Assembly (NCBI RefSeq): GCF_000299935.1
Contig: NZ_AMRL01000006.1
Coordinates: 62,001-126,000 of the forward strand
DNA: 64,000 nt
Source: Oceanibaculum indicum P24
GTDB taxonomy: Bacteria > Pseudomonadota > Alphaproteobacteria > Oceanibaculales > Oceanibaculaceae
Reading direction: 5' to 3'
Position 1 is the stretch's first letter. The number at the start of each line of letters is the position of its first letter. Position numbers and translations under genes: made by a program. Positions 1-64,000 of this stretch are shown here, piece after piece. The notes beneath the pieces are model-generated. The model saw only the letters and a list, made by a program, of their open reading frames with translations, searched no databases and was not told where the DNA came from.

Positions 1-770
1 GCACCCAGCAGCATCCGGTAGATCACGAAGGGCGTGAAGCTCGCCCGGCGCAGCCAGCGCATCATCAGGGCAATCGCGATCAGCGCCGAGATGAAGGCGA
101 GGCCGGCGCCGATCAGCGCATCCTCGGTCAGCCGCACATCGCCTGCCTCGACAAGGTCGAGCGCGCCCAGCAGCCCGGCGCCGGCGATCACCGGAATCGA
201 CATCAGCATGGAAAAACGCGCCGTGTCGGCGCGCTCATAGCCCAGGAAGCGGGCCGCCGTCATGGTGATGCCCGACCGGCTGGTGCCGGGGATGAAGGCC
301 AGCACTTGCGCGAGGCCCAGCAGCAGGGCGGTGCCGATGTTCATGTGTTCGATGCGGCGGACCGTCATGCCGATCTTGTCCGCGACATAGAGCAGCACGC
401 CGAAGCCGATGGTCGCCCAGGCAATGATCGCCACGCTGCGCAGCGCGTCGCCGGCATATTTGTGCAGCAGATAGCCAGCCAGGATGGCGGGGATGGTGGC
501 GATCACCAGATGCACGATCATCCGCTGCCCCGGCGAGCGCTTGCCGCGCAGCGCCAGCATCAGGCCGCGCAGCATCTCCCAGACATCGCGCCAGAAATAG
601 ATCAGCACCGCCAGCAGCGTGCCGACATGCACCGCCACATCGAGCAACGGGCCCTGATCCTGCCAGCCGGTGACATAGGGCACCAGAATCAGATGCGCGG
701 AGGAGCTGATCGGCAGGAATTCGGTAATGCCCTGCACCAGGGCGAGAACTATCAGATGAAGCAGCGGCAA
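1..770 (-). CDS. uppP: Undecaprenyl-diphosphatase (partial, 3' end outside window)
   Basis: Dephosphorylates undecaprenyl pyrophosphate at the inner membrane, recycling the lipid carrier for peptidoglycan and other envelope polymers. The reading frame is open from about 770 to the left edge. It shows the N-terminal family pattern ALVQGITEFLPISSSAHL, the signature PGTSRSG near residue 160, and a conserved late segment FTPFVIYR at the edge. About 256 residues are visible; E. coli UppP has 273, so only a short C-terminal piece is missing. No in-frame ATG lies upstream of the conserved block. The TTG at 770 is my start choice, with no clear ribosome binding site, so the true start is uncertain. 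It diverges from gltD. Confidence 0.9.
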   Translation of the reverse strand, partial: MPLLHLIVLALVQGITEFLPISSSAHLILVPYVTGWQDQGPLLDVAVHVGTLLAVLIYFWRDVWEMLRGLMLALRGKRSPGQRMIVHLVIATIPAILAGYLLHKYAGDALRSVAIIAWATIGFGVLLYVADKIGMTVRRIEHMNIGTALLLGLAQVLAFIPGTSRSGITMTAARFLGYERADTARFSMLMSIPVIAGAGLLGALDLVEAGDVRLTEDALIGAGLAFISALIAIALMMRWLRRASFTPFVIYRMLLG

Positions 771-869
771 GACAGCACCATGCAGGCGAGGAGAGGAGGC
801 GCGGCCAGCCTGCCGCGGCCCTCAAGCGGCTGTCTGTATAGCATTTTGCGAAGGCGCCCCCCATCGTCA

Positions 870-966
870 AAATAGGTCACTTGTGCGACCTATTTACAAA
901 TGACCTTCGCCGGATCAGAATCCGCTCTGATCGGGAAAGAATGAAATTCCTGTTACATAGGTAACA
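870..966. promoter_or_regulatory. Three stacked perfect inverted repeats in the uppP/gltD intergenic region
   Basis: The region 782-1148 between divergent uppP and gltD holds no gene I can support. It carries three perfect inverted repeats in under 100 bases. The first is AAATAGGTC (870-878) with GACCTATTT (887-895). The second is GATCAGA (913-919) with TCTGATC (926-932). The third is TGTTAC (951-956) with GTAACA (961-966). None is followed by a T-run, so terminators are unlikely. Operator sites for one or both genes are an inference. Confidence 0.5.
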
Positions 967-1148
967 ATTCGGCCCTAATCCTGATTTTTTACTCGCCATA
1001 TGCGGGTTTCATGCGTATAGCAGTCCTCCGGACGGCCTCCGCGAGCAGGCCGGCGGAGGTGCGCGCGCCCTTCCGGCCCCAAAACGGACCGGAAGATGTG
1101 CAACGGGGGCAGCGCGCGCCGGAAATGAAGCAATAGGGAGCCAGCCCG

Positions 1149-2615
1149 ATGGCAAGCAAGATGCTGAAGTTCGTCACCGTGCCGCAGAACATGCCCGAAA
1201 AGCGGGGTGTCGAGACGCGCCGGCAGGATTTCCAGGAAATCTATTCCCGCTTCGAGCCGAAACATGCCGCCGAGCAGGCCGCGCGCTGCTCGCAGTGCGG
1301 CGTGCCCTTCTGCCAGGTCCACTGCCCCTTGCAGAACAACATCCCCGACTGGCTGATGCTGACCGCCGAAGGGCGCCTTGAGGAGGCCTATGAGGTTTCC
1401 TCGGCGACCAACAACATGCCGGAAATCTGCGGCCGCATCTGCCCGCAGGACCGGCTGTGCGAGGGCAATTGCGTCATCGAGAAGGGCTTCGAGTCGGTCA
1501 CCATCGGCTCGGTCGAGAAGTACATCACCGACACCGCCTGGGAGAAGGGCTGGGTGAAGGTACCGAAGCCGCGCCGCGAGCTGGAGCAGTCGGTCGGCAT
1601 CATCGGCGCCGGCCCGGCGGGCATGGCGGCGGCGGAGCAGCTGCGCAAGAAGGGCTACCAGGTACATATCTACGACCGCTATGACCGTGGCGGCGGGTTG
1701 ATGATCTACGGCATTCCCGGCTTCAAGCTGGAAAAGGAAGTGGTCGAGCGCCGCACCAAGCTGCTGCAGGATGCCGGCATCATCTATCACTTCAACTGCG
1801 ATATTGGCCGCGACGTCACGATGGACGAGCTGCGCGAGCGCCATGACGCGGTGCTGATTGCCACCGGCGTCTATAAGGCGCGCGACATCAAGCTGCCGGG
1901 CGTGGGGCTGGGCAACATCGTGCCGGCGCTGGATTATCTGGTCGCCTCCAACCGCAAGGGGCTGGGCGACGAGGTGCCGGCCTATGACGATGGCTCTCTG
2001 AATGCGGCTGGCAAGAATGTCGTGGTGATCGGCGGCGGCGACACCGCGATGGACTGCGTGCGCACCGCCATCCGCCAGGGGGCCACGTCGGTGAAGTGCC
2101 TCTATCGCCGCGACAAGGCGAATATGCCGGGCAGCCAGCGTGAGGTGCATCACGCCGAGGAAGAGGGTGTGGAGTTCGTCTGGCTGTCGGCGCCTGAGGC
2201 CTTCATCGGCGACGACACTGTCACCGGCGTGCGCGCCATCCGCATGCATCTGGGCGTGCCGGATGCCACCGGCCGGCAGACGCCGCAGCCGATCGAAGGT
2301 TCGTCGGAGACTCATCCGGCCGACCTCGTCATCAAGGCGCTGGGCTTCGACCCGGAAGACCTGCCGGCCTTGTTCGGCGAGCCGGGGCTGGAAGTGACGC
2401 GCTGGGGCACGGTGAAGGTCAATCACCGCACCATGATGAGCAAGCTGGACGGCGTGTTCGCTGCCGGCGACATCGTGCGCGGGGCCTCGCTGGTGGTGTG
2501 GGCGGTGCGCGATGGCCGGGATGTGGCGGAAAGCATCCACCGCTATGTCCAGGCCAAGGCCGGTGCGGAAACCGAGAAGAGCGCGGGCGGCAAGTCGCTC
2601 GCCATGGCATCCTGA
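1149..2615 (+). CDS. gltD: Glutamate synthase (NADPH) small subunit
   Basis: The beta subunit of bacterial GOGAT oxidises NADPH on FAD and passes electrons to GltB for making glutamate from glutamine and 2-oxoglutarate. The 488-residue length fits the family. The N-terminal region has two four-cysteine groups (Cys47, 50, 55, 59 and Cys94, 98, 104, 108) expected for [4Fe-4S] clusters. The FAD site GAGPAGMAAAE lies near residue 153 and the NADPH site VVVIGGGDTAMD near residue 290. The ATG at 1149 follows a GGGAG ribosome binding site. It lies 14 bases upstream of gltB, so the two are surely co-transcribed, in the order gltD-gltB. Confidence 0.97.
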   Translation: MASKMLKFVTVPQNMPEKRGVETRRQDFQEIYSRFEPKHAAEQAARCSQCGVPFCQVHCPLQNNIPDWLMLTAEGRLEEAYEVSSATNNMPEICGRICPQDRLCEGNCVIEKGFESVTIGSVEKYITDTAWEKGWVKVPKPRRELEQSVGIIGAGPAGMAAAEQLRKKGYQVHIYDRYDRGGGLMIYGIPGFKLEKEVVERRTKLLQDAGIIYHFNCDIGRDVTMDELRERHDAVLIATGVYKARDIKLPGVGLGNIVPALDYLVASNRKGLGDEVPAYDDGSLNAAGKNVVVIGGGDTAMDCVRTAIRQGATSVKCLYRRDKANMPGSQREVHHAEEEGVEFVWLSAPEAFIGDDTVTGVRAIRMHLGVPDATGRQTPQPIEGSSETHPADLVIKALGFDPEDLPALFGEPGLEVTRWGTVKVNHRTMMSKLDGVFAAGDIVRGASLVVWAVRDGRDVAESIHRYVQAKAGAETEKSAGGKSLAMAS

Positions 2616-2629
2616 GGGAGGGCCGGATA

Positions 2630-7182
<4,553 letters not shown>

Positions 7183-7183
<1 letters not shown>

Positions 7184-7812
7184 TGCTCCGGCTGTACGAC
7201 TATCTCGATTCCGGCAACGGCTATAAGGTCCGGCTTTTGCTGGCCAAGCTGGGGCTGGCCTATGAGCTGGTCGAGCTGGACATTCTGAAGGGGGCGAGCC
7301 GTACGAAGGACTTCCTGGCGAAGAACCCGAACGGCCGCATCCCCGCGCTGGAACTGGAGGATGGTACGGTTATCGCCGAGTCGAACGCCATCCTCTTTTA
7401 CCTTGCGGAGGGAACGCGCTTCTGGCCGGAAGACCGGCTGGCGCGCGCCCAGGTGCTGCACTGGATGTTCTTCGAGCAGTACAGCCACGAGCCCTATCTC
7501 GCCGTGCTGCGCTTCTGGTACCGGCACGGGCCGATGGACGCGGCCCGCCGGCAGCAGGAGCCGGACAAGCGGGAACGCGGCGAGGCGGCGCTGGAAGTGA
7601 TGGAACGGCACCTGCTCAGCCGCTCCTACTTCGTCGGCAATTCCATGACCATCGCCGACATCGCGCTCTACGCCTATACCCACGCGGCGGAGGATGGCGG
7701 TTTCACCTTGTCGCGCTATCCCGCCATCGGGCTCTGGCTCGACCGTATCGCCAGCGATCACGGCCATGTGCCGATGCTGCCGGAGGGCTATGTGCCGGAA
7801 CGGCTGGGCTGA
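7183..7812 (+). CDS. Glutathione S-transferase family protein
   Basis: A 209-residue cytosolic GST-fold protein. The N-terminal thioredoxin-like domain begins LRLYDYLDSGNGYKVRLLL and has the conserved cis-proline and glutathione-binding stretch GRIPALELEDGTVIAESNAI. It is followed by an all-helical C-terminal domain. A Ser in the first loop is the likely glutathione-activating residue (inference). The substrate is unknown. The start codon overlaps the gltB stop (TGATG), so it is translationally coupled to the GOGAT genes. I do not know a functional reason for this link. It converges on the DUF1194 gene with only three bases between them. Confidence 0.9.
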
Positions 7813-7815
7813 AGT

Positions 7816-8565
7816 CTAGCGTTCGGCCAGCGTCCGGCCGGTGGGGCGGGCATCGGCGATTTCCCGGATCAGCTTCTTCAGCAGCGCGCGGTTCAGGTCG
7901 GCGCGGCTTTCCGCCACTTCCACGAAGGCGCCGAAGCCGCCGATCACGTCGCGCCGGTAATGCTCGTCCAGCGGCATGCCGCCGGGACCGCGCAGCATGC
8001 CGTCCTTGTTGTTGATCGCCAGCGCGTTGATGGTGATGTCCTCGTCGATGGCCTCGTTACGGATTCGCTCCAGCGGCATGCCGCCGATCTGCGGCCCGTC
8101 GCCCGAGACATCGATCACCTTGCGCGGCGCCTTCAGCCCGCTTTCGCGCATCAGCGTCGCGGAATAGGCGATGGCGTTGGAGATCGAGTTATAGCCGAAG
8201 GCCTTGCGCGGGGCGGCCAGGATGGCGGCGGCGAATCCATCGGCGCTGGCCTGATCCCGGATCACCGTCCATTCCACGATGATGTGTTGGGAGGTTGGTG
8301 CGCCCCATTCGATGAGGGCGACGGCAATCGCGCCGCCATAGCCGGACTGGATCGCCTGCACGACGCGCGGATCGCTGATTGCGGCGGCATAGCCCTCGCG
8401 CTGCAGCTTGAACTCGTCCTCATCAATGGAGCCGGAGCCGTCGGCGGCCAGCACCAGCAGCAGATCCAGATTATCAGCGCGCGCTGGTGTCGATGCTGGC
8501 GGGGCGGCGAGGAGGCAGATAAGGGCCAGCAGGGCGAGGAAGGTCCGTCGGGCAAAGCGGATCAT
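7816..8565 (-). CDS. DUF1194 (von Willebrand factor A-like) secreted protein
   Basis: A 249-residue protein with a clear signal peptide (MIRFARRTFLALLALICLL, Ala-rich cleavage region) followed by a vWA-like fold with an early MIDAS-type motif, ADGSGSID. This matches the DUF1194 family as I know it; members are exported and of unknown function. The frame stays open far upstream to about 8910, but that stretch translates a palindromic repeat and lacks family similarity. I therefore place the start at the ATG at 8565, directly before the signal peptide. An ATG 21 bases further upstream is possible. It converges on the GST gene. Confidence 0.82.
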   Translation of the reverse strand: MIRFARRTFLALLALICLLAAPPASTPARADNLDLLLVLAADGSGSIDEDEFKLQREGYAAAISDPRVVQAIQSGYGGAIAVALIEWGAPTSQHIIVEWTVIRDQASADGFAAAILAAPRKAFGYNSISNAIAYSATLMRESGLKAPRKVIDVSGDGPQIGGMPLERIRNEAIDEDITINALAINNKDGMLRGPGGMPLDEHYRRDVIGGFGAFVEVAESRADLNRALLKKLIREIADARPTGRTLAER

Positions 8566-8694
8566 GCGGCATCTCCCCCTCTGCATGTCCCGAAGAATGA
8601 TGGCGTGCATATTAGCAGATGGCGCGGGGCCGGGGCGGGTCAAGAGGCTCACTGGCGTTACCTTGCGTGGTGATTGGCGTTTATCCACTCCGAC

Positions 8695-8796
8695 CGTCAT
8701 TCCCGGGCTTGTCCCGGGAACCCAGGGTTCAGCCCACTCGACCGACGATCCAGTAAGCGGAAGCCTGGACCCCCCGCAATAAATGCGGGGGTGACG
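8695..8796. repeat. Dispersed palindromic element, copy 1 of 4
   Basis: A 102-bp element bounded by CGTCA and TGACG. It has two internal stem-loops: CCCGGG-cttgt-CCCGGG near the left end and CCCCCGC-aataaat-GCGGGGG near the right end. It is closely similar to the elements at 12862, 38624 and 48841. It sits in the 362-base gap between the divergent DUF1194 and ABM genes, which otherwise holds no gene I can support. Confidence 0.85.
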
Positions 8797-8832
8797 GACG
8801 GTAAGGCGCGGTCTCTCTGCATCGGACCTGCG

Positions 8833-8858
8833 AAAGGAGGTCGAGCACCATGCTTTGA
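8833..8858 (+). other. Strong Shine-Dalgarno followed by a two-codon ORF (Met-Leu-stop)
   Basis: AAAGGAGG at 8833-8840 is a near-perfect Shine-Dalgarno sequence. It lies nine bases before ATG-CTT-TGA at 8850-8858. No longer frame starting here resembles a protein. It could be a minimal leader ORF before the ABM gene at 8928, a remnant of a lost gene, or chance. Confidence 0.3.
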
Positions 8859-8927
8859 CCTTGCGCTTTGGGAGGCCTATATCCGGCGGTAAGAAACCGG
8901 GGCCAGGCAAAACGGGAGAGGCGCGAT

Positions 8928-9257
8928 ATGGTGGTGGTACTGTTCGAGGTGTATCTCGACCCGGCGAAGGGCGACCGCTATTTCGAGATTGCCGCCAGCC
9001 TGCGCCGCGAGCTGGATCAGGTGGACGGTTTCATCTCGGTGGAACGCTTCAAGAGCCTGGTCACCGAGAACAAGTATCTGTCGCTGTCCACCTGGCGCGA
9101 TGAGCAGGCGGTCGAGGCGTGGTATAAGGTGGCCAATCACAAGAAGGCACAGCAGGAAGGGATCGAGCTGCTGTTCACCGATTACCGCATCCGTGTCGCC
9201 GGCGTGTTCCGCGACTATGACATGGCCGCCGGCCGGCCCCGCGTGACGATGCCGTAA
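8928..9257 (+). CDS. Antibiotic biosynthesis monooxygenase (ABM) domain protein
   Basis: A 109-residue single-domain protein of the dimeric ferredoxin-like ABM fold. It opens VVVLFEVYLDPAKGDRYFEI and contains the typical core DGFISVERF, then YLSLSTWRDEQAVEAWY and NHKKAQQEG. Family members include small-molecule oxygenases, heme-degrading enzymes and proteins of unknown role; the substrate cannot be told from sequence. The ATG at 8928 follows GGGAGAGGCG. The frame extends 60 bases further upstream, without similarity. It lies 10 bases before the next secreted-protein gene, so the two are probably one operon. Confidence 0.85.
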   Translation: MVVVLFEVYLDPAKGDRYFEIAASLRRELDQVDGFISVERFKSLVTENKYLSLSTWRDEQAVEAWYKVANHKKAQQEGIELLFTDYRIRVAGVFRDYDMAAGRPRVTMP

Positions 9258-9267
9258 GGAGCCCTTG

Positions 9268-9681
9268 ATGAGGATTGTCGCCGCCGCCCTTCTTACGCTT
9301 GCGCTGTCCGCCGGCATGGCGGTCGCACAGCAGCGCGAGCCGAGGCCGCCGGTGTACGATACCGGCAGCAATGTGCTGCTGCGCTCCACAGCACCCTACT
9401 GGCAGGTCGGGCGGCTGTCGGAAATGCATTCCACCCTGTGCGCCGCCGGGAGGTTCAACCAGGTCCGCAAGCATGCGCGGGTGCTGGAATTCATCGGCCG
9501 CAACGGCAATACCGTTTTGGGGGTGGCCAAGGGGACAGGCTGGAACCTGTACGACCCCGAGGGCCGCGCCGAGCGGGAGGCGGATTATTTCTTCCGCAAT
9601 GACGGCACGACCAGCTGCGAGGTCTATTACTATAAGCCGGACCCGAACCGCCCGAGACAGAACGATCCCCTGCAACGATAG
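9268..9681 (+). CDS. Secreted protein of unknown function
   Basis: I do not recognise this 137-residue protein. It has a clear signal peptide (MRIVAAALLTLALSAGMAVA followed by QQ). The mature part contains two cysteines that could form a disulfide (STLCAAG and TSCEVYYY) and ends in a polar Pro/Arg/Asn tail. The region AAGRFNQVRKHARVLEFIGRN looks like a small globular fold. The ATG at 9268 follows TAAGGAG; a TTG one codon upstream is less likely. It is probably periplasmic and co-transcribed with the ABM gene. It converges on hyi. Confidence 0.7.
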   Translation: MRIVAAALLTLALSAGMAVAQQREPRPPVYDTGSNVLLRSTAPYWQVGRLSEMHSTLCAAGRFNQVRKHARVLEFIGRNGNTVLGVAKGTGWNLYDPEGRAEREADYFFRNDGTTSCEVYYYKPDPNRPRQNDPLQR

Positions 9682-9687
9682 GCTGTC

Positions 9688-10470
9688 TCAGCCGGCGCGG
9701 ATACCGTAGGGCGCGGCCCAGGCAAGCCCCGCCGCCGTGCCCTCCGGGCAGCGATATTCGAAGCCGATCCAGCCGCCATAGCCAAGTGCGTCGATTTCCG
9801 CCAGCAGCCAGGGGTAATTCACCTCGCCCTGGTCCGGCGACACCCGCGCCGGCGGCCCGGCGATCTGGATATGGCCGACGAGGTCGAGCACGCCTTCCAG
9901 CCGGCGCAGCACATCGCCCTGCTGCACCTGCGTGTGGTAGCAGTCGAATTGCAGGCGCACGGCCGCATGGCCGATGGCCGCCACGATCTCCGCCCCCTGT
10001 TCGGCGCGGTTCAGGAAATAGCCCGGCTGGTCGCGCCCGTTCAGCGGTTCGATCAGCAGCGTGATGCCGCGCTTCTCCGCCTCCGGCGCGGCGCGCTTCA
10101 GATTGGCGATCAGCGTGTCGCGCGCCGGTGCGCTGTCGGGGTCGATGCGGCCGGACAGCACATGGATTCGCCCCGCCCCGATGGCGGCGGCATAATCCAG
10201 CGCCTGCGCGATCTCCGCCTCGAACACCGCCTCATTGCCGGGGAGGGCGGCATGGCCCATCGTGCCTTTCTCCGGGTCGGTCGGGCTGTTGATCAGAACC
10301 GCCTCCACGCCTGCCGATGCCAGCGCTGCCTTCACTTCGGCGGCGGGCGTGGCGTAGGGGCGCAGCATCTCCACCCCCCTGAAGCCGGCCTTCGCCGCCG
10401 CCGCGATGCGGGAAGGCAGGCCGTCCTGCTCCAGGAACAGATAATCGAGATTGGCGTCGAAACGGGGCAT
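9688..10470 (-). CDS. hyi: Hydroxypyruvate isomerase family TIM-barrel protein
   Basis: Interconverts hydroxypyruvate and tartronate semialdehyde in glyoxylate metabolism, if orthologous to Hyi. The protein is 260 residues from the ATG at 10470 (MPRFDANLDYLFLE), matching the usual length of about 258. Visible family features are the metal and catalytic glutamate in LLIEPLNGRDQPGYF, the metal region RLQFDCYHTQVQQGD with HIQIAGPP, and the late glutamate in IGFEYRCPEG. Its OtnI relatives act on 2-oxo-tetronate, so the substrate is not certain. It diverges from the VOC gene; two short upstream in-frame codons to 10482 are possible. Malate synthase G in this window uses glyoxylate from the same metabolic area. 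Confidence 0.85.
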   Translation of the reverse strand: MPRFDANLDYLFLEQDGLPSRIAAAAKAGFRGVEMLRPYATPAAEVKAALASAGVEAVLINSPTDPEKGTMGHAALPGNEAVFEAEIAQALDYAAAIGAGRIHVLSGRIDPDSAPARDTLIANLKRAAPEAEKRGITLLIEPLNGRDQPGYFLNRAEQGAEIVAAIGHAAVRLQFDCYHTQVQQGDVLRRLEGVLDLVGHIQIAGPPARVSPDQGEVNYPWLLAEIDALGYGGWIGFEYRCPEGTAAGLAWAAPYGIRAG

Positions 10471-10601
10471 GGCTCTCCTCATCGCAGGGGCGGGTCAGCA
10501 TAGGCGGGCTGCTCCAGGGCTTCCAGCCCGCCATTGCCGGGCGCTTCCTCCCTCCGCTAAGCTGCCAGCCGAAAAGCAGAAATGCCGCAAGGGAGTTACC
10601 C

Positions 10602-11462
10602 ATGTCCGCGCCCGTCTGGCCCGTTACCGGCATCGACCATATCCTGATCGCGGTGCGCGATCTGAAGCAGGCCCGCACGACCTATGAGGGGCTGGGCTTC
10701 CGGCCGACGCCGATGGGGCGGCATACCAAGCTGGGTTCGGTCAATCACTGCCTGATGCTGGAAAACGACTATCTGGAGCTGCTCGCCATCGACCCGGAGA
10801 GCAGCGTGCCGAACCGCTGGGCCGGGCTGCTGGAAGTCCGGCAGGGTGTCGGCGCGGTGGCACTGCGCAGCACGGATTCGAAGGGGGCGGCGGTGGCGCT
10901 GCGGGCCGCCGGGCTGAACCCCGGCGATGTCAGCGAATTCTCCCGCCCCGTCGAGCGGCCGGACGGGGTGAAGGATGCCTCCTTCACGGTGCTGCATATC
11001 GACCATGCCGCCACGCCGGGCCTGCGCGAATTCCTGTGTCAGCACCATACGCCGGAACTGGTCTGGCTGCCGGAATATCAGGGGCATCCGAATGGCGCGA
11101 AGGCGATCTCCGAGGTGATCGTGGTCGCCCCCGACCCCTCCGCCGTCGTCGCCGCGCAGGAGCGCATGTTCAACACCCGCGCCATGGGCAACAGCCCGCA
11201 TGCCCGCGTGATCGAGACCGGCACCGCGACCATGATGGTGATGACGCCGGATGCCTTCCTGAAGCGCTTCCCGAAGGCCTCGCTGGTGAAGCCGGCACTG
11301 CCCTATGTTGCCGGCTTCTCGCTCAGGCTGCGTGACACGATGGCCAGCGCCGGCTGGTTTCGCAAGCAGGGTATCGGCTTCGAGCGCAGCGCCGATGGCC
11401 GCGCCTATCTGCCGCCGGAACGCGCCTGCGGCGTGACGCTGCAATTCGAAATGCCGGCCTGA
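10602..11462 (+). CDS. VOC superfamily (glyoxalase-like domain) protein
   Basis: A 286-residue protein of the vicinal oxygen chelate superfamily with a glyoxalase-like domain. The N-terminal half has the paired beta-alpha-beta pattern GIDHILIAVRDLKQARTTYE with a metal-type His, then GSVNHCLMLENDYLELL with another His and the glutamates expected around the metal. A second VOC-like half starts around AISEVIVVAPDPS. The substrate is unknown. Start ATG at 10602 after AAGGGAG. It lies 11 bases before the FAD oxidoreductase gene, so the two are likely one transcript. Confidence 0.85.
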   Translation: MSAPVWPVTGIDHILIAVRDLKQARTTYEGLGFRPTPMGRHTKLGSVNHCLMLENDYLELLAIDPESSVPNRWAGLLEVRQGVGAVALRSTDSKGAAVALRAAGLNPGDVSEFSRPVERPDGVKDASFTVLHIDHAATPGLREFLCQHHTPELVWLPEYQGHPNGAKAISEVIVVAPDPSAVVAAQERMFNTRAMGNSPHARVIETGTATMMVMTPDAFLKRFPKASLVKPALPYVAGFSLRLRDTMASAGWFRKQGIGFERSADGRAYLPPERACGVTLQFEMPA

Positions 11463-11473
11463 GGGTAGGGGAT

Positions 11474-12787
11474 ATGGCGCTGGAACTGGGGATCGACCGC
11501 CGGCCCGTACTGCCGCCCTCGCTGTGGGCGAAAACCGCCGTACCCGCGCCGGATACAACGGTCCTGCAGGGCGATGTGCGCGCCGATGTCTGCATCATCG
11601 GCGGCGGCTATACCGGCCTGTCCACCGCGGTGCATCTGAAAGAGCGCGACCCGTCGCTGTCCATTGTCGTGCTGGAGGCGGCGGAACCGGGCTGGGGGGC
11701 GTCCGGCCGCAATAACGGGCAGGTCATCCCGGCGATGACCCGGCCCGACCCGACCGACATGCTGCGTGAATACGGGCCGGATCGCGGGGCGCTCTACGCT
11801 GCGATGATCCGCGATTCGGCATCGCTCACCTTCGACATGATCCGCCGCCACGGCATCGCGTGCGAGGCGGTGCAGAATGGCTGGGTGCAGCCGGCGCACA
11901 CGCCGGGCCGCATGAAGATCAGCGAGAAGCGCTTCCGCGAGTGGGAGGCGCTGGGCGCGCCGGTCGCGCTGTATGACCGCGACGCCATCGGGAAGCTGGT
12001 CGGCAGCCCGCATTATGAAGGCGGCTGGGGCAATACGACCGGCGGCCATATCAACCCGCTGGGCTATGCGCGCGGGCTGGCGCGCGCCGCGCTTGCGGCA
12101 GGCGTTGCGGTGCACCGGATGAGCCCGGCGACCGGGCTGGAACGCCATCACGACGGCTGGCGCGTGACCACGCCGGGCGGGATCGTGACGGCAGGGTCGG
12201 TGGTGCTGGCGACGGCGGGCTACAGCCGCGACCTCTGGCCGCCGCTGGTGCGCTCCTTCGTGCCGTTCCGTAATTATCAGGCGGCAACCATCCCCATCGG
12301 CGAGAATCAGCGCGCCGGCATCGTGCCCGGCAACCAGGCGGTGTCCGACACGCGCGGCGACCTCTATTTCTTCCGCTTCGATGCGTTGGGGCGTCTGGTT
12401 ACCGGCGGCAATTTGATCCTGCCCTTCTCCAGCACGGAGCGGCTGGAACGCATGCTGCCGGAACGGCTCGCCTGGCTGTTCCCGCAGCTGGCGGGCATCC
12501 GGATGGAGCATGTCTGGCACGGCCATTTTGCGGTGACAATGGACCGCTATCCGCGCCTGTTCGAGCTGGGGCCGGGTCTCTATTCCTTCATCGGCTGCAA
12601 CGGGCGCGGCGTGGCGCTCTCCACCGCCATGGGCGGGGTGCTGGCCGGGCTGGTGCTGGGCGACGACCGTGCCAGCCTGCCGCTGCCGGTGACAGCGCCG
12701 CAGCCCATCGCCTTCCACGCCGTGGCCCGCCGGGTCGCCCAGTCGGCGCTCGCCTGGTACCGCTGGAAGGACCGACGGGAGGTTTAA
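11474..12787 (+). CDS. FAD-dependent amine/amino-acid oxidoreductase (DAO family)
   Basis: A 437-residue flavoenzyme of the glycine oxidase/D-amino-acid oxidase (DAO) family. The dinucleotide fold VCIIGGGYTGLSTAVHL begins near residue 38, followed by ASGRNNGQVIP, typical of the gamma-glutamylputrescine oxidase-like branch. The C-terminal FAD segment is YSFIGCNGRGVALSTAMGG. The likely reaction is oxidative deamination of a secondary or primary amine with release of H2O2; the substrate is not evident. Start ATG at 11474 after GGGTAGGGG. It is coupled with the upstream VOC gene. Confidence 0.88.
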   Translation: MALELGIDRRPVLPPSLWAKTAVPAPDTTVLQGDVRADVCIIGGGYTGLSTAVHLKERDPSLSIVVLEAAEPGWGASGRNNGQVIPAMTRPDPTDMLREYGPDRGALYAAMIRDSASLTFDMIRRHGIACEAVQNGWVQPAHTPGRMKISEKRFREWEALGAPVALYDRDAIGKLVGSPHYEGGWGNTTGGHINPLGYARGLARAALAAGVAVHRMSPATGLERHHDGWRVTTPGGIVTAGSVVLATAGYSRDLWPPLVRSFVPFRNYQAATIPIGENQRAGIVPGNQAVSDTRGDLYFFRFDALGRLVTGGNLILPFSSTERLERMLPERLAWLFPQLAGIRMEHVWHGHFAVTMDRYPRLFELGPGLYSFIGCNGRGVALSTAMGGVLAGLVLGDDRASLPLPVTAPQPIAFHAVARRVAQSALAWYRWKDRREV

Positions 12788-12861
12788 CGGGGGAGGTTTA
12801 CCTCTTCCCTTCCGTTGATGGCGAAGAATTTGCGATTGCCCAAGGTGCCGCTTCTTTCCGA

Positions 12862-12961
12862 CGTCATTCCCGGCCTTGTGCCGGGCATCCAGGGTTCAGC
12901 CCACTCGACAGATATCCAGCAAACGGAGGTCTGGACCCCCGCAACAAGTGCGGGGGTGACG
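12862..12961. repeat. Dispersed palindromic element, copy 2 of 4
   Basis: A 100-bp copy with CGTCA/TGACG ends, the stems CCCGG-ccttgtg-CCGGG and CCCCCGC-aacaagt-GCGGGGG, and the shared middle AGGGTTCAGCCCACTCGAC. It lies in the convergent gap between the FAD oxidoreductase and ctaA. An apparent ORF across it (12815-13102) is the repeat translated and is not a gene. Confidence 0.88.
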
Positions 12962-13032
12962 GGTGGAGTGAAGGGGAATAGGCCCAGCTCTACTTGCCAA
13001 CTCTTCTTGAATGCTTGCTCAGCAAGAGGAAA

Positions 13033-14109
13033 TCAGCGCGACCGCCTGACCGCATGCGCGGTCCATAGCGCGGCGGTGAACAGCAGGAAGGCGCCGCCCT
13101 GATGCGCGGCCCCCAGCGACACCGGCACATGCGCCAGCAGCGTCATGATGCCCAGCAGATACTGCCCAACCACCGCCAGCGCCAGCAGGTTGGCCGGCAG
13201 CCGCACGGCAGGATCGGCATGGCGGCGCAGCTTCCACCACAGCGCCAGCGCGGCCAGCAGCGTCAGCGTCGCCACCAGCCGGTGGTTGAACTGGATCGCC
13301 GCCGTATTCTCCAGCAGGTTCATCCAGTAGGGCGTCAGCACGCCATAGGCTTCCGGCACCAGATGCCCGTCCATAAGCGGGAAGCTATTGTAGGCGCGGC
13401 CCGCATCGGTGCCGGCGACGAAGGCCCCGGTCACCACGACGAACAGGATCCATAGGGCCAGCGCCAGCGACCAGCCGGCGAGGGGCACGGCGGTTGCGGA
13501 GTGTGTTTCCGCGCCGATCCGTCCGCGGATCAGGTCCAGCGCGGTCCACAGCACCACGCCATGCAGGATGAAGGCGACGGTCAGATGCACCGCCAGCCGG
13601 TAGTGGCTGACATCCGGCTGGTCCACCAGCCCGCTCTTCACCATCCACCAGCCGATGCCGCCCTGTACCGCGCCGAGGGCGAACATCAGCAGCAGCGCCG
13701 GCAGCAGCGGGCGCTCGATGCGGCCCTTCACCAGGAACCAGAGGAAGGGGATGAGGAACAGCAATCCCAGCCCGCGTCCCCACAGCCGGTGGATATATTC
13801 CCACCAGAAGATCGTCTGGAAGTCGGACAGGGTCATCCAGAAGTTCTTGTGCTGGAACTCCGGCGTCTCGCGGTACAGGTCGAACAGCCGCTGCCAGGCG
13901 GCCTCGCTCATCGGCGGCACGGCGTCCAGGAAGGCGCGCCATTCCACCATCGACAGGCCGGATTCGGTCAGCCGCGTGATGCCGCCGATCACCACCATGA
14001 CGAAGATGGCGGCCGAACAGACCAGCAGCCAGCGGCCAATCTGGCGGCGATGCGCGGTGCGGTCAGGCGCGAAAGCGGTGTCGGCGGCGGCGGTCATCGG
14101 GCGCGGCAT
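13033..14109 (-). CDS. ctaA: Heme A synthase (COX15/CtaA)
   Basis: Oxidises heme O to heme A for cytochrome aa3-type oxidases in the inner membrane. It has about 358 residues with eight predicted membrane segments. Heme-ligand histidines appear in the expected contexts: WEYIHRLWGR, SHYRLAVHL with ILHG, QFNHRLVAT and GAAHQGG. The glutamate-containing helix region TESGLSMVEW is typical of the type found in proteobacteria and mitochondria. The frame is open to 14298, but homology starts after RRQIGRWLLV. I use the ATG at 14109; the ATG at 14097 is an alternative. It is the last gene of the minus-strand yciI-EVE-Rieske-ctaA run. Confidence 0.93.
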   Translation of the reverse strand: MPRPMTAAADTAFAPDRTAHRRQIGRWLLVCSAAIFVMVVIGGITRLTESGLSMVEWRAFLDAVPPMSEAAWQRLFDLYRETPEFQHKNFWMTLSDFQTIFWWEYIHRLWGRGLGLLFLIPFLWFLVKGRIERPLLPALLLMFALGAVQGGIGWWMVKSGLVDQPDVSHYRLAVHLTVAFILHGVVLWTALDLIRGRIGAETHSATAVPLAGWSLALALWILFVVVTGAFVAGTDAGRAYNSFPLMDGHLVPEAYGVLTPYWMNLLENTAAIQFNHRLVATLTLLAALALWWKLRRHADPAVRLPANLLALAVVGQYLLGIMTLLAHVPVSLGAAHQGGAFLLFTAALWTAHAVRRSR

Positions 14110-14213
14110 CCCTGGCTGGACGATAGGGCTCTGGTCGGGACGGAATGTGTCGCGCCCGGCGCTTCCCGTCAAACCCCTGCGACCATTGGCCCCCTCGACC
14201 TTTGGGTGGGGCC

Positions 14214-14537
14214 TCAGGAGGCCAGCTTCACCGCCCCGTCCTCGATGGCCAGCGGCACGCGGGTCAGGCTCTCGCCCTGGCACGGTCCGGCGACGCATTC
14301 GCCATCCTCGATCTTGAACAGCGCGCCATGGGTCGCGCAGATGATGAACTGGCCGCTATCGTCGATGAAATCGTCGGGCATCATTTCCAGCGGTGTGAAC
14401 AGATGCGGGCAGACATTCACATAGCCGAAGACCGCGCCGCCCTGGCGGACGAGCAGGATATCCCGCCCGTCCTCCAGCGTCAGGCCCTTGGAATCGCCGT
14501 CCGGAATATCCGTCAGCTGGCAGAGAAGATCGCTCAC
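14214..14537 (-). CDS. Rieske [2Fe-2S] domain protein
   Basis: A 107-residue soluble protein made of a single Rieske domain. The ligand boxes are VCPHLFTPLE (Cys, His) and ICATHGALF (Cys, His), about 20 residues apart. This is the bacterial Rieske-type ferredoxin or NirD-like arrangement, so an electron-carrier role is likely; the partner is unknown. The GTG start at 14537 overlaps the stop of the EVE gene (GTGA), so translation is coupled. A longer frame into the EVE gene is out of frame with real coding and is rejected. Confidence 0.88.
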   Translation of the reverse strand: MSDLLCQLTDIPDGDSKGLTLEDGRDILLVRQGGAVFGYVNVCPHLFTPLEMMPDDFIDDSGQFIICATHGALFKIEDGECVAGPCQGESLTRVPLAIEDGAVKLAS

Positions 14538-14947
14538 AGGCTGGTCTCCCCCATCTCCAGCAGGACATTCCAGTGTTCGTCGCTGACCGGCTGCACCGAC
14601 AGGCGCGACTGGCGCACCAGCGCGATGTCGGTGAGGCGCGGATCTTCCTTGATGGCCTTCAGCGGCACCGGCTTCACCAGCTTCTTCACCGGCGCCACAT
14701 CGACCATGCCGAACTTGCCGGCGGGGTCGCTGGGGTCCGGATAATATTCCTTCACGATCTTTGCGATGCCGACGATCTCCACCCCCTCGTTGGAATGGTA
14801 GAAGAAGGCGAGGTCGCCGACCTTCATCGCCTTCAGATTGTTGGCGGCCTGGTAGTTGCGCACCCCGTCCCAATGAGTGCGCCCGTCCTTCACCAGCTGG
14901 TCCCAGGAATATTTGAAGGGCTCCGATTTCATCAGCCAGTGCGCCAT
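14534..14947 (-). CDS. EVE domain protein
   Basis: A 137-residue EVE-domain protein (PUA-like/YTH-related fold). It begins MAHWLMKSEPFKYSWDQL, the family's usual opening, and continues with GVRNYQAANNLKAMKVGD, then FFYHSNE. EVE domains are proposed to read modified bases in RNA or DNA, but the cellular role of this small stand-alone form is not established. It sits four bases after yciI, and its stop overlaps the Rieske start. In many alphaproteobacteria this gene follows yciI near tsaD, as here. Confidence 0.92.
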   Translation of the reverse strand: MAHWLMKSEPFKYSWDQLVKDGRTHWDGVRNYQAANNLKAMKVGDLAFFYHSNEGVEIVGIAKIVKEYYPDPSDPAGKFGMVDVAPVKKLVKPVPLKAIKEDPRLTDIALVRQSRLSVQPVSDEHWNVLLEMGETSL

Positions 14948-14951
14948 CGGC

Positions 14952-15254
14952 TTACTCCGCGAGGGCGGCGTTGAAGAACACCTTGCGCCAGGGCTTGATC
15001 TCGACATGCGCGAACAGCCCGGCCAGCGCATAGGGGTCGTTGGCGGCGAAGGCACGGGCTGCCTCGATGTCCGGCATCTCGACGATCAGGTGGCTGCCGG
15101 TCGGCTCTTCGCCATTGGCGCCGCCGCCCAGCACCGGGCCGCCGACCAGGATCTTGTCGGCCCGCTCCTTCAGATACTCCAGATGGGTCGGGCGGGTGGC
15201 CATGCGCAGCTCGACGCTGTTCGGCTTGTCCTGGCACACGATGGAAAACAGCAT
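14952..15254 (-). CDS. YciI family protein
   Basis: A 100-residue protein of the YciI family (dimeric alpha-beta barrel). Features are MLFSIVCQDKPNSVELR, then RPTHLEYLKE with the conserved His, GPVLGG, and DPYALAGLF with the conserved Asp-Pro. Members are proposed small-molecule enzymes; the function of this type is unknown. Start ATG at 15254 after CCGGAGGAG. First gene of the compact YciI-EVE-Rieske group, 46 bases downstream of tsaD on the same strand. Confidence 0.92.
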   Translation of the reverse strand: MLFSIVCQDKPNSVELRMATRPTHLEYLKERADKILVGGPVLGGGANGEEPTGSHLIVEMPDIEAARAFAANDPYALAGLFAHVEIKPWRKVFFNAALAE

Positions 15255-15300
15255 GGGGTATCTCCTCCGGGAAAGATAAATCGGGCGAGAGGCTAGCCGG

Positions 15301-16398
15301 TCAAGACCGCGCTGCCAATGGCGCGCTTTGGGCCGTCTTGACCGGCCGCGCTGTGGCACGCGGCTGCTTCGATATCGCATCCGGGTCCAGCGGCCAGCGC
15401 GGGCGCGGCGCGAAGTCGAGCCCATCGGTCAGGCCGAGGCGCAGCCGCTCGATGCCGGCCCAGGCGATCATCGCCGCATTGTCGGTGCACAGGCGCGGCG
15501 GCGGGGCCACAAAGCTGTAGCCATGATCGGCGCACAGGCCGGTCAGCGCTGCGCGGATGGTCTGGTTGGAGGCAACGCCGCCGGCCACCACCAGCGTGCG
15601 TACCTCGGGATGGCTGTCGGCCAGCGCCGTCATCGCGTTGCGGCAGCGGTTCACCAGGCTGGCGGCGGCGGCGGCCTGGAAGCTGGCGGCGAGGTCGGCC
15701 TGTTCCTGCACCGGCAGCGGGCGCGGCAGCGCCTCGGCGATATGGCGCACGGCAGTCTTCAGGCCGGAGAAGGAGAAGTCGCAGCCCGGCCGCCCCAGCA
15801 TCGGGCGCGGCAAATCGTGGCATGTGGCGTCGCCCTGCAGTGCCGCCTTTTCCAGCGACGGGCCGCCTGGGTAAGGCAGGCCCAGCATCTTCGCGGTCTT
15901 GTCGAAAGCCTCGCCCACAGCGTCATCAATGGTAGAGCCCAGCAGCGCATAGCGCCCGACGCCCTCCACCAGCAGCAGCTGGCAATGGCCGCCGGACACC
16001 AGCAGCAGCAGGTAGGGAAAGGCGACATCGTCGGTCAGCCGGGCCGTCAGCGCGTGGCCTTCCAGATGGTTCACCGCCAGGAAGGGCAGGTCATGCACGG
16101 CGGCGATGGATTTCGCCGTCATCACCCCGACGATGACGCCGCCGATCAGCCCCGGTCCGCCGGTCGCGGCGATGCCGGACAGGTCGGCGAAGCCCAGGTG
16201 GGCTTCCTCCATCGCCTGGCTGACCAGCCGGTCGATATGGTCGAGGTGGGCGCGCGCGGCGATTTCCGGCACCACGCCGCCATAGGGCCGGTGCTCGTCG
16301 AGCTGCGACAGCACGACATTGGACAGAATTTGCCGATCCTCCGTCACGATGGCGGCGGCGGTCTCATCGCAGCTTGTCTCGATACCCAGAACGATCAT
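15301..16398 (-). CDS. tsaD: tRNA N6-adenosine threonylcarbamoyltransferase
   Basis: Transfers the threonylcarbamoyl group to A37 of ANN-decoding tRNAs (t6A), with TsaB and TsaE. It has 365 residues from the ATG at 16398. Signatures: [18 protein letters not shown] with the ASKHA phosphate loop, the metal-binding NHLEGHALT (two His), [10 protein letters not shown], and VAGGVASN near the nucleotide site. The frame extends 12 codons upstream; MIVLGIE is the normal family N terminus. It diverges from hemC across 80 bases. The gpsA gene that often follows tsaD in related genomes is not between it and yciI here. Confidence 0.96.
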
Positions 16399-16478
16399 GG
16401 CGCGCACCATAGCGGAGGCGGCGGTGGCCTCCAACGGACTTTCCTTCCGCCAGCGAACCGTCTATCTGTGGATTTGCC

Positions 16479-17423
16479 ATGAAGAAAAAAAGCCTCGTCC
16501 GAATCGGCACCCGCGGCAGCCAGCTCGCCCTGGCCCAGGCCAGCGAGGTGAAAGCCCGTCTCGCCGCCGCCCATGAGGCGTTGCGCGATCCCGATGCGGT
16601 GGAGATCGTCGTCATCAGCACCACCGGCGACCGGGTGCAGGACCGTCCGCTGGCGGAGATCGGCGGCAAGGGTCTGTTCACCAAGGAGATCGAGGAGGGG
16701 TTGTTGGACGGCAGCATCGATATCGCCGTGCACTCCATGAAGGATGTGCCGACGGTGCTGCCGGATGGCCTTGTCATCGACTGCATTCTGGAGCGCGAGG
16801 ATGCGCGCGATGCCTTCCTGTCCGGTAAGGCGTCGGGCATCGACGATCTGCCGGCGGGCAGCGTCATCGGCACCTCCTCGCTGCGCCGCCAGGCGCTGAT
16901 TCTCAGCCGCCGGCCCGACCTGAAGGTGGTCAGTTTCCGGGGCAATGTCGGCACCCGCCTGCGCAAGCTGGAAAATGGCGATGTCGATGCCACGCTGCTG
17001 GCGATGGCCGGGCTGAACCGGCTGGCGATCCAGCAGACGGGCACCACGCCGATCCCGGCCGATGTCATGCTGCCTGCCGTTGCACAAGGCGCCATCGGCA
17101 TCGAGCGGCGGCAGTCGGACGACCGGATCGCCGGTCTGCTTGCGCCGCTGAACCACAGCGAGTCCGCTATCCGGGTGACGGCGGAGCGCGCCATGCTGGC
17201 GGAGCTGGATGGTTCCTGCCGCACACCGATCGCCGCCCATGCGGTGCTGGCCGGCGGCAGCCTGTCGCTGAAGGGGCTTGTCGTGCTGCCGGACGGCACG
17301 CAGCGCCATGATGCAGCGCTCGACGGGGCGCCGGGCGATGCCGCGGCCCTTGGCCGCGAGGTCGGGCTGCAGCTGCGGCGCGAGGCCGGGCCGGAATTCT
17401 TCCGGCTGCTGGGGCAGGGCTGA
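16479..17423 (+). CDS. hemC: Hydroxymethylbilane synthase (porphobilinogen deaminase)
   Basis: Joins four porphobilinogen units into hydroxymethylbilane for heme and cobalamin synthesis, in the cytoplasm. The protein is 314 residues. It opens VRIGTRGSQLALAQA, has the arginine-rich active site GTSSLRRQAL and FRGNVGTRLRKL, and the dipyrromethane cofactor attaches at Cys247 in LDGSCRTPI. Its stop overlaps the start of the next gene (TGATG), so the two are translationally coupled. Confidence 0.97.
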   Translation: MKKKSLVRIGTRGSQLALAQASEVKARLAAAHEALRDPDAVEIVVISTTGDRVQDRPLAEIGGKGLFTKEIEEGLLDGSIDIAVHSMKDVPTVLPDGLVIDCILEREDARDAFLSGKASGIDDLPAGSVIGTSSLRRQALILSRRPDLKVVSFRGNVGTRLRKLENGDVDATLLAMAGLNRLAIQQTGTTPIPADVMLPAVAQGAIGIERRQSDDRIAGLLAPLNHSESAIRVTAERAMLAELDGSCRTPIAAHAVLAGGSLSLKGLVVLPDGTQRHDAALDGAPGDAAALGREVGLQLRREAGPEFFRLLGQG

Positions 17424-19522
17424 TGCGGGTCCTGCTGACCCGGCCCGAGCCAGAGTCAGCGGCGCTTGCGGAGCGCCTGAAACAGGACGGAATCGACAGC
17501 GTCACCGCCCCGCTGCTGGAGATCGTGCCGCGCGATCCCGGCCCCCTGCCGGTGCCGATTGAGGATGTGCAGGCGCTGCTCGTCACCTCCGCCAATGCGG
17601 CAGCGCGGCTGCCATCGGTGACGGGCCGCCGCGATCTCCGCGTTCTGTGTGTCGGCGAGGCTACCGCAGAGGCGGTGCGGGTGCAGGGCTTCGCTGCCGT
17701 GGATAGCGCCGATGGCGCCATTGAGGAGCTGACCGCGCTGGCGCTCGGCACGCTCGATCCCAAGGCCGGGCCGGTGCTGCATCTCGCGGGCGAGACGGTG
17801 GCCGGCGACCTGGCCGGCATGTTGCGGCTGGCGGGCTTCGAGGCGCACCGGCTGGTGGTCTATGAGGCAAGGCCGGCGGAGGCGCTGGCGCCGCGCGCAC
17901 TGGCCGAGTTGAAGCGCGGGCGGCTGGATGCCGTCCTGTTTTTCTCTCCCCGCACGGCGGAGACCTTTGTTAGGCTGGTTAACGCGGCGGGGCTGGCGGA
18001 GAAGCTTGGCGATGTCGTGGCGGTCGCGATCAGCGACAAGGCGGCGGATGCCTGCCGCACCCTGCCCTGGCGCGATATCATCGTCGCAGCTTCGCCCGAT
18101 TTGCCGGGCATGTTGGCGGCCCTGGCCCAGATGGAAAAGGCCACCAAGATAGAAAAAGCCCAGGCGAAACCGGTGGATGGTTCGATGAGCGAACAGGATA
18201 AAAACCAGAAGGACAAGGCAGCACCGAAGCCGGAGTCCGCGAAAGCCGACGCCGCGAAGCCGGCTGAGCCGAAAGCCTCACCCGCCGGTGCGGCAGGGGC
18301 CAAGCCGGAGGAGAAGAAGCCTGACCCGCAGAAGCCGGGCAGCCCTTCCGCTGCCGCTTCTTCTCCTGCCACCAAGCCGCGCCGCAGCCGGGCGAAGCTC
18401 TATGCCTATGGCGTGCTGACGATCGCTATGCTGGGTGTCGTCGCCTTCGGCACGCTGCCGCTGTGGCGGCCCGCCGTGCAGCCCTATCTCTCGCAGATCG
18501 GCATCATCCTGCCGGATCTGACGCCGGCCACGGCGGAGGATGGCCGTCTTGCCAGTCTGGCGGACCGGGTCGCGACGCTGGAGAACGCCCCGCGCCCGGA
18601 TGCTGGCGCGGCACCGGACGCGCTGAATGCGCTGCGCCAGGCGCTGGAAGCCCGGATCACGCAGGTCGAGGACCGGCAGAACGCCCTGTCGGAGGAAATC
18701 CGGCTGGTGCGGGAGATGCTGGCTGGCGAGGGGAACGGCAATGCCGTGGCCTTGCCGTCGCAGCCCTCCCCGGAGATCATCGAACGGCTGACGAAGCTGG
18801 AGGCCGAGGCGCGGGCGCTAACTGACGCACAGGCCGGGCTGGATGTCGAGGCGCTGCGCGGGCGTGTCAGTGCCCTGGAAACCCGGCAGGCCGAGATGCC
18901 GCGCACCGATCCGCAGGAGGTCAGCCGCCTGCGCGAGGATCTGGGGGCGCTGAAACAGTCACTGTCGGAGATCCAGGCCGGGGCCGGCCAACGCGAGGCG
19001 CTGGTGCTGGCGGCAGCACAGCTTGCCGGGCCGCTGCAGCAGGGGCTGCCCTACGAGATCGAGCTGGCGGCGTTGCAGCGTACCGCCGATGCCGACCCGC
19101 TGGTGGCGGAGATTGCGGCACAGCTGAAGCCGCGTGCGGGCGGAGGCGTGCCGACGCTGGCAACGCTGCGTCAGCGCTTTCCCGACGTGGCGGGGGCAGC
19201 CGTGCGCGCCGCGCGTGTCGGCGAGAGCGACAGCGTGGTCGGCCAGACGCTGAACCGCATCGCCGGCCTCGTCTCGCTGCGCCGGATCGGCTCGGTCGAG
19301 GGCGAGACGCCGGAGGCGCGCATTGCCCGGGCCGAGGCGGCGGTGAGTGCCGGCGATCTGGCGGCGGCGGTTACGGAACTGGATGGCTTGCCGGCTGACG
19401 CGGCGGCGGCGGTGGCGGACTGGCGCGCCGATGCCGAGGCGCGGCTGGCGGCGGACAGGGCGTTGACGCGCTTGCGCGATCATCTGCTGGCCGGGCTGGC
19501 GCAGCCCGCGGCGAAGCCGTGA
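17423..19522 (+). CDS. hemD: Uroporphyrinogen-III synthase fused to a mitofilin/Mic60-like membrane protein
   Basis: A single 699-codon frame. Residues 1-240 are HemD, which cyclises hydroxymethylbilane (MRVLLTRPEPESAALAERL; LLVTSANAA; FFSPRTAETF). Residues 240-320 are a Lys/Ala/Pro-rich linker. One membrane helix lies near 325-347 (GVLTIAMLGVVAFGTLPLW), then heptad-rich coiled coil at about 375-520. The C terminus (LPYEIELAAL; VPTLATLRQRFP; SVRR-like SLRRIG) matches the COG4223/mitofilin domain known as alphaproteobacterial Mic60, which shapes inner-membrane folds. In relatives these are usually separate adjacent genes. Here no stop separates them, though internal ATGs at residues 237 and 255 could also start a free Mic60. 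Overlaps hemC by one base. Confidence 0.88.
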   Translation: MRVLLTRPEPESAALAERLKQDGIDSVTAPLLEIVPRDPGPLPVPIEDVQALLVTSANAAARLPSVTGRRDLRVLCVGEATAEAVRVQGFAAVDSADGAIEELTALALGTLDPKAGPVLHLAGETVAGDLAGMLRLAGFEAHRLVVYEARPAEALAPRALAELKRGRLDAVLFFSPRTAETFVRLVNAAGLAEKLGDVVAVAISDKAADACRTLPWRDIIVAASPDLPGMLAALAQMEKATKIEKAQAKPVDGSMSEQDKNQKDKAAPKPESAKADAAKPAEPKASPAGAAGAKPEEKKPDPQKPGSPSAAASSPATKPRRSRAKLYAYGVLTIAMLGVVAFGTLPLWRPAVQPYLSQIGIILPDLTPATAEDGRLASLADRVATLENAPRPDAGAAPDALNALRQALEARITQVEDRQNALSEEIRLVREMLAGEGNGNAVALPSQPSPEIIERLTKLEAEARALTDAQAGLDVEALRGRVSALETRQAEMPRTDPQEVSRLREDLGALKQSLSEIQAGAGQREALVLAAAQLAGPLQQGLPYEIELAALQRTADADPLVAEIAAQLKPRAGGGVPTLATLRQRFPDVAGAAVRAARVGESDSVVGQTLNRIAGLVSLRRIGSVEGETPEARIARAEAAVSAGDLAAAVTELDGLPADAAAAVADWRADAEARLAADRALTRLRDHLLAGLAQPAAKP

Positions 19523-19532
19523 GTAGCCGCCG

Positions 19533-20945
19533 ATGATCCGCGCAATCCTGTTCTTCGTGAAGCTGGCGCTGCTGGTCGCGGTGGCGGTGTGGCTGGTCGA
19601 GCATCCGGGGCTGGTGCGTGTCGATTGGCAGGGCTACCGGCTGGAAACCTCCTTCGGCATCCTCGTCCTGATGCTGCTGGCGCTGGCCGTGCTGCTCTAT
19701 GTGCTGGTGCGTTTCTATGGCTCGGTGCTGAAGGCTCCCTTCACCTTCATGCGGGCGCGCAACGAACGCAAGCGGCGTCAGGGCTATCTCGCCCTGACGC
19801 AGGGGATGGTGGCGGTCGCCGCCGGTGACCCGGAGGAGGCGAAGCGGCTGGCCCGCAAGGCCGACTCTCTGCTGGAAGACCCGCCGCTGACCATGCTGTT
19901 GTCCGCCCAGGCGGCGCAGCTGAATGGCGACGACGATGCGGCCGAGCGCTATTTCACCGCCATGCTGAAGCGCCCGGAAACCGAATTTCTGGGGCTGCGC
20001 GGCTTGCTGAACGCCGCCGTGCGCAAGCAGGATTCCGCGAAGGCGCTGACGCTGGTGAAGCGGGCGCACGAAATCCGGCCGCAGACCGACTGGGTGCTGC
20101 GCACCCTGTTCGACCTGCAGGTGAAGGACGCCCGCTGGACCGAGGCGCTGTCCACCGTGCAGGAGATGGCGCAGGGCAAGCTGCTGTCCGTCGAGGCGGC
20201 GAACCGCCACCGCGCGGCGCTGCAGACCGAACGCGCGCGGGAAGCCGCCGGCAAGGGCGATACGGCGGAAGCGCTGGACCGGGCCAAGCGGGCGCTGGGC
20301 CACAAGGCCGATTTCGTCCCGGCGGCGCTGGAGAAGGCGCGTCTGCTGATCGAGGGCGGCAAGCACAAGCGCGCGGCGAAGCTGGTCGAGAGCGTATGGG
20401 CGGTGCGTCCGCACCCTGGCCTTGCCGCCCTGTATGAGCGCTGCTGGCCGGGCGAAAGCGCCCTGCAGCGCATGCGCCGCTTCCAGTCCCTGGCCGCCCT
20501 GAACCCGCAGGCGGTGGACAGCCATGTCGCCGTCGCCAAGGCAGCGCTCGACGCCCAGCTCTGGGGCGAGGCGCGTGGCCAGCTCGACAAGGCGATGGTG
20601 GCCGGGGCCTCGGCGAACGCCTACCGGCTGATGGCCTCGGTCGTCGAATCCGAATATGGCGATGTCGCAAAGACGCGCGACTGGCTAGCAAAGGCCGCCG
20701 CCGCCCCGGCCGATCCGGTCTGGATCTGCGGCAATTGCGGTGCACAGGCCGAACGCTGGCATGCGGTCTGCGGCCATTGCGGCGCGTTCGACAGCCAGGA
20801 GTGGCGCCTGCCGCCGCGCGCCGAGCCGCTGGCACTGCCGGCGATTGATGGGGAAACCGCACCGGACCAGCGCCCGTCGCCGGTCATCCTGCCGCCCGCC
20901 GCGCGGCAGGCAGCACCCGAGGTCACGCCGCCCCGCCCGGATTGA
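19533..20945 (+). CDS. hemY: HemY-like TPR protein with C-terminal zinc ribbon
   Basis: A 470-residue protein with the HemY N-terminal architecture: two membrane helices (residues 1-25 and about 40-65) then tetratricopeptide-like helices. It is not the oxidase also called HemY. The C-terminal region carries a rubredoxin-like zinc ribbon with Cys399, 402, 413 and 416 (CGNCG and CGHCG), recalling LapB. The molecular role is not settled; its place directly after hemC-hemD is the conserved association with tetrapyrrole synthesis. Starts 10 bases after the fused hemD. The following 120 bases hold short tandem TGACGCGCCTGG units and no terminator that I can see. Confidence 0.88.
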   Translation: MIRAILFFVKLALLVAVAVWLVEHPGLVRVDWQGYRLETSFGILVLMLLALAVLLYVLVRFYGSVLKAPFTFMRARNERKRRQGYLALTQGMVAVAAGDPEEAKRLARKADSLLEDPPLTMLLSAQAAQLNGDDDAAERYFTAMLKRPETEFLGLRGLLNAAVRKQDSAKALTLVKRAHEIRPQTDWVLRTLFDLQVKDARWTEALSTVQEMAQGKLLSVEAANRHRAALQTERAREAAGKGDTAEALDRAKRALGHKADFVPAALEKARLLIEGGKHKRAAKLVESVWAVRPHPGLAALYERCWPGESALQRMRRFQSLAALNPQAVDSHVAVAKAALDAQLWGEARGQLDKAMVAGASANAYRLMASVVESEYGDVAKTRDWLAKAAAAPADPVWICGNCGAQAERWHAVCGHCGAFDSQEWRLPPRAEPLALPAIDGETAPDQRPSPVILPPAARQAAPEVTPPRPD

Positions 20946-21065
20946 CGCACGCACTGACGCGCCTGGGCTGACGCGCCTGGATTCTATGTGTCAGGATTGA
21001 CGCGCCGTTGCGTCTCGGCTACGAGGCCCGGCCTTTTCGCTTCAGCGCTTCCGCGAGGTTCCGAC

Positions 21066-21716
21066 ATGTCCGCCCATCCCAACTTCCCGAACCTGCATGT
21101 GCTCGATCACCCGCTGATCCAGCACAAGCTCTCCAAGATGCGCAGCCGCGAGACGACGACGATCAAGTTCCGCCTGCTGCTGAAGGAGATCGCGCTGCTG
21201 ATGGGCTATGAGATCACCCGCAACCTGCCGATGACGACGGAGCGGGTGGAAACGCCGCTCACCACCATGGATGCGCCGGTGATCGATGGCCGCAAGCTGG
21301 CTGTGGTGTCGATCCTGCGCGCCGGCCTCGGCATGGCGGACGGGCTGCTGGAGCTGGTGCCGGCCGCGCGGGTCGGGCATGTCGGCCTGTATCGCGACCA
21401 TGACACCAAGCAGCCGGTGGAATATCTGGTGAAGCTCCCTTCGGCGGAGGGGCGGCTGTTCGTGCTGGTCGATCCGATGCTGGCGACCGGCAATTCCGCC
21501 GTGCATGCCGTCGATGTTTTGAACCGGCATGGCGTGCCGGACGAGAATATCCGATTCATGGCGCTGGTCGCAGCCCCCGAGGGTGTGGCGCAGTTCAACA
21601 AATCGCACCCCAACGTGCCGGTCTATGTGGCGTCGCTGGACGAGAAGCTGGACGAGAATGCCTATATCGTCCCCGGCCTGGGCGATGCCGGCGACCGGAT
21701 TTTCGGCACCAAGTAG
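21066..21716 (+). CDS. upp: Uracil phosphoribosyltransferase
   Basis: Salvages uracil with PRPP to give UMP. It has 216 residues from the ATG at 21066 ([20 protein letters not shown]). Features: [13 protein letters not shown] near the N terminus, the PRPP loop [12 protein letters not shown], and the uracil-binding C-terminal [13 protein letters not shown]. The open frame upstream to 20988 has no similarity and is not used. The next gene on the same strand begins 21 bases downstream. Confidence 0.97.
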
Positions 21717-21737
21717 TGTAAGGGAAGGGAGCAGGCC

Positions 21738-22295
21738 ATGCCTCTGTCCGAACCGGCAGCACGCGAGAAGCTGCATACCCGCACCGTCACCTGCGAGGGG
21801 TTCCGGCGCGCGGACGGGCTGTGGGACATCGAAGGCCACATGACTGACGTGAAGAGCTATGGCTTCGACAACAGCTGGCGCGGCCGGGTCGAGCCGGGCG
21901 AGCCGCTGCATGGCATGTGGCTGCGCATCACCATCGACGACGATTACACGATCCGCGCTGCCGAGGCCTTCACCGAATACAGCCCCTATGAGGTGTGCGG
22001 CGCCATTGCACCCAATTTCAAGGCGCTGGAAGGGCTGACCATCGGGCCGGGCTTCACCCGCAAGGTGAAGGAACTGCTGGGCGGCACACGCGGCTGCACC
22101 CATCTGGTGGAACTGCTGGGGCCGATGGCGACGACCGCCTACCAGACGCTGGTCGGCCAGCGCCGGAAGAAGCCGGAAGCGCCAGCGCAGGACGCGCCGC
22201 CGCGCAAGCCCTGGCACATCGATACCTGCCACGCGCTGGCCAGCGACGGCCCGATCGTGAAGAAGGACTGGCCGGACTTCTATACCGGGCGCTGA
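21738..22295 (+). CDS. DUF2889 domain protein
   Basis: A 185-residue protein of the DUF2889 family, which I recognise from the order HTRTVTCEGFRRADGLWDIE, HMTDVK, PGEPLHGMWLRITID, and a late GCTHLVELLGPMATTAYQT. The function is unknown. The conserved Cys/His residues (GGTRGCTHL) suggest metal binding, but this is inference. Start ATG at 21738 after AAGGGAAGGGAG. It converges on a ribbon-helix-helix gene with one base between the stop codons. Confidence 0.87.
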   Translation: MPLSEPAAREKLHTRTVTCEGFRRADGLWDIEGHMTDVKSYGFDNSWRGRVEPGEPLHGMWLRITIDDDYTIRAAEAFTEYSPYEVCGAIAPNFKALEGLTIGPGFTRKVKELLGGTRGCTHLVELLGPMATTAYQTLVGQRRKKPEAPAQDAPPRKPWHIDTCHALASDGPIVKKDWPDFYTGR

Positions 22296-22296
22296 C

Positions 22297-22725
22297 TCAG
22301 ACCGGCCTTTGGGGCCGCTCCGCCACGATCTGCTGGCGCGTCAGCCCCAGGGCCGCATCCAGCGGCTGTGGCGTGGTCATGGAATGGTGGCCCGGGGCGG
22401 GCTCGTCCAGATTAGCCGCGACCGAGCGGAAATAGGCCAGGGCGAAGACCCGGACCGCAGAGGTGAGGCTGGACCGGTCGCGCACCTTGTTCACCAGCGA
22501 ACAGAGCTGGTTGATGCTGAGATTCTCGCGCAGCGAGATGTCGCGCAGCGCCTCCCACATCTCAGGCTCCAGCCGCATGCTCGTGCGGTGCCCGTTCACG
22601 ACGACATTATGGCTTTTCAGGCTGGTGCCCATTTGCCCTTCGCGGTTGCTGCGCCGCCGCCGCCGGGGCGCCGGACGATTATCTTCGTATGTCACTGTAA
22701 TGGAGCGGTCGTTGAATGCAACCAT
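22297..22725 (-). CDS. Ribbon-helix-helix domain protein (PF13467-like), copy A
   Basis: A probable DNA-binding protein. The segment SHNVVVNGHRTSMRLEPEMWEALRD then LSINQLCSLVNK and SLTSAVRVFALAYFRS is the ribbon-helix-helix pattern common in alphaproteobacteria. The N-terminal 30 residues are Arg-rich (RRRRRSNREGQ). I use the ATG at 22725 preceded by AGAAAG; an ATG at 22632 preceded by GAAGGG would give only the core domain, and an ATG at 22755 is also open. No target is known. A second member lies at 33230 in this window. Gene order suggests it is read after bolA on the same strand. Confidence 0.82.
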   Translation of the reverse strand: MVAFNDRSITVTYEDNRPAPRRRRRSNREGQMGTSLKSHNVVVNGHRTSMRLEPEMWEALRDISLRENLSINQLCSLVNKVRDRSSLTSAVRVFALAYFRSVAANLDEPAPGHHSMTTPQPLDAALGLTRQQIVAERPQRPV

Positions 22726-22767
22726 GAAATGTCTTTCTTTAAGAAGCACCCTCAATGGTTGATGCGC

Positions 22768-23043
22768 TCAGCGCGGCGTTTCGCCGGGCGCCTGGGCGGA
22801 CAGGGACAGGGCGTGGATTGGCCCGCTAAGCTCTTCCGCCAGCAGCGAATGGATGATGCGCTGGCGTTCGATGCGTGACTTGCCGGCGAACTGCGCGGAG
22901 ACGATCTCGACACGGAAATGGCTTTCCCCACCCGGCCGGTGCCCGGCATGGCCGACATGCCGGTGCGATTCGTCGATGACCGTCAGGCTTTCCGGGGCGA
23001 GTCCCTGGCGCAGCTTCGCCTCTATCGTCTGGGCAACTGTCAT
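22768..23043 (-). CDS. bolA: BolA family protein
   Basis: A 91-residue BolA-like protein, small alpha/beta fold. Family features: MTVAQTIEAKLRQGLAPESL, VIDESHRHVGHAGH with the conserved His region, SHFRVEIVSAQFAGKSRIERQR with the invariant His. BolA proteins bind monothiol glutaredoxins and Fe-S clusters and act in iron-sulfur trafficking or gene control. It diverges from the J-domain gene and lies before copy A of the ribbon-helix-helix genes on the minus strand. The bolA/J-domain/cobS/cobT neighbourhood recurs in alphaproteobacteria. Confidence 0.93.
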   Translation of the reverse strand: MTVAQTIEAKLRQGLAPESLTVIDESHRHVGHAGHRPGGESHFRVEIVSAQFAGKSRIERQRIIHSLLAEELSGPIHALSLSAQAPGETPR

Positions 23044-23245
23044 GGAAGATCCTTACTGCCTGTGGTTGCGCCGGTCTGGCAATTAACCATTACCGTGATA
23101 CGAAGAGTAACGTCCGTGCACAAACGATAATTCGACAACCCCCGTCTCAAAACCGCGCGGGAGCGGTCCTGCGCCGCTGCATGCGGGCCATGTCTTGTGG
23201 TCTCGGCGCTTGCCGGGGATGGACCGCGTGACCATAATTCCTGAC

Positions 23246-23860
23246 ATGGCACGCACGAAGACAATTGATCCTTGGGAACAGGAGTGGCGCCGGCGCTATG
23301 CCGAGGCGCAGGCTCATGGTCCTGTGCATCGTCCGTGCGAGCATCCCGGCTGTACCGAGCGCGGTGAGTTCCGTGCGCCGCGCGCGCGCGACAAGCTGAA
23401 CGAATATCGCTGGTTCTGCCTCGATCATGTGCGCGCCTACAACGCCGCCTGGAATTATTTCGCGGGCATGAGCGAGCCTGAGGTGGAGGCGCATATCCGC
23501 CGCGATATCACTTGGGACCGGCCGACCTGGCGGCTGGGCGACGGCCAGCGCGTGAAGGAGCCGAAGCGCGGCTGGAAGGTCTATGACGATTTCGGAATCT
23601 ATGAGGAAAATGTCGGCCCGGATGCCGAGCAGGCGGAGAAGGCGAAGCGCCAGGCTCGCCAGCCGGCCGCCTCACCGGAGGCCAAGGCCGCCGCGGAGCT
23701 GGGTCTGGAACTGCCGGTCACCTGGCAGGAGGTGCGGGTGCGCTACCGCCAGCTGGTGAAGGAAAACCACCCCGATGCGCATGGCGGCGACAAGGCTGCC
23801 GAGGAGCGCCTGAAATCCATCAATCATGCCTATTCGATTTTGCGAAAGTTCTTATGTTAA
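23246..23860 (+). CDS. J-domain (DnaJ-like) protein with N-terminal Cys/His motif
   Basis: About 204 residues from the ATG at 23246 (MARTKTIDPWEQEWRRRY). The C-terminal 60 residues are a J domain with the HPD tripeptide in KENHPDAHGG, implying interaction with an Hsp70 such as DnaK. The N-terminal part carries CEHPGCTERGEF and FCLDHVRAYNAAWNYFAGM, a Cys4/His-type pattern that could bind zinc; this is inference. An earlier in-frame start at 23219 is possible, and neither has a strong ribosome binding site. It sits directly upstream of cobS, about 100 bases away, on the same strand. Confidence 0.85.
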   Translation: MARTKTIDPWEQEWRRRYAEAQAHGPVHRPCEHPGCTERGEFRAPRARDKLNEYRWFCLDHVRAYNAAWNYFAGMSEPEVEAHIRRDITWDRPTWRLGDGQRVKEPKRGWKVYDDFGIYEENVGPDAEQAEKAKRQARQPAASPEAKAAAELGLELPVTWQEVRVRYRQLVKENHPDAHGGDKAAEERLKSINHAYSILRKFLC

Positions 23861-23962
23861 AAAACGCGGTGCGTAACCCTCTCCGATTGCGCTAGCCTGC
23901 TCCCCGAATTGGCCTGACCGGCTGGCAAGGCTCCCTTAAAACAGAACGGAAGTCACCTTCTC

Positions 23963-24994
23963 ATGGCTCAAGCTACTGCGTCCGCCATTCCCGCATCGAC
24001 CGTCGCGGAGACTCCGCGCGCCCATCCGATGGACATGCCGGACATCACCGTCTCGGTGCGCCAGACCTTCGGCATCGACGTCGATATGGACGTGCCCGCC
24101 TTCTCCGTCGGCAGCGAGTATGTGCCGGACCTGGACAAGAGCTACCAGTTCGACCGCGCGACCACGCTCGCGATCCTGGCCGGTTTCGCGCATAACCGCC
24201 GCGTCATGATCCAGGGCTATCACGGCACCGGCAAATCGACGCATATCGAGCAGGTCGCCGCGCGCCTGAACTGGCCGTGCGTGCGCGTGAACCTGGACAG
24301 CCATATCAGCCGTATCGACCTGATCGGCAAGGACGCCATCGTGCTGCGCGACGGCCATCAGGTGACTGAATTCCGCGAGGGCATCCTGCCCTGGGCGCTG
24401 CAGAACCCGGTGGCGCTGGTGTTTGACGAGTATGATGCCGGCCGTGCCGACGTGATGTTCGTGATCCAGCGTGTGCTGGAAGTCGAAGGTAAGCTGACGC
24501 TGCTGGACCAGAACCGCGTGATCCGCCCGCACAAGGCGTTCCGCATGTTCGCCACCGCCAACACGGTCGGCCTCGGCGATACCACGGGCCTCTATCACGG
24601 CACACAGCAGATCAACCAGGGCCAGATGGACCGCTGGTCGATCGTCTCCACGCTGAACTACCTGCCGCATGACGACGAGGTGAACATCGTCGCCGCCAAG
24701 CTGCCGGACTATGGCAGCAAGGAAGGACGCGAGACGCTGTCCGCCATGGTCCGGGTCGCCGACCTGACGCGCGCCGGCTTCATCAATGGCGACATCTCCA
24801 CGGTGATGAGCCCGCGTACCGTCATCACCTGGGCCGAGAATGCGAAGATCTTCGGGGATGTCGGGATGGCCTTCCGCCTGACCTTCCTGAACAAGTGCGA
24901 CGAGGTGGAGCGCAGCGTGGTGGCTGAATACTACCAGCGCAGCTTCGGCAAGGATCTGGAGGATACCGGCATCCGCGCCACCCGGAAGAACTGA
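23963..24994 (+). CDS. cobS: Aerobic cobaltochelatase subunit CobS
   Basis: The AAA+ ATPase partner of CobT that drives CobN to insert cobalt into hydrogenobyrinic acid a,c-diamide in aerobic cobalamin synthesis. It has 343 residues. Walker A is GYHGTGKST near residue 86, Walker B-like region [12 protein letters not shown] follows, and the N terminus ([19 protein letters not shown]) is typical of CobS. Start ATG at 23963 after CTTCTC with weak ribosome binding. cobT follows after 33 bases. Confidence 0.95.
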
Positions 24995-25027
24995 GCCCAT
25001 CCAGAGGCAGGTTAAGGCAGGATCGAC

Positions 25028-26881
25028 ATGTCGAGCGGCGAAACCCCGGTCGAGGAATTCAAGCGCGCCACCGCAGCCGCCTTGCGGGCGATCGGTCGTG
25101 CGCCCGAGGCCGAGGTGACCTATGGCGTCGAGCAGCCCGGCATCGTCGCCGGGCGGGTTCGCCTCCCGGTGCCGGCCACCGACCTCAACCCGCATGAGCG
25201 CGCGCTGGTGCGCGGCGAGGCGGATGCGCTGGCCCTGCGCCTGCGGCATCACGACGAGGCGGTGCATCAGCGCCGCACGCCGGGCAGCGGCGTCGCCAAG
25301 GCGATCTTCGATGCCATGGAGCAGGCCCGCTGCGAGGCCATCGGCGCCAGCCAGATGGCCGGCGTCGCCGACAATCTGGCGCAGGCGCTGGACGAGCGCT
25401 GCAAGCGCAAGGGCTTCGAGCACATCACCGAGCGCAACGAGGCAAACCTCGCCGATGTGATGCGGCTGATCGCCCGCCAGGAGATCAGCGGCGAGACCCC
25501 GCCGCCCAGCGCCCGCCGGCTGGTCGATACCTGGCGCGGCTGGGTGGAGGAACGCTGCGGCGGCGACCTCACCTCGCTGCGCGAGCACCTGCTGGACCAG
25601 GATTCCTTCGCCAAGGCGGCGCGCCAGCTCATCCGCGACCTGGATCTCGATCCGGGCGAGGAGGGCGATGGCGACGACAACGACATGGACGACAGCGAGG
25701 GCGGCGAGGACGGCGAGGCCGAGCAGCAGGACGACAGCGACATGCAGTCGGCCTCGGACAGTGCCGACGGCGAAGACAGCATGCCGCAGGAGATGCAGGC
25801 CGGCGAGGAAGGCGACGAGACTGGCGAGCAGGCCGAGGGCGAGATGATGCCCGGCAGCAGCGAGGAGGAGTCGGAGGAGCCCGGCACACCGCAGCAGCGC
25901 CGTAACCAGGCCGGTGCCGGCGACAACCGTCCCTACCAGCCCTATGTCACCGAATTCGACGAAGTGGTGATGGCGGACGAGCTGTGCGATTCCGAGGAGC
26001 TGACGCGCCTGCGCAAGCTGCTGGACCAGCAGCTGACCCACCTGCAGGGCGTCATCGGCAAGCTGGCCAACCGGCTGCAGCGCCGCCTGATGGCGCAGCA
26101 GAACCGCACCTGGGAGTTCGATCTGGAAGAGGGCATGCTGGACACCGGGCGGCTGTCGCGCGTGGTGACCAACCCGACCTATCCGCTGTCCTACAAGATC
26201 GAGAAGGAAACCAATTTCCGCGACACCGTCGTCACGCTGCTGATCGACAATTCCGGCTCGATGCGGGGCCGGCCGATCACCATCGCGGCGATGAGCGCTG
26301 ACATCCTGGCGCGCACGCTGGAGCGTTGTGGCGTGAAGGTGGAGATTCTGGGCTTCACCACCCGCGCCTGGAAGGGCGGCCTGTCACGCGAACGCTGGAT
26401 TTCCGGTGGCAAGCCGGCCAATCCGGGCCGCCTGAACGATCTGCGCCACATCGTCTACAAGGCTGCCGACGAGCCGCTGCGGCGGGCGCGCAAGAATCTG
26501 GGGCTGATGCTGCGCGAAGGCATCCTGAAGGAGAATATCGACGGCGAGGCGCTGCTGTGGGCGCATAACCGCCTGCTGGCCCGCACCGAGGAACGCCGCA
26601 TCCTGATGGTGATCTCGGACGGTGCGCCGGTGGACGATTCCACGCTGTCGGTCAATCCGGGCAATTACCTGGAACGCCATCTGCGCGAGGTCATCCATTT
26701 CATCGAGACCCGCTCGCCGGTGCAGCTTGTCGCCATCGGCATCGGCCACGACGTGACGCGGTATTATCGCCGCGCGGTCACGCTGGTGGATGCCGAGCAG
26801 CTGGGTGGCACGATGATGGAGCAGCTGGCCTCGCTGTTCGACGAGGATCAGGGCGGCCGCAAGGGGCGGCGCGCGGCGTAA
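25028..26881 (+). CDS. cobT: Aerobic cobaltochelatase subunit CobT
   Basis: The vWA-containing partner of CobS in the cobaltochelatase complex. It has 617 residues: an N-terminal helical region, a very acidic low-complexity stretch at about residues 210-300 rich in Asp and Glu, then a vWA domain whose MIDAS motif DNSGSM lies near residue 407. The C-terminal [12 protein letters not shown] matches the family. CobN is not in the window. The stop is immediately adjacent to the convergent xerD stop, with no gap. Confidence 0.95.
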
Positions 26882-27799
<918 letters not shown>

Positions 27800-27813
27800 C
27801 GCCCGTGTTCCGG

Positions 27814-29706
27814 CTAGAAACCGTGCGCGATGGCGGCTTCCAGCGCCAGCTGCCGCGAGGCTTCTGGCTGGCTGGCCTGGCGCAGCGCCTGCACGATACG
27901 GCGCAGCGGCACGGTATCCACCTGTTCCAGAGGCTCGCTGCCCGCGGCGACCAGCGCCAGCGCCAGTGTCTCTCCGGTGCGGCCTTCCTGGCCAGCGCTG
28001 TCCAGAGCGAACCACAGCGTCGGCGAGGGCAGGGCGGTGGCCTGGCTGTACGGGCCGTCCAGCCAGCCGCGCCACAGTGTGGAGGGCACCGGCTCGCCAC
28101 TGGCATCCAGCAGCGCTGTCAGCAGGGTGGCACGTGCCGGTCCTTCGTTCGGGCGGGCGGCAATCAGCGCGTTCAGGGACGCTTCCAGTGCGGTGTTTTC
28201 CCAGACCGTAGCGGTATCGTCGCCGGCCAGCCGCGCCAGCGGCCAGAGCCGCAGCCAGGCTGTCGCCGCCATCTCGTCGAAGCGGCCGCGATCCCGGATC
28301 GCCAGCAGCCAGGGACGGGCCTCTTCGGCTTTGCCGGCGGCATAGAGCGCATGCGCTGCCGGTTCGGCGAACCAGATCATCTCGCCGGTCGGCTGCATGC
28401 CGGCGATCAGCCCCGCATACAGCCGCGCGGTCGCTGCATAGTCACCGCTGTCCTGGGCGATGCGCAGCGCGGCGGCGATGGCCTCCGTCCGGGCGAGCGG
28501 TACGCTCTCCTCGCTGGCGAGCCGGAACAGATGGGCGCGGCTGGCGATGTCGGACTTCTTCTCGGCCGCCGCGATGGCGCCGGCAAGCTGCGCCGGGGTC
28601 GCGGGATAGGCCTTGTACAGGGCTGCCAGCCGTTCGGCGGGGACGATGCCCAGCGCCAGCCCGCGCTCGGCGGCGGCGATGCTGATCTCGGCGGCGGGAT
28701 AATCGCTTTTGGCCAGTGCGGCCAGCACGGCCGGCGGCGCGTCCGCCACGGCGTCAGCCGGCACCGGCATGTTCGCCGCCTTCAGCAGCGCCAGATGCAG
28801 CGCGGTTGGCGCCGGCAGGCTGTCCAGCACCACCGTGTGGCCCATGACGGCATCGATCAGCCGGTTGAAGGCGCGGTCTTCCGGCACCCGCATCTCGCGC
28901 AGCACGGTCATGCCCAGATCGACCCGGCCGCTTTCCCGCGCCAGCGCATCGCAGACGATCTGCGCGCGGCGCCAGAAGGCGCTGCCATAGGTCCCGCCGA
29001 CATTGCGGGCAATGGCGCAGGCCTGATCGTCCTGCCCGCGCAGCAGGTGGGTTTCCAGCGACAGCCGGCTCAGCCCCTCGCTCTGCGCGCTCCGCGGCAA
29101 ATTGTCGAGCAGTGCGGAGAGATCATCCAGCGCGCCCATCTCACGCAGGGCCTGCGCGCGGATCGTCAGCACGGTGCCTTCCGGCCCTTCCTCGGCGGCG
29201 GGCGGAGGCAGCAGGGCGGGCGAGATCAGCAACCGGCGCTGTACCGAATGGAGCGTGTGGCTGCCGGGCATTTCCGGCAGGGATTCCAGCAGCCGCTGCG
29301 CCACGGCGCGCGGCGTACCGTTCCAGATATCCTGTCCGAATCCCTGCCCGGCCGTGCCCAGCGAATCGAGCGTGGGGGCTGGCAGCATATTGCTGGACAC
29401 CGGGACCGGCATCGGGACGCGCAGCGAGGGCGTGCCGTCCGTCTGCAGGGGAGTACCTTGCAGGGGGCCGGTTTGCGATGGCGCAGCCGGCGCGGCACGG
29501 TCGGTTGCCGAACCCGGCAGGGTTCCCGGAGAAGGGCTCTGGGAGGGCTGCGGTGCCGCCGTCGGCGGGCGCTCATCCTGACCCGGCAGCGGGAACAGGC
29601 GCAGCGGCTGGCCGCTGCTCTGCGCCAGGGCCGGCAGGGCAGCAAGCGCGAGGGCGAGCGCCAGGCCGGACGCCCGTGCGGCGCGGCTAGTTCTTGAAAC
29701 GGTCAT
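27814..29706 (-). CDS. Large secreted alpha-solenoid protein of unknown function
   Basis: A 630-residue protein. It has a signal peptide (LALALALAALPALA then QSS), then a Pro/Ser/Gln/Thr-rich disordered region to about residue 95, then about 500 residues of repeated Ala/Leu-rich helices suggesting a tetratricopeptide-like or similar solenoid. I recall proteins at this place next to aroK in Rhodospirillales being labelled antifreeze-like, a label based only on composition, so I do not use it. The export signal argues for a periplasmic or outer-membrane partner role. Start ATG at 29706 lies inside the last codons of the 46-residue membrane protein gene, so the two are coupled. Confidence 0.72.
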   Translation of the reverse strand: MTVSRTSRAARASGLALALALAALPALAQSSGQPLRLFPLPGQDERPPTAAPQPSQSPSPGTLPGSATDRAAPAAPSQTGPLQGTPLQTDGTPSLRVPMPVPVSSNMLPAPTLDSLGTAGQGFGQDIWNGTPRAVAQRLLESLPEMPGSHTLHSVQRRLLISPALLPPPAAEEGPEGTVLTIRAQALREMGALDDLSALLDNLPRSAQSEGLSRLSLETHLLRGQDDQACAIARNVGGTYGSAFWRRAQIVCDALARESGRVDLGMTVLREMRVPEDRAFNRLIDAVMGHTVVLDSLPAPTALHLALLKAANMPVPADAVADAPPAVLAALAKSDYPAAEISIAAAERGLALGIVPAERLAALYKAYPATPAQLAGAIAAAEKKSDIASRAHLFRLASEESVPLARTEAIAAALRIAQDSGDYAATARLYAGLIAGMQPTGEMIWFAEPAAHALYAAGKAEEARPWLLAIRDRGRFDEMAATAWLRLWPLARLAGDDTATVWENTALEASLNALIAARPNEGPARATLLTALLDASGEPVPSTLWRGWLDGPYSQATALPSPTLWFALDSAGQEGRTGETLALALVAAGSEPLEQVDTVPLRRIVQALRQASQPEASRQLALEAAIAHGF

Positions 29707-29827
29707 TCGGGATCACCTTCTCGACCGGCGTGGTCGGCGGCGCGACATTGCCTGAAACCAGAAAGGCGCCGCCGCCAACGATGAGAAGCAGAAGCAGGAC
29801 GATGAAGACGAGAAGAGCCTTGAGCAT
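29687..29827 (-). CDS. 46-residue single-pass membrane microprotein
   Basis: Not a large ORF, but convincing. It starts MLKALLVFIVLLLLLIVGGG, one strong membrane helix (residues 4-24), then a short polar tail SGNVAPPTTPVEKVIPNDR ending at a TAG. The last 20 bases overlap the start of the secreted solenoid gene in another frame, which implies translational coupling. The N-terminal placement and tail direction suggest anchoring with the C terminus in the periplasm (inference). The function is unknown; assembly or export of the neighbouring solenoid protein is one possibility. Confidence 0.7.
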   Translation of the reverse strand: MLKALLVFIVLLLLLIVGGGAFLVSGNVAPPTTPVEKVIPNDRFKN

Positions 29828-30056
29828 GGAAACCGATGCGCTGTGCAGATAAAGGCGAAAAAGCTGCCGGGATGGATAATTGCGACTATATATACATGCT
29901 CAATGGCATTTTCGCGGCATATCCATTCATGAACGCCACTTTAACGGCGCTGGCACGGGCTTTCAACGAAGCCCCCACCAGCAGGCCAGTCGGCAGGCTC
30001 TGCGCCCTGGCGGGAGAGTCTCTTGCCATGCGCGCCGCATTGCCGATGATATGCAG

Positions 30057-30632
30057 ATGACCATGGTACCGAAGCATATCCCCAAGACCATTGCGCTGGT
30101 TGGCCTGATGGGCGCCGGCAAATCGGCCGTCGGCCGCCGCCTCGCCGCGCGGATGGGCCTGCCCTTCATCGATGCGGATACCGCGATTGAGGAAGCAGCG
30201 GGCTGCACCATCGAGGAAATCTTCGCCCGTCACGGCGAGCCGGAATTCCGCGATGGCGAGCGGCGCGTGATCCAGCGGCTGCTGGAAAGCGAGCCCCTGC
30301 ATGTGCTGGCCACCGGTGGCGGCGCCTTCGTGAACGTGCAGACCCGCGCCCGGCTGAAGCAGCATGCCGTCACCATCTGGCTGCGTGCCGATCTGGAGAC
30401 GCTGCTGGAGCGTGTCGCCAAGCGCAGCAACCGCCCGCTGCTGAAACAGGGCGACCCGCGTGCCGTGCTGGAAAAGCTGATCGCGGACCGCTATCCGATT
30501 TACGCCGAGGCCGATATTGTGGTCGATACGGCCCCCGGCCCGGTCGAGGAAACGGTGGACCGCGTACTGGCCGCGCTGACCGGTTTCCTGGACCGCGAAG
30601 AGACCCTTACCGAACGGACTGCCGCCTCGTGA
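30057..30632 (+). CDS. aroK: Shikimate kinase
   Basis: Phosphorylates shikimate at the 3-hydroxyl in chorismate synthesis. It has about 191 residues. Walker A is GLMGAGKSAVGRRLA, the shikimate-binding Asp is in FIDADTAIEEAAG, and the lid/Arg region is RSNRPLL with the GGGAF element (LATGGGAFVN). The start is ambiguous among ATGs at 30051, 30057 and 30063; 30057 is used. A longer frame to 29880 is not supported. It diverges from the microprotein gene across 230 bases, and overlaps aroB by four bases (GTGA). Confidence 0.94.
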   Translation: MTMVPKHIPKTIALVGLMGAGKSAVGRRLAARMGLPFIDADTAIEEAAGCTIEEIFARHGEPEFRDGERRVIQRLLESEPLHVLATGGGAFVNVQTRARLKQHAVTIWLRADLETLLERVAKRSNRPLLKQGDPRAVLEKLIADRYPIYAEADIVVDTAPGPVEETVDRVLAALTGFLDREETLTERTAAS

Positions 30633-31780
30633 CCGCTCTTTCCAACGCTGCCTCGTCCGCCGCCGCCGATTACGACACGCTGTCGGTCGATCTGGCCGGC
30701 CGCGCCTATGACATCCAGATCGGCGAGGGGCTGCTGGCCCGGGCTGGCATGCTGTCGCGCCCGGTGCTGCGCCAGCCGCGTGTCATCATCGTCACCGACA
30801 GCCATGTGGCGCCGCTGCATTTGAAGACCGTTGAGGAGAGCTACCGCGCTGCCGGTATCGACACGGCCTCGGTGATCGTGCCGGCCGGCGAAGGCAGCAA
30901 GCGGTTCGACCGGCTGCAGGCGCTGCTCGACGATCTGCTGGATGCCCGCATCGAACGCCGCACCACACTGGTGGCGCTGGGCGGCGGCGTGATCGGCGAC
31001 CTGACCGGCTTCGCCGCGGCGATCCTGCTGCGCGGCATCGACTTCATCCAGATTCCGACCACGCTGCTGGCCCAGGTGGACAGCTCCGTCGGCGGCAAGA
31101 CCGGCATCAATACCCGCCATGGCAAAAATCTGGTCGGCGCCTTTCACCAGCCGCGTCTGGTGCTGGCCGATACCGGCGTGCTGGACACGCTGCCGCGCCG
31201 CGAGTTGCTGGCCGGCTATGCCGAGGTGGCGAAATACGGGCTGCTCGGCGATGCGGAGTTCTTCGCCTGGCTGGAGGCGAACGGCGCCACCCTCGTTGCC
31301 GGCGATATGGAAAAGCGCCGCCATGCGGTGAAGATCAGCTGTGCCGCCAAGGCCGCCATCGTCGCCCGCGACGAGAAGGAGACAGGTGACCGCGCCCTGC
31401 TGAATCTGGGACACACTTTCGGCCATGCGCTGGAGGCGGAGACCGGCTTCGGCGAGATGCTGCTGCATGGCGAAGCGGTTGCCATCGGCATGGTCATGGC
31501 GTTCGACCTGTCGGCCCGGCTGGGCCTGTGCCCGGCGGAGGATGCGGTGCGCGCGCGCCGGCATCTGCGCGATGTCGGCCTGCGCGTCAGCCCGCTGGAG
31601 GTCGCCGGCCGCCAGCACTGGTCGGTGGACAAGCTGCTGGGCCACATGGCCAAGGACAAGAAAGTCGCGGATGGCCGGATCACCTTCATCCTGGCGCGGG
31701 GCATCGGCAAGGCCTTCATTACGCAGGACGTGGATGTCCAGGCGGTCCGCGACATGCTCGCCACTTCCATCGAAAGCTGA
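30629..31780 (+). CDS. aroB: 3-dehydroquinate synthase
   Basis: Converts DAHP to 3-dehydroquinate using NAD+ and a divalent metal. It has 383 residues from a GTG at 30629 that overlaps the aroK stop. Characteristic stretches: VALGGGVIGDLTGFAAA, IPTTLLAQVDSSVGGKTG, and the metal ligands in GHTFGHALE and LLHGEAVAIGM. The aroK-aroB-CNNM order is common in this class of bacteria. Confidence 0.97.
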   Translation: MTALSNAASSAAADYDTLSVDLAGRAYDIQIGEGLLARAGMLSRPVLRQPRVIIVTDSHVAPLHLKTVEESYRAAGIDTASVIVPAGEGSKRFDRLQALLDDLLDARIERRTTLVALGGGVIGDLTGFAAAILLRGIDFIQIPTTLLAQVDSSVGGKTGINTRHGKNLVGAFHQPRLVLADTGVLDTLPRRELLAGYAEVAKYGLLGDAEFFAWLEANGATLVAGDMEKRRHAVKISCAAKAAIVARDEKETGDRALLNLGHTFGHALEAETGFGEMLLHGEAVAIGMVMAFDLSARLGLCPAEDAVRARRHLRDVGLRVSPLEVAGRQHWSVDKLLGHMAKDKKVADGRITFILARGIGKAFITQDVDVQAVRDMLATSIES

Positions 31781-31786
31781 CCGGAA

Positions 31787-33064
31787 ATGACTCCCGAGCT
31801 TTGGCTCAACCTCGCCGCCATCGTTGCCCTGCTGCTGCTGTCTGCCTTCTTCTCCGGCAGTGAGACCGCCTTCACCGCGGCATCGCGGGCGCGCATGCAT
31901 CAGCTCGCCAAGAAGGGCAGCAAGCCGGCAAACATCGTCAACACCCTGCGCGCGCAGAGCGAACGGCTGATCGGCGCCATCCTGATCGGCAATAATCTGG
32001 TCAATATCCTGGCGGCCTCGCTGACCACCAGCATCATGATCACGCTGTTTGGCCCAGAGGGCGTGGCCTGGGCAACGCTGATCATGACGGCAGTTGTCGT
32101 GGTGTTCTCGGAAGTGCTGCCGAAGACCTTCGCGCTGAACAATGCCGACCGTCTGGCGCTGCTGGTTGCGCCGGCGATCCGGCTGGTTGTGCTGCTGTTC
32201 GCCCCGGTATCGCGCACGGTGCAGTTGCTGGTGCGCGGCATCTTCCGGTTGTTCGGGGTGCCAATCACCGGCGATCTGGGCTCCGACGCCAGCGAGGAGG
32301 AGCTGCGCGGCGCCATCGAGCTGCATCAGGGCGAGGAAGGCGAGGGGCATCACGAGCGCGCCATGCTGCACAGTGTGCTCGACCTTGGCGATGTCGAGGT
32401 CGGGGAGATCATGACCCACCGCAAGAATGTGGTGATGATCGATGCCGATTTGCCGCCGGACGATATTATCGACCAGGTGCTGAACAGCCCCTATACCCGC
32501 ATCCCGCTGTGGCGCGAGGACCAGGACAACATCATCGGTGTGCTGCATGCCAAGGCGCTGCTGCGCGAGCTGCGCGGCCATGGCGGCGACATGAAGGGCA
32601 TCGACATGGCGGCGCTGGCCAGCCCGCCCTGGTTTATCCCCGACACCACCACGCTGCTGGACCAGTTGCAGGCTTTCCGTACGCGCCGTGAGCATTTCGC
32701 CCTTGTGATCGACGAGTACGGCACGCTGATGGGTATCGTCACGCTGGAGGATATTCTGGAGGAGATCGTCGGCGAGATTTCCGACGAGCATGATGTCGCC
32801 GTGGTCGGCGTGCGTGCGCAGCCCGACGGGTCCTTCCTGGTCGATGGCACGGTCACGCTGCGTGATCTCAACCGGGAGTTCGACTGGAACCTGCCGGACG
32901 AGGAAGCCTCCACCATCGCCGGCCTCGTGCTGCAGGAATCCCGGCAGATACCCGAGGTCGGCCAGGTCTTCACCTTCTATGGCTTCCGCTTCGAGATATT
33001 GCGCAAGCAGCGCCACCAGATCACGCTCATGCGCGTCTCGCCGCCGCCAAAGAGTGCGGCCTGA
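31787..33064 (+). CDS. CNNM/CBS/CorC_HlyC domain transporter
   Basis: A 425-residue integral membrane protein of the HlyC/CorC family. The order is N-terminal CNNM (DUF21) domain with several membrane helices (FFSGSETAFTAASRARM), paired CBS domains around residues 205-330 (MTHRKNVVMIDAD; VIDEYGTLMGIVTLEDILEE), then the C-terminal CorC_HlyC domain. Family members are linked to magnesium or cobalt transport; the ion here is not shown. Six bases after aroB. Confidence 0.92.
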   Translation: MTPELWLNLAAIVALLLLSAFFSGSETAFTAASRARMHQLAKKGSKPANIVNTLRAQSERLIGAILIGNNLVNILAASLTTSIMITLFGPEGVAWATLIMTAVVVVFSEVLPKTFALNNADRLALLVAPAIRLVVLLFAPVSRTVQLLVRGIFRLFGVPITGDLGSDASEEELRGAIELHQGEEGEGHHERAMLHSVLDLGDVEVGEIMTHRKNVVMIDADLPPDDIIDQVLNSPYTRIPLWREDQDNIIGVLHAKALLRELRGHGGDMKGIDMAALASPPWFIPDTTTLLDQLQAFRTRREHFALVIDEYGTLMGIVTLEDILEEIVGEISDEHDVAVVGVRAQPDGSFLVDGTVTLRDLNREFDWNLPDEEASTIAGLVLQESRQIPEVGQVFTFYGFRFEILRKQRHQITLMRVSPPPKSAA

Positions 33065-33229
33065 TCGCCCGATAACGACTCGCAGGCTATCAACTTCAAA
33101 GCGATCCTTGCCCACGTTTGATACGCAGGGTTGTGCCCCTGTGTCGATTGCTGCAAAGTAGCCCTACGATTGTGTGCAACTCTGGGCCGCGCCTAAAAAG
33201 GGGCGTTTGGCCGCGATGGGGTCGGGGCG

Positions 33230-33718
33230 ATGCGCAAGGGGCGACGACACGGGGACGGGTCGGCGGACGGCACGGCAGACGGTGCGGGACAAGACCGTCG
33301 GAAGCGGAAGACAGGGCTGAGTTTCGGCGGGGAAGGCAGCCTGCGCAATGGCGCACGGGTGCGCCGCAATGTCCGGGTCGCCGCCCGCCGGACCAGCGTC
33401 AGCCTTGAGGTTGCGATCTGGGATGCGCTGGCGGATATCTGCGCACGCGAGGAAATGGCAATCGATGCGGTCTGCGATGCGGTGGAGTCGCGGCGCAACA
33501 GCGACAGCCTTGCCTCGTCCCTGCGGACGTTTTCCCTGCTGTATTTCCGGCTTTCAACCAGCCGGTGGGAAAAGGCGGCGGCCAGACCGGGCAATGGATC
33601 GGTCTCCGACGGGCCGCAGCACGGATTTCCGACGATCTTCGAGGAAGCGCTGAGCCGGTTCGAGTCAGCTCGCGCCGTCCAGGGCGATCACGGGGATGAT
33701 CAGTCGCCGGCACCCTGA
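33230..33718 (+). CDS. Ribbon-helix-helix domain protein (PF13467-like), copy B
   Basis: A 162-residue relative of the protein at 22297. A charged Gly/Arg/Asp-rich N terminus of about 45 residues is followed by the core RRNVRVAARRTSVSLEVAIW, DALADICAREEMAIDAVCDA and SSLRTFSLLYFRLS, which aligns with SLTSAVRVFALAYFRS in copy A. This suggests DNA binding; the targets are unknown. The last 19 bases overlap the convergent DUF6356 gene. The start is uncertain because several codons near 33230 are usable; the stretch 33065-33229 between this gene and the CNNM gene holds nothing I can identify. Confidence 0.78.
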   Translation: MRKGRRHGDGSADGTADGAGQDRRKRKTGLSFGGEGSLRNGARVRRNVRVAARRTSVSLEVAIWDALADICAREEMAIDAVCDAVESRRNSDSLASSLRTFSLLYFRLSTSRWEKAAARPGNGSVSDGPQHGFPTIFEEALSRFESARAVQGDHGDDQSPAP

Positions 33719-33957
33719 TGGGCAGCCGATACCTGCTGGCGGTCCAGCTTGCTGCGGTTGGTGACCATGCGGCCATGCAGTTCGGTGATCGCCATCGAGC
33801 CTGTCTTCACGCACAGGAACGGGAACACCCCGTGGATGAAACAGGCCAGCCCGGCGACGAGCATGCGCCCGGAGAAGGAGAAGGCCATCCCCATATGCTC
33901 GAAATAGCTCTCGCCGACCGATTTCGGATGTTCGGTAAAGAGGGTGCGCAGGGACAT
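33700..33957 (-). CDS. DUF6356 family small membrane protein
   Basis: An 85-residue protein matching the DUF6356 family as I know it: LFTEHPKSVGESYFEHMGMA then a membrane segment LVAGLACFIHGVFPFLCV and GSMAITELHGRMVTNR. The function is unknown; the family is small, conserved and predicted to be in the inner membrane. Start ATG at 33957 after GGAGGCC. It diverges from the Lrp-type regulator across about 115 AT-rich bases, and its 3' end overlaps the RHH gene copy B. Confidence 0.85.
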   Translation of the reverse strand: MSLRTLFTEHPKSVGESYFEHMGMAFSFSGRMLVAGLACFIHGVFPFLCVKTGSMAITELHGRMVTNRSKLDRQQVSAAHQGAGD

Positions 33958-34051
33958 GAAGGCCTCCTAGAAGCTTGTTTCTGATAGGATATCCCAGCGC
34001 TCGCAAAAGAATTTGCGAATTTCCGTCAGATTTTGGCTGATTGTGGAAAAT

Positions 34052-34081
34052 TTTTCTTCATAATTCTCCATATGAAGAAAA
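34052..34081. promoter_or_regulatory. Perfect 11-bp-arm inverted repeat over the lrp start codon
   Basis: TTTTCTTCATA (34052-34062) and TATGAAGAAAA (34071-34081) are perfect reverse complements with an eight-base spacer. The right arm contains the start ATG (34072). It could be the operator of an autoregulated Lrp-type gene or an mRNA hairpin that hides the start codon; both are inferences. The surrounding DNA is AT-rich compared with the window. Confidence 0.6.
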
Positions 34082-34551
34082 CTGTACCCCTGGATGATCT
34101 GGACCGGCGAATTCTTGCTGTGCTGCAGGAAGATGCCTCGCTGTCTCTGGCGGAAATCGCACGCGAGGTCGGGCTGTCGCCCTCGCCCTGCTGGCGGCGT
34201 ATCCAGCGGCTGGAGGAGGCGGGCGTGATCCGTGGCCGGGTGGCGCTGCTCGACCCGGAGAAGCTGAATGTCGGAGTGACGGTGTTCGTTGCGGTGCGCA
34301 CCAGCCGGCACGATGCGGAATGGCTGGAGAGTTTCTCGCGGGCCGTGCGCGACTTCCCGGAAGTGGTGGAGTTCTACCGGATGAGCGGCGAGATCGACTA
34401 TCTGCTGCGTGTGCTGGTGCCCGATATCGCGGCCTATGACGCCTTCTACAAGCGGTTGATCCAGCGCGCGCAGATCACCGATGTCAGCTCCAGCTTCGCC
34501 ATGGAGGTCATCAAATACACCACTGCCGTCCCGCTCGATTACGCGGAGTAG
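34072..34551 (+). CDS. Lrp/AsnC family transcriptional regulator
   Basis: A 159-residue protein. Residues 1-60 form a winged helix (LDDLDRRILAVLQED; SLAEIAREVGLSPSPCWRR), and the rest is the RAM/ligand-binding domain (VAVRTSRHDAEWLESFS; GEIDYLLRVLVPD). Such regulators respond to amino acids or related small molecules. The ATG at 34072 gives the normal N terminus; an upstream in-frame ATG at 34033 would add an unusual hydrophobic extension. It is adjacent to, and convergent with, the GNAT-RidA-RidA-cupin group, and divergent from DUF6356. Confidence 0.92.
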   Translation: MKKTVPLDDLDRRILAVLQEDASLSLAEIAREVGLSPSPCWRRIQRLEEAGVIRGRVALLDPEKLNVGVTVFVAVRTSRHDAEWLESFSRAVRDFPEVVEFYRMSGEIDYLLRVLVPDIAAYDAFYKRLIQRAQITDVSSSFAMEVIKYTTAVPLDYAE

Positions 34552-34558
34552 GCTGCCT

Positions 34559-34891
34559 TCAATCGACGATGAAGATCTTCGCCCCGGTGCGGGTCGAGGA
34601 ACGGTGCGGGGAGTCGCCGAAGTCGGAGACCTGATAGCCCATGCCCGGCGTCAGCACATTCTTGCGGCCATCCTTCAGCTCGCTTTCCAGCTCGCCCTCC
34701 AGCACCAGCAGGATATGGCCGCGGTCGCACCAATGGTCGGCCAGATAGCCCGGCGAATACTCCACCATGCGGATGCGGATGTCGCCGACCTCCAGCGTGC
34801 GCCATAGCGCCTCGCCAGTCTCGCCGGGATGGCGGGTGGCCGGCACCTTGGACCAGTCGGTCGCCGTGAAAGGCAGGGCGGGGATTTTCAT
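34559..34891 (-). CDS. DHCW-motif cupin-fold protein
   Basis: A 110-residue single-domain cupin. It has the motif region YLADHWCDRGHILLVLEGEL (residues 49-68), the distinctive DHWC cluster of the DHCW-motif cupins, then TPGMGYQVSDFGDSPHRSS and TGAKIFIVD. It probably binds a metal; no reaction is known. It is the last gene of a minus-strand run of GNAT, RidA, RidA and cupin genes, with 12 bases between its start and the RidA stop. Confidence 0.87.
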   Translation of the reverse strand: MKIPALPFTATDWSKVPATRHPGETGEALWRTLEVGDIRIRMVEYSPGYLADHWCDRGHILLVLEGELESELKDGRKNVLTPGMGYQVSDFGDSPHRSSTRTGAKIFIVD

Positions 34892-34903
34892 CGGGTCTTC
34901 CTT

Positions 34904-35263
34904 TCAGCGTGCGGCAGTCAGCTTGATCTCGACCAATATGTCCGGGCGGGCCATGTCCGCCCGGCAGCAGGTCAGGGCCGGCGGATTCGCCGGATCGACC
35001 CAGCGGTTCCACGCCGCCACCATGCCGGGATAATCGGCCATCCGACGCAGCCAGATCGTGGCGGTCAGCAGCCGGGACTTGCCGGTCCCGGCCTCTGCCA
35101 GCAGCCCGTCCAGCGTTGCCAGCACCTGGGCGACCTGGCCCTCGATGCCGGCACTGGTGTCGGACGGCACGGTGCAGACCGAGACAAAACCGCGATGGGC
35201 GGTGCCGAGGCTGATCGACAGCTGCTCCGTCGCGATGATGCCGAAGCGTTCGGGCAGGCTCAC
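34904..35263 (-). CDS. RidA family protein, divergent copy lacking the conserved Arg
   Basis: A 119-residue YjgF/RidA-fold protein. It aligns without gaps to the 119-residue copy just upstream (both contain a VDP-NPP segment and end RPDILVEI or FPDILVEI). At residue 97, where the upstream copy has Arg in PARAC and family imine deaminases need Arg (E. coli Arg105), it has Leu (PALTC). It also has Cys at positions 99 and 100. It is therefore unlikely to be a standard 2-iminobutanoate/imine deaminase; the new function is unknown. Its start overlaps the upstream copy's stop by four bases. Confidence 0.88.
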   Translation of the reverse strand: MSLPERFGIIATEQLSISLGTAHRGFVSVCTVPSDTSAGIEGQVAQVLATLDGLLAEAGTGKSRLLTATIWLRRMADYPGMVAAWNRWVDPANPPALTCCRADMARPDILVEIKLTAAR

Positions 35264-35619
35264 TTTACCGCCGTGACCATGATCTCGACCAGGATGTCGG
35301 GGAACGCCATCTCGGCATTCACGCAGGCACGCGCCGGCGGGTTCTTCGGATCGACCCAGGCATTCCAGACCGAATTCATCGCCTGGAAATCCTTCATGTC
35401 CTTCAGCCAGAGCTGCGCGGTCAGCAGCTTCGACTTATCGGTGCCGGCCTTGGCGAGATAGGCATCGATGGTGTTCAGGATTTCCTGCGTCTGGCCCTTC
35501 ACGTCGGCGGAACGGTCCTTGGCAGTCAGTCCGCACAGATAGACCATGTCGCCATGGATAACGGTGCGGCTCATGATCGGGCCAGGGCCGGTGGTGATGT
35601 CGATACGTTCGATGCTCAT
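35260..35619 (-). CDS. RidA family protein (imine deaminase-like), conserved copy
   Basis: A 119-residue YjgF/RidA-fold protein, probably hydrolysing reactive enamine/imine intermediates. The catalytic-type Arg97 (PARAC) and the late Glu (LVEI) are present. It begins MSIERIDITTGPGPIMSRTV with the typical MVYLCGLTA core. It forms a tandem duplicate with the next gene, with overlapping stop and start (ATGA). It lies 35 bases downstream of the GNAT gene on the same strand. Confidence 0.9.
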   Translation of the reverse strand: MSIERIDITTGPGPIMSRTVIHGDMVYLCGLTAKDRSADVKGQTQEILNTIDAYLAKAGTDKSKLLTAQLWLKDMKDFQAMNSVWNAWVDPKNPPARACVNAEMAFPDILVEIMVTAVK

Positions 35620-35654
35620 TGGAACCTCCCTTGGTTAAGCGTTCGGGAGAGAGG

Positions 35655-36161
35655 CTAATCCACGGCGCGCACCAGATACAGCGCATCCTCGCCATAGCTG
35701 GCCAGCTTCGCGGCGAGCACGGCATCGGGCTGATGGGGGGTAAAGCCCTGGCGCTGCCAGTAGCCGGCGGAATTGTTCACCGCCGTCAGGGCCAGCAGGG
35801 GGAATCCCTGTACCTTCGCCAGTCCCAGCAGCCGGGCGACCAGCGCCGCCCCCAGCCCTAGCCCGCGCGCCGTCGGCAGCAGGGCGATGTCGTGGAGATA
35901 CAGGCAATCCGGCCTCTCCGGCAGGCTGCCCAGCAGCGAATCCAGCGCCGGCGGCCGGCCAAGCAGCGCCGGATGGCTTACCGCATAGCCCAGCAGCTGC
36001 CCGTCCCGTTCCGCTACCAGACAGCCGGCGGGATAGAGCATCAGCCGCTCCGCCGCTACCGCAGGCGATTCCGGATAGAGCGGATGCACGATCTCTCCCG
36101 CCGCCTGCACGGCGGGCAGGTCGGCAGGAGTCATGAGGCGCCAGAGGTCGGTTGCGGTCAT
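35655..36161 (-). CDS. GNAT family N-acetyltransferase
   Basis: A 168-residue acetyl-CoA-dependent acyltransferase. The acetyl-CoA loop is RGLGLGAALVARLLGLA around residue 98, with the preceding beta strand YLHDIALLPTA. The C-terminal part NSAGYWQRQGFTP is typical of GNAT folds. The acceptor is unknown. It diverges from glcB across about 140 bases that hold an 8-bp-arm palindrome. It is the first gene of the minus-strand RidA-RidA-cupin run. Confidence 0.9.
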   Translation of the reverse strand: MTATDLWRLMTPADLPAVQAAGEIVHPLYPESPAVAAERLMLYPAGCLVAERDGQLLGYAVSHPALLGRPPALDSLLGSLPERPDCLYLHDIALLPTARGLGLGAALVARLLGLAKVQGFPLLALTAVNNSAGYWQRQGFTPHQPDAVLAAKLASYGEDALYLVRAVD

Positions 36162-36199
36162 GTGATCCGAATACGCGAGCCGGATGCACGGCCCAAGAA

Positions 36200-36218
36200 A
36201 AATAAATGAGATTTATTT
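36200..36218. promoter_or_regulatory. AT-rich perfect inverted repeat between GNAT and malate synthase genes
   Basis: AAATAAAT (36200-36207) and ATTTATTT (36211-36218) are perfect reverse complements with a three-base spacer in otherwise GC-rich DNA. No T-run or following poly-U suggests a terminator. It sits about 80 bases upstream of the glcB start and about 40 bases upstream of the GNAT start, so an operator is possible. Confidence 0.4.
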
Positions 36219-36299
36219 CCGCCTGCTGGGAAAACCGGCTTGTCAGCCTGTACCGTTGGCTTAGAACAACGCCATGAAACAAGCCGGATGGAGGCGGGC

Positions 36300-38477
36300 A
36301 TGATCGAGCGTGTCGAGGTCGGCGGTCTTAAGATCGCCAGGGTACTGTACGATTTCGTGAATGACGAGGTGATCCCGCAGACCGGGCGCAAGGCCGCCGA
36401 TGTCTGGGCCGGGCTGGACGCCATCGTGCACGATCTGGCGCCGAAGAACCGCGCCCTGCTGGCGAAGCGCGACGAGATGCAGGCGAAGATCGATGCCTGG
36501 CACAAGGCGCGCAAGGGCAAGCCCTTCAACCTGGCCGACTACAAGGCCTTTCTGCAGGAGATCGGCTATCTGCTGCCGGAGGGGCCGGACTTCGCCGTCT
36601 CCACCGAGAATGTCGATCCGGAGATCGCCCGGATCGCCGGCCCTCAGCTGGTGGTGCCGGTGATGAATGCCCGCTATGCGCTGAACGCGGCGAATGCGCG
36701 TTGGGGCAGCCTGTACGACGCGCTCTACGGCACCGATGCGATTTCGGAGGAGGATGGGGCGACCCGTTCCGGCGGCTATAATCCGAAGCGCGGCGAGAAG
36801 GTGATCGGCTATGCCCGTACCTTCCTGGATGACAGCTTCCCGCTGGCCTCAGGCTCCCACAAGGATGCCACCGGTTATGCGGTCGAGGGCGGCCGGCTGA
36901 CGGTCGCCATGACCGGCGGCAGCAAGACGGGTCTGAAGGACCCGGCGCAGTTCGCTGGTTATCAGGGCGAGGCCGACGCCCCGTCCGTGATCCTGCTGTC
37001 GCATAACGGGCTGCATGCGGAAATCCGCATCGATGCCAGCCACCCCATCGGCAAGACCGATCCGGCGAAGATCGCCGATGTCGTGCTGGAATCGGCCGTT
37101 ACCACGATCCAGGACTGCGAGGATTCCATCGCCGCAGTCGATGCCGAGGACAAGGTCGCCGTCTATCGCAATTGGCTGGGCCTGATGAACGGCACGCTGA
37201 CGGCGGAGCTGGAGAAGGGTGGCAAGACCGTCGTGCGTCGTCTGAACCCGGACCGCACCTACAAGACCCCGACTGGCGGCGGCCTCACCCTGCCGGGCCG
37301 CAGCCTGATGCTGGTGCGCAATGTCGGCCATCTGATGACCATCGATGCGGTGCTGGACAAGGATGGCAAGGAAGTGCCGGAAGGCATCCTCGACGGCGTG
37401 ATGACCGCGCTGATCGCCATCGTCGATCTGGAGCGCAAGGGCGGCCTCGCCAACAGCCGCGCCGGGTCCATGTACATCGTGAAGCCGAAGATGCACGGGC
37501 CGGAGGAAGTCGCCTTCGCCAACGAGCTGTTCGGCCGTGTCGAGCAGGTGCTGGGCCTGAAGCCCAACACGCTGAAGATGGGCATCATGGACGAGGAGCG
37601 CCGCACCACCGTCAATCTGAAGGAGTGCATCCGCGCCGCGAAGGACCGGGTGGTGTTCATCAATACCGGCTTCCTCGACCGCACCGGCGACGAGATGCAT
37701 ACCTCGATGGAGGCCGGCCCGATGATCCGCAAGGCCGACATGAAGGCTACATCCTGGATCAAGGCCTATGAGGACTGGAACGTCGATACCGGCCTGGCCT
37801 GCGGGCTGCGCGGCCGGGCGCAGATCGGCAAGGGCATGTGGGCCATGCCGGACATGATGGCGGAAATGCTGAAGCAGAAGATCGGCCACCCGATGGCCGG
37901 CGCCAACACCGCCTGGGTGCCCTCGCCGACGGCGGCCACCTTGCACGCCATGCACTATCACAAGGTCGATGTGGCGGCCCGGCAGGAGGCGCTGAAGAGC
38001 CGCCCGCGCGCCAGCCTGAACGACATCCTGACCATCCCGCTGGCCGACCGGCCGAACTGGTCACCCGAGGAGGTGCAGCAGGAGCTGGACAATAACGCGC
38101 AAGGCATCCTGGGTTATGTCGTGCGCTGGATCGACCAGGGTGTGGGCTGCTCCAAGGTGCCGGACATCAACAATGTCGGGCTGATGGAAGACCGCGCGAC
38201 GCTGCGCATCTCCAGCCAGCACATTGCCAACTGGCTGCATCACGGCATCGCCACCGAGGCGCAGGTGATGGAGACCATGAAGCGCATGGCCGCCGTGGTC
38301 GACAAGCAGAATGCGGGCGATCCGCTGTATCGCCCGATGGCGCCGGATTTCGACGGCAGCGTCGCCTTCGCCGCCGCCTGCGACCTGGTGTTCAAGGGCC
38401 GCGAGCAGCCAAATGGTTATACCGAGCCCGTGCTGCACCGCCGCCGCATTGAGGCCAAGGCGAAGTTCGGGAGGTAG
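36300..38477 (+). CDS. glcB: Malate synthase G
   Basis: Condenses glyoxylate and acetyl-CoA to malate, in the cytoplasm. It has 725 residues from the ATG at 36300 preceded by GGAGGCGGG; the long monomeric G form is about 720 residues. Conserved stretches: [31 protein letters not shown], and [19 protein letters not shown] with the catalytic loop, then [11 protein letters not shown]. An earlier in-frame start at 36240 is not supported. The downstream gap to rnhA holds two repeats. Confidence 0.97.
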
Positions 38478-38511
38478 GGGTACAGGGTACAGGGTGAGGA
38501 CTTGGTGCTTG

Positions 38512-38589
38512 GCCCCCCTCACCCAGCTCCGCCTAGCTCACTTCGCTCACAAGGCTGCGCAACCCTCTCCCTCCAGGGGAGAGGGAAAG
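38512..38589. repeat. REP-like palindromic element (second type)
   Basis: A GC-rich stretch containing CTCACCCAGCTCC, CTCACTTCGCTCAC and a perfect hairpin CCCTCTCCC (38563-38571) with GGGAGAGGG (38577-38585). It resembles the cccctcaccc...ccctctccc...gagaggg repeats common in proteobacterial intergenic DNA. Only one copy is in this window. A short tandem GTACAGG precedes it near 38479. Confidence 0.6.
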
Positions 38590-38623
38590 AAATTGGAATC
38601 ACCTGCGGCGCCGTTCCTCCAGC

Positions 38624-38724
38624 CGTCATTCCCGCACTTGTTGCGGGAATCCAGGGTTCAGTCTGCTCGGGCGGGCATCCAGCAAGCGGAGGTCTGGACC
38701 CCCGGCACAAGGCCGGGGGTGACG
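38624..38724. repeat. Dispersed palindromic element, copy 3 of 4
   Basis: A 101-bp copy with CGTCA/TGACG ends, stems TTCCCGC-acttgtt-GCGGGAA and CCCCCGG-cacaagg-CCGGGGG, and the shared AGGTCTGGACCCC. It is close to copies 1 and 2. It lies in the convergent gap between glcB and rnhA. Confidence 0.88.
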
Positions 38725-38775
38725 GGTGGAGCTGAATGCGGGTGGCGTGGATGACAGGTGAGGGGAGAAAATTCC

Positions 38776-39216
38776 CTATCGTACCTGCTTGATCGCCTCG
38801 ACGGCCAGCTTGTCGGCGCGTTCATTCTCCGGGTGGCCGGCATGGCCCTTCACCCAGTGCCAGGTGACGCGGTGCGGTCCCAGCGCCGTCTCCAGCCGCT
38901 GCCAGAGATCGACATTCTTCACCGGCTTCTTGTCCGCGGTAAGCCAGCCGCGCTTCTTCCAGGACGGCAGCCATTTCAGGATGCCGTCGCGCAGATAGGT
39001 CGAATCGGTATAAAGCTCCACCGTGGAGGGCCGCGTCAGCGCCTCGAGCGCCATGATCGCCGCCGTCATCTCCATGCGGTTGTTGGTGGTCGCAGGCTCC
39101 GCGCCGGACAGTTCCTTCTCGTGCCGTCCATAGCGCAGGATAGCCCCCCAGCCGCCCGGTCCCGGATTGCCGCTGCACGCACCATCCGTGTAGATCTCGA
39201 CGATGGGCTGGCTCAT
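38776..39216 (-). CDS. rnhA: Ribonuclease HI
   Basis: Degrades the RNA of RNA-DNA hybrids. It has 146 residues and the family's acidic catalytic residues: Asp in [17 protein letters not shown], Glu in [16 protein letters not shown], Asp in [12 protein letters not shown], and late Asp in NERADKLA. His in [12 protein letters not shown] is the active-site loop. It overlaps thrB (upstream on the minus strand) by four bases, part of the conserved ispH-thrB-rnhA group. Confidence 0.96.
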
Positions 39217-40193
39217 TGCGCGGCGGCTGCGGCGGTGATGCCGTAATCGCCGGGGCCGCTCGCGCGCTGGTGGAAGCGCAGCTTGTGGGCATATTCCATC
39301 GGGTCCTTCGGCTTCACGAAGGCGCCCTCGGGGTGGTTCAGCCAGTCATAGAGGCGGGTCAGCAGGAAGCGGATCGCCGCCCCCCGGCACAGTACGGGCA
39401 GCGCCGCAATCTCGGCCTCGCTCGGCTGGCGCAGCCGCGCATAGGCGCTCAGCATGAGGCGCGCCTTGGTGATGTTGAAGCTGCCATCCGGCTCGAAGCA
39501 CCAGGCATTCAGGCAGACCGCGATGTCATAGGCCAGCGCGTCGGTGCAGGCGAAGTAGAAGTCGATGACGCCGCTCAGCTCCGCGCCCTTGAAGAACACA
39601 TTGTCGGGAAACAGGTCGGCATGGATGACGCCGCGCGGCAGGTCGCGCGGCCAGTGCGCCTCTAGGTAATCCAGCTCCCGGCGCAGCATGTCGGCGAGGC
39701 CGGGGCAGACCTCGTCGGCGCGGGCTTCCGACTTCTCGAACAGCGGCCGCCAGTCTTCCAGCGTCAGCCCGTTGCGGCGGGTCATGGTGAAATCGGCCCC
39801 GGCGGTGTGCAGCTGGCCCATCGCGATGCCGACCCCCGTGCAGTGCTGCGGCTGGATGCGGCGCGGCCACATGCCGTCCAGGAAGCTGATGATCGCCCCC
39901 GGCTTGCCGTTCAGCGTCCGCAGGGTGCGGCCCTCGCGGTCGTGCAGCGGTGTCGGACAGGCCATGCCCTTGGCCGCCAGATGCTCCATCAGCCCCAGGA
40001 AGAACGGCAGATCCTCGGGATTCACCCGCTTTTCGTAGAGGGTGAGGATGTAGCTGCCGGTGGTGGTGCGCAGCATGAAGTTGGAATTCTCAACGCCCTC
40101 GGCGATGCCGGCGAAGCTGGTCACCTCGCCAATATCGTAGCTGGCGACGAATGCCTGCAAATCCTCGTCGGAGACGGCGGTATAGACGGCCAT
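39213..40193 (-). CDS. thrB: Homoserine kinase (ThrB, APH-fold type)
   Basis: Phosphorylates homoserine for threonine synthesis. It has 326 residues of the aminoglycoside phosphotransferase-like fold, the type used by many alphaproteobacteria instead of the GHMP kinase. Features: [18 protein letters not shown] near the N terminus, the catalytic loop [13 protein letters not shown] and the metal-binding [11 protein letters not shown]. Start ATG at 40193. Coupled to rnhA, 47 bases downstream of ispH. Confidence 0.93.
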
Positions 40194-40240
40194 GGATCAG
40201 CGCACGGTGAAGGAGACGGGAGCGATGTGCCGGAGCCCAG

Positions 40241-41194
40241 TCATGCGCTGAGCGCCTTGGGCAGCTTGAAATGGATATCTTCCTCCGCCGTGATCACCTC
40301 CTCGACCGTCACGTCGAAGCGCTGGCGGCAGGCATCGATCAGTTCCTCGATCAGCACGTCGGGCGCGGAGGCGCCGGCGGTCACGCCCAGCCGCGTCACG
40401 CCGTCCAGGAAGGACCAGTCCATCTGGTCGGCGCGCTGCAGCAGCATGGCTTTCGGGCAGCCCGCGACGCGCGCCACCTCGACCAGCCGCTTGGAGTTGG
40501 AGGAATTCGGCGCGCCGATCACAAGGATCGCCTCACAGCGCGCGGCAATCGCCTTTACTGCCTGCTGCCGGTTGGTGGTGGCGTAGCAGATATCCTCCTG
40601 CTTCGGCGCGGCGAGCTGCGGGATGCGCTTGCGCAGCGCCGCGATGATTCCGGCGGTATCGTCCACCGACAAGGTGGTCTGCGTCACATAGGCGATCTCG
40701 CGGTCGGCCGGCAGCTCGATGGTCTCGGCCTCGGCGACGGTCTCGATCAGCCGCACCGCGCCGTCGGGTAGCTGGCCCATCGTACCGATCACTTCCGGAT
40801 GGCCGGCATGACCGATCAGCAGGATCAGCCGCCCCGCCGCGAAATGCCGCTCAGCCTCGCGGTGCACCTTGCTGACCAGCGGGCAGGTGGCGTCGAGATA
40901 GACCATCTTGCGGCGCTCCGCCTCGGCCGGCACCGATTTCGGCACGCCATGGGCGGAGAACACGACCGGCGCGTCCACCGGCACCTCGTCCAGCTCCTCG
41001 ACGAAGACCGCACCCTTCTTTTCCAGGGATTCGACGACGAACCGGTTATGCACGATCTCGTGGCGCACATAGACCGGCGCGCCGAATTTCTCCAGCGAGC
41101 GTTCGACGATCTGGATCGCGCGGTCAACCCCGGCGCAGAAGCCGCGCGGGCCGGCAAGCAGGAGGGTCAGGGGCGGTTTTGTCATCTCATTCAT
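40241..41194 (-). CDS. ispH: 4-hydroxy-3-methylbut-2-enyl diphosphate reductase
   Basis: Last enzyme of the MEP isoprenoid pathway, making IPP and DMAPP with an Fe-S cluster. It has 317 residues. The three cluster cysteines are in [20 protein letters not shown] and [12 protein letters not shown]. The EVIGTMGQ and NSSNS motifs are also typical. Start ATG at 41194; a second ATG three codons downstream is possible. First gene of ispH-thrB-rnhA. Confidence 0.97.
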
Positions 41195-41322
41195 ATGGTG
41201 CGTGACCTGGCGCCACCCTAATACAGCCGGCCCAAGGGTGAAACCGGGTTTTGCGGCGAAGCGCGGGACAGGCTATAGAGGGGCGGTCCCTTTTTCGCTC
41301 CAGCCATGGGCAGCGCCGTTAC

Positions 41323-41868
41323 ATGACCCGACCGACCAATTTCCCGCGCCTCTTCGCCATCGTCGCGCTGCCGGCCCTGCTGCTGGCCGGCTGCGGTTCG
41401 CTGTTTGGCCCGTCGGCGCCGCCGCCGGCCTGCCCGGATGCGCGTGTCGTCGCCAATCTGGACCGGGTGACGCAGTACCGCCCGGGGGAAGGGCGCGACC
41501 TAACCGATGTGCTGTTCGAGGCCCGGATCGGCGATCTGGCCGGCGAATGCGTCTATGACGACGATGCCCTGCGGGTGGCGATTACCATCCCGATCCAGAT
41601 CGCCCGCGGCCCGGCCAATCAGGAACGGGTTGTCCGCCTTGAATATTTCTCGGCCATTCAGGCGCCGGACGGCGCGGTGGTGGCAAAGCGCGTCTTCCCG
41701 GTCGAGGTGACGTTCGAGGGCAACCAGAGCCGGGCGCTCTTCACCGACGCGCTGGAGCAGCGCATTCCGCTGGCCGACCTGAAGCAGGGGCCGGCCTACC
41801 GCGTGCTGCTGGGGTTCCAGCTCAGCGAGGCGCAGGTGCAGGAAAATATGCGCCGCACCCGGCGCTGA
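41323..41868 (+). CDS. Predicted lipoprotein of unknown function
   Basis: A 181-residue exported protein. The signal peptide ends in the lipobox LLAGC, with the modified cysteine at residue 24. The mature part contains a beta-rich domain (VANLDRVTQYRPGEGRD; VLFEARIGDLAGECVYDDD; AITIPIQIARGPANQ) I do not recognise with confidence. Start ATG at 41323; the frame is open to 41251 but that part has no lipoprotein signal. It diverges from ispH and ends before a strong terminator. Confidence 0.78.
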   Translation: MTRPTNFPRLFAIVALPALLLAGCGSLFGPSAPPPACPDARVVANLDRVTQYRPGEGRDLTDVLFEARIGDLAGECVYDDDALRVAITIPIQIARGPANQERVVRLEYFSAIQAPDGAVVAKRVFPVEVTFEGNQSRALFTDALEQRIPLADLKQGPAYRVLLGFQLSEAQVQENMRRTRR

Positions 41869-41897
41869 CTTTCCCCTTCATCCCCGCGTTTCCAGAC

Positions 41898-41930
41898 GGC
41901 CCCGGCACCCCGCCGGGGCCTTTTCGTTTC
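41898..41930 (+). terminator. Rho-independent terminator after the lipoprotein gene
   Basis: A nine-base stem GGCCCCGGC (41898-41906) and GCCGGGGCC (41912-41920) closes a five-base loop and is followed by TTTTCGTTTC. Confidence 0.85.
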
Positions 41931-41953
41931 AGGGCCGCTTGATAATCAGTATC

Positions 41954-41992
41954 TTTAATTGCAACTAAAACTAAGAATCAGTTGCAATTAAA
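41954..41992. promoter_or_regulatory. 13-bp-arm palindrome upstream of the TonB receptor
   Basis: TTTAATTGCAACT (41954-41966) and AGTTGCAATTAAA (41980-41992) are perfect reverse complements with a 13-base spacer. It lies about 70 bases before the receptor start, in the only AT-rich island of the neighbourhood, next to GATAATCAGTATC (41941-41953), which resembles half of a Fur box. An iron-responsive operator (Fur, Irr or RirA type) is a reasonable inference, given that the gene is a TonB receptor. Confidence 0.6.
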
Positions 41993-42060
41993 TCATTCCC
42001 TTCATAGGGTCGCTGCAACGCGGCGGGGGCCGCGATCCTGGAATTGGAGGGGCTGACGAA

Positions 42061-44001
42061 ATGAAGCGCATGGTTAAGGCAACCGGCAAGGCTGCCTTCC
42101 TCGCCTGCCTGGCCGGTACGGCGGCGGCGGAGACCTATAATCTGGAGCCTGTGGTGGTCGAAAGCGGCACCATCCACAGCTCGCAATCGGTCCGGCAGAG
42201 CGTCGAGTCGGCCGGCGAATCGACCCGCAGTAACAGCTATGTCGATGGTTCGGTCATTCAGAACCTGAACCCGGTGAACACTGGCGATGCGCTGCGCTAT
42301 TCCACGCTGGGCATCATCAACCCGCCGGGCACCGGCGACCGTTTCGGCGGCGGCAGCAAGATTCGCACCTCCGGCGACTGGGGCGCCTCGCGCTCCATCG
42401 ACGGGCTGCCGGCCTTCAAGGCGGCGGACCAGGAAGGCGGCGGCTACACCAACACCACCATTCCTTCCATTGCCATCGAGAGCATCGGGGTGCTGCGCGG
42501 CGGGCGCGCCGTCGGCTATGGCGATGGCACGGATGGCGGCGTGCTGGAGACGCGCATCAAATCCGGCCGCGGCTACAAGGATCATGCGGCAGTGTCGCTG
42601 GACCTGAGTTCCGCCATGGAGGCCAACACCCAGGCGGAAGTCGCACATGGTACGGAGAAGTGGGATTATTACGTCGCCGGGAGCTGGCTGCAGGCCGCCT
42701 ATGATGGCGATCCCGAGAATCTGGACGCGCAGCATGTGCGCGGCGGCCTCGGCAAGTTCGGCTACAATTTCAGCGAGGATACGCGAGTCGAGCTGCTGGG
42801 CATCATGAACCGCTCCGAGCCCGACATCATCCGCAGCGGCAATGAGGAGGCAATCCGCTCCTCCTCCAACGTGCTGGCGCTGACCGCCGACCATCGGCTG
42901 TCCGACACACAGAGCCTCCGCGCCGGCCTGTTCCACAATGACAGCCACACGCTGTGGGCCGCGCGCAGCCGCGACCGCGAGATCAACAACAACATCCTGT
43001 TCGCCGATCATTATCTGGACGTGCCGCTGAGCGACCGCGTGCAGTATCTCGGCACGGTCGGCGGCGAGCTGAAGCGCACCGAATATCTGCGGGACAATCA
43101 GTGGGATGCGAATTTCACCGATGTCGCGCTGAAATCGATCAACACGCTGCGTTTCGACGACAATCTGGCGGTCACCGCCGGTGTGCGCCACACCTGGTTC
43201 GAGAACGACGTGAAGCTGAACGGCGTGGAACAGGCGGATACGCTGGCCGAGGACAGGATCTGGTCCTACGAGCTGGGCGCCGCCTACAGCGTGCTGCCGG
43301 ATACGCGGGTGCGGGCTTCCGTCGCCACCGGCTATAACCGCTTCTTCGAGAAGTACGGCAATTTCGGCAGCGATGCGCTGAATTCCGTGGGTGCCGGTGA
43401 CGAGATCGTCGAATCCCTGACCTACGAGATCGGCGTGCGGCAGGATTTCAGCTTCGGCCATCTCGACGTCGCGCTGTTCGACACAGAGCAGGACGGCGTG
43501 CCGCGCCGCAATGCCGGCGCCATCGAAAGCATGACGGTGGACCAGCAGGGGCTGGAGGTTGAAGCGCTGTGGCGTGCCAGCAAGAAGCTGACCTTCACCG
43601 CCAATTATTTCCAGATCCTGGACATGAAGGCGACGCGGGCCGATGGCAGCGACGCCAATGGCAACATCTTCTTCGGCACCAATGGCGTGTCGCTGCCGGA
43701 CTATCAGCTGAGCGTCCAGGCGACCTATGCCCTGACCGACAAGGTTACCCTGTGGGGGCTGGCCTATAACACCGGTGGTTACGAGGCGGAGAATCTGGAC
43801 GGCACCATCACCGAGCGCGAGGGCTTCACCAAGCTCGATATCGGCGGTTCCTGGAAGGTGCAGCCGAACTGGGCACTGCGCGCCAGGGTCGAGAATGTGT
43901 TCGACGAACGCACTTTCGGCTCCACCATCGTCGGCACCACGGCCAATGATGGCGGCAATCTCGGCACCGTGTTCTGGATCGGCACCGACTACACCTTCTA
44001 G
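42061..44001 (+). CDS. TonB-dependent outer-membrane receptor
   Basis: A 646-residue beta-barrel receptor. A short signal peptide ends AAAE and is followed by a TonB-box-like LEPVVVESG. The plug domain shows SIDGLPAFKAADQEGG then GVLRGGRAVGYGDGTDGGVLE. The barrel ends in an aromatic residue (DYTF), the usual outer-membrane insertion signal. The ligand cannot be told, but the iron-box-like DNA upstream suggests a siderophore or other iron source. A large hairpin lies after the stop. Start ATG at 42061 after GGAGGGG. Confidence 0.9.
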   Translation: MKRMVKATGKAAFLACLAGTAAAETYNLEPVVVESGTIHSSQSVRQSVESAGESTRSNSYVDGSVIQNLNPVNTGDALRYSTLGIINPPGTGDRFGGGSKIRTSGDWGASRSIDGLPAFKAADQEGGGYTNTTIPSIAIESIGVLRGGRAVGYGDGTDGGVLETRIKSGRGYKDHAAVSLDLSSAMEANTQAEVAHGTEKWDYYVAGSWLQAAYDGDPENLDAQHVRGGLGKFGYNFSEDTRVELLGIMNRSEPDIIRSGNEEAIRSSSNVLALTADHRLSDTQSLRAGLFHNDSHTLWAARSRDREINNNILFADHYLDVPLSDRVQYLGTVGGELKRTEYLRDNQWDANFTDVALKSINTLRFDDNLAVTAGVRHTWFENDVKLNGVEQADTLAEDRIWSYELGAAYSVLPDTRVRASVATGYNRFFEKYGNFGSDALNSVGAGDEIVESLTYEIGVRQDFSFGHLDVALFDTEQDGVPRRNAGAIESMTVDQQGLEVEALWRASKKLTFTANYFQILDMKATRADGSDANGNIFFGTNGVSLPDYQLSVQATYALTDKVTLWGLAYNTGGYEAENLDGTITEREGFTKLDIGGSWKVQPNWALRARVENVFDERTFGSTIVGTTANDGGNLGTVFWIGTDYTF

Positions 44002-44007
44002 CCTTGC

Positions 44008-44072
44008 TGACAGGGCGGGGTGAGAGTCGATGCGGCTTCCAGACTCGCGTTGACTTTCGCCCCGCCCCGTCA
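44008..44072. other. Large inverted repeat between the TonB receptor and the riboswitch
   Basis: TGACAGGGCGGGG (44008-44020) and CCCCGCCCCGTCA (44060-44072) pair with one mismatch in 13; an inner GAGTC/GACTC stem (44024-44028 with 44042-44046) adds to it. There is no T-run on either side, so a rho-independent terminator is not certain. It may end the receptor mRNA or lie within the promoter region of the gcv operon. Confidence 0.5.
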
Positions 44073-44091
44073 CATCTTGCCCGCAGTCCGC

Positions 44092-44300
44092 TGAACCCTG
44101 CGGGAGAGATCGGCAGCGCGTTTGCGTAGCCGGCGCCGAAGGAGCAATCCACCCCGGAAACTCTCAGGCAGAAGGACCGCAGGGGAAGGACTCTCTGGAA
44201 AGCAGGCGCGCAAAAGGCGGCGTGCCTCACCCAAGGTGAAAGCCGCGTTCCGTCCTGAGGGCGGAGGCGGTCAATCTCTCAGGTCCGACGACAGAGGGGG
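44092..44300 (+). promoter_or_regulatory. Tandem glycine riboswitch (two aptamers) before gcvT
   Basis: Both aptamers of the cooperative glycine riboswitch are visible. Aptamer 1 spans about 44096-44184, closed by CCCTGCGG/CCGCAGGG, with GGAGAGAT, GCCGAAGGAGCAA and ACTCTCAGGCA. Aptamer 2 spans about 44188-44300, with GGACTCTCTGGAAAGC, CACCCAAGGTGAAAG and ATCTCTCAGGTCCGACGACAGAGG. It is followed by a hairpin with arms GCCGGTC (44302) and GACCGGT (44331) that could be the expression platform, then gcvT. The family activates glycine cleavage genes when glycine is high. Confidence 0.92.
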
Positions 44301-44368
44301 TGCCGGTCTGGAAAAGGCGCTGTCCGCGCCGACCGGTACTATGACCTGTCGGGAAGGACCTGTTGCCC

Positions 44369-45475
44369 ATGAGCGCCGAAACCCTGCTGACCACGCCGCT
44401 GAACGCCCTGCACCGGGAACTGGGCGGCAAGATGGTCGAATTCGCCGGCTACGAGATGCCGGTGCAGTATCCCGCCGGCATCATGGCCGAGCATCTGCAT
44501 ACCCGTGACAAGGCCGGCCTGTTCGACGTCTCCCATATGGGCCAGGTGAAGCTGTCCGGCGAGGGCGCCGACAAGGCGCTGGAAACGCTGGTGCCGGGCG
44601 AGATCCAGGCGCTGAAGCCGGGCCGCCAGCGCTACACCCTGTTCACCAACGAACAGGGCGGCATCCTGGATGACCTGATGGTCACGCGCTTCAACGATCA
44701 TCTGTTCCTGGTGGTGAACGCCGCCTGTAAGACCCAGGACATCGAACATATGCGCGCGCACCTGCCGTCCGGCGTCACGCTGGAGGTGATGTTCGAGCGC
44801 GCGCTGATGGCGCTGCAGGGACCGGCGGCCAGTGCCGTCATGGCGCGGCTGGGGCCGGCGGCCTGCGAGCTGACCTTCATGGGCGGCGCGCGGGTCGAGA
44901 TTCGCGGCATCTGGTGCACCGTCACCCGTTCCGGCTATACCGGCGAGGACGGATTCGAGATTTCCGTCGATGAGGACAAGGCCGATAAGCTGGCCCGGCT
45001 GCTGCTCGACCAGCCGGAGGTGATGCCGATTGGTCTGGGCGCGCGCGATTCGCTGCGCCTCGAAGCCGGCCTGTGCCTCTATGGCCATGACATCGACACC
45101 GGCACCACGCCCATCGAGGCCGACCTCGCCTGGGCCATCGGCAAGCGCCGGCGCGAGGAAGGCGGCTTCCCCGGGGCCGATATCATCTTCGACCAGCTGA
45201 AGAACGGTACCGCGCGCAAGCGCGTCGGCATCCGCCCGGAAGGCCGCGCCCCGGCGCGTGAGCATACCGAGCTGACGGATGCCGAGGGCCGCAGGATCGG
45301 CGAGATCACCAGCGGCGGCTTCGGCCCCAGCGTCGGCGGCCCGGTCGCGATGGGCTATGTCGAGACGGCTTTCGCATCCGAGGGCACGGACATCAACGCC
45401 ATGGTACGCGGCAAGGCGCTGCCGGCCAAGGTGGCGTCCATGCCCTTCACCCCCCATCGTTATCACCGCGGCTAG
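44369..45475 (+). CDS. gcvT: Aminomethyltransferase, glycine cleavage T protein
   Basis: Moves the methylene group from lipoyl-GcvH to tetrahydrofolate, releasing ammonia. It has 368 residues. It opens LLTTPLNALHRELGGKMV, has the conserved GLFDVSHMGQV (catalytic Asp region) and the folate-site RSGYTGEDGFEI. Start ATG at 44369 after GGAAGGA (a TTG two codons earlier is possible). First gene of gcvT-gcvH-gcvPA-gcvPB. Confidence 0.97.
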   Translation: MSAETLLTTPLNALHRELGGKMVEFAGYEMPVQYPAGIMAEHLHTRDKAGLFDVSHMGQVKLSGEGADKALETLVPGEIQALKPGRQRYTLFTNEQGGILDDLMVTRFNDHLFLVVNAACKTQDIEHMRAHLPSGVTLEVMFERALMALQGPAASAVMARLGPAACELTFMGGARVEIRGIWCTVTRSGYTGEDGFEISVDEDKADKLARLLLDQPEVMPIGLGARDSLRLEAGLCLYGHDIDTGTTPIEADLAWAIGKRRREEGGFPGADIIFDQLKNGTARKRVGIRPEGRAPAREHTELTDAEGRRIGEITSGGFGPSVGGPVAMGYVETAFASEGTDINAMVRGKALPAKVASMPFTPHRYHRG

Positions 45476-45487
45476 GAGTTGCGCAGC

Positions 45488-45859
45488 ATGACCAGGAAAT
45501 ACACTGAGGACCATGAGTGGGTCGAAATCGCCGGCGACATCGCCACTGTCGGCATCACCGACTATGCGCAGCAGCAGCTGGGCGATGTCGTGTTCGTGGA
45601 GCTGCCGGCCCCCGGCAAGAAGGTGACCAAGGGCGGCGAGGCGGCCGTGGTCGAATCCGTGAAGGCGGCCAGCGAGGTCTATGCCCCGCTGACCGGCGAG
45701 GTCACCGAGGCCAATGGCGATCTGGAAGCCGCCCCCGGCACGGTGAACGAGGACCCGCACGGCAAGGGCTGGTTCTTCAAGATGAAACTCAGCAACACCG
45801 GCGAGCTGGATGGTCTGATGGACGAAGCCGCCTACAAGGCCTTCGTGGAAGGGCTGTGA
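45488..45859 (+). CDS. gcvH: Glycine cleavage H protein (lipoyl carrier)
   Basis: Carries the aminomethyl group on a lipoylated lysine between P, T and L proteins. It has 123 residues from the ATG at 45488. The lipoylation site is Lys in [15 protein letters not shown]. It opens [20 protein letters not shown] as usual. It sits 12 bases after gcvT and 4 bases before gcvPA. Confidence 0.97.
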
Positions 45860-45863
45860 TCCC

Positions 45864-47204
45864 ATGCGCTACCTACCGCTGACCGAGGCCGACCGGCGGG
45901 CCATGCTGGCCGCCATCGGCGTTCCCTCGGTCGATAGCCTGTTCCGTGACGTGCCGGAGGCCGCCTGGCTGAAGAAGCCGATCGAGGGGCTGCCCAATCA
46001 CATGGGCGAGTTGGAGGTGGACCGCGCGCTCTCCGCCATGGCGGCGAAGAGCGTGACCGCCGGCAGCGTGCCGTTCTTCGTCGGTGGCGGGGCGTACAAG
46101 CATCATGTGCCCTCCTCGGTGGATCACCTGATCCAGCGCGGCGAGTTCATGACCTCCTACACGCCGTACCAGCCGGAAATCACCCAGGGCACGCTGCAGT
46201 ACCTGTTCGAGTTCCAGACCCAGGTGGCGCTGATCACCGGCATGGATGTGGCCAACGCCTCCATGTATGACGGCTCGACCGCCGCCGCCGAGGCGGTGGT
46301 GATGGCGAACCGCGTGACCCGGCGCAACAAGGCGGTGCTGTCGGGCAATCTGCATCCGATGTACCGCGCGGTCATCGAGACTCACGCCAAGTTGCTGGAT
46401 TTCGAGGCGGTCACCGGCCAGATCGATCCTAAGGGGGCTGACGATCTGATCGGCAAGATCGACGAAGCCACCTCCTGCGTTGTCGTGCAGAACCCGGATT
46501 TCTTCGGCAATCTGACCGACTTCACGAAGCTGGCCGAGGCCTGCCAGGCCAAGGGTGCTTTGCTGATCGTCGCGGTGACCGAGATCGTCTCGCTGGGCGC
46601 GGTGAAATCGCCGGGCGAGATGGGCGCGGACATCGTGGTGGCCGAGGGCCAGTCCATCGGCAATGCGCTGAATTTCGGCGGCCCCTATGTCGGCCTGTTC
46701 GCCACCAAGGAGAAATATGTCCGGCAGATGCCGGGCCGCCTCGCCGGTCAGACGGTGGACGCCACCGGAAGGCGCGGCTGGGTGCTGACCCTGTCTACCC
46801 GCGAGCAGCATATCCGCCGCGAGAAGGCGACCAGCAACATCTGCACGAACTCCGGCCTGTGCGCGCTGGCCTTCACCATCCACATGTCGCTGCTGGGCGA
46901 GGCGGGCTTTACCCGGCTGGCCGAGTTGAACCATGCGGCTGCGGTGACGCTGGCTGGCAAGCTGGCCGGCGTGAAGGGCGTGGAGGTGCTGACGGACAGC
47001 TTCTTCAACGAATTCACCGTGCGGCTGTCGAAGCCGGCGGCGCAGGTGGTCGAGGCGCTGGCGGCGAAACATATCCTGGCCGGCATCCCGGTCTCCCGCC
47101 TGATCCCCGGCCATGACGATCTGCTGGTGATCGCTGCCACCGAAGTGAACACGCAAGCCGATATGGACGCCCTGGCGAAGGGCCTCAGCGAGGTGCTGTC
47201 ATGA
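45864..47204 (+). CDS. gcvPA: Glycine dehydrogenase (decarboxylating) subunit 1
   Basis: Together with GcvPB forms the PLP-dependent P protein that decarboxylates glycine. It has 446 residues and begins [20 protein letters not shown], with [12 protein letters not shown]-like [18 protein letters not shown]. The split gcvPA/gcvPB form is used instead of one long GcvP. Start ATG at 45864. The stop overlaps the start of gcvPB by four bases. Confidence 0.97.
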
Positions 47205-48757
47205 GCGACTGGAGCAAGGCGCTGTCCTCCTTCGAGGGGGCGGCGGAGAACATGCCGACCATGACCGGCAATCTGGGCCTGCAGCTGGAAGAGCCGCTGA
47301 TCTTCGAGCAGGGCGAGGATGGCCGCACCGGTGTCGATCTGCCGGACGTGCCGAAGGTGGAGAGCAAGCTGGGCGGGCTGGCGCGCAAGGGCGCTATCGG
47401 CCTGCCAGGCCTGTCGGAGCCGCAGGTGGTGCGGCACTACACCCGCCTCAGCCAGAAGAACTACGCCATCGATGCTGGGCTCTATCCGCTGGGTTCCTGC
47501 ACGATGAAGCACAATCCCCGGCTGAATGAGAAGATGGCCCGCCTGCCGGGCTTCTCCGACGTGCATCCGCTGCAGCCGGTCTCTACTGTGCAGGGCGCGC
47601 TGGAGCTGATCGACACGCTGGCGCACTGGCTGAAGACGCTGACCGGCATGCCGGCCGTCGCCATGTCGCCGGCCGCCGGCGCGCATGGCGAGCTGTGCGG
47701 CATGATGGCGATCCGCGCTGCCATCGAGGCCAAGGGCGAGCGCCGCACCCGCGTGCTGGTGCCGGAATCGGCGCATGGCACCAACCCCGCCACGGCGGCG
47801 GCCTGCGGCTATACCGTCGATCCGATCCCCGCCAACGAGCGCGGCCGCGTCGATATCGAGGCCTTCAAGGCGAAGCTGGGGCCGGATGTCGCGGCGGTGA
47901 TGATCACCAATCCGAACACCTGCGGGCTGTTCGAGAGCGAGATCATCGAAATTGCCGAGCTGATCCATTCGGTCGGCGGCTATTTCTACTGCGACGGCGC
48001 CAATTTCAACGCCATCGTCGGGCGCGTGCGCCCGGGCGACCTCGGCGTCGATGCCATGCACATCAACCTGCACAAGACCTTCTCCACCCCGCATGGCGGC
48101 GGCGGTCCAGGCGCCGGCCCGGTCGTGCTGTCCGAAGCGTTGGCGAAGTTCGTGCCGGTGCCCTATGTCGTACACGGCAAGGGCGGCTACAGCGTTGTCG
48201 AGAGCGAGGGTGCCGCGGAGGACGGCTTCGGCCGGCTGAAGGCCTTCCACGGCCAGATGGGCATGTTCGTGCGCGCGCTCACCTACATGATGAGCCACGG
48301 CGCGGACGGGCTGCGCCAGGTCGCCAACGACGCGGTGCTGAACGCCAATTACATCCTGGCCTGCTTGAAGGACGAGATGTCGCCGGCCTTCGATGGCCCC
48401 TGCATGCATGAGGCGCTGTTCGACGATACCTTCCTGAAGGGAACCGGCGTCACCACGCTCGACTTCGCCAAGGCGATGATCGACGAGGGCTATCACCCGA
48501 TGACCATGTATTTCCCGCTGGTCGTCCACGGCGCCCTGCTGATCGAGCCGACCGAGACCGAAAGCAAGGAGGCGATCGATCAGTTCATCGCCGTGCTGGC
48601 CGGCCTCGCGAAGAAGGCGAAGCAGGGCGATCAGGCCGAGTGGTTCAAGGCCGCGCCGCGCTTCACCCCGCGCCGCCGGCTGGACGAGACGGCGGCCGCC
48701 CGCAAGCCGGTGCTGCGCTGGAAGCCCGAAGAACAGTCGAAGGACGCAGCGGACTGA
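47201..48757 (+). CDS. gcvPB: Glycine dehydrogenase (decarboxylating) subunit 2
   Basis: Holds the PLP-binding lysine of the P protein: Lys in [18 protein letters not shown]. It has 518 residues. [16 protein letters not shown] and [10 protein letters not shown] are also typical. Last gene of the gcv operon, ending about 30 bases before a strong terminator. GcvL (the dihydrolipoyl dehydrogenase) is not in the window. Confidence 0.97.
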
Positions 48758-48785
48758 GGTTCGCGGTTTCGGAAGATAGGGAAAA

Positions 48786-48815
48786 GGGCGCTCCGAGGGA
48801 GCGCCCTTTTTCTTT
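48786..48815 (+). terminator. Rho-independent terminator of the gcv operon
   Basis: Nine-base stem GGGCGCTCC (48786-48794) and GGAGCGCCC (48798-48806), three-base loop, then TTTTTCTTTT. Confidence 0.92.
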
Positions 48816-48840
48816 TGTGCGGATTATTCACCTTCCCGCT

Positions 48841-48938
48841 GTCATTGCCGGGCTTGACCCGGCAATCCAGGGGCCCCGTTCTGAGACGACACAGGCAGTG
48901 CACCGCCCCTGGACCCCCGGGTCAGGCCCGGGGGTGAC
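48841..48938. repeat. Dispersed palindromic element, copy 4 of 4 (divergent)
   Basis: A 98-bp copy with GTCA/TGAC ends and stems TTGCCGGG-cttga-CCCGGCAA and CCCCCGGG-tcagg-CCCGGGGG. The middle section differs from copies 1 to 3. It lies in the convergent gap between gcvPB and folC, just after the gcv terminator. Confidence 0.8.
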
Positions 48939-48971
48939 AAGAGAAAGTTGCAGAGGCCAGCCCGTGAAAAC

Positions 48972-50282
48972 CTACCCATTCTCCGCCAGCACATGGCCGG
49001 CGAGGTAGAGCGAGCCGCAGATCAGGATGCGCGCCGGCACGCCATCGGCGCGCAGGATGGCAGCGATGGCCTCCGCGACCGACCCTGCCGGCTCCGCCGC
49101 CAGCCCGGCCTGCTGCGCCAGGGCGGCACTCTGTGCGGCGCTCAGCGAATGCGCCTCGCCGGGGATCGCCACCGTCCGCACCGTACCGGCAAGTCCGGCG
49201 AAGGCATTGAGGAAATCCAGCGGCGTCTTGGTGTCCAGCATGCCGAAGACCAGATGCAGCGGCTTGTCCGCCCACAGCGCGCGGGCGGTCGCGGCCAGCA
49301 TTCGGCCGGCATCGGCATTGTGCCCGCCATCCAGCCACAGCTCCCAGCCCGGCGGCAGTGCTTCCACCAGCGGACCGCGCGTCAGGTGCTGTATCCGGGC
49401 GGGCCAGCGGGCGGTGCGGAGCCCCTGTGCGATGTCCGCCGCGCTGACCGGCAGCCGGTCCATCGCGGCCTCCACCGTGGCGATGGCGGTGCCGGCATTG
49501 TCGATCTGGTGCAGGCCCGTCAGTACCGGCAGCGGCAGGCGGCGGGTGCCGTGCCCGCTGTCATAGACCAGCGCATCGCCTTCCTGCCGCGCCGTCCATT
49601 CGGTGCCGCCCCGGCTTGCCGGCGCGCCGATTTTCGTAGCGTAGGCATCCAGCACGCCGGGCACCTCCGCGAAGCGTTGCGGCGCATGGATGGCCGGCAC
49701 GCCCGGCTTCATGATCGCCGCCTTCTCGCCCGCGATGGCCTGGATCGTGTCGCCCAGATACTGCATGTGATCCATGGAGATCGAGGTGATGACGGTCGCC
49801 AGCGGGCGGTCCACCACATTGGTGGCGTCCAGCCGTCCGCCCAGCCCGGTCTCCAGGATCAGCACATCGGCGGGCGTGCGGGAGAAGGCGAGAAAGGCGG
49901 CTGCCGTGGTGATCTCGAACAGGGTGATCGGCGCATCGCCATTGGCGCGCTCGCACTCTTCCAGGATGGCGGCGAGCGGCGCATCTTCGATCTCCGCGCC
50001 GGCGACATAGAAGCGCTCATTGAAGCGCACCAGATGCGGCGAGCTGTAGGCATGGACCTTGTAGCCCGCCGCCTCGTAGATCGCGCGCAGATAGGCCAGC
50101 GTCGAGCCCTTGCCGTTGGTACCGGCGATATGGATGACCGGCGGCAGCGCGCGTTCGGGATGGCCGAGTGCTTCCAGCAGCCGGTGCATCCGGTCCAGCG
50201 ACAGGTCGATCAGCTTCGGATGCAGCTTCTGCAGCCGCTCCAGGATCGTCTCGGGGGCCGCCGGCGCCAAACCTGTTGCCAC
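48972..50282 (-). CDS. folC: Dihydrofolate synthase / folylpolyglutamate synthase
   Basis: Adds glutamate to dihydropteroate and further to folates, with ATP. It has 436 residues. Mur-ligase-like features: P-loop AGTNGKGSTLAYLRAIYEAA, SSPHLVRFNER, ETGLGGRLDATN, and DHMQYLGDTI. The C-terminal domain begins LWLDGGHNADAG. Start ATG at 50282. It is the last gene of the trp-accD-folC run; accD is 29 bases away. Confidence 0.96.
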   Translation of the reverse strand: MATGLAPAAPETILERLQKLHPKLIDLSLDRMHRLLEALGHPERALPPVIHIAGTNGKGSTLAYLRAIYEAAGYKVHAYSSPHLVRFNERFYVAGAEIEDAPLAAILEECERANGDAPITLFEITTAAAFLAFSRTPADVLILETGLGGRLDATNVVDRPLATVITSISMDHMQYLGDTIQAIAGEKAAIMKPGVPAIHAPQRFAEVPGVLDAYATKIGAPASRGGTEWTARQEGDALVYDSGHGTRRLPLPVLTGLHQIDNAGTAIATVEAAMDRLPVSAADIAQGLRTARWPARIQHLTRGPLVEALPPGWELWLDGGHNADAGRMLAATARALWADKPLHLVFGMLDTKTPLDFLNAFAGLAGTVRTVAIPGEAHSLSAAQSAALAQQAGLAAEPAGSVAEAIAAILRADGVPARILICGSLYLAGHVLAENG

Positions 50283-50311
50283 CTTGAGTCGCCCTTTCCT
50301 GATTGCGGAAC

Positions 50312-51211
50312 TTACCGGCTGGCGCTTGCCTGAGCGGCGGGAGGTGCAATGCGCGGCGTCGGGCGCTTGTTGCGCAGCAGGCCCAGCACGCGGGTCAGCG
50401 TATCGCGCATCTCCTTGCGCGGCACCACCATGTCCACCATGCCATGTTCCTGCAGATACTCCGCGCGCTGGAAGCCGACGGGCAGCTGCTCGCGGATGGT
50501 CTCGGCGATGACGCGGGCACCGGCGAAGCCGATGACGGCGCCCGGCTCGGCAATGTGGATGTCGCCCAGCATGGCGAAGGAGGCGGTGACGCCGCCGGTC
50601 GTCGGGTCGGTCAGCAGCACGATGTAGGGTAGGCCCTTTTCCTTCACCATCTCCACCGCGATGATCGAGCGCGGCATCTGCATCAGCGACAGGATGCCTT
50701 CCTGCATGCGCGCCCCGCCGGAGGCCGGGATCGCCAGCAGGGCCGCATCCTCGGCCACGGCCAGCCGGCCGGCGGCGACCAGCGCCTCACCCACGGCGAT
50801 GCCCATGGAACCGCCCATGAAGCTGAAATCGAAGGCGGCGATGACGGTCTTGTGCCCGCCGATGGTGCCGTGCGCGACGATGATGGCGTCCTGCCGGCCG
50901 GTCTTGGCCTGGGCTTCCTTCATGCGGTCGGAATAGCGCTTGCGGTCGCGGAACTTCAGCGGGTCCAGCGGCGGCTTCGGCAGGTCGATGGTCTTGTAGC
51001 TGCCCTCGTCGAACAGCATCTTCAGCCGCGTCACCACGTCGAGGCGCATGTGATGGCCGCAATGCGGGCACACACGGGAATTCTCGTCCAGTTCGCGCTG
51101 GAAGATCATCTGCCCGCAGCTGGGGCATTTCTCCCACAGATTGTCCGGCACCTCGGTCTTCTGCACCAGGGCGCGGATCTTCGGGCGAACGAAGTTATTC
51201 AGCCAATCCAT
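50312..51211 (-). CDS. accD: Acetyl-CoA carboxylase carboxyltransferase subunit beta
   Basis: Forms the carboxyltransferase with AccA, making malonyl-CoA. It has 299 residues. The zinc ribbon CPSCGQ and CPHCGHHMRL lies near residues 34-56. The catalytic region includes FSFMGGSMGIAVGE, SGGARMQEGILSLMQM and LTDPTTGGVTASFAMLGD. Start ATG at 51211, 14 bases after trpA. Confidence 0.97.
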   Translation of the reverse strand: MDWLNNFVRPKIRALVQKTEVPDNLWEKCPSCGQMIFQRELDENSRVCPHCGHHMRLDVVTRLKMLFDEGSYKTIDLPKPPLDPLKFRDRKRYSDRMKEAQAKTGRQDAIIVAHGTIGGHKTVIAAFDFSFMGGSMGIAVGEALVAAGRLAVAEDAALLAIPASGGARMQEGILSLMQMPRSIIAVEMVKEKGLPYIVLLTDPTTGGVTASFAMLGDIHIAEPGAVIGFAGARVIAETIREQLPVGFQRAEYLQEHGMVDMVVPRKEMRDTLTRVLGLLRNKRPTPRIAPPAAQASASR

Positions 51212-51225
51212 CGGTCATTCCTGCC

Positions 51226-52068
51226 TTATGCAGCGGTGCGGGCCGCGCGCACGCCGCCCGCCAGTTTCGCGACGAAGCCCAGCGCCGCCTCGGCTAGTCC
51301 CGGCTTTGCCTTGCCGGCCTCGTCCAGATGGCCGGCGATGACGTCGACCAGCGCCGTGCCAACAACGGCGGCATCGGCAACGGCGGCTACCGCGCCGGCC
51401 TGCTCCGGCGTCCTGATGCCGAAACCAACGGCGACCGGCAGCTCGGTATGGCGCTTCAGCCGGGCGACCGCCTGGGCGACATGCTGGCTGTCCACGGCCT
51501 TCGTTCCGGTGACGCCGGTGAAGGAGACGTAATAGACGAAGCCCGATGTGTTGGACAGCACCTTGGGCAGGCGCTTGTCGTCGGTTGTCGGCGTCGCCAG
51601 CCGGATGAAGGCGATGCCGGCTTCCAGTGCCGGCAGGCACAGTTCGCTATCTTCCTCCGGCGGCAGATCGACGATGATCAGCCCGTCCACCCCGGCGCTC
51701 TTCGCATCCTTCAGGAAGCGCTCCACCCCATAGATATAGATCGGGTTGTAGTAGCCCATCAGGATGATCGGCGTGTCGTTGTCGCCGGACCGGAAGGCGC
51801 GCACCGCCTCAATGGTCTTCGCCAGCGTCATGCCGGCCTTCAACGCGCGCAGCGAGGCGGCCTGGATCGACGGGCCGTCGGCCATCGGGTCGGAGAAGGG
51901 CATGCCGATCTCGATCAGGTCGGCACCGGCGGCAGGCAGCCCCTTCAGGATCGCCAGCGCGGTTTCCGGATCGGGATCGCCGCCGGTGACGAAGGTGACA
52001 AGGCCGCCGCGGCCTTCCGCCTTCAGGGCGGCGAAGCGGCGGGTGATGCGGGACTCGGATGCGCTCAT
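51226..52068 (-). CDS. trpA: Tryptophan synthase alpha subunit
   Basis: Cleaves indole-3-glycerol phosphate and feeds indole to TrpB. It has 280 residues from the ATG at 52068 ([20 protein letters not shown]). Catalytic Glu lies in [16 protein letters not shown] and catalytic Asp in [11 protein letters not shown]; the phosphate site is in [11 protein letters not shown] frame extension to 52095 is not needed. It lies 13 bases after trpB. Confidence 0.97.
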
Positions 52069-52081
52069 CAGGTCTTGTCCC

Positions 52082-53305
52082 TTACAGCTTGCCACGGGCT
52101 TTGAGGTGCTTCAGCACGGCGGCGAGGTCCTTGTCGCCGCGGCCGCACAGATTCATCACCAGCAGATGGTCCTTCGGCAGGGTCGGCGCCAGCTTGCCGA
52201 CATAGGCCAGCGCGTGGCTCGGCTCCAGCGCCGGGATGATGCCTTCCATCTGCGCGCACAGCTTGAAGGCGTCCAGCGCCTCCTCGTCGGTCGCGCTGAC
52301 ATAGTTCACCCGGCCCATCTCATGCAGCCAGGAATGTTCCGGCCCGATGCCGGGATAGTCGAGGCCGGCGCTGATCGAGTGGGCGTCGGTGATCTGTCCG
52401 TCCTCGTTCTGCAGCAGGTAGGTGCGGTTGCCATGCAGCACGCCCGGACGACCGCCGGTCAGCGAGGCGGCGTGCTTGCCGCTCTCGATACCGTGGCCGG
52501 CGGCTTCCACCCCGTACATCTTCACCGACGAATCGTCGAGGAAGGGATGGAACAGGCCGATGGCGTTGGAGCCGCCGCCGATGCAGGCGACCAGACTGTC
52601 GGGCAGGCGCCCCTCGGCCTCCATCATCTGTTCGCGCGTCTCATGGCCGATCACCGACTGGAAGTCGCGTACCATGGCGGGGTAGGGGTGCGGGCCGGCG
52701 ACCGTGCCGATGATGTAGAAATGCGTCTCCGCCTTGGCGACCCAGTAGCGCAGCGCCTCGTTCATCGCGTCCTTCAGCGTCGAGGTGCCCGACGTGACGG
52801 GCACCACCTCGGCGCCCAGCAGGCGCATGCGCTCGACGTTCGGCTGCTGGCGCTCGATATCCTCCGCACCCATGAAGACCTTGCACTTCATGCCGAACAG
52901 CGCGCAGACCGTGGCGGTGGCGACGCCATGCTGGCCGGCGCCGGTCTCGGCGATGATCTCGGTCTTGCCCATGCGCTTGGCGACCAGCGCCTGGCCCAGG
53001 CAGTTGTTGATCTTGTGCGCGCCGGTGTGGTTCAGCTCGTCGCGCTTGAAGTACAGCTTCGCCCCGCCGAAATGCGCGGTCAGCCGCTCCGCGAAATAGA
53101 GCGGCGAGGGTCGGCCGACATAATGCTTGAGGTAATAGTCGAACTCCGCCTTGAAGGCGGGGTCGGTCTTCGCCGCCTTGTAGGCCGCCTCGACCTCCAG
53201 GATCAGCGGCATCAGCGTCTCGGCGACGAAGCGCCCGCCGAAGATACCGAAATGCCCGGATTCGTCGGGACCGGCACGATAGGTGTTGGGGATGGGACTG
53301 GCCAT
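52082..53305 (-). CDS. trpB: Tryptophan synthase beta subunit
   Basis: PLP enzyme that joins indole and serine to form tryptophan. It has 407 residues. The PLP lysine is in [30 protein letters not shown] and [13 protein letters not shown] are the substrate and phosphate regions. Start ATG at 53305. It follows trpF after about 80 bases and overlaps no gene. Confidence 0.98.
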
Positions 53306-53384
53306 CGTCGCTACGCCATTCGTCTGGGGTTCATGAGACGCCGCATAATGCAGACCTTGCCCCTCCGGCGCAAGGCGGGCGGCA

Positions 53385-54029
53385 TCAAGCCGCCTTCGCC
53401 GCCTTCAGGAAGGCCCGGATCAGCGGAATCGACTTGCGGCCCGGCGCGTCCTCAACGCCGGAGGAGACATCGACGCCCGGCGCGCCGCTGGTGCGGATCG
53501 CCTCGGCCACATTGTCCGGGGTCAGCCCGCCGGCCAGCAGCCAGGGCTTGCCGAAATGCGCACCGGCCAGTAGCTGCCAGTCGAAGCGGAGCGCGTTGCC
53601 GCCGGGCAGCGCGTCCTTCATTTCCTTCGGCGGTTTCGCATCGAACATCAGCATGCCGGCCACCGGCTCGTAGGCGCTGGCCTTCGCCACATCCTCAGCA
53701 CTGGCGACGGACAGCACCTTCATCACCGGCGTGCCGAAACGGCTGCGGATATCGGCCACGCGCTCTGGCGTCTCGTGCCCGTGCAGTTGCAGCAGGCCGG
53801 GGCGCATGGTGGCGACGATGGTTTCCAGCAGCGCATCATCGGCATCGACGGTCAGCGCTACGGTGCGCACGGCAGCCGGCACCGGCTTCGTCAGCTCGGT
53901 GGCCTGTTCGGGCGTCACGTTGCGCGGCGAGCGCGGATAGAAGACGAAGCCCAGGAAATCCGCCCCGCCTTCGATGGCGGCGGCGACGCTCTCCGGTGTC
54001 GAGAGGCCGCAGATCTTCACCAGCGTCAT
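53385..54029 (-). CDS. trpF: Phosphoribosylanthranilate isomerase
   Basis: Catalyses the Amadori rearrangement in tryptophan synthesis. It has 214 residues from the ATG at 54029 ([19 protein letters not shown]). Catalytic Cys is in VKICGL, catalytic Asp in GVDVSSGVE, and the QLHG motif is present ([10 protein letters not shown]). The frame extends upstream into pyrF without similarity. It lies one base after pyrF. Confidence 0.97.
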
Positions 54030-54030
54030 G

Positions 54031-54762
54031 TCAGGCGTCCGCGATCTCGGCGGCGATGCGGGCGACGGCCTCGGCGGGGTCGGCAGCACCGGTAATCGGT
54101 CGGCCAATGACCAGATAGTCGGCACCGGCGCGGATCGCGTCGGCGGGCGTCATGATGCGCTTCTGATCGCCGGTCTCGCTCCAGGAAGGGCGGATGCCGG
54201 GCACGATAAGCTTGAAGTCGCGGCCGCAGGCGGCGCGCACGGCGGTAATCTCGCGGGCCGAACAGACGATGCCGTCGAGGCCGCAATCCTGGGTGAGGCG
54301 CGCCAGCCGCACGACCTGGCTGACCGTCGGGCCATACTGGCCGACGGCGGTCAGGTCGGCATCGTCCAGGCTGGTCAGCACGGTGACGGCGATCACCAGC
54401 GGCTTCGCGATCCCGGCGGCATGCGCGGCGGAGGCGGCGGCGTCGCGCGCGGCCTCCATCATCGCCCGGCCGCCGCTGGCATGGACATTCAGCATGAAGG
54501 GCTGGCAGGTGCCGGTGGCGGCGCGCACCGCACCGGCGACCGTGTTCGGAATATCGTGATATTTCAGGTCGAGGAAGATCGGATGGCCGGCTTCAGCCAC
54601 CTTGCGCACCCCGGCCGGGCCGTGCGCGTTGACGAACTCCAGTCCCAGCTTCACGCCGCCCAGGCTCGGCCCCAACCGGCCGGCAAGTCCGGCGGCATGG
54701 TCGAGGTCTGTGGTGTCGATCGCGCAGAAGACGCGCGAGAGGGCGGCGCTCGTGTCAGTCAT
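54031..54762 (-). CDS. pyrF: Orotidine 5'-phosphate decarboxylase
   Basis: Makes UMP from OMP. It has 243 residues. Catalytic Asp-Lys-Asp array lies in IFLDLKYHDIPNTVAGAV; the N-terminal FCAIDTTD and late phosphate-binding GADYLVIGRPIT are typical. Start ATG at 54762, 14 bases after the ornithine cyclodeaminase-like gene. Pyrimidine salvage by upp elsewhere in the window produces the same product. Confidence 0.97.
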   Translation of the reverse strand: MTDTSAALSRVFCAIDTTDLDHAAGLAGRLGPSLGGVKLGLEFVNAHGPAGVRKVAEAGHPIFLDLKYHDIPNTVAGAVRAATGTCQPFMLNVHASGGRAMMEAARDAAASAAHAAGIAKPLVIAVTVLTSLDDADLTAVGQYGPTVSQVVRLARLTQDCGLDGIVCSAREITAVRAACGRDFKLIVPGIRPSWSETGDQKRIMTPADAIRAGADYLVIGRPITGAADPAEAVARIAAEIADA

Positions 54763-54776
54763 GACGCGCTTATAGC

Positions 54777-55718
54777 CTATGCGCGGCTGTACGCCAATTG
54801 CGCTGCGGCAAGGTCTTCCAGTGCCGTGCCGACCGACTTGAAAAAGGTGATCTCCTGCGCTGACTGACGACCTTTCGCGGTACCACGCGTCAGGTCGTAC
54901 AGGTCGCCCCGGATCGCATCGGGCGTCAGCGCGCCGGACTTCACCGCCAGCACGATGTCGCCGGCCTCCTTGAGGGCGCCCTCACGGGTATCGACGAACA
55001 CGCTGGCGCGGCGGACCGCCTCGTCGTCGCTCTCGCGCATCTCCGGCGTGAAGGCGCCGACCAGGTCCAGATGCGCGCCCGGCTTCAGCCATGCGCCGTG
55101 CACCAGCGGCTGCTTCGACAGGGTGGCGCAGGAAATCAGGTCGGCCCAGCGCGCCACTTCTTCCAGATCGCCGGCCGCGGTTACGGCGCGGCCGGTCTCG
55201 GCGGCCATCTTGTCCGCCAGCGCCTGCGACTTCGTCTTGTCGCGCGCCCAGATGGCGATGCGGCGCAGCGAGGGGCGCACGGCCAGATGCGCGCGGATCA
55301 GCTGCGGCGCCAGCGCGCCGGCACCGACCATCAGCATCTTTTCCGAATCCTCACGGGCGAGATAGGAGGCGGCCAGCGCCGAGGCGGCGGCAGTGCGCCG
55401 CGCGGTCAGGGTCTGGCCATCGATCATCGCCAGTACCTCTCCGGTCTCGCCGGACAGCAGCAGGTACTGGCCCATGATGGCGGGCAGGCCCTTCTCGCCG
55501 TTCGACGGGAAGACGGTGACCATCTTGATGCCGATATAGCCGCCGGGCGTCCAGGCCGGCATCAGCAGCAGCGTCGCCTCGGCCTTGCCCGGCACCTCGA
55601 CACCATGGTGGTGGCGCAGCGGCACGGTGCAGCCCTCGCGGAACATGGCGCGCAGCGCCTCGATCAGGGCGTCGTAGGGAAGCGCCCTGGCGGCGCTGTC
55701 GGCGTCGATGATCCGCAT
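54777..55718 (-). CDS. Ornithine cyclodeaminase / mu-crystallin family protein
   Basis: A 313-residue NAD(P)-binding protein. The nucleotide fold is MLMVGAGALAPQLIRAHLA, preceded by the family's conserved GGYIGIKMVTVFPSNGEKG and DGQTLTARRTAAASALA (substrate-lysine region). Possible reactions include ornithine cyclodeamination, or imine reduction such as ketimine reductase or alanopine-like activity; the substrate is not determined. The enzyme uses NAD(P)H. It stands between lapA and pyrF, where relatives have lapA next to pyrF. Confidence 0.9.
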   Translation of the reverse strand: MRIIDADSAARALPYDALIEALRAMFREGCTVPLRHHHGVEVPGKAEATLLLMPAWTPGGYIGIKMVTVFPSNGEKGLPAIMGQYLLLSGETGEVLAMIDGQTLTARRTAAASALAASYLAREDSEKMLMVGAGALAPQLIRAHLAVRPSLRRIAIWARDKTKSQALADKMAAETGRAVTAAGDLEEVARWADLISCATLSKQPLVHGAWLKPGAHLDLVGAFTPEMRESDDEAVRRASVFVDTREGALKEAGDIVLAVKSGALTPDAIRGDLYDLTRGTAKGRQSAQEITFFKSVGTALEDLAAAQLAYSRA

Positions 55719-55730
55719 GGTCCTGTTGGG

Positions 55731-56120
55731 TCAGTGTGTGGTTGGCAGGGTGGGGGCGGTGTCCGAGGGCTTGCCGGTAGCGGGCAGGTTGGGCACGCCA
55801 TCCGGATCGACGGCGAGGCGCTTGTCGCGGCGCAGCCGGTTCAGCTCCTGCTCCTGCTGGTCGGCGACACGGCGCAGGATGCGGATCTGGCGGCGGGTGC
55901 GCAGCACCTCGATCCACATGAAGCCGGCCCCGATCAGAAAGCCCAGGAACAGCATGGCGAGGATGGTGACGAACAGCGGCAGCGTCGCCGCATAGGGCAG
56001 CGGCCAGAGCGTGATCTCGACGGCTTCCCGGTTGGAGACGGCGAACAGCACCGCCAGCAGCAGGAAGGGCAGCGTGATCAGGGCGGTGAGTATCCGGGCG
56101 ATGCGCGATTGCTGGGCCAT
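55731..56120 (-). CDS. lapA: LapA domain inner-membrane protein
   Basis: A 129-residue protein with two membrane helices (residues 8-28 and about 44-68) and a cytoplasmic coiled-coil stretch RRVADQQEQELNRLRRDKR. The conserved pattern FAVSNREAVEITLWPLP is the LapA signature. In E. coli the related LapA acts with LapB in setting LPS synthesis; the role in this organism is inferred. Start ATG at 56120; a second at 56135 is possible. It lies 12 bases before the cyclodeaminase-like gene. Confidence 0.9.
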   Translation of the reverse strand: MAQQSRIARILTALITLPFLLLAVLFAVSNREAVEITLWPLPYAATLPLFVTILAMLFLGFLIGAGFMWIEVLRTRRQIRILRRVADQQEQELNRLRRDKRLAVDPDGVPNLPATGKPSDTAPTLPTTH

Positions 56121-56165
56121 GCCCGCAGTCCACACCGGCAGGCGGCTGCCGTCAAGGCTTCGGCA

Positions 56166-57344
56166 TCAAGATTTGGCGGCGAGGTCGATCCCGAAATCGG
56201 GCAGCACGCTCTTCTGCTCGTCGTCGAGCACGGCCTCCGTCAGGTCAGCACCCTCCAGCACGGTGGCACGGCTGCGGCCGGTCGGCCTGCCATCGGCGCC
56301 GATCAGCGGGGCCGGCCCCAGCTTCGCCCCCGACAGGTCGGCACTGTGCAGCTTGGCACCGCGCAGGTTGGCGCCGGACAGATTGGCCCGGACCAGGCTG
56401 GCCTGGGAGAGGTCGGCGCCGGCCAGATCGGTCAGCACCAGCAGCGCGCCATTCAGCAGCGCGCCGCGCAGATTGGCCGCGCGCAGGCTGGCGCCCGACA
56501 GGTTGAAGCCGCGCAGATCGGCATCGGTGAGGTCGGCGCCATCCAGCTCCGCGCGTTCGCCGCGCTGGCCCTGGCTGCTTACCCAGCGGTCGTGGTCGAA
56601 GAGCTGGCGGTGCAGCTCAATGTCGAAGCCGTCCAGCGGCGGCGCGAAATTCGCACCTTCCGTATCGGCCCCGTCCAGCACGCCCTCAGTCAGCGTGACG
56701 CCGACCAGCCGGGCGCGCTGCAGGTTGGCCCCGTTGAGATGCGCGTTGCTGAGGTTGGCCCCGTTCAGCAGCGCCTCGCGCAGGTTGGCCGCGCCAAGGT
56801 CGGCGTCGGTCAGGTCAGTGTTGCGCATGTTGGCGCCGGCCAGGCTGGCATTGCGCAGCACGGTGCCGACCAGCATCGCGCCGGTCAGGTCAGCCTGATC
56901 CAGATTGGCGCCCGACAGATCGGCGCCCGAAAGGTTCGTAAGCCGCAGCATCGCGCCCTCGAAGCCTGGCGATGACATGGAGACGGTACCATGCGCGCCG
57001 CGCAGATCGGCCCCATTCAGATCGCTGCCCCGGAAGCTGGCGCCCGACAGGTTCGCGTCCACCAGCTTGGCCTTGCGGAGGGACGCCTCATCCAGCGTCG
57101 CGGCGGTCAGGTCAGCGCCGGTCAGGTCCGCCCCTTCCAGATTGGCACCGGTCAGGCGGATACCCTGAAGGCCGGCACCGGACAGCTGGCATTTCCGCAG
57201 ATCCCGGCCGGACAGGTCGAGGCCGAACAGGCTGACATTGCTGAAATCGGCCGGCATGGCATCTTCCGCGCCGGCGAGCCAACGCCGGTGCGCTTCGAGT
57301 TCCGCGAAGATATGTTCGCGCGATCTGTAGGAATGCAGTGCCAT
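56166..57344 (-). CDS. Pentapeptide-repeat protein
   Basis: A 392-residue protein made almost entirely of A(D/N)LXX-type five-residue repeats (for example [19 protein letters not shown]). This predicts a right-handed quadrilateral beta-helix. Breaks occur at about residues 121-131 and 228-262 ([20 protein letters not shown]), splitting the fold into segments. The N-terminal 35 residues look helical. There is no signal peptide, so it is cytoplasmic. A role is unknown; similar folds serve as protein scaffolds. It follows the PAS gene by 35 bases on the same strand. Confidence 0.88.
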
Positions 57345-57379
57345 TGCGATACAATATCACCGAAAGAATTAACCGTCGG

Positions 57380-57850
57380 TTAACTGCCCTGCGGCGGAAG
57401 ATGCGCCGGCCGGTCATAGACCCGGTAGAAGCCGATCAGCAACATCCTGACCTCCTCCTGCTCGCCCAGCGGCAGGACAAGGCGATGGTAATAGCCGATC
57501 ACATAATCATCGGGCTGGAACTTGTGGCATTGATAGACCGGCTTGCGGTCCGCGACGATGCGGTCATAGCTCTCGATGGCGGCGTCACGGAGCTGCGTAA
57601 TGCCGGGCTCCTCGATATAGCGCCCGGTGAGGTCCGCGCCACGGATGGCGCAGACCTCGGTGCCGTAGAGGCGGAACCGGTAGCGGTTCCGCTCGCCTCT
57701 TTCCACATCTATCAGGATCAGGTTCGGCAGCAGGCCTGGAATTTCGACCGGGTCGATGTCAGTGCGGGCCGGCATGAGGCGGTTGCCGCGCTTGCCTTCC
57801 CAGTAGTCGTATAATTGCCGCAACCGCTCATGCTGTATGGCCTCCCGCAC
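57380..57850 (-). CDS. PAS domain protein (PF07310-like)
   Basis: A 156-residue stand-alone PAS domain of the alphaproteobacterial PAS_5 kind: LRQLYDYWEGKRGNRLMPAR, TDIDPVEIPGLLPNLILID, RYRFRLYGTEVCAIRGADLTGRYIEE. No output domain, kinase or cyclase part is present. Its signal is unknown. It lies 48 bases after cfa and 35 bases before the pentapeptide-repeat gene. Confidence 0.88.
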   Translation of the reverse strand: MREAIQHERLRQLYDYWEGKRGNRLMPARTDIDPVEIPGLLPNLILIDVERGERNRYRFRLYGTEVCAIRGADLTGRYIEEPGITQLRDAAIESYDRIVADRKPVYQCHKFQPDDYVIGYYHRLVLPLGEQEEVRMLLIGFYRVYDRPAHLPPQGS

Positions 57851-57898
57851 GACTGCCCCTTCTTTTCTGGCCTGACTTTTCTGGCCGGGGCTGCCGAT

Positions 57899-59140
57899 TC
57901 AGGAGATGCGCATCCTCTGCTCCGGTCGCCGGCCGGCTTCGTTTGCCGCCTCGAATTCGTGGATATAGTCGCGCGTAATCGGCAAGGCATCCATCGATTT
58001 TGCGAGCTGAATCTGGAAGACCATCAGTTCCTTGCGCCGGAAGCCCAGCTCGCAGGCGGTGAGATAGAAATCCCACATGCGGCAGAAGCGCTCGTCATAG
58101 ATTTCGCGCACCTTGTCGAGGTTGCCGTAGAAATTGCGGCGCCAGGCCAGCAGCGTCTCGGCATAATGCAGCCGCAGGACCTCGATATCGGTGATCAGCA
58201 GGTTGCATTCCTCGATTGGCCCGGTGATCTCCGAGATCGTCGGGATATAGGAGCCGGGGAAGATATATTTGCGCATCCAGGCATTCACCGGGCCCGGCTG
58301 GTCGAAGCGCCCGATGGAATGGACGACGGCCACCCCGTCCTCGGCCAGCAGTTCCTTCACCTTGGAGAAGAAGGCGCGGTAATGGTGCTTTCCGACATGC
58401 TCCAGCATGCCGACAGAGACGATGCGGTCGTAGGTTCCGGTCTCGTTGCGGTAGTCGCGCAGATGGAAGCCGACCCGGTCCGACAGCCCCTTGTCGCTGG
58501 CGCGCTGGTTGGAAACCTTGTGCTGTTCCTCCGACAGGGTGATGCCGGTGACCGACACCTTCGCCGCTTCCGCCAGCGTCAACCCCAGCCCGCCCCAGCC
58601 GGACCCGATGTCCAGCACCTTCTGGCCGGGCTGCAGCGAGAGCTTTGCCGCCAGATGCAGCTTCTTGCGGCGCTGCGCTGTTTCCAGATCGTCGGATGGA
58701 TGGGCGAAATAGGCGCAGGAATATTGCTGGTCACTGTCCAGGAACAGGCTGAACAGCCTTCCATCCAGGTCGTAGTGATGCGCAACCCGCTGCTTTGCCC
58801 GCGGGATCGGGTTGTAGTCAGCGAAGCGGGCCAGGAAATTGCGGATGCGCGACAGCCAGCGCAGCACCCCGTCATCATAGGCGAGCCGCAGATTCTGCAC
58901 GCCGATATCGACGAAGTCGTAGAGCGTGCCTTCCTCAATGACCAGCTTGCCGTCCATATAGGCTTCGCCGACAGCAAGCTGCGGGGCCAGCATCACCTTC
59001 CAGTGCATATGCGGGTCGGTGATCCGGATGGTGACCTTTGGCGCGTCCGTGGCCTTGTAGCGGCGGGTGCGTCCCTTGGCGTCGATGATCGTCAGGTCAC
59101 CGACCTTGATTAGCCTCTCGAAGAGTGTGTTTGCCAGCAT
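57899..59140 (-). CDS. cfa: Cyclopropane-fatty-acyl-phospholipid synthase family protein
   Basis: A 413-residue SAM-dependent methyltransferase that adds a methylene bridge to unsaturated acyl chains of membrane lipids. The SAM site is VLDIGSGWGGLGLTLAEAA, followed by VTGITLSEEQHKVSNQRA and SVGMLEHVGKHHY. The N-terminal lipid-binding region (PHMHWKVMLAPQLAVGEAYM) is present. Start ATG at 59140. It may be co-transcribed with the PAS and pentapeptide genes downstream. Confidence 0.93.
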   Translation of the reverse strand: MLANTLFERLIKVGDLTIIDAKGRTRRYKATDAPKVTIRITDPHMHWKVMLAPQLAVGEAYMDGKLVIEEGTLYDFVDIGVQNLRLAYDDGVLRWLSRIRNFLARFADYNPIPRAKQRVAHHYDLDGRLFSLFLDSDQQYSCAYFAHPSDDLETAQRRKKLHLAAKLSLQPGQKVLDIGSGWGGLGLTLAEAAKVSVTGITLSEEQHKVSNQRASDKGLSDRVGFHLRDYRNETGTYDRIVSVGMLEHVGKHHYRAFFSKVKELLAEDGVAVVHSIGRFDQPGPVNAWMRKYIFPGSYIPTISEITGPIEECNLLITDIEVLRLHYAETLLAWRRNFYGNLDKVREIYDERFCRMWDFYLTACELGFRRKELMVFQIQLAKSMDALPITRDYIHEFEAANEAGRRPEQRMRIS

Positions 59141-59234
59141 CGTTCGTGATCCTCACGTCAGCTTCTGGCTCATCCCTTCTATAAAGCGTAATAGACGCCC
59201 TTAAGGTTCCGCAAGTCTGGACAAGGCAACTCTT

Positions 59235-59267
59235 ATGCAAGGCCGGTATTCATTTCCGGCCATGCAT
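59235..59267. other. Inverted repeat between cfa and an unknown gene
   Basis: ATGCA (59235-59239) a GGCCGG (59241-59246) and CCGGCC (59256-59261) a TGCAT (59263-59267) pair over 12 positions with one A-A mismatch and a nine-base spacer. It lies about 95 bases upstream of cfa and 45 bases beyond the stop of the unknown gene. No T-run follows, so operator or terminator remain open. Confidence 0.45.
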
Positions 59268-59311
59268 GGATGGGGCGGGCAAGTGGTGGTGGAAGTGTCC
59301 GCAGCCAGCCA

Positions 59312-59845
59312 CTAATGCTTGGGGATGTCTAGCGGTTCGAAATTCCGCATTGGCGGCGTGCGGCGGACGATTTCCTCCAGCACGGCCTCCACCGCCTTCA
59401 CGTCACGCTCCAGGCGTGCGTCGGGCTTCCGGTCCGGAGACTTCTCCGCATCGCGTTCCAGCAATTCGCCCAGAAGCTGGCGGTCCTCGTCGCAGCGTTC
59501 GTGCCCGCCGAGATAAATCAGGTCGCGGCGCAGCATCAGCCCGTAGAAGGCACGCGCAACCTCCATGGCAGCCCGGCTGACGCGGCGCTCCAGCCCGTCG
59601 ATATGCTCCACCAGATGGCCGCGTTCGGTTGCCGACATCTGCAAATTGACCAGTTTGCTGCGCGTGAAGGCGGCCAGCACGAGGAAGGATTTCACCTCCT
59701 CGAAGAAGCCGCGATAGCGCGTGAAGGAATAGCGCGACACCTGCCGACGGGTGGCGGCGCAGCGGCGCAGCATCGCCTTCGCCTCCTGCTCGAAGGATTG
59801 CAGCAGTTCGACCGTCATCTGCTGTTCGGGGCTGGGTTTGGCCAT
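59312..59845 (-). CDS. Helical protein of unknown function
   Basis: I do not recognise this protein of about 177 residues. It is strongly charged and helical (MTVELLQSFEQEAKAMLRRC; RYRGFFEEVKSFLVLAAFTRS; EHIDGLERRVSRAAMEVA) with a C-terminal Asp/Glu/Arg-rich tail. No signal peptide. The start is uncertain: ATGs at 59845 and 59869 fit, and the frame is open to 59953. It diverges from the TAXI gene. It might be a structural or regulatory protein; nothing in the sequence identifies a partner. Confidence 0.6.
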   Translation of the reverse strand: MAKPSPEQQMTVELLQSFEQEAKAMLRRCAATRRQVSRYSFTRYRGFFEEVKSFLVLAAFTRSKLVNLQMSATERGHLVEHIDGLERRVSRAAMEVARAFYGLMLRRDLIYLGGHERCDEDRQLLGELLERDAEKSPDRKPDARLERDVKAVEAVLEEIVRRTPPMRNFEPLDIPKH

Positions 59846-60053
59846 TAGAGCGCTCGCATATTGGGCCATCCGATATATACTGCCCCGACCCGAAACCAAC
59901 AGGACCCGTTTGACAGGATGGCGGAGCGCTTTAGATAAGGGGAATCGAAACAACCCGCAACTTTATCCGTGCGGCCCGGGCAACTGGGATGATCGGTAAG
60001 GCTGTAAGGGCGTTCCCATCCGGAACGGCATAAACAACAGGAGGCAACGTTTC

Positions 60054-61067
60054 ATGAAGATCGGTTTGAAGACCCTGGCTGCGGTCGCGGCACTCGCGAC
60101 TGTCACGGCTGCCCTGCCCGCTAAGGCGCAGGATGCCCGCTCTTACGTGCTCGCCACCGCGACCACGGGCGGCACCTACTATCCGGTCGGTGTGGCGCTG
60201 GCCACGCTGGTGAAGGTGAAGCTGGAGCCGAAGATGAAGATCGGCCTATCGGCAATCAGCTCCGCCGGCTCGGGCGAGAATGTGAAGATGCTGCGCGAAA
60301 AGCAGGCCGACTTTGCCATTCTGCAGGGCCTGTTCGGGCTGTATGCGAAGGAAGGCAGCGGTTCCATCGCGCAGGACGGCCCGCAGAAGAACATCCGCTC
60401 CATCACCATGCTGTGGCCGAATGTCGAGCATTATGTGCTGGCGGCGTCCGAGGTGAAGACCGGCACGGCGGCCGACCTGATGGGGCTGAAGGGCAAGAAA
60501 TTCTCGATCGGCGCGCGCAACAGTGGCACCGAGCATTCCAACCGCTTCATCCTGAAGAATCTGGGTATCGACCCGGAGAGCCTTGACCTGGTGTTCCAGG
60601 GCTATGGCCCGACCGCCGATTCGCTGCAGAACGGTGCCATCGTCGGCGCCGGCATCCCGGGCGGCCCGCCGGTGTCCGTCATCACCCGCATCGCCGCCCA
60701 GATGGGCGACAAGGTGAAGGTGCTGCAGTTCACCGACGAAGAGATCAAGAAGGCGGATGCCGGTACCGGCCTCTACTACAAGTACACGATTCCGGCCGGC
60801 ACCTACCCGGACCAGGACAAGGCCTGGACGACCATCGCCCAGCCGAACTTCCTGGGTGTGAATGACAGCGTTCCGGAAGCGGATGTCTATGAGATCACCA
60901 AGACGATCTATGAGAACCTGCCGTTCCTGAACAACATCCACGCGGCGACCAAGGCGATGTCGCTGGAAGAGGCCATGTCGGGCCTGCCGATGCCGCTGCA
61001 TCCGGGTGCCGCGCGCTTCTACAAGGAAAAGGGGCTGACCGTTCCGGCGTCGCTGATGGCGAACTGA
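60054..61067 (+). CDS. TAXI family TRAP transporter solute-binding protein
   Basis: A periplasmic substrate-binding protein of the TAXI (TRAP-associated extracytoplasmic immunogenic) kind. It has 337 residues. The signal peptide ends LPAKAQ, then ATATTGGTYYPVGVALA is the family's start of the mature domain. NSGTEHSNRFI and YGPTADSLQNGAIVGAGIPGG are also typical. Start ATG at 60054 after AGGAGG. The ligand is unknown. A hairpin lies before the downstream permease gene. Confidence 0.93.
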   Translation: MKIGLKTLAAVAALATVTAALPAKAQDARSYVLATATTGGTYYPVGVALATLVKVKLEPKMKIGLSAISSAGSGENVKMLREKQADFAILQGLFGLYAKEGSGSIAQDGPQKNIRSITMLWPNVEHYVLAASEVKTGTAADLMGLKGKKFSIGARNSGTEHSNRFILKNLGIDPESLDLVFQGYGPTADSLQNGAIVGAGIPGGPPVSVITRIAAQMGDKVKVLQFTDEEIKKADAGTGLYYKYTIPAGTYPDQDKAWTTIAQPNFLGVNDSVPEADVYEITKTIYENLPFLNNIHAATKAMSLEEAMSGLPMPLHPGAARFYKEKGLTVPASLMAN

Positions 61068-61093
61068 TCCGGTCACACTGCCTTTGATGGTTA

Positions 61094-61125
61094 CCGGCGC
61101 GGGGCGAGCGATCGTCCTGCGCCGG
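61094..61125 (+). other. Intercistronic hairpin between TAXI and TRAP permease genes
   Basis: CCGGCGC (61094-61100) and GCGCCGG (61119-61125) form a perfect seven-base stem in the 98-base gap. There is no T-run, so it may stabilise the upstream message rather than end it. Such hairpins often let the binding protein be made in excess over the permease (inference). Confidence 0.45.
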
Positions 61126-61165
61126 GCCATTTCCTGTCCTTGTCCTCCAGCAGCGGATTCCTGCC

Positions 61166-63319
61166 TTGAGCGAAGCCCGTCCCCAGTCCAGCCAGGCGCC
61201 CTCCGCCGACGAAAATGCCGGCGAGGTGCATTCCGCGCCCGAATTGCGGCCCGCCGATTCGCTGCCCGGCAAGGCGGCCTTCTGGGTCGGCATCGCGCTG
61301 GCGCTTGTGCATATCTGGATCAATACGCTCGGCACGATCTCCGAACTCTGGGCGTCCGTGCTGCATTTCGGCGGCTTCGGCCTGCTCTGCGCGCTGCTCT
61401 ATCCGGCCTGGCAGGCAAAGTCCGGCGCTGGCCGTGCCATGGTGCTGGCGCTCGACGTGCTGCTTGGCCTCGCGGCACTATCGCTGTTCGCCTATCTGGT
61501 GCTGGGGGAGCCGACCTTCTACGCCCGTAACGGCGCCTTCTTCTGGTATGACTGGGTCTTCACGGCGATTGCGGTGCTGCTGGCGATCGAATTCACCCGG
61601 CGCACCACCGGCCTGATCATTCCCATCCTGATCATCCTTGCCTTCACCTATGTGACGCTGTGGGGCAACTGGTTCACCGGGGTGCTGTCCTTCAGCGGGC
61701 TCGGCTACGAGACGATGCTGTTCCGCAGCTTCTATTCCGATGACGGGATGTTCGGCGTCATCGCCACCATCTCCTACAGCTTCGTCTTCATGTTCATCCT
61801 GTTCGGCGCCTTCCTGGTGCGCTCGGGTGCAGGCGACTTCATCATCGATTTCGCGCGCGCGGTCGCCGGCAAGCTGATCGGCGGGCCCGGCTTCGTCGCT
61901 GTCATCGGCTCGGCGCTGATGGGCACGATCTCCGGATCGGCGGTTGCCAACACCGTCTCCACCGGCGTTATAACCATTCCGTTGATGAAGCGCGCCGGCT
62001 TTCCCGCAAAGTTCGCCGCCGGCGTCGAGGCGACGGCCTCGACGGGCGGCATGCTGATGCCGCCGATCATGGGGGCGGGCGCCTTCGTGATGGCCAGCTA
62101 CACGCAGATTTCCTATCTCACCATCGCCGCCGTCTCGCTGCTGCCGGCGCTGCTCTATTTCTTCGGTGTCGCCTGTTTCGTGCGGGTCGAGGCGAAGAAG
62201 CAGAACATGACGACGACGGACACCGATGCGCCGCGCATTATGGAGGTGATGAAGCGCGGGGTGACTTTCTTCATCCCCATCGGCCTTTTGATCTACATGC
62301 TGATCGACGGCTTCACCCCGACCTATGCCGCCGGCTACGCCATCCTGGCTACCATCGTTGCCTCCTGGTTCACCAAGACCCACCGCATGGGGCCGAAGGA
62401 GATCCTGGAGGCGCTGGCCACCGGCTCGCGCAACATGATCATGACGGCGGTGCTGCTGGTCTCCATCGGCATCGTGGTGAACGCGGTGACGCTGACCGGT
62501 ATCGGCAACACCTTCTCGCTGATGATCAGCAACTGGGCGGGCGGCAATATCCTGATCGCGCTGGTGCTGATCGCGCTCGCCAGCCTGGTGCTGGGCATGG
62601 GGCTGCCGGTGACGGCCTCCTACATCGTGCTGGCGACTTTGTCCGCGCCGGCGCTGTCCGACATGATCGTGCAGAGCGAGCTGGTGAATGCCTTCGTCGC
62701 CGGCAATGTGCCGGATGCCGCCAAGGCCATCTTCATGCTGGTGGCCCCCGACAAGCTCGACCTGCTGAACGGCCCGATGAGCAAGGATGCCGCCGAGGCT
62801 CTGGTCGCCGCCATCCCGCCGGAGATGATGGGCACGGTGAAGGAATCGACGCTGACGCCGGCCATCCTGACCACGGCGCTGCTGTCGGCGCACATGATCA
62901 TCTACTGGCTGAGCCTCGATTCGAACGTGACGCCGCCGGTCTGCCTGACCGCCTTCGCCGCCGCTGCCATCGCCAAGAGCCCGCCGATGGCCACCGGCTT
63001 TACTGCCTGGAAGGTGGCGAAGACGCTGTACATCGTGCCGGTGCTGTTCGCCTATACGCCGTTCCTGAACGGCGACCCCATCCTGGCGCTGGAAATCTTC
63101 GGCTTCGCGCTGATCGGCATCTACGCGCTGATCGGCGCCATGGAGGGCTATCTGGAGGCGCCGGTCTCCTGGCCGATGCGTGCCGTGCTGTTCGCCATTG
63201 GCGTTACCATCCTGTGGCCCAACGACTGGACGGTGAACTTCATCGGCACCGGGCTGTTCCTGGCCTTTTTCGCCTGGAACCTGCGGTCGGACCGCAGGCT
63301 GAAGGCGGCGCAGGCGTAA
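61166..63319 (+). CDS. TRAP transporter fused permease (4TM/12TM)
   Basis: A 717-residue inner-membrane protein in which the small and large permease parts of TRAP systems are one chain, as is typical with TAXI partners. Family stretches: IIPILIILAFTYVTLWGNWF, SGSAVANTVSTGVITIPLMK, EATASTGGMLMPPIMGAGAF, LVLGMGLPVTASYIVLAT. It imports a solute with Na+ or H+. The start is a TTG at 61166 without a clear ribosome binding site; a GTG at 61226 is possible. The following gene is convergent. Confidence 0.93.
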   Translation: MSEARPQSSQAPSADENAGEVHSAPELRPADSLPGKAAFWVGIALALVHIWINTLGTISELWASVLHFGGFGLLCALLYPAWQAKSGAGRAMVLALDVLLGLAALSLFAYLVLGEPTFYARNGAFFWYDWVFTAIAVLLAIEFTRRTTGLIIPILIILAFTYVTLWGNWFTGVLSFSGLGYETMLFRSFYSDDGMFGVIATISYSFVFMFILFGAFLVRSGAGDFIIDFARAVAGKLIGGPGFVAVIGSALMGTISGSAVANTVSTGVITIPLMKRAGFPAKFAAGVEATASTGGMLMPPIMGAGAFVMASYTQISYLTIAAVSLLPALLYFFGVACFVRVEAKKQNMTTTDTDAPRIMEVMKRGVTFFIPIGLLIYMLIDGFTPTYAAGYAILATIVASWFTKTHRMGPKEILEALATGSRNMIMTAVLLVSIGIVVNAVTLTGIGNTFSLMISNWAGGNILIALVLIALASLVLGMGLPVTASYIVLATLSAPALSDMIVQSELVNAFVAGNVPDAAKAIFMLVAPDKLDLLNGPMSKDAAEALVAAIPPEMMGTVKESTLTPAILTTALLSAHMIIYWLSLDSNVTPPVCLTAFAAAAIAKSPPMATGFTAWKVAKTLYIVPVLFAYTPFLNGDPILALEIFGFALIGIYALIGAMEGYLEAPVSWPMRAVLFAIGVTILWPNDWTVNFIGTGLFLAFFAWNLRSDRRLKAAQA

Positions 63320-63322
63320 GGA

Positions 63323-64000
63323 TCAGTAGAAGATGTGCAGGCCGATGCCGGCATAGTCGAGCCGGCGGTCGTAGAACTGCCCGTTCGGATTGCGGCCGCT
63401 GTAATATTCCAGCAGCAGCATGACGCGCCGCCCGCCGACCACCGGGTTGGTGAACTCGATGCCGCCGCGCAGCGACAGGTCGGTGGACCAGTCATTCTCC
63501 TCGCGATTGTGCAGGTCGGCGGCAAAGACGGGACGGGCCAGCCCGTCGAAGAAGGTGACGTCCGGCGTGATCTCCAGCCCGTACTGCGCCGACCAGGGCT
63601 TCAGGTCCGACGGCTCCTTGTGGAACAGGAAGCCGCCGCCGCCATAGACCCGGTAAGTGTCGTCGAACTCGTAGGACAGCAGCAGGTCCACCGCCTCGTA
63701 GCTGAGATTGACCCGGTTGTTCTGGTTCACATCCTCGCGCAGCAGATATTCGTCGCCCAGATGCGAGCTCTGGTGATAGAGCCGCGCCATGGCGGAGAAA
63801 TTGTCGTGGCGGTAGGTCACCGGGATGCCGACCCAGTAATCTGCGTTGATCAGATCCTTCGATTCGGAATCGAGGTCGAACAGCGCGAACACGCCAGCCT
63901 GGAAGCCCAGCTCCCAGTTGCCGCCATCGCCGGTCGGGCCGCGCAGCAGGCTGAAGGTCTCGCCGAAGCTCGTCGAGCCGGCATGTGTCACGTCCTCGTC
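63323..64000 (-). CDS. DUF1207 family protein (partial, 5' end outside window)
   Basis: The visible 225 residues are open to the window edge, so the N terminus is missing. It matches DUF1207 as I recall it (TSFGETFSLLRG; WELGFQAGVFALFDLDS; LINADYWVGIPVTYRHDNFS; LYHQSSHLGDEYLL). The C-terminal part consists of alternating amphipathic strands ending in an aromatic residue (LHIFY), suggesting an outer-membrane barrel. The function is unknown. It converges on the TRAP permease gene. Confidence 0.85.
   Translation of the reverse strand, partial: DEDVTHAGSTSFGETFSLLRGPTGDGGNWELGFQAGVFALFDLDSESKDLINADYWVGIPVTYRHDNFSAMARLYHQSSHLGDEYLLREDVNQNNRVNLSYEAVDLLLSYEFDDTYRVYGGGGFLFHKEPSDLKPWSAQYGLEITPDVTFFDGLARPVFAADLHNREENDWSTDLSLRGGIEFTNPVVGGRRVMLLLEYYSGRNPNGQFYDRRLDYAGIGLHIFY

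Follow-up and report, generated by a model that had tools for sequence, protein, structure and literature searches.

The window, a stretch of 64,000 nucleotides from Oceanibaculum indicum P24, carries two overlapping genes for a probable Rid2 imine deaminase (RidA1) and for a paralogue (RidB) without the catalytic arginine. RidB is very probably a pseudoenzyme. It is read here as co-translated with RidA1 and most likely acting as its hetero-oligomer partner or regulator, an explanation to which a probability of about 0.5 is given.

Gene Pair and Neighborhood

Both genes encode 119-residue Rid proteins and share a stop/start overlap (Table 1), as a first-pass annotation of this DNA had proposed. 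The GTGA overlap is identical in the two related genomes G001 and G002, i.e., it is kept in all three species with the pair, and the arrangement is typical of translational coupling. From the gene overlap alone, production of RidA1 and RidB in a fixed ratio may be supposed. The GNAT acetyltransferase gene adjoins the pair in G001 and G002 as well, while the cupin gene does so in G001 and is absent there in G002. Beyond the cupin lies a convergent Lrp/AsnC gene. A promoter and terminator scan gave nothing above the shuffled expectation.

The cupin matches the NCBIfam model "DHCW motif cupin" with 171.6 bits, yet its own motif is DHWC (LADHWCDRGH); a literature search on it returned nothing relevant.

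Table 1. Features of the gene pair and of two other Rid2 loci (window positions unless a locus is named).
Feature	Position	Strand	Description
RidA1 (upstream copy)	35260..35619	-	ATG start, 119 aa, contains NPPARACVNAEMA; probable Rid2-type imine deaminase
RidB (downstream copy)	34904..35263	-	GTG start, 119 aa, contains NPPALTCCRADMA; Rid2-derived paralogue
RidA1/RidB overlap	35260..35263	-	4 nt GTGA (AAGTGAGCC): RidA1 stop TGA and RidB start GTG
GNAT acetyltransferase	35655..36161	-	About 35 nt upstream of RidA1, same direction
DHCW-type cupin	34559..34891	-	12 nt downstream of RidB
G336 pair	L081 5124-5468 and 5462-5812 (G336:C2)		Rid2 tandem, 7-nt overlap, distant alphaproteobacterium
G226 fusion	L072 1865-2587 (G226:C299)		One 241-residue ORF, two Rid2 domains, both with Arg; natural fusion

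Assignment to the Rid2 Subfamily

Scores against PF01042, the Rid superfamily model, were 85.5 bits for RidA1 and 53.7 bits for RidB, both above the curated cut-off of 27.3 bits. The whole genome (G000) has seven Rid-family matches above the Pfam cut-off, on contigs C1, C6, C13, C25 and C32; this pair is among them, as is a further Rid2 copy, located on C25. The best alignment of the two proteins gives 54 identical residues out of 116 (47%) with an indel near the N-terminus. The earlier claim of an alignment without gaps was only partly right, since ungapped identity is 46/84 from residue 36 on and 2/35 in the first 35 residues, where an indel is needed. This first third of RidB, nearly unrecognizable against RidA1, forms the β1–β2 hairpin beside the site.

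RidA1 has PSPTO_0102, NMB1025 and PA5083 as its best PDB sequence matches, its nearest relatives are Rid2, and R97, N82, G30 and E112 are all present. It fits Rid2 as known from YoaB, PA5083, PSPTO_0102 and DbuB throughout, and on these grounds it is probably an ordinary Rid2 imine deaminase. PSPTO_0102 and PA5083 are reported in PMC5619798 as assayed imine deaminases assigned to Rid2. Published Rid2 proteins have as their substrates imines that FAD-dependent oxidases or dehydrogenases of amino acids produce, whereas the neighbors here are a GNAT acetyltransferase and a cupin.

For RidB, the best PDB sequence match is PA5083, which is also the best Foldseek match of the predicted structure (pLDDT 81.1), with NMB1025 matched too; the model compares with NMB1025 and PA5083 at a VIA Z of about 18, so that the fold is predicted to be retained. 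RidB thus shares with Rid2 its fold and its nearest relatives (PA5083, NMB1025 and PSPTO_0102, best by sequence and fold) and differs in lacking Arg97, Asn82 and the pocket Gly. In the tree, it grouped (97/79) with RidA1 and relatives inside the Rid2 sample, on a branch that was not starred. In the Rid5 and Rid6 subfamilies, the residue at the Arg position is variable; the nearest kin found for RidB by PDB sequence search and in the 148-row tree are Rid2.

According to PMC4433059, the Arg is kept in Rid1–3 and missing in Rid4–7, with Trp in its place in Rid4 and Rid7, and Rid7 is described there as inactive on imines. Since its nearest relatives are Rid2, RidB is taken as a Rid2 derivative that itself lost the Arg. 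It resembles Rid4–Rid7, as that source presents them, in lacking the Arg and keeping the Glu, but it has Leu or Phe instead of the Trp of Rid4 and Rid7; together with its Rid2-like sequence, this points to a separate Arg loss.

Active-Site Residues

In TdcF, the conserved pocket residues described include Gly31, Asn88, Arg105 and Glu120: Arg105 binds all ligands and is held by Asn88, while Glu120 requires a small residue at Gly31 and bonds across the subunit interface (PMC1884159). The sources consulted (PMC4433059, PMC5619798, PMC1884159, PMC7311433) present Rid proteins as homotrimers whose sites lie where subunits meet, and activity is commonly predicted from Arg105; Arg-to-Ala mutation is reported to nearly abolish it (PMC4433059). 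By near-invariance and spacing, Gly30, Asn82, Arg97 and Glu112 of RidA1 would correspond to these four pocket residues. The spacing was checked against the E. coli RidA sequence.

The annotation correctly placed Arg97 in RidA1 (codon CGT at 35331-35329) and Leu97 in RidB (codon CTG at 34975-34973), so that RidB has lost the residue matching RidA Arg105. Beyond what it had noticed, RidB also lacks Asn82 and Gly30 (RidA1 numbering), two more pocket positions. Across the three species, RidB has L/L/F at position 97 and V/V/I at position 82. The pocket Gly is replaced by Thr31 in the pairwise alignment, while multiple alignments show a gap there. Glu112 and Pro107 are kept, and T98, C99, C100 and E112 are invariant in RidB of the three species. 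Both cysteines that had been noted beside Leu97 are present; Cys99 also occurs in RidA1, so only Cys100 is new. Judged by these residues, RidB alone would be unable to hydrolyze imines.

Rarity of Arginine Loss

A Rid2 profile built from 11 Arg-bearing sequences was used to survey 271 loci, mostly alphaproteobacterial and chosen by similarity to RidB or Rid2, which gave 224 distinct domains. Above 100 bits, there were 213 distinct Rid2 domains, with Arg97 in 213/213, Asn82 in 211/213 and Glu112 in 212/213. Leu97 of RidB is therefore not a chance variant, and Leu as the usual residue of a subfamily was rejected: the subfamily check that had been proposed put RidB outside any group where Leu is usual, as a derivative of the Arg-keeping Rid2. 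Between 50 and 100 bits, nine domains were found: four with Arg, L003 (another Rid subfamily, with Thr in the Arg column in one alignment and Asn in another) and four Arg-less tandem copies, namely RidB of the three species (L, L, F) and the downstream copy of G336 (L). The two domains below 50 bits belong elsewhere. The Arg-less domains L003, L005 and L031 score at most 58 bits and look like other subfamilies. Since Arg-less proteins score lower and the loci were picked by similarity, some Arg-less singletons may be missed by these counts.

Among plasmids, 484 records matched P0001 at E 1e-4, none of them reaching 60% identity, and the Arg is present in each of the 8 Rid domains (7 distinct sequences) listed in the 6 records examined. 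In the Azospirillum plasmids L248 and L252, a row of genes encodes an FAD-binding oxidoreductase, a protein for substrate binding and, as separate genes, two Rid proteins, both with Arg. The row is likely an operon for amino-acid catabolism that includes both Rid proteins.

Distribution, Origin and Selection

RidB was present in 3/4 genomes of the genus, always beside RidA1, and the fourth (G003) lacks both. No orthologue was found outside the genus in 385 genomes of the class or in the orders of G083 (14 genomes) and G207 (2 genomes). A wider scan of genome contigs returned one locus (JAHJHR010000012.1), apparently the same as that of G002, and none outside the genus; no relative was found in viral contigs. 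Single-copy relatives about 65–75% identical to RidA1 manage without RidB, and no constant neighbor was seen in their synteny.

The stem of RidB is long, at 0.99 changes/site versus 0.21 for RidA1 in a 148-row tree, and 0.87 versus 0.21 in the 47-row tree, where RidB stands beside RidA1 and its single-copy relatives. The split point of RidB is left unsettled by the tree, with RidA1 and RidB as a single clade unrejected in the AU test (p 0.385). Values of dN/dS were 0.17–0.28 for RidB and 0.04–0.15 for RidA1, and stop-free neutral simulations with as few replacements as RidB numbered 0/950, 0/610 and 0/715 in the three pairwise comparisons. After it diverged from the other copies of Rid2, RidB changed fast; today it is under purifying selection. 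Among 118 RidB positions, 20 vary across the three species, including 80–82, 84, 96 and 97 around the old Arg–Asn site. The variation at 82 and 97, two positions only, is a weak sign that a defined ligand is no longer bound in the old pocket.

Other Tandem Rid2 Pairs

The G336 pair, found in 1/10 genomes of its order, overlaps like RidA1/RidB, and its downstream copy has likewise exchanged Arg for Leu97, lacks Asn82 (Thr82) and carries Thr98. It differs from RidB in keeping the pocket Gly and losing Glu112 (Val112), while RidB lost the Gly and kept the Glu. By eye, the genes adjoining the G336 pair are divergent and resemble AmtB and GlnK. Two independent origins of the Arg-less copies are likely: the G336 downstream copy is closest to the upstream gene of its pair (43%), and its matches at E 1e-10 do not include RidB. 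Independence is rated as likely only, because a common origin of the two copies was unrejected in the AU test (p 0.463).

In the other tandem or fused lineages, both copies keep the Arg: the G281 and G358 pairs (genes about 50 nt apart), the G226 fusion and the G205 pair. Since this holds for 3/5 such lineages, standing in tandem is not by itself enough for the Arg to be lost. Only second genes of overlapping Rid2 pairs (the window genus and G336) were observed without it, in a small set where gene ends are defined except for G205. Salmon RidA-1 and RidA-2 are, as described in PMC7311433, likewise duplicated and diverged Rid proteins; unlike RidA1 and RidB, both are active homotrimers and their genes lie on different chromosomes.

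Interpretation

In the proposed course of events, duplication of a Rid2 gene would have produced RidB, which then lost the Arg–Asn pair and the pocket Gly needed for imino acid binding and hydrolysis, and was kept as a non-catalytic protein co-translated with RidA1. The two may form mixed Rid oligomers in which RidB adjusts how active or stable the enzyme is, or what it contacts. A mixed trimer could let the Glu of RidB reach the Arg of RidA1 across the interface, though the Thr that replaces the Gly may disturb this contribution; in the G336 copy, the Glu is absent. That RidB is a partner of RidA1 is given even odds. Mixed assembly becomes more plausible by analogy with the G336 pair, whose downstream copy also lacks the Arg and Asn. 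Counting against partnership, the diverged first third of RidB could also affect subunit packing, and RidA1-like proteins persist as single copies.

The main rival is a RidB homotrimer, an independent pseudoenzyme with a hydrophobic pocket, whose target would be a ligand of another, less polar kind or else a protein; the gene overlap would then be a relic of tandem duplication. The Arg and Asn positions have turned hydrophobic (L/F and V/I), the TdcF site is reported to accommodate various small ligands (PMC1884159), and the RidB fold is predicted to be intact, all of which fit such a protein. Its variable positions around the old site are unlike a specific new ligand site, however, and both Arg-less lineages lie in overlapping pairs, so this explanation is judged unlikely, if the strongest of those competing with a partner of RidA1. 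Retained imine deaminase or another activity, with Thr98-Cys99-Cys100 replacing the Arg, would agree with the invariance of these residues and of E112, but the sources seen (PMC4433059, PMC5619798) treat the Arg as a requirement in this family, and Asn82 and Gly30 are lost too, which makes it improbable. A new catalytic motif formed by the Cys pair was rejected, as Cys99 is common to RidA1 and the pair also occurs in L250, an Arg-bearing Rid2 with RCCC. The long stem branch and the absence of the pair from G003 would suit a decaying duplicate bound to become a pseudogene; against this, RidB is open in three species with the low dN/dS given above, and its replacements fall far below neutral simulation in 3/3 pairwise comparisons. 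Decay was rejected and is given hardly any weight.

Taking the partner explanation further, overlapping co-translated Rid2 pairs may represent a heteromeric Rid that joins a catalytic subunit to an Arg-less one. Alphaproteobacteria would have arrived at it on two or more occasions (in the window genus and in G336), each time through tandem duplication, a downstream Arg-to-Leu change with loss of the Asn partner, and then retention. This generalization is tentative and somewhat doubtful. In the open-licence PMC literature, no report was found of an Arg-less tandem Rid2 partner or of a Rid heteromer.

Production of an intact and an Arg-less subunit side by side would offer a natural test of the number of sites required in a Rid trimer, and of whether Rid pseudoenzymes regulate imine detoxification. 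Calling every "RidA family protein" a deaminase is unsafe, even inside Rid2.
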